Shown piece by piece: positions 1 through 17,093 of a stretch of 17,093 bases of DNA. The notes beneath the pieces are model-generated. The model searched no databases, had not been told where the DNA came from, and saw nothing but the letters and a program-made list of their open reading frames with translations. Location: NCBI GenBank assembly GCA_902797565.1, contig CADBTO010000069.1, forward strand, positions 1 through 17,093, read 5' to 3'. The position numbers were made by a program, and so were the translations under genes. How positions within the stretch are numbered: position 1 is the first letter of the stretch; each line of letters starts with the position of its first letter. Origin of the DNA: an uncultured Lachnospiraceae bacterium (GTDB taxonomy: Bacteria > Bacillota > Clostridia > Lachnospirales > Lachnospiraceae).

Positions 1-946
1 ACTGCAGCCCATGCCGGAACGCCACTTTCTTGAGGGTTTCCATAATGAGCTGGTTGTGGTCCACAGCGACATTTGCTTCGGTATAGATGGGAGCCAGTTC
101 GTGCTGCGCCGGTGCCACTTCGTTGTGCTGCGTTTTTGCGGAAACGCCCAGTTTCCATAACTCGATGTTTACGTCTTTCATAAACGCGCCGATGCGTTCG
201 CGGATGGCACCGAAATAATGGTCGTCCATCTCCTGCCCTTTGGGCGGCATAGCACCAACAAGCGTCCGTCCGGTATATACCAGATCCTTTCTGGCAAGGA
301 AGTTTTTCCGGTCGATCAGGAAGTATTCCTGCTCCACGCCGACAGAAGGCGTCACGCGCCGGGATGTGGTATTTCCGAACAGGCGGAGCAGTCGCAGGGA
401 CTGCTGGTTGATCGCTTCCATGGAGCGCAGCAGCGGTGTCTTCTGGTCCAGTGCTTCGCCGGTAAATGAGCAGAATGCAGTGGGGATGCAAAGTGTCGCG
501 CCTGCCGCGTCCTGACGCACGAAAGCAGGAGAGGTGGCATCCCAGGCAGTGTAGCCGCGGGCCTCAAAGGTGGCGCGCAAGCCTCCCGAAGGGAAAGAAG
601 AGGCGTCCGGTTCCCCTTTGATCAGCTCTTTTCCGGAAAAACTCATCAGCACCCGGCCGTTTTCCAGAGGCGCGGAGATGAAGGAGTCGTGTTTTTCAGC
701 CGTAATACCGGTCAGTGGCTGGAACCAGTGGGTGAAATGGGTTGCCCCTTTTTCAATGGCCCATTCCTTCATTTCATGTGCCACAACGTCCGCCGTTTCC
801 AGATCCAACTCCCGGCCTTCCCGGATGGTTTCTTTCAGTTTTTTGTATGTTTTTTTGGGCAGCCGCTCCTGCATCGTATGGTCATTGAACACGTTTTCAC
901 CGAATATTTCGGAGACACTGAGCGGGGCAGTATTTGTTTTCTCCAA
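1..946 (-). CDS. glnN: Glutamine synthetase type III, 5' part only (runs off left edge)
   Basis: Glutamine synthetase of the GSIII family, which makes glutamine from glutamate, ammonia and ATP in the cytoplasm. Translating the open minus frame gives 315 residues before the edge; GSIII enzymes are about 700 residues, so less than half is visible. Recognisable GSIII blocks are [20 protein letters not shown] (about 122-141), [10 protein letters not shown] (203-212, active-site Glu region), [16 protein letters not shown] (231-246) and the [20 protein letters not shown] region (270-289). The start is a TTG at 944-946 followed by [19 protein letters not shown], the typical GSIII N-terminus; AAAGGAG at 952-958 sits 5 nt upstream. 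No ATG fits. The gene lies just after the fba terminator (994-1021), so it is probably transcribed separately, although I see no convincing promoter in the short gap. Family is certain; the symbol glnN is used for GSIII in some genera and glnA in others. Confidence 0.93.
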
Positions 947-993
947 TTTCGCTCCTTTCGTATTTCATTGTGTGCGAGCCACATTCTGATATG

Positions 994-1021
994 AAAAACG
1001 GGGCGTTTCTAAAACGCCCCG
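994..1021 (-). terminator. Intrinsic terminator downstream of fba
   Basis: Perfect 10-bp stem (999-1008 with 1012-1021, arm CGGGGCGTTT) around a 3-nt loop. Read on the minus strand the hairpin is followed by five U (994-998). It lies between the end of fba (1100) and the start of the glutamine synthetase (946). Confidence 0.85.
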
Positions 1022-1099
1022 AACCATTTTATCGCAAAGCCGACCGGCGGCTCGTGCGGTAAGCAGGGTGGACTTTCATCCATCCCACTGCTCGATTTT

Positions 1100-1963
1100 T
1101 CAAGCTTTGCCGTCAGAACCGAAGAGCAGGATCTTCTCCTTCACTTTGTCCTGGATTGCCTGTACGCCAGGTGCGAGCACTTTCCGCGGATCAAAGCCCT
1201 TGCCGACTTTGTCTTTGCCAGCTTCGATATACTCGCGGGTTGCAGCCGTGAAGACCAGCTGGCACTCGGTGTTGACATTGATCTTGGAAACGCCGAGCGT
1301 GATCGCGCGCTTCACCTGCTCATCCGGGATGCCTGTGCCGCCGTGGAGCACGAGAGGCATTGTTCCGGTCTTCTCCTGGATCTTCTCCAGTACGTCAAAC
1401 TGAAGGCCAGCCCAGTTTTCCGGATATACGCCATGGATATTTCCGATCCCTGCAGCGAGCATATCGATCCCCAGATCCGCGATCTGCTTGCACTCATCCG
1501 GATCTGCGCACTCGCCCATTCCAACAACGCCATCTTCTTCGCCGCCGATTGCGCCAACTTCTGCCTCAATGGACATGCCATTGTCATGCGCAAGTTTCAC
1601 CAGCTCCTTCGTCTTTTCAATATTCTCCGCAATATCGTAGGAAGAACCGTCGAACATAATGGAGGTGAAGCCTGCAGCAACGCATTCTTTGGAAGCTTCA
1701 TAAGTCCCATGATCCAAATGTAATGCGATCGGCACCGTAATCCCGAGATCTGCGTCCATAGCCTTGACCATTGCAGCGACCGTCTTAAAGCCGCACATAT
1801 ACTTCCCTGCACCCGCAGACACGCCGAGGATTGCAGGCGAATTCATTTCCTGTGCGGTAAGCAGGATTGCCTTGGTCCATTCCAGGTTGTTGATGTTGAA
1901 CTGGCCCACGCCATAGTGTCCAGCCTTTGCTTTGTCGAGCATTTCTTTTGCAGATACTAACAT
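1100..1963 (-). CDS. fba: Class II fructose-bisphosphate aldolase
   Basis: Zinc-dependent class II aldolase that reversibly cleaves fructose 1,6-bisphosphate into dihydroxyacetone phosphate and glyceraldehyde 3-phosphate in glycolysis and gluconeogenesis. The 287-residue product is the normal length for the Firmicute type. Visible motifs: HLDHG (82-86; Asp84 catalytic, His85 a metal ligand), EAEVGAIGGEEDG (133-145, Glu134 region), GNIHGVY with metal ligand His178, and VLHGGTGIPDEQ with His207 and the phosphate-binding GGTG. The frame is open upstream, but ATG 1963 is the right start: it matches the family N-terminus (LVSAKEMLDKA) and has AGGGAG 9 nt upstream. Tagatose-bisphosphate aldolases (GatY/KbaY) are close relatives; a stand-alone gene with a strong promoter favours the glycolytic enzyme. 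It has its own near-consensus promoter (2021-2049) and terminator (994-1021), so it is a monocistronic unit behind the whiA/HPr operon. Confidence 0.95.
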   Translation of the reverse strand: MLVSAKEMLDKAKAGHYGVGQFNINNLEWTKAILLTAQEMNSPAILGVSAGAGKYMCGFKTVAAMVKAMDADLGITVPIALHLDHGTYEASKECVAAGFTSIMFDGSSYDIAENIEKTKELVKLAHDNGMSIEAEVGAIGGEEDGVVGMGECADPDECKQIADLGIDMLAAGIGNIHGVYPENWAGLQFDVLEKIQEKTGTMPLVLHGGTGIPDEQVKRAITLGVSKINVNTECQLVFTAATREYIEAGKDKVGKGFDPRKVLAPGVQAIQDKVKEKILLFGSDGKA

Positions 1964-1999
1964 ACTCTTTTTCTCCCTTCGAAAAATGAAAATACTGCT

Positions 2000-2012
2000 G
2001 GCGGAACCCGCC
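2000..2012 (-). promoter_or_regulatory. Small hairpin at the predicted 5' end of the fba mRNA
   Basis: GGCGG (2000-2004) and CCGCC (2008-2012) form a 5-bp GC stem with a 3-nt loop. The transcription start predicted from the promoter at 2021-2049 is about 2013-2014, so the hairpin would sit at the extreme 5' end of the transcript, about 30 nt before the ribosome binding site. Such placements are known to protect highly expressed mRNAs from 5' decay; that role here is inference. Confidence 0.4.
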
Positions 2013-2020
2013 GATACCCC

Positions 2021-2049
2021 ATTATATATCAAAGAAAAAAATTATGCAA
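2021..2049 (-). promoter_or_regulatory. Sigma-70/SigA-type promoter of fba
   Basis: On the minus strand: TTGCAT (2044-2049), a 17-bp AT-rich spacer, then a perfect TATAAT (2021-2026). The -35 hexamer overlaps the stop codon of the upstream diacylglycerol kinase-like gene (2042-2044). This gives an fba leader of about 50 nt. Confidence 0.8.
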
Positions 2050-2935
2050 TAGCAATCCGCAATGCGCGGGGAATATTTTTTATCCGGGCGACTTTGTGCT
2101 TCCCGCCAAATTCCCCGTCCACGGTATAGGGGATTTCACTCGCGCTGATGATCCGCAGTTCCTTTGTCTGGAAGGTGAGAACCAGGTCAGACTCTGGGGA
2201 AACCCCGGTCAGAGCCGCAATAATCTCTGAGAGTTCGAGCGGATTTTCCGGCGTGCGGATCAGCGTCACTTCAAACAGCCCGTCTGACAGGGATATATCA
2301 CCGGATATGATGCCCTGGATGCCGCCGACCGAGTTCGAATTGGTGACCATACCATAGATAAATGCGTCATAGATGGTATTCCCATCATATTCCACCTGCA
2401 GCATATAGGAAGAGGATGGAATGTCTTTGAGTGTTTTGAGCGCATGCAGGACATAGGCAGTATGACCCAGGATATTTTTCAGTTCCTGCGGCGTCTGGTA
2501 GGAAACATCTGTGAAGAGGCCGAATGCCGCCACATAGATAAAATAGTCCTCGTTCAGGCTGCCCATATCGAGCGCGGAAAGATTCTTGCCGCAGGCAATT
2601 TTTCCAGCGCCCACCAGATCGGAAGGGATGCCGACAGACTCGGCGTAATCATTGGTGGAACCACAGGGAATATAGCCGATTTCGGTCTGAAGGCCCTGTT
2701 TCAGCAGTCCCGTGGCAACTTCATCGAGCGTGCCATCTCCGCCTGCACAGATAATCCGATCAAATTCCCTGCCGCGCGCTTCCGCGATTTCACAGGCATC
2801 TCCACGCGCCTGGGTCGGCCGGACCGTGACGTCAAACCCCTGTTTTACGAACAGGTCCAGGAGGTCTGAGAGAACCGGTTTGATGGCAGAAGTGCCGGAC
2901 ATCGGGTTGTATATAAAGAGTAGTTTTCTGGACAT
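2042..2935 (-). CDS. Diacylglycerol kinase-family lipid kinase (YegS/DagK-like)
   Basis: 297-residue member of the DAGK-catalytic-domain lipid kinase family (YegS/BmrU/DgkB type), which phosphorylates diacylglycerol or related lipids at the inner face of the membrane; DgkB recycles diacylglycerol released during lipoteichoic acid synthesis. Key motifs: N-terminal KLLFIYNPMSG (4-14), the nucleotide-binding GGDGTLDEV (65-73), IPCGSTNDYAES (89-100), and a C-terminal beta-rich half ending with a TVDGE motif (residues about 271-275), typical of the family. No membrane segment is evident, as expected. ATG 2935 lies 4 nt after the stop of the HPr-like gene and has no visible Shine-Dalgarno, so it is probably translated by coupling/reinitiation. 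It is the last gene of the hprK-whiA-HPr operon; fba follows from a separate promoter. Substrate (diacylglycerol, sphingosine, other lipid) cannot be told from sequence. Confidence 0.88.
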   Translation of the reverse strand: MSRKLLFIYNPMSGTSAIKPVLSDLLDLFVKQGFDVTVRPTQARGDACEIAEARGREFDRIICAGGDGTLDEVATGLLKQGLQTEIGYIPCGSTNDYAESVGIPSDLVGAGKIACGKNLSALDMGSLNEDYFIYVAAFGLFTDVSYQTPQELKNILGHTAYVLHALKTLKDIPSSSYMLQVEYDGNTIYDAFIYGMVTNSNSVGGIQGIISGDISLSDGLFEVTLIRTPENPLELSEIIAALTGVSPESDLVLTFQTKELRIISASEIPYTVDGEFGGKHKVARIKNIPRALRIAIA

Positions 2936-2939
2936 TGTG

Positions 2940-3188
2940 TTAAGCCGTCAAAAAATGTTCCAGTGCTGCAACTGCCTTTTCCTCGTCTTCACCTTCCACA
3001 TCAATGGTGACCGTTTCGCCCTGTTCAAAAACCGTGCTCATCATGCCCATAATGCTTTTGCCGTTGACTTTCCGGGCATTGACAACAAAGTACACACGGC
3101 TGGTGAACTTGTTGGCAAGCTGCACCAACTGGGCAATGGGGGTTGCCTCCATGTTGGTGGAGGTGTGGATCGTTACATCTCGTTTCAT
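2940..3188 (-). CDS. HPr-family protein lacking the PTS phospho-histidine (Crh-like)
   Basis: 82-residue protein with a full-length HPr fold by alignment, but not a PTS phosphocarrier by its active site. Where HPr has G-[IL]-H15-A-R17-P, this protein reads N-M-E14-A-T16-P: both the phospho-acceptor His and the essential Arg are replaced (Glu and Thr). The regulatory site is intact: KSIMGMMS (44-51) carries the serine equivalent to Ser46, the target of HPr kinase/phosphorylase, whose gene lies about 4 kb upstream in the same gene series. In Bacillus the HPr paralogue Crh has Gln at position 15, keeps Ser46, and also follows whiA (yvcL), so position and residues both suggest a Crh-like role as CcpA cofactor or metabolic regulator. 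ATG 3188 has AAGGAG 8 nt upstream; whiA ends 17 nt earlier and the DAG kinase-like gene starts 4 nt after. A Glu at this site could mimic permanent phosphorylation; that is inference. Confidence 0.9.
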   Translation of the reverse strand: MKRDVTIHTSTNMEATPIAQLVQLANKFTSRVYFVVNARKVNGKSIMGMMSTVFEQGETVTIDVEGEDEEKAVAALEHFLTA

Positions 3189-3205
3189 GGGAAAAACTCC
3201 TTATT

Positions 3206-4036
3206 TCATTCAATAATTTCTGACGCTATTTTTTCCAGCTTCCGGAAACGGTGGTTCATACCGCTTTTCCCGACAGGCGGGGAGCAGCGCTGGCAGAGCT
3301 CCGATAATGGCAGTTGGGGATAGGTAAGCCGCAGGTCTGCAGCCTCCCGCAGTCCCCTTGGCAGCTTGCCAAGCCCGATGGTCCGCTGGATTTTTTCAAT
3401 ATCCCGTACCTGCCGCAGGGATGCATCGATGGTCTTTTCGATGTTTGCCGCTTCGCAGTTCACCTTCCGGTTTACGGAATTTCGCATATCTTTAATAATT
3501 CGAATATTTTCAAATGCTATGACCGCTTTGGAAGCCCCCATCCGTCCGAGTGTCTCCACAATCTGATCGGCTTCCTTGATGTAGGCAACATAGCGTCCTT
3601 TGCGTTCCATAATTTTGGGACGCGCCATTTCTGCTTCCATTGCCTGAGCGGCCCATTCTGCTGTCCGGGCACTCTGGCAGACAATCTCCAGATGGTAGGA
3701 TTTTTCCGGATCGCTCATAGATCCGGCAGCCAGGTATGCACCGCGCAGATACGCGCGTTTCATTTCCTCATCCATAGGCGGACCGGTCAGATGGGACAGG
3801 GAAATGTCCCGGTGGTGTGGAAGGCCCGCATACTGTGCTTTCAGTGTATCGGCACTCCCGCGGATGTGTCCGCTGTGCCCGATCCGGAAACTGCTGAGCG
3901 CGGAAAGCTGGGAAGACAGGCAGTCATCGTCTATGGGAACAATCTTGGAGAGTTCCGCACGGACACGCCGGGAAAAGGACAGATCCGCCGCACTACTTGC
4001 CTTGTTTTCTGTCTTTGTCAATGTCTCTGTGTTCAA
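3206..4036 (-). CDS. whiA: WhiA sporulation/cell-division regulator homologue, short N-terminus
   Basis: DNA-binding WhiA-family protein: degenerate LAGLIDADG homing-endonuclease fold followed by a helix-turn-helix. In Bacillus WhiA (YvcL) affects cell division and chromosome segregation. Visible: KRAYLRGAYLAAGSMSDPEK (93-112), FENIRIIKDMRNSVNRKVNC (175-194), EKTIDASLRQVRDIEKIQ (200-217) and the C-terminal HTH signature PPVGKSGMNHRFRKLEKIA (253-271). At 276 residues it is shorter than the usual 305-320: only about 75 residues separate the N-terminal SFSRRVRAEL from RAYLRGA, against roughly 120 in B. subtilis, so much of the first LAGLIDADG half is missing. The start is uncertain. TTG 4036 is in frame, with AGGAG 13 nt upstream, and overlaps the end of rapZ by 44 nt; a second TTG at 4021 is possible. 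The yvcK gene that normally lies between rapZ and whiA is absent. Confidence 0.9.
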   Translation of the reverse strand: MNTETLTKTENKASSAADLSFSRRVRAELSKIVPIDDDCLSSQLSALSSFRIGHSGHIRGSADTLKAQYAGLPHHRDISLSHLTGPPMDEEMKRAYLRGAYLAAGSMSDPEKSYHLEIVCQSARTAEWAAQAMEAEMARPKIMERKGRYVAYIKEADQIVETLGRMGASKAVIAFENIRIIKDMRNSVNRKVNCEAANIEKTIDASLRQVRDIEKIQRTIGLGKLPRGLREAADLRLTYPQLPLSELCQRCSPPVGKSGMNHRFRKLEKIASEIIE

Positions 4037-4871
4037 TTTTCAAACCATACTCCTGTTTTGCGGAAAGCCGTCCGTAAATTTCGTTGGCAATGGCTACTGA
4101 ACGGTGTTTTCCGCCCGTGCAGCCAAAGCAGATCACCAGTGAATTTTTGCCCTCTTTGATATATTGGGGGATCAAAAAATCAATCAACGGCATCAGCCGT
4201 TCGATAAATGTATCACCATCGCTGCCCTGGAAGACATATTCCCGGATGAGCGGGTCGTTTCCGGTTTTTGCGCGCAGCCGTTCCACATAATAGGGATTTG
4301 GCAGGAAACGCACATCAAAAACCAGGTCTCCATCTGCGGGAATTCCATATTTATAGCCGAATGACAGCACGGTAACGTAGATGGACTTGAAATCCGCAGT
4401 GTCTGCCGTAAAGCGCCGCGCCAGTTCTGCGCGCAGATCTTTGGTCAGAAGATGGGACGTGTCGATCACAAGATCCGCTTTTTCCCGAAGCCACTGCATC
4501 TGCTTCCGTTCCCGCCGGATGCCTTCTTCAATCCGGTCGCCCTTTGCCAGGGGCGGTGTTCGCCTTGTCTCTTTGTATCGTTTGAGGAGCACATCATCGG
4601 AAGCGTCCAGGAACAGGATATCGACGGGTTTCCCGTCCGATTCCAGTTCGGATAGTACATCTGCCAGAGAAGAGATGGACGCACCGCTTCGGATATCAAT
4701 CCCTACGGCAACCCGCTGCATCTCTTTTTCCGCGCTGACCGCTAGTTCCACAAAAGATTTGAGGAGTGCGACGGGCAGGTTATCCACGCAGTGGTAATGC
4801 AAGTCCTCCAGGACTTTGAATGCCTGGTGTTTTCCGGCACCGGACATGCCTGTCAAGATGAGAAGTCGCAT
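3993..4871 (-). CDS. rapZ: RapZ/YvcJ-family nucleotide-binding protein with altered Walker A
   Basis: 292-residue RapZ (YvcJ) family protein. In E. coli RapZ binds the GlmZ/GlmY small RNAs to control glucosamine-6-phosphate synthase; in B. subtilis YvcJ is an ATP/GTP-binding protein with a role in competence. Family landmarks: CVDNLPVALL (28-37), GIDIRSG (57-63), ILFLDASDDVLLKRYKETRR (85-104), SFGYKYGIPADGDLVFDVRF (170-189), FLPNPYY (189-195) and the C-terminal GCTGGKHRSV (250-259). The P-loop reads GMSGAGKH (8-15): the Ser/Thr that coordinates Mg in a normal Walker A is His (codon CAC at 4827-4829), and the usual RRxHPL is RRTPPL (103-108). ATG 4871 follows the murB stop by 3 nt, with GGGAG 11 nt upstream inside murB. 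Its 3' end overlaps whiA. Identification is secure; nucleotide binding by this copy is doubtful. Confidence 0.92.
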   Translation of the reverse strand: MRLLILTGMSGAGKHQAFKVLEDLHYHCVDNLPVALLKSFVELAVSAEKEMQRVAVGIDIRSGASISSLADVLSELESDGKPVDILFLDASDDVLLKRYKETRRTPPLAKGDRIEEGIRRERKQMQWLREKADLVIDTSHLLTKDLRAELARRFTADTADFKSIYVTVLSFGYKYGIPADGDLVFDVRFLPNPYYVERLRAKTGNDPLIREYVFQGSDGDTFIERLMPLIDFLIPQYIKEGKNSLVICFGCTGGKHRSVAIANEIYGRLSAKQEYGLKIEHRDIDKDRKQGK

Positions 4872-4874
4872 GAT

Positions 4875-5834
4875 CTAAAATTCTCCCAGAAGCTGGACTT
4901 CAAGTTGCAATTTTACGCCAGAGGCGGCATACACTTTCTGTATGACTTCCTGCATCAGCTGGTACAGTTCCGATGCGCTCGCCTGACCTTCGTTCACGAG
5001 GAAGCCGCAGTGTTTTTCTGATACCACGGCATCGCCGACCCGGTATCCCCGTAACCCGGCATCCTGGATCAGTTTCCATGCAGGGGAACGGCTTTCGGCG
5101 GAAGCGGTTTCGTCACCATTCGGAGCAGGCCGTTTGAAGGTGCTTCCCGCACTCCGCGAACCAACCGGCTGTGATGCACGCCGTTTTTCGGCAAAGAGGG
5201 CCATTTTTTCACGGATTTCTCCGGGGGCACCGTGGCGGAGTTTCAGACGGGTCCGCAGAATCGCCTCGCCGCTCCACTGGAAACGGCTGGAGCGGTAGGA
5301 AAGCTCCATGTTTTCGGCAGGCATATCCGTCATCGTTCCATCGCTGCCAAGCACTTTCGCGTTCTCCAGTACGTCTGAGATCTGTCCGCCATAGGCCCCC
5401 GCATTCATATAGATGGCACCGCCCAGAGTACCAGGAATCCCTTCCGCAAATTCAAGGCCGGTCAGCCCCGCTTCCGCAGCACTGCGAGAGAGCCGCTCAA
5501 GGGAACAGCCTGCTTCTGCATGGATGAGGGAGCCTTCGATCCGGAACCCGCCGCAGCTGCGGCCGATGATGACGCAGATGCCGGGCAGCCCTTTGTCAGA
5601 GACCAGGACATTGCTGCCGTTTCCCAGAATCGTGCGCGGAACGCCGCTGTCCTGGCAAAATGCCAGGACGTCCGGCAACTCTTCGGCAGTAGGAAGAACC
5701 AGTACCTCCGCCCGTCCGCCCGCGCCAAGCGTCGTATGGCGGGACATGGGTTCATGGAACAGAACCCCGCGGGGTTCTTTGACCAGGGCAGAAAGTGCCT
5801 TTTTTTGGCTCTCGCTGAGTGTCTGGCCTGGCAT
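4875..5834 (-). CDS. murB: UDP-N-acetylenolpyruvoylglucosamine reductase
   Basis: FAD-dependent MurB reduces UDP-GlcNAc-enolpyruvate to UDP-MurNAc with NADPH, the second committed step of peptidoglycan precursor synthesis in the cytoplasm. The 319-residue protein shows HTTLGAGGRAE (33-43), the FAD-binding ILGNGSNVLVSD (69-80), GLEFAEGIPGTLGGAIYMNA (126-145), YRSSRF (180-185, type II substrate-binding Tyr/Arg), SAGSTFKRP (228-236; Ser231 is the proton donor) and LEVQLLGE near the C-terminus (Glu312). The stretch after the catalytic serine (about 237-251) is longer and more polar than usual. ATG 5834 lies 2 nt past the stop of the M18 aminopeptidase gene with AGGG 8 nt upstream; rapZ follows after 3 nt. 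MurB and RapZ both concern amino-sugar supply for the wall, and this adjacency is common in Firmicutes. Confidence 0.96.
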   Translation of the reverse strand: MPGQTLSESQKKALSALVKEPRGVLFHEPMSRHTTLGAGGRAEVLVLPTAEELPDVLAFCQDSGVPRTILGNGSNVLVSDKGLPGICVIIGRSCGGFRIEGSLIHAEAGCSLERLSRSAAEAGLTGLEFAEGIPGTLGGAIYMNAGAYGGQISDVLENAKVLGSDGTMTDMPAENMELSYRSSRFQWSGEAILRTRLKLRHGAPGEIREKMALFAEKRRASQPVGSRSAGSTFKRPAPNGDETASAESRSPAWKLIQDAGLRGYRVGDAVVSEKHCGFLVNEGQASASELYQLMQEVIQKVYAASGVKLQLEVQLLGEF

Positions 5835-5836
5835 CT

Positions 5837-7270
5837 TTACAGCCCTGCTTTCTGTACGAATGCAATATAACCCCGGTATGCTTCATAGATATCCACTTTG
5901 GAAGCAATCTCCCAGGGCGCATGCATATTCAGCACAGCAACCCCGCTGTCGATCACGTTCATGCCGTAATTGCCCAGGATATATGCGATGGTTCCGCCGC
6001 CGCCCTCGTCCACTTTTCCAAGTTCCGCAGTCTGGAACGAGATATCCTCGTCATCGAAAATCTTCCGGATGCTTGCCATATATTCTGCAGACGCGTCGTT
6101 GGAACCGGACTTTCCGCGGGAACCCGTGTATTTGTTGAAGACCAGTCCATGTGCGAAGAATGCCGCATTCTTCTTTTCCATCACCGAAGGGTAATTCGGG
6201 TCAAAGGCTGCAGAAACATCGGATGAGAGGGCGCGGCTGTTCATCATAGCACGCCGCAGCGCCAGTTCACTATAGCAGCCACACGCATTCAGTACTTCGG
6301 CAACCATATTTTCAAAGAACCGGGATTCCATACCGGTTGCGCCGACACTGCCGATCTCTTCTTTGTCTACCAGCAGGCATGCCGTGGTGCGCTCGCAGCT
6401 GCCAGCGTCCAGGGTTGCCCAGAATGAAGGATACGCGCAGACACGGTCGTCGTGGCCGTAGCCAATGATGCAGCTGCGGTCGAATCCCAGTGTCCGTGCA
6501 GGACCTGCCGGTACAACTTCGATTTCTGCGGAAAGGAAATCCGCCTCGTCCACATCATATTTTTCTTTCAGGATTTCCAGGATATTTGCTTTGACCCGGG
6601 ACTTCTGTTTTTCCTTTTCTTCTTCGGATGCGTCTTCTCCCAGCTCCACTTCTTCGAGCGGAATGCTGCCGATCAGTACATTCAGATCTTCCCCTTCCAC
6701 GATCTTGTTCCCCACTTTTTCCATCTGTTTGGAAGAAAGGTGGATCAGCAGGTCGCTGACACAGAACACTGGGTCGTCCATACCCTCGCCAACTGCCACG
6801 TTCACAACCGTCCCGTCTTTTTTGACGATCACGCCGTGGAGTGCAAGCGGAAGCGTCACCCATTGATATTTTTTAATTCCGCCATAATAATGGGTGTCCA
6901 GTAATGCCATTTCAGTGTCCTCATACAGAGGTACTTGTTTCAGATCCATTCGGGGGGAATCAATATGTGCGCCCAGGATATTCATGCCTTCTTCAAGCGG
7001 ACGTTTCCCGATGACAAAGAGGGTAATTGCTTTTCCCATATTTGATACATAGACTTTGTCTCCGGCGGAAAGCGTTTCGCCATTTTTTGCGATTTCAGCC
7101 AGATCGCGGAAACCTGCTTTCTTTGCTTCTTTGATAAAATAGGATGTGCACTCGCGTTCGGTCTTGCAGGAAGAAAGGAAGCTTTTGTATCCTTCTGCAA
7201 ACTCAAAGACTTTTTCACGTTTTTCACCCTGGGGGTATTTTTCCCAAGCGTTTTTGCCCTTATATTCCAT
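5837..7270 (-). CDS. M18-family zinc aminopeptidase
   Basis: Cytoplasmic metallo-aminopeptidase of the M18 family (aminopeptidase I/aspartyl aminopeptidase type), which removes N-terminal residues from peptides. The 477-residue product is the usual length. Di-zinc site elements are visible: GAHIDSPR (100-107; His102 ligand, Asp104), YGHDDRVCAY (271-280; bridging Asp), LVDKEEIGSVGATG (300-313; general base and ligand Glu) and VLNMHAPWEIAS (447-458; His450 ligand), plus SSDVSAAFDPNYPS (349-362). ATG 7270 is chosen over an in-frame GTG upstream because AAAGGAG lies 7 nt before it and the protein then starts with MEYKGKNAWEKY, a family-like N-terminus. The leader carries a duplicated 18-bp segment with a second Shine-Dalgarno. 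It lies between hprK and murB, an uncommon insertion into this conserved cluster; a metabolic link is not obvious. Confidence 0.92.
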   Translation of the reverse strand: MEYKGKNAWEKYPQGEKREKVFEFAEGYKSFLSSCKTERECTSYFIKEAKKAGFRDLAEIAKNGETLSAGDKVYVSNMGKAITLFVIGKRPLEEGMNILGAHIDSPRMDLKQVPLYEDTEMALLDTHYYGGIKKYQWVTLPLALHGVIVKKDGTVVNVAVGEGMDDPVFCVSDLLIHLSSKQMEKVGNKIVEGEDLNVLIGSIPLEEVELGEDASEEEKEKQKSRVKANILEILKEKYDVDEADFLSAEIEVVPAGPARTLGFDRSCIIGYGHDDRVCAYPSFWATLDAGSCERTTACLLVDKEEIGSVGATGMESRFFENMVAEVLNACGCYSELALRRAMMNSRALSSDVSAAFDPNYPSVMEKKNAAFFAHGLVFNKYTGSRGKSGSNDASAEYMASIRKIFDDEDISFQTAELGKVDEGGGGTIAYILGNYGMNVIDSGVAVLNMHAPWEIASKVDIYEAYRGYIAFVQKAGL

Positions 7271-7273
7271 GGT

Positions 7274-7331
7274 AGAACTCCTTTGTGTGCTCAATAGTAT
7301 TTGGAGTTTTTTGAGAACTCCTTTGTGTGCT
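7274..7331 (-). repeat. 18-bp direct repeat pair carrying a duplicated ribosome binding site
   Basis: agaactcctttgtgtgct occurs at 7274-7291 and identically at 7314-7331, exactly 40 bp apart. On the minus strand each copy contains AAAGGAG; only the copy nearest ATG 7270 is correctly spaced (7 nt). The distal copy can pair with an ACTCC stretch just downstream (7303-7308 with 7316-7321, a 6-bp hairpin). Probably a small tandem duplication of the aminopeptidase leader. Confidence 0.85.
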
Positions 7332-7346
7332 TTTTCTTATTACAAA

Positions 7347-7363
7347 GGCTGCCGGATGCAGCC
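7347..7363 (-). terminator. Weak hairpin after hprK (possible attenuating terminator)
   Basis: GGCTGC (7347-7352) pairs with GCAGCC (7358-7363) around a 5-nt loop, 10 nt past the end of hprK. On the minus strand it is followed by UUUGU rather than a full U-tract, so at most it would partially reduce readthrough into the aminopeptidase gene. Confidence 0.35.
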
Positions 7364-7373
7364 CGCATAAATT

Positions 7374-8324
7374 TTAATGGCGCGAAGCCTTGTTGATGTT
7401 GTCCATGACACGGCGGGTCAGCTCTTCGGCGGCATTGTAGCCCATCTTCTTCTGCCTGTGGTTGACGGCGGCAGTCTCGCAGATCACCGCAAGGTTCCGT
7501 CCGGGACGGATTGGCAGGGAATGGCAGACCACATTGGTGCCCAGAATTTCCATAAATTCATCAACGAGCCCCATCCGGTCATATTCCGTTTCGCGTTTCC
7601 AGTCTTCCAGTTTGATGACAAAATCAATGGTCTGGTTGTCCTTCACGCATTCCACGCCGAACAGGCTCTTCACATCAATGATTCCGATTCCGCGCAGTTC
7701 GATGAGGTGCCTTGTGACCGCGGAAGCGGTGCCGAGAAGCCGGTCTTTTCCAATTTTTCGGATTTCAACAACATCGTCCGCTACCAGACGATGTCCGCGG
7801 CGCACCAGTTCGAGCGCCGCTTCGCTTTTTCCGATCCCGCTTTCCCCGGTGATCAGCAGGCCCTCACCATAAACATCCACCAGGACACCATGGATTGTGG
7901 TGGTTGGTGCTAGTTCGAAGGTCAGGATGGAGATCAGTTCCGCCATAAATTCCGAGGTGGCCCGTCCGGTTTGAAGAATCGGCGTGCCTGCCTTCGTTGC
8001 CGCAGCAATAAATTGCTCCTCCGGTTCCAGATTCCGGCAGATGATGACAGCGGGAATCTGGAAGGACAGGAGTTTTTCATAGATCGCTGCACGCTCCTGT
8101 TTCGTTTTTTTACTGTGGAGATACGCGTATTCAACCATACCGATGAGTTCGATGCGTTTCTCGTCGAAATGCTCATAGAACCCTTCCAGCTGTAAAGCCG
8201 GACGGTTGATATCGGGAACATAGACAACGGATTCTTCCAGATTCAGCAGTGGGGTGCAGTTCTTCAGCCCCAGCCTTTCCGCAATGACGGAGATGTTTGC
8301 CCCATCGATCTTTTTTTCTGACAT
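7374..8324 (-). CDS. hprK: HPr kinase/phosphorylase
   Basis: Bifunctional HprK/P phosphorylates HPr (and Crh) on Ser46 with ATP or pyrophosphate and dephosphorylates it, the sensor step of carbon catabolite control in Firmicutes; fructose 1,6-bisphosphate stimulates the kinase. The 316-residue product has an N-terminal domain (about 1-130) and a C-terminal kinase domain with IHGVLVDVYGEGLLITGE (144-161), P-loop GESGIGKS (160-167), HRLVADDVVEIRK (178-190) and the HprK signature GTASAVTRHLIELRGIGIID (198-217) followed by VKSLFG, then LEDW (239-242). ATG 8324 is chosen over upstream in-frame codons because AGAGGAG is 4 nt before it and MSEKKIDGANISVIAERLGL fits the family. uvrC ends 170 bp upstream at a strong terminator, so hprK should start a transcription unit; I found no convincing promoter there, but a 7-bp inverted repeat lies in the leader. 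Its likely substrate in this window is the Crh-like protein at 2940-3188. Confidence 0.96.
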   Translation of the reverse strand: MSEKKIDGANISVIAERLGLKNCTPLLNLEESVVYVPDINRPALQLEGFYEHFDEKRIELIGMVEYAYLHSKKTKQERAAIYEKLLSFQIPAVIICRNLEPEEQFIAAATKAGTPILQTGRATSEFMAELISILTFELAPTTTIHGVLVDVYGEGLLITGESGIGKSEAALELVRRGHRLVADDVVEIRKIGKDRLLGTASAVTRHLIELRGIGIIDVKSLFGVECVKDNQTIDFVIKLEDWKRETEYDRMGLVDEFMEILGTNVVCHSLPIRPGRNLAVICETAAVNHRQKKMGYNAAEELTRRVMDNINKASRH

Positions 8325-8358
8325 TCGGCTCCTCTCGATTCCTGTAATTGTGTGTATC

Positions 8359-8377
8359 GGGAACGATGTCCGTTCCC
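8359..8377 (-). promoter_or_regulatory. Perfect inverted repeat in the hprK leader
   Basis: GGGAACG (8359-8365) and CGTTCCC (8371-8377) are perfectly complementary around a 5-nt spacer, 35 bp upstream of the hprK start. It has no U-tract on either strand, so it is not a terminator; it could be an operator or a leader RNA hairpin. Confidence 0.5.
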
Positions 8378-8435
8378 TAAAAACCGCAAATTTCACTGCT
8401 ATCATTTTACTGAATTCTGCTGGAATTTGATATAT

Positions 8436-8475
8436 AAAAAAATGCGAAAACCACGCAAACTCTGCGTGGTTTTTT
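8436..8475 (-). terminator. Intrinsic terminator downstream of uvrC
   Basis: AAAACCACGCA (8447-8457) pairs perfectly with TGCGTGGTTTT (8463-8473), 5-nt loop. On the minus strand the arm ends in UUUU and a further seven U follow (8436-8442); on the plus strand it ends in six T, so it can act in both directions. It closes the ftsH-uvrC unit and isolates hprK. Confidence 0.88.
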
Positions 8476-8494
8476 GTGAATGATTACGATTAAG

Positions 8495-10462
8495 TCAGGG
8501 ATGCAGAAAATCATAGACCTGCTGTGCCGCCCGGATATTCATCGAAGGGACGCTGGCGAGTTCTTCCACGGATGCCGCTTTAATGGCGTCTGCCCCAACG
8601 AAATGCTTCATCAGCGCTTTGCGGCGCGTGCTTCCGATGCCGGGGATGTCGTCCAGGAAAGAATGGACCTGCGCCTTCCCGCGGAGGCTTTTGTGGAACT
8701 CTATAGCGAAACGGTGTGCTTCGTCCTGGAGCCGCGTGATCAGTTTGAAGCCCTCGCTGCCCTTGTCGATCGGGAGTTCCACATTCTGGTAATACAGTCC
8801 CCTGGTCCGGTGGTGGTCATCCTTGACCATGCCGCAGACCGGAATGGAAAGCCCCAGCTCCGCGAGCACTTCCAGCGCGATGTTTACCTGGCCCCGTCCG
8901 CCGTCCATCATAATAACGTCCGGGAAACGGGTGAAGCTGCCCGTGCGATCATCCAGTCCTTTTTCGGCAAGCTGCGCGCGTTCTTCCAGCCCATGGGAGA
9001 ACCGGCGGGTCAGCACCTCCCGCATCGAACCATAATCATTGGGCCCTTCGATGGTTTTTAATTTGAATTTCCGATAATCGCTCCGCAGCGGGCGGCCTTT
9101 ATCAAATACCACCATAGAGCCAACGGACTCAAAGCCGCTGGTATTGGAAATATCGTATGCTTCCAGCCGCGAGATGCCGGGAAGCCCCAGGAGCTGCGCG
9201 ATCTCCTTCATAGCCCCCAGGGTACGTCCTTCTTCGCGACGGATCCGCTCGGTATCCTGAGACAGGACAAGCGCCGCGTTCTTTGCGGCGAGCAGGATGA
9301 GTTTTTCTTTTTTCCCGCGTTTGGGAGCAACAATCCGTACCCGGCTTTTTTTCTTTGCGGAAAGGTACTGTGCCAGGATATCCTGCTGGGGGAGTGTTTC
9401 TTCCACATAGATTTCCCGTGGGATGAAGGGCGTGCCGGAATAGAATTGCTGTAAAAAAGAGGCGATCAGGTCTGCTTTTTCGTCTTCCAGCCGGATGGAC
9501 AGATGGAAGTGGTCCCGGCCGATCATCCGTCCGCCCCGGATGAAGAAAACCTGCGCAACGGCCTCTTCGCCGGAGGTGGCAATCGCCACGATGTCTTTGT
9601 CCTCGCCATCGGTGTCTGTGATTTTCTGTTTTTCGATGCAGGCACGCGTGCTGTCGATCAGATCCCGGTATGTGGCCGCTTTTTCAAAATCCAGGGCTTC
9701 GGCGGCGGCCTGCATTTTATCTGTCAGATCTGCGATAACGGGGCCCACATTCCCGCCCAGGAAGCTGAGGGCTTTTTCCACATTCTCCCGGTATGCCTCC
9801 TGGCTGATCTCTCCGGTGCATGCACCAGCGCACTGGTGTATATGGTAATTCAGGCACGGACGCTCCGCTCCGATTTTTTCCGGCAGCCGCCTGGAGCAGG
9901 TGCGCAGGGAGAAAAGCTTGTTCACAAGGTCGATGGTTGCGCGCACGTCTCCGCCAGAGGTGAACGGGCCAAAATAACGGCTCCGGTCTTTGTCTGCGTG
10001 CCTGGCAAAGAGCACTCTGGGAAACGGCTCTGCCACGGTTACTTTAATATAGGGATAGGTTTTGTCATCGCGGAGCATGGTATTGTATTTTGGCCGGTGC
10101 TCTTTGATCAGGTTGTTTTCCAGGACCAGCGCTTCGAGCTCCGTATCGGTGACAATATATTCAAAACGGGCGATGTGTGACACCATCTGCTTTTTCTTGA
10201 TGCCCTCGTCATGGCTTGCCTGAAAGTATTGGTGTACGCGTTTCGTAAGGCTGCGTGCTTTTCCGATGTAGATAATTTCGTCCCGTTTGTCATGCATGAT
10301 ATAAACTCCCGGTGCATTCGGGAGTTTCTTTAATTCATCTTCAATTATAAATGAAAAAAGAGGATGGCCGGGAGCTGTGCTCCCGACCGTCTGAGTATCT
10401 ATGGGTGTATCCACGGATTTATCCATAGATGCACCCATCTGTGTTTTGCTCTGTGTATCCAT
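8495..10462 (-). CDS. uvrC: Excinuclease ABC subunit C
   Basis: UvrC makes both incisions around a bulky DNA lesion after UvrAB loading. The protein has about 655 residues and all expected parts: GIY-YIG nuclease (GVYIMH 52-57, [14 protein letters not shown] 63-76), Cys-rich cluster ([19 protein letters not shown], about 188-214; the four Cys reported to hold an Fe-S cluster), UVR domain (about 241-276), RNase H-like endonuclease ([18 protein letters not shown] 435-452, [11 protein letters not shown] about 515-525) and C-terminal helix-hairpin-helix ([20 protein letters not shown]). ATG 10462 lies 2 nt after the ftsH stop with AAAGGA 9 nt upstream, so the pair should be co-transcribed. From this start there is an unusual polar N-terminal extension of roughly 40 residues rich in Asp, Thr and Gln before the GIY-YIG domain; an internal ATG at 10426 is an alternative start but leaves most of it. 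A terminator follows at 8436-8475. Confidence 0.96.
10401..10438. repeat. Imperfect inverted repeat inside the 5' end of uvrC
   Basis: ATGGGTGTATC (10401-10411) and GATGCACCCAT (10428-10438) are complementary at 10 of 11 positions around a 16-nt spacer. It arises from repeated GGATACAC-like units encoding the Asp/Thr-rich N-terminal extension of UvrC. Confidence 0.55.
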
Positions 10463-10464
10463 AT

Positions 10465-12735
10465 TCAGGAATCCTTTGTATGGCCATCTGAGGGCAGTAT
10501 GGCACGGCTGTCCTGGGGGGCAGCTGGGCCGTCATCCGTCACACCGCCGTCTGCAGCAGTGCCTTGCGGGCCGTCTGCCGCACCGCCGTCTGCTGCTGCC
10601 TGCCCGGACGGTTCGAGCAGTTCTGCCGCAGCCAGGGAGCTGCGTTCGTCCTCCACAAACATGTCGTCCGGAACGGGTTTTCCCGTGGTATCCTGCGCGT
10701 GGAAGAGCAGGTTTGCTTTTGCTTCCGCTTCTGCTTTTTCCTTCCGGCGCCGTGCCAGTTCCGCATCTTTTTTCATTTCATGCTCAACGGCCTCTTCGTC
10801 TTCTTCCGGTTCGATGCCTGTGACTTCTGTAAAGAGGGTCATAAACTCTTTCCCGGTGATTGTTTCTTTCTCAAACAGGAAGTCGGAAATCCGGTCGAGC
10901 GCGTCCCGGTGTTCTTTCAATAGGGTCATGGCGTTATTGTAACAGGATGTAATAATTGCCAGAACTTCTTCATCGATCAGGCTTGCTGTCGCATCGCCAC
11001 AGTTCAGTGAAGCACGTCCTTCCAGATACTGGCTTTCCACGGTGGCGAGTCCCATCATACCAAAGCGGTCGGACATACCGAAGCGTGTCACCATATTCCG
11101 GGCGATTGACGTTGCTTTTTCGATATCGTTTGAAGCACCGCTTGTAACTTTGTTGAAGACCAGTTCTTCCGCCGCGCGGCCTGCCATAAAGGTGGTGATC
11201 TCGGCAATCAGCTCTTCCTTGGTCTCCAGGAATTTTTCCTCTTTCGGAGTCTGAAGGGTGTATCCCAGTGCACCCATAGTGCGGGGCACGATCGTGATCT
11301 TCTGTACTGGTTCTGTATGCTTCTGTAACGCAGAAACCAGCGCATGTCCCACTTCATGATAAGAAACAATCCGCCGTTCCTTCTCGCTCATCGGACGGTC
11401 TTTCTTTTCCTTGCCGCCCACTGCGACAAGTTCGAAAGCCTCGAAGAGGTCTGACTGGTTCACGAATTTTCTGCCGTGCTTGACCGCAGTGATGGCAGCC
11501 TCGTTGATGATATTGGCGAGGTCTGAGCCGACCAGTCCGGCGCTTGCGAGGGACATCGCCTCCAGATCCACGGATTCGTCCATCGCAACGTCTTTGGCAT
11601 GGACCTTCAGCGTTTCCAGCCGTCCTTTCTGATCCGGCCGGTCCACAATGATCCGGCGGTCAAAACGCCCCGGTCGGAGCAGCGCTTTGTCCAGCACTTC
11701 CGGCCGGTTCGTTGCAGCCAGGATCAGGAGCCCTTTGGATGTATCGAATCCGTCCATTTCTGCAAGCAGCTGGTTCAGGGTCTGTTCCCGCTCATCGTTG
11801 CCGCCGCCGTAGCGAGAATCACGGCTTTTTCCGATCGCATCGATTTCGTCGATGAAAATGATGCAGGGAGCCTGGTGCTGTGCTTCACGGAAGAGGTCAC
11901 GGACACGCGAAGCCCCCACGCCAACGAACATCTCCACGAAGTCCGAGCCGGCAAGGGAAAAGAACGGCACACCGGCCTCACCGGCAACCGCTTTTGCCAG
12001 CAGGGTCTTCCCTGTACCGGGCGGGCCCACGAGCAGTGCCCCTTTGGGCAGTTTTGCGCCGATCGCGGTATATTTGCCCGGATTGTGCAGGAAATCAACG
12101 ACTTCCTGCAGGGATTCCTTCGCTTCGTCCTGTCCGGCAACGTCTTTGAATGTCACGCCGGTTTTCTTTTCCACATAGACCTTTGCGTTGCTTTTCCCGA
12201 CACCGAAGATGCCGCCGCTGCCGCCCATATGGCGCATCATCGCGATGAAAACGCCAACGATGATGACAAGCGGCAGGACGATCGTGGCAATATTATAGAT
12301 GATCGCCTGGGTGGAATCGGAATTTCCGCGGTTGATCTCAACGTCTTTTTCTTTCAGCAGGGGAACCAGGTCTTCATCCGCGATATAACCTGTGTAATAG
12401 GTTACTTCGAGCTGCTGTCCGGTACTTTGGTAATACGCGTCCTGAAGCTGTTTGTCCTCCGCATTTGCAGAAAAATCCGCATTTTCGTTTAGTTTGATGT
12501 TGATGCGGTTGCCGTCAAAGACAACTTCCGAAACATCGCCCTGCTGCACCAGTTTGTAAAACTGGGTATAGCTGATCTTCCGGCTGGCGTTCCGGCCGAA
12601 TCCGGTGTAGATCACGCTGGTGATCAATACTGCCGCAAGGGAGAGCAGGATGAACATCAGGATGGGCTGCCGTCTGGGATCCCGGTTGTTCGGCGGGCCT
12701 CCATAGTCTCGCCGGTCATTGTTGTTCTCATTCAT
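10465..12735 (-). CDS. ftsH: ATP-dependent zinc metalloprotease FtsH
   Basis: Membrane-anchored AAA+ protease that degrades misfolded membrane proteins and short-lived regulators. The 756-residue product has a short cytoplasmic N-terminus, TM1 (about 25-46), an extracytoplasmic domain (about 50-140), TM2 (about 145-167), then the AAA domain: Walker A GPPGTGKT (237-244), Walker B IIFIDEID (292-299), second region of homology [18 protein letters not shown] (343-360). The M41 protease site is HEVGH (460-464), where most FtsH have HEAGH, and the third zinc ligand lies in [11 protein letters not shown] (Asp537). After about residue 642 the tail is unusually long (about 110 residues): a charged helical stretch, then an Ala/Gly/Asp-rich stretch with AADGG repeats. 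FtsH is usually 600-700 residues. ATG 12735 has AAGGAG 13 nt upstream, a slightly long spacing. Its promoter lies at 12805-12833; uvrC follows after 2 nt. Confidence 0.96.
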
Positions 12736-12804
12736 CGTTGTTTACAATCTCCTTATTTTTCTTATTTTTCGATTTTCCGTGCGATGTCTTTGCATAACAT
12801 ATCC

Positions 12805-12833
12805 ATTTTAATGAAGAAAAAATAGAAAATCAA
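12805..12833 (-). promoter_or_regulatory. Promoter of ftsH-uvrC
   Basis: On the minus strand TTGATT (12828-12833), a 17-bp T-rich spacer and TAAAAT (12805-12810). The predicted start near 12798 gives a leader of about 60 nt. The -35 box is separated by 4 bp from the -35 box of the divergent symporter promoter. Confidence 0.7.
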
Positions 12834-12844
12834 GTGCTTGCAAG
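12831..12844. promoter_or_regulatory. Palindromic segment across the two divergent -35 boxes
   Basis: CAAGTGCTTG (12831-12840, CAAG-TG-CTTG) overlaps the perfect 8-bp palindrome CTTGCAAG (12837-12844). Together they cover both back-to-back -35 hexamers, a position where a bound regulator would affect both transcription units. Operator function is inference. Confidence 0.4.
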
Positions 12845-12866
12845 AAAAAAGCAGATTGTTTATAAT
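12838..12866 (+). promoter_or_regulatory. Promoter of the symporter-amidohydrolase pair
   Basis: TTGCAA (12838-12843), 17-bp spacer, perfect TATAAT (12861-12866). The predicted start near 12873 leaves a leader of about 125 nt before ATG 12999. That leader is G/T-rich; I searched it by eye and recognise no riboswitch or terminator-like structure. Confidence 0.8.
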
Positions 12867-12998
12867 GCGTGGGTTGCTTGTGACGGGTTGGAACGGCATT
12901 TTGGATTGGCGTAGTAGTACGGAGATGCAATGTACCGGGGCCGGGCAGGGCGTTTCGACCTTCATTAGGAATGGAGTGGAGAAGAAAAGGAGTAACGT

Positions 12999-14543
12999 AT
13001 GTTTATTAAGGTATTGTTGTTGATTTTGTTTTTTGGCGTCATGATTGGCGTGGGGCTGTATTGCCGCCGCCAGGCGACAGATGTGAACGGCTTCGTGCTG
13101 GGCGGGCGTTCCGTGGGGCCGTGGCTGACCGCGTTTGCCTATGGAACGAGTTATTTTTCGGCGGTGGTGTTCGTGGGTTATGCCGGACAGTTCGGCTGGA
13201 AATACGGCATTGCTGCGACCTGGGCGGGAATCGGGAATGCACTGATCGGTTCCCTGCTTGCCTGGGTGATCCTGGGACGGCGTACCAGGATTATGACGCA
13301 GCATCTGGATTCTGCCACGATGCCGGAGTTCCTGGGGAAGCGCTTTGATTCCAAGGCGATGAAGATTGCGGCGTCGGTCATCACGTTCGTGTTCCTGATC
13401 CCCTATACGGCATCGCTGTATAACGGGTTGTCGCGGCTGTTCGGTATGGCGTTTTCGATTGATTATTCGGTCTGCGTGATTGTGATGGCGGTACTGACCG
13501 GGATCTATGTCATTGCAGGCGGCTATATGGCGACAGCGATCAATGATTTCATCCAGGGGCTGGTTATGATCTTTGGTATTATCGCCGTGATCGGTGCAGT
13601 GCTTGGGAGCAAGGGCGGTTTTTTGGCGGCGCTCGAAGGGCTTGCAATGGTTTCGGATGAGTCTGTTTCAGCTACGCCGGGGATTTTCAATTCATTTTTT
13701 GGACCGGATCCTTTGAACCTGTTGGGTGTGGTCATCCTTACCTCACTAGGGACCTGGGGCCTTCCGCAGATGGTACAGAAATTCTATGCAATCAAGAGTG
13801 AAAAAGCGGTGGAGACCGGAACCATTATATCTACATTTTTTGCGTTCCTGGTGGCAGGCGGCTGCTATTTCCTGGGCGGATTCGGACGTCTGTTTTCAGA
13901 CAAGGTGAATATTGAAGCGGATGGATATGATTCGATTATTCCCGCAATGCTGTCCGGCCTGCCGGATATCCTGATCGCAATCGTTGTGATCCTGGTGCTC
14001 TCTGCGTCGATGTCCACGCTGTCTTCTCTGGTTCTGGCATCCAGTTCAACCTTGACATTGGATTTGTTGAAGGATAATATTATAAAGAAAATGGAAGAAA
14101 AAAAGCAGGTGCTGGTGATGCGGATCCTGATCGTTTTCTTTATTGTTGTATCGGTCATTCTGGCACTGATCCAGTACCGTTCCAACGTGACCTTTATCGC
14201 GCAGCTCATGGGTGTGTCCTGGGGGGCGCTTGCCGGTGCGTTCCTGGCGCCGTTTCTTTATGGGCTGTACTGGAAGCGGACAACGAAGATCGCCTGCCTG
14301 GTAAACTTTGTGTTTTCATGTGTGGTGATGGTGGCGAATATCTTTATCCGTCCTTCCTTCCCCGCACTCCTGCAGTCCCCGATCAACTGCGGCGCGTTCT
14401 GCATGCTTGCGGGGCTGGTGATCGTACCGGTGGTGTCCCTGGTGACGCCTGCGCCGGAAGCTGCGCATGTGGATTCCTGCTTTGCCTGCTATGACCGGAT
14501 GGTGCGCGTGCATCAGAGCCAGGCGCTGGGAGAGGAGGAGTAG
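12999..14543 (+). CDS. Sodium:solute symporter (SSS family)
   Basis: Polytopic inner-membrane transporter of the solute:sodium symporter family (TC 2.A.21; relatives include PutP and PanF), coupling substrate uptake to Na+ entry. The 514-residue protein has about 13 hydrophobic segments. Family landmarks: FVLGGRSVGPWLTAFAYGTS (32-51) at the first unwound helix, QHLDSATMPEFLGKRFDSK (101-119), GGYMATAINDFIQG (174-187), GTWGLPQMVQKFYAIKS (251-267) and the Na2-site segment SASMSTLSSLVLASSSTLTL (335-354). ATG 12999 has AAAAGGAG 6 nt upstream, and the protein begins directly with TM1. The amidohydrolase gene starts 4 nt past the stop, with its ribosome binding site inside the last codons here, so the two are translationally linked. 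Substrate cannot be deduced; the partner enzyme suggests a carboxylate or amide-containing compound, which is inference. Confidence 0.93.
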   Translation: MFIKVLLLILFFGVMIGVGLYCRRQATDVNGFVLGGRSVGPWLTAFAYGTSYFSAVVFVGYAGQFGWKYGIAATWAGIGNALIGSLLAWVILGRRTRIMTQHLDSATMPEFLGKRFDSKAMKIAASVITFVFLIPYTASLYNGLSRLFGMAFSIDYSVCVIVMAVLTGIYVIAGGYMATAINDFIQGLVMIFGIIAVIGAVLGSKGGFLAALEGLAMVSDESVSATPGIFNSFFGPDPLNLLGVVILTSLGTWGLPQMVQKFYAIKSEKAVETGTIISTFFAFLVAGGCYFLGGFGRLFSDKVNIEADGYDSIIPAMLSGLPDILIAIVVILVLSASMSTLSSLVLASSSTLTLDLLKDNIIKKMEEKKQVLVMRILIVFFIVVSVILALIQYRSNVTFIAQLMGVSWGALAGAFLAPFLYGLYWKRTTKIACLVNFVFSCVVMVANIFIRPSFPALLQSPINCGAFCMLAGLVIVPVVSLVTPAPEAAHVDSCFACYDRMVRVHQSQALGEEE

Positions 14544-14547
14544 GAGT

Positions 14548-15489
14548 TTGGGAAACAATAACAGAAAAATCATCGATTTCCATACGCACACGTTTCCGGT
14601 GAAAATTGCGGATCGGGCTGTGGAAAAGCTGAGTCACGATGCGGGCGTCCTGCCGTTTTCGGACGGTACGGAGGAAGGGCTGGCTGCAAGCATGCGGCGT
14701 TCCGGGATCAGCCTGTCCGTGGTGCTTCCGGTTGCAACGGCGGCCAAGCAGGTGATTCATATCAATGATGCCTCGGCACAGTTGAACGAAAACTGGGCTG
14801 AGGCGAGCCCCTGCCTGTTTTCGATTGGCTGCATCCATCCGGATTTCGCGGATTACCGCGCGGAACTTGCCCGTGTGAAAGAATTGGGGCTGAAGGGCAT
14901 AAAGATCCACCCGGTATACCAGGGGGTTCCGCTGAATGATAAACGCTTTTTGAATATTATTGACCGGGCTGCGGAACTGGGGCTGTTCGTGCTCACGCAT
15001 GCGGGTTATGACATTGGCTATCCGGCGCTTGATTACTGTAATCCTGCCATGGCGCGGGAAGTCATTGATACAGTTGGTGATTTCCCGTTTATCCTGGCGC
15101 ATATGGGTGGCTGGGGGATGTGGGACACGGTGCCGGAATATCTGGCGGATACGTCCTGCTTTCTGGATACTGCATTTTCTATTGGAATCCTGCATGAGCG
15201 GGCGGATGACCCGCTGGACGCCTTCTGGAAGGACAAAAAACGGGGCATTGATGCGGAAACGCTGGAGATGCTGGATCAAGCACGATTTATGAACATCTAT
15301 ACGGCGTTCGGTTCAAAGAGGATTCTATTTGCCACAGACAGCCCATGGTCATCCCCGGAAGAAGGGATTGCATTTATCGAGGGACTGGATATATCAGAAA
15401 AGGAAAAAGAGGATATATTTTCTGGAAATGCGATGCGGGTGCTGGGGGAGCAGGAATGTTCCTGGAGCGGCAGAGATGGAGCTTTGTAG
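14548..15489 (+). CDS. Metal-dependent amidohydrolase (Amidohydro_2 type)
   Basis: 313-residue TIM-barrel metal-dependent hydrolase of the amidohydrolase superfamily, amidohydrolase-related group that also contains ACMSD-type decarboxylases. Metal-site motifs: IDFHTHTFP (9-17; HxH, His12 and His14), GIKIHPVYQG (118-127; His121), VLTHAGYD (148-155; His151), ILAHMGGWG (182-190; His185) and FATDSPW (261-267; Asp264). The open frame extends upstream to 14467, but that part lies inside the symporter and is unlike the family. I choose TTG 14548: GAGGAGGAG (14532-14540) lies 7 nt upstream, and the product MGNNNRKIIDFHTHTF begins as family members do. It forms a two-gene unit with the symporter and ends 27 nt before a strong terminator. 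Whether it hydrolyses or decarboxylates the imported substrate cannot be told. Confidence 0.88.
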   Translation: MGNNNRKIIDFHTHTFPVKIADRAVEKLSHDAGVLPFSDGTEEGLAASMRRSGISLSVVLPVATAAKQVIHINDASAQLNENWAEASPCLFSIGCIHPDFADYRAELARVKELGLKGIKIHPVYQGVPLNDKRFLNIIDRAAELGLFVLTHAGYDIGYPALDYCNPAMAREVIDTVGDFPFILAHMGGWGMWDTVPEYLADTSCFLDTAFSIGILHERADDPLDAFWKDKKRGIDAETLEMLDQARFMNIYTAFGSKRILFATDSPWSSPEEGIAFIEGLDISEKEKEDIFSGNAMRVLGEQECSWSGRDGAL

Positions 15490-15516
15490 AAGAGAACGTT
15501 TATGTATTTACTTTGT

Positions 15517-15549
15517 CCCGCCGTGGTTCGTTGACCACGGCGGGTTTTT
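15517..15549 (+). terminator. Strong intrinsic terminator of the symporter-amidohydrolase unit
   Basis: CCCGCCGTGGT (15517-15527) pairs perfectly with ACCACGGCGGG (15534-15544) around a 6-nt loop, followed by five T (15545-15549). On the minus strand there is no U-tract, so it does not serve the convergent Rpn gene. Confidence 0.93.
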
Positions 15550-15571
15550 GTTCGCCGAGCCGCCGGTCGGC

Positions 15572-16729
15572 CTATGCCATCTGCAGCTGCGCTTTGAGTT
15601 CTGCAATCTCCTGCTGCAGCTGAGATTCGCGCTGCAGCAACCCGGAGCGTTCCTGCTGCCATCCAGCCCGTTCCTGCAGCAACCCGGAGCGTTCCTTCTG
15701 CCAGTCCTCCTTCTCCTTGAGCAGTATATCATATCCTTGAATCATATCCCACAGCCCGACTTTTGGCTTTTCAAAATCTTCGAACATTCGGTATACCTTC
15801 CTTTCCTTGATTTTCTCTTCCACATTTCGTACAGCAGTTTCCGGGAATTCCAGCCCCCGCAGCAGCAGCGCCGTGACCTGCGTGATGATATCTAAGACAT
15901 GCTCCGGGGACATCTCCAGCTGCTCCCACATCTCCTTGGGGATGCCCGGGCAGATGCTGGCGAACTCCTCCAGCGAGCGCAGCCGCTCCAGCAGCATGAT
16001 GAAGGAAACCTCGTCCGCGTGCTGGTAGAATTCTGCCGGATGCTTGCGTCGGAGGTCCACCAGTAGGTAGGAGAACTGCGGGAGGAACTCGCGGAAGGCT
16101 TCTCCAAGGAAGACGCGCTCGGGCAGTTCCCGCGGTGCAGACCAATCTTCCCGTCCGTCATAATACACCAGCGGCAGGACCGGCGGGTAGCGGAAATCCG
16201 TGCTGCCCGGATCCCATCCGTTTTTGATGGCGTCCTTCCGGTATACCGTCCAGATCTCCACGATGTAACGCAGGAGTTGGAGAAAGATGTCGTTGTAGTT
16301 CTGTGACTTGTGCTCGACCAGGAGGATGTAGCAGAAGCCGTATGCGGTCGCCTGGCCTGGTGGAGCAGCTTCCCTGCTGCTGGCGTCCGCTTGTGCGCTG
16401 CCATCCCTGCCGCTGCTGCCAGGCTCCTTTGCCTTGTCCGCATTGTCGTACACTGTCGCTGTTTTGTCCGGGATCCGGATGACCTTGACGAGATCCGCTT
16501 CCCGCTCGTCCACGAACATCGGGAGGAAGCGTTCGGATACGTCCTCGATATCATCCGGCTGCACGTTCCTGCAGATGTCCAGCCCCACATAGTCCCGGAG
16601 GAACTGTGCGCAGAGGTAGCTGTCCCCGAGCACGAGCTTCGCAGTGCTGTCCCTTGCCTTGGAATTGTGCAGGGGCCGCGTGCCTGGCGCCCCTGCCCGT
16701 TTTTTCTTTGATTTTCGTTTCCTTGCCAT
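15572..16729 (-). CDS. Rpn-family recombination-promoting nuclease/putative transposase
   Basis: 385-residue protein of the Rpn/YhgA-like family: PD-(D/E)XK-fold nucleases annotated as putative transposases; E. coli RpnA is a Ca-dependent DNA endonuclease that promotes RecA-independent recombination. Here: basic N-terminus MARKRKSKKK, nuclease core with READLVKVIRI (76-86, Asp79) and YILLVEHKSQ (134-143; Glu139, Lys141), then LPLVYYDGREDW (185-196). A low-complexity Ser/Ala/Gly/Asp insert (about 97-128) splits Asp79 from the E-x-K. The last 45 residues (about 340-385) are a Gln/Glu/Leu-rich coiled coil containing a 14-residue tandem repeat. Two starts are possible. ATG 16762 has AAAGGA upstream, but the promoter (16775-16803) places that site at or before the transcription start; ATG 16729 has AAGGGGG 5 nt upstream and lies inside the transcript, so I prefer it. 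No terminal inverted repeats or target duplications are evident. Confidence 0.82.
   Translation of the reverse strand: MARKRKSKKKRAGAPGTRPLHNSKARDSTAKLVLGDSYLCAQFLRDYVGLDICRNVQPDDIEDVSERFLPMFVDEREADLVKVIRIPDKTATVYDNADKAKEPGSSGRDGSAQADASSREAAPPGQATAYGFCYILLVEHKSQNYNDIFLQLLRYIVEIWTVYRKDAIKNGWDPGSTDFRYPPVLPLVYYDGREDWSAPRELPERVFLGEAFREFLPQFSYLLVDLRRKHPAEFYQHADEVSFIMLLERLRSLEEFASICPGIPKEMWEQLEMSPEHVLDIITQVTALLLRGLEFPETAVRNVEEKIKERKVYRMFEDFEKPKVGLWDMIQGYDILLKEKEDWQKERSGLLQERAGWQQERSGLLQRESQLQQEIAELKAQLQMA
15632..15703 (-). repeat. 42-bp-period tandem repeat in the coiled-coil tail of the Rpn protein
   Basis: A 30-bp segment starting ctgcagcaacccggagcgtt occurs at 15632-15661 and, with one mismatch, at 15674-15703, a 42-bp (14-codon) period. 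It encodes two copies of WQ[KQ]ERSGLLQ, i.e. two heptads per unit. In-frame repeat expansion or contraction would change the tail length without breaking the frame. Confidence 0.8.
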
Positions 16730-16774
16730 AGAGGCCCCCTTCATCCGTATTATGCAATCCATCCCTGTTCCTTT

Positions 16775-16803
16775 ATTGTACGTCTATTGGGAGGGAAAAT
16801 CAA
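16775..16803 (-). promoter_or_regulatory. Promoter of the Rpn-family gene
   Basis: On the minus strand TTGATT (16798-16803), 17-bp spacer, TACAAT (16775-16780). Predicted start near 16768, giving a leader of about 39 nt to ATG 16729. This position argues against the upstream ATG at 16762, whose ribosome binding site (16769-16774) would not be transcribed. Confidence 0.65.
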
Positions 16804-16953
16804 GATGCGGAAGCCGGAGAGGGACGTCAAAACCCGGTACAAGCGGGGGATCTATTACGCGGTGCGGGGAGCATCATGGCTTCATAAATCCGCTGCTCGG
16901 CAGGACTGGGTGCAAAAAAGAAAAAAGAAAAACCATATCAATTCGGAAAATCG

Positions 16954-16991
16954 ATGTCCCCGGGGCCTTTTGGCTCCGGGGACATTTTTTT
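16954..16991 (+). terminator. Strong intrinsic terminator with no assigned upstream gene
   Basis: A 14-bp stem (16954-16967 with 16972-16985, one G-U pair; arm ATGTCCCCGGGGCC) closes a TTTT loop and is followed by a run of seven T (16985-16991). It is in the plus orientation, yet no plus-strand gene is recognisable between the Rpn promoter and the hairpin. Confidence 0.85.
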
Positions 16992-17083
16992 ATCGCACGG
17001 GCTGTGTCCGGAAGGGTTCGGCATACGCCGCCGCGCCACCTTAATCCGGCATGGCAGCAGGCGCGATGCAACCAGAATGAGGC

Positions 17084-17089
17084 TTGACA
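17084..17089 (+). promoter_or_regulatory. Possible -35 box cut by the window edge
   Basis: Perfect TTGACA hexamer 4 nt from the end of the window, downstream of a plus-direction terminator. The matching -10 element would lie beyond the edge, so this is only a candidate for the next transcription unit. Confidence 0.25.
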
Positions 17090-17093
17090 AAGA

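Follow-up and report, generated by a model that had tools for sequence, protein, structure and literature searches.

The Crh-like gene and its neighbourhood

The analysed stretch of DNA (the window; 17,093 nucleotides from an uncultured Lachnospiraceae bacterium) carries on its minus strand a gene for a Crh-like protein of 82 amino acids (2940..3188), which is preceded by a likely ribosome-binding site, AAGGAG (3197..3202, minus strand), and whose translation reads ...TSTNMEATPIAQLVQ...KVNGKSIMGMMS... The Pfam PTS-HPr domain (PF00381) spans the whole protein (E 1.3e-24; 86.4 bits, cut-off 23), and the HPr family model TIGR01003, which is of subfamily level, is passed as well (64.4 bits vs a cut-off of 47.9). 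By bits, the top NCBIfam match is the Crh equivalog NF010354/PRK13782, whose cut-off of 123 is not reached (74.1 bits); we take this to be the Crh model; its NCBIfam label is HPr family phosphocarrier protein. An AlphaFold2 model of the protein has an HPr-like fold (mean pLDDT 91.6), and in a Foldseek search against the PDB ranks 1 to 41 are all HPr, Crh or NPr, as single chains or within complexes; the nearest solved chains by sequence are HPr of T. tengcongensis (3le1, 3le5; organism according to the titles) and B. subtilis Crh.

Codons and domain match confirm the residues named in the original prediction. Glu14 (codon GAG, 3147..3149) and Thr16 (ACC, 3141..3143) occupy the positions of His15 and Arg17 of PTS HPr, so that the catalytic pair is gone, and the Ser46-type region, KSIMGMMS, is intact; its Ser45 (AGC, 3054..3056; all three codons on the minus strand) is the predicted target of HPr(Ser) kinase/phosphorylase (HprK). 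With the PTS phosphocarrier HPr the protein thus shares the fold, the Pfam family and the Ser46 regulatory site, but it lacks the catalytic His15 and here also Arg17. At HPr position 21, many members of the window's subclade (P0003-P0037) carry a His (IAHLVQ), and the window's protein has Gln (residue 20, 3129-3131).

All neighbouring genes described here lie on the minus strand. The stop of whiA (3206..4036; TIGR00647 2e-64) is located 17 nt ahead of the start of the Crh-like gene, and rapZ (3993..4871; NF003828 1.3e-101) lies upstream of whiA. Further upstream follow what we take to be murB and an M18 aminopeptidase gene, then hprK, and then presumably uvrC. The claim that hprK is found a few genes upstream is therefore correct (7374..8405; TIGR00679 3.6e-106), and the P-loop of its product, GESGIGKS, is intact. 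On the other side, a gene for a YegS-type lipid kinase (2042..2935; TIGR00147 3.5e-53) starts 4 nt past the stop of the Crh-like gene and is followed by a gene for a class II fructose-bisphosphate aldolase (1100..2032; TIGR01859 3.7e-110), so that an enzyme acting on fructose-1,6-bisphosphate (FBP) is encoded two genes downstream. At named-record loci (the best 80 of 546 relatives), whiA is found at most 400 nt upstream of the Crh-like gene in all 80, hprK is present on 44 of the 80, several of which are short, and the aldolase at 34 of the 80, some of which end at contig edges.

Bacillus subtilis Crh likewise has the HPr fold, no His15, a Ser46 site and a gene directly after whiA. It differs from the Crh-like family in carrying Gln at position 15, where the family has Glu or Asp (Gln in 3/118 proteins), and in several further respects: Arg17 is lost in the window's subclade, the window's protein scores below the Crh equivalog cut-off, and a search of 150 genomes from the window's family found no CcpA over the cut-off. 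In addition, hprK lies near the Crh-like gene, whereas B. subtilis hprK presumably lies elsewhere and not near crh. In the window rapZ directly precedes whiA with no glmR between, in contrast to the B. subtilis gene order glmR-whiA-crh (PMC10714963, as given in the part of the paper available to us).

Conservation and origin of the acidic position

A protein search yielded 272 homologues, of which the 120 listed were aligned with the query. Among these 121 rows, 109 have Glu at HPr position 15, position 17 is mainly Arg (61 rows) or Thr (54), and all 121 have Ser at the Ser46 equivalent. Some homologues, such as that of Lachnospiraceae bacterium C10, already bear the name "catabolite repression HPr-like protein" from their sources, and the family thus already sits in the databases. 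Names of this kind, together with record titles, are the basis on which the family is called Lachnospiraceae; the gene is also present in records of Roseburia inulinivorans and Blautia hansenii.

For a census of the family we used 150 genomes including that of the window. A whiA gene was found in 142; for 130 of the 141 apart from the window's genome, we read the DNA that follows it (30 loci and 100 stretches). An HPr domain is encoded directly after whiA at 118 of these 130 loci and absent from the remaining 12. Position 15 of the 118 proteins is Glu in 94, Asp in 12, Gln in 3, Gly in 3, Ala in 2 and Ser, Cys, Asn or Thr in one each, and is thus acidic in 106 and non-acidic in 12; His does not occur. 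Position 17 is Arg in 102, Thr in 8 and another residue in 8, and the HprK serine is present in 118/118. The last 11 whiA loci of the family (nine read as separate stretches, two via other loci) comprise nine with an HPr domain, none of which has His at position 15 by inspection, one that consists of a contig end only (L424) and one with no match (L421). Position 15 ranks 34th in conservation among 78 columns and is less strict than Ser46, which together with the SIMGMM helix is nearly invariant in the family.

Ser46 in 118/118 and His in 0/118 proteins support the original prediction of a PTS-disconnected, Crh-type and whiA-linked protein with its HprK site kept. Close relatives with His15 at the same locus had been named there as a sign of sequencing error or recent decay, and none was seen, neither among the 118 proteins nor at the nine additional loci. 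The branch of the window's protein is fairly long (0.41 vs a median of 0.21) and its assembly is only 81% complete, as one might expect of a decaying or mis-sequenced HPr; the same substitution is, however, common across the family and combined with an invariant Ser46, which rules this explanation out for practical purposes.

The wider class was sampled with 128 genomes, the window's included, of which 123 contain whiA; 110 whiA loci were read (30 loci and 80 stretches), and 107 are left after setting aside three from the window's own family. An HPr gene follows whiA at only 15 of the 107, with His (5), Gln (6), Thr, Tyr, Asn or Lys (1 each) at position 15. In the class, HPr thus follows whiA only sporadically, with His15 in some of the linked copies and varied residues in the others; among the 110 class loci read, acidic residues at position 15 were confined to the window's family.

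The original prediction also considered an independent origin, on which the phylogenetic evidence is divided. In a tree calculated without HPr columns 15-17 (76 usable columns), the family proteins are split from His15 HPrs, from the whiA-linked proteins of the class and from Bacillus Crh (SH-aLRT 99), and the same split was recovered (SH-aLRT 98) with a subset of 67 rows, obtained by removing five long-branch rows and thinning the rest to one in three family rows and one in two His15 rows. In AU tests, however, neither a tree holding the family and Bacillus Crh together (p 0.678; 67-row subset) nor one in which Crh and all whiA-linked class proteins without His join the family (p 0.208) was rejected. 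Because of this and of the small number of columns, an origin independent of Bacillus Crh is plausible rather than established.

Family genomes without enzyme I

The genome of the window contains five PF00381 matches, the Crh-like protein included. One of the others (L001) combines His15 (GLHLRPAG) with the serine motif CKSILS, a second (L003) has His15 (GIHARPA) and Arg at the Ser46 position and is ended by the contig edge, a third (L004) is without the histidine region, and the last (L005) is again ended by a contig edge. The possibility that this genome has no HPr is ruled out by the two His15 proteins; the corresponding suggestion of the original prediction, a lineage without a true HPr, thus fails here and applies to 11 further family genomes described below. 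Regarding the search for enzyme I and CcpA that had been proposed along with it, enzyme I was not found in the window's genome with two models (assembly 81% complete, 428 contigs), and no CcpA over the cut-off was found among the candidates scored in the 150 family genomes. The gene beside L003 we take to be PTS permease-like. Since the assembly is 81% complete and a His15 HPr adjoins this gene, the missing enzyme I is most simply put down to the incomplete assembly.

L003 (1-204, minus strand), with His15 kept and Arg (KRILG) in place of Ser46, is the mirror image of the Crh-like protein. L004 (804-1034, minus strand), whose gene sits between what we presume to be thiI-like and mtaB-like genes, belongs with L292-L297, L300 and L302 to a second family of small His-less HPr-like proteins with the motif K[SA]FVN...IDAKSIMGIFSLDLS; the N-terminal phosphohistidine region is absent and the Ser46 motif is kept, and these proteins may be a further HprK target.

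Seventeen of the 150 family genomes, the window's included, lack enzyme I, as do 12 of the 125 genomes of good quality (at least 90% complete, at most 5% contamination). A second enzyme I model, which reached 574 to 607 bits in three comparison genomes, gave only short matches far below the cut-off in eight and none in three of 11 of these 12 genomes (G044 left out). The enzyme I matches below the cut-off lie in reading frames roughly 800 to 920 aa long, which we infer to be PPDK-like. A gene for HprK is present in 145/150 family genomes and kept in 11 of the 12 without enzyme I, the HprK catalytic motifs being intact in the ten that were read; the exception, G044, is without enzyme I, hprK and whiA.

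The other 11 enzyme-I-less genomes contain 25 HPr-domain matches, all of which were read, and His at position 15 occurs in none of them. About ten of the 25 are of the small type without the N-terminal site, and two (L283 and the whiA-linked L287) have His at position 17 instead. A Crh-like protein follows whiA in 10 of the 11 genomes, with Glu in eight, Ala in one, Gly in one and Ser46 always, and in two genomes (G092 and G101) the Glu protein is the sole HPr-domain protein. Of the 133 genomes with enzyme I, 95 contain the strict DNA pattern for G-x-H-A-R-P-A, compared with 0 of these 12 without it (Fisher p 1e-6, a value that is indicative only as the genomes are related). Taking the HPr readings and these counts together, loss of enzyme I goes with loss of His15 HPrs, and the pair of HprK and Ser46 stays. 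A relaxation of position 15 in the absence of enzyme I was not significant (non-acidic in 3/10 vs 9/108 proteins, Fisher p 0.065; two of the ten, from G137 and G146, come from genomes that are 81% and 68% complete). Three enzyme-I-less genomes also encode L001-like HPrs (L283, L286 and L289) in which the motif around position 15 reads GLQMHPAG, GMQVEPAG and GLDLAPAG, with no His15 and with KS[IV]LS kept.

These genomes bear on the role of the acidic residue. As carboxylates dominate at position 15 (106/118), and as there are structural studies of a His15Asp HPr (1cm2, 1cm3, 3ccd, according to the titles), one might think of Glu or Asp being phosphorylated by enzyme I to an acyl phosphate, the protein then serving as a slow side sensor of the PTS. 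We consider this very improbable, because Glu persists in 8 of 10 whiA-linked proteins from well-covered genomes that are without enzyme I, and because Arg17 is replaced by Thr in the window. The same persistence speaks against Glu being needed to keep enzyme I away in these genomes, and would leave as its role a surface for a partner or a lock on conformation. A lock of a particular kind, in which Glu15 permanently mimics His15-P so that CcpA binding is excluded and the protein does no more than titrate HprK or other partners, would be in line with the acidic preference at this position; the variation of the neighbouring Arg17 and the 12 non-acidic proteins among the 118 make it unlikely, if less so than the phosphate acceptor.

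Candidate partners and regulatory role

The NCBI CcpA model found no protein over its cut-off in any of the 150 family genomes (best score 267 vs 442 bits; up to 13 candidates scored per genome), nor in a search of 22 genomes in which every candidate was scored. In the controls, 2 of 14 genomes pass; five controls give a signal, B. subtilis and L. lactis included. At an E value of 0.001 the model had no match in G050 and a single match (7.9e-6) in G091. LacI-family matches are plentiful in many family genomes, and we aligned 33 such candidates, taken from the best one or two matches per genome read (29 of the 30 loci from the 22-genome search and four from the 150-genome search), to look for equivalents of CcpA Arg303 and Lys307, which were reportedly described by Schumacher in 2004 as contacting Ser46-P. 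Arg303, Lys307 or both are lacking in 32 of the 33, one of which (L317) is truncated at that region, and a single candidate, L334 of genome G104, has equivalents of both. L308 and L313 have Lys at both contact positions, and their genomes, G034 and G049, share the MEATP motif of the window.

From these searches a classical CcpA is unlikely to be the partner in Lachnospiraceae, because none was found over the cut-off, and judging from the residues of L334, L308 and L313 some species may have a CcpA-like partner. Repression of catabolic genes by a complex of the Ser45-P form with a divergent LacI-family regulator, on the model of Crh-P in Bacillus, would fit these three candidates, the abundance of LacI-family matches and the nearly invariant Ser46 and SIMGMM helix. 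We regard such a co-repressor role as doubtful, however, in view of the gap between 267 and 442 bits across 150 genomes, of the contact residues missing from all but one of the aligned candidates, and of G050 and G091, which with no or one weak CcpA match both still keep hprK and the Glu protein.

A target outside transcription is known from B. subtilis, where Crh in its unphosphorylated form binds methylglyoxal synthase and inhibits it, an inhibition that HprK lifts at high FBP (PMC12291648, PMC10714963 and PMC9631020, in the portions available to us). By analogy, this enzyme would be the simplest CcpA-independent target of the Crh-like protein, and a direct metabolic target of this kind, bound by the unphosphorylated form, is our leading, albeit tentative, candidate for the partner. 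The methylglyoxal synthase (MgsA) model matches 142/150 family genomes, in 113 of them over the cut-off, and all 12 genomes without enzyme I, six of which (G039, G042, G044, G091, G101 and G134) have matches that, by their E values of 4.8e-42 to 7.2e-27, apparently score below the cut-off. Co-occurrence of MgsA and the Crh-like protein was discarded as a test, as both genes are near-universal in the family and the comparison has no power. By length the MgsA matches form two groups, one reaching to about model position 141 and the other to about 123; many family genomes have two matches, and G050 has four.

Taken together, we read the gene as encoding a Crh-type regulator that is switched by HprK, blind to the PTS and marked by a maintained acidic position 15, and assign this reading a probability of about 0.7, with phosphorylation and partner inferred. 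Points that count against it include the Crh model score below the cut-off, the 12 non-acidic proteins among 118 and the rank of position 15 in conservation (34th of 78), the CcpA-like contact residues of L334, L308 and L313, the six MgsA matches apparently below the cut-off and the loss of Arg17 in the window's genome. Its sequence lacks the histidine that takes phosphate from enzyme I, from which a loss of PTS activity is deduced; the protein would be an HPr paralogue and, given the conservation of the site in 118/118 proteins and the nearby hprK, a probable HprK substrate at Ser45. According to the literature on HprK, the enzyme would phosphorylate the Crh-like protein at high fructose-1,6-bisphosphate and strip the phosphate under nutrient limitation, and the partners bound would then differ between the two forms. 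The acidic residue, a maintained feature of the family, probably serves as part of a partner surface or as a permanent block to PTS traffic and not as a phosphate acceptor. Because some relatives keep the Crh-like protein after loss of enzyme I, it probably signals carbon status by itself.

The idea of a PTS-free Crh is not new in principle, as there are precedents in Clostridia. For Clostridium (Ruminiclostridium) cellulolyticum, a species said to be without an HPr orthologue and cognate EII, Ccel_0806 has been described as Crh-like, as is the window's protein, and was modelled there with CcpA homologues (PMC3656788, as far as the accessible text goes). A Crh of Thermoanaerobacterium saccharolyticum was reported on the basis of BLAST, and in that organism CcpA matches and a PTS HPr were reported as well (PMC3526391, in the part available to us). 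In the partly accessible literature that we searched for Lachnospiraceae Crh, His15Glu HPr, PTS-free HprK and CcpA in the family, we found nothing on the Crh-like protein, and we did not meet there the family-wide acidic variant, its persistence without enzyme I and without a CcpA over the cut-off, or the absence of His15 HPrs from such genomes; for CcpA, HPr and catabolite repression in Lachnospiraceae, the top match, seen in part, gave only the Bacillus model.

The enzyme-I-less genomes that retain HprK and Ser46, and in which no His15 HPr was found, represent a natural experiment in which what the HPr family does for the PTS can be told apart from what it does with HprK, and they offer a simpler background for finding the partner of the Ser46 form. 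It is conceivable, though we would not call it likely, that HprK and the acidic-15 Crh-like protein form a module throughout the Lachnospiraceae which can work without PTS and CcpA, HprK reading the glycolytic state and the Ser-P/Ser switch acting directly on enzymes such as methylglyoxal synthase. If this were true, the best-known carbon switch of Gram-positive bacteria would outlive both its input, the PTS, and its classical output, CcpA, in a family of major gut fermenters.
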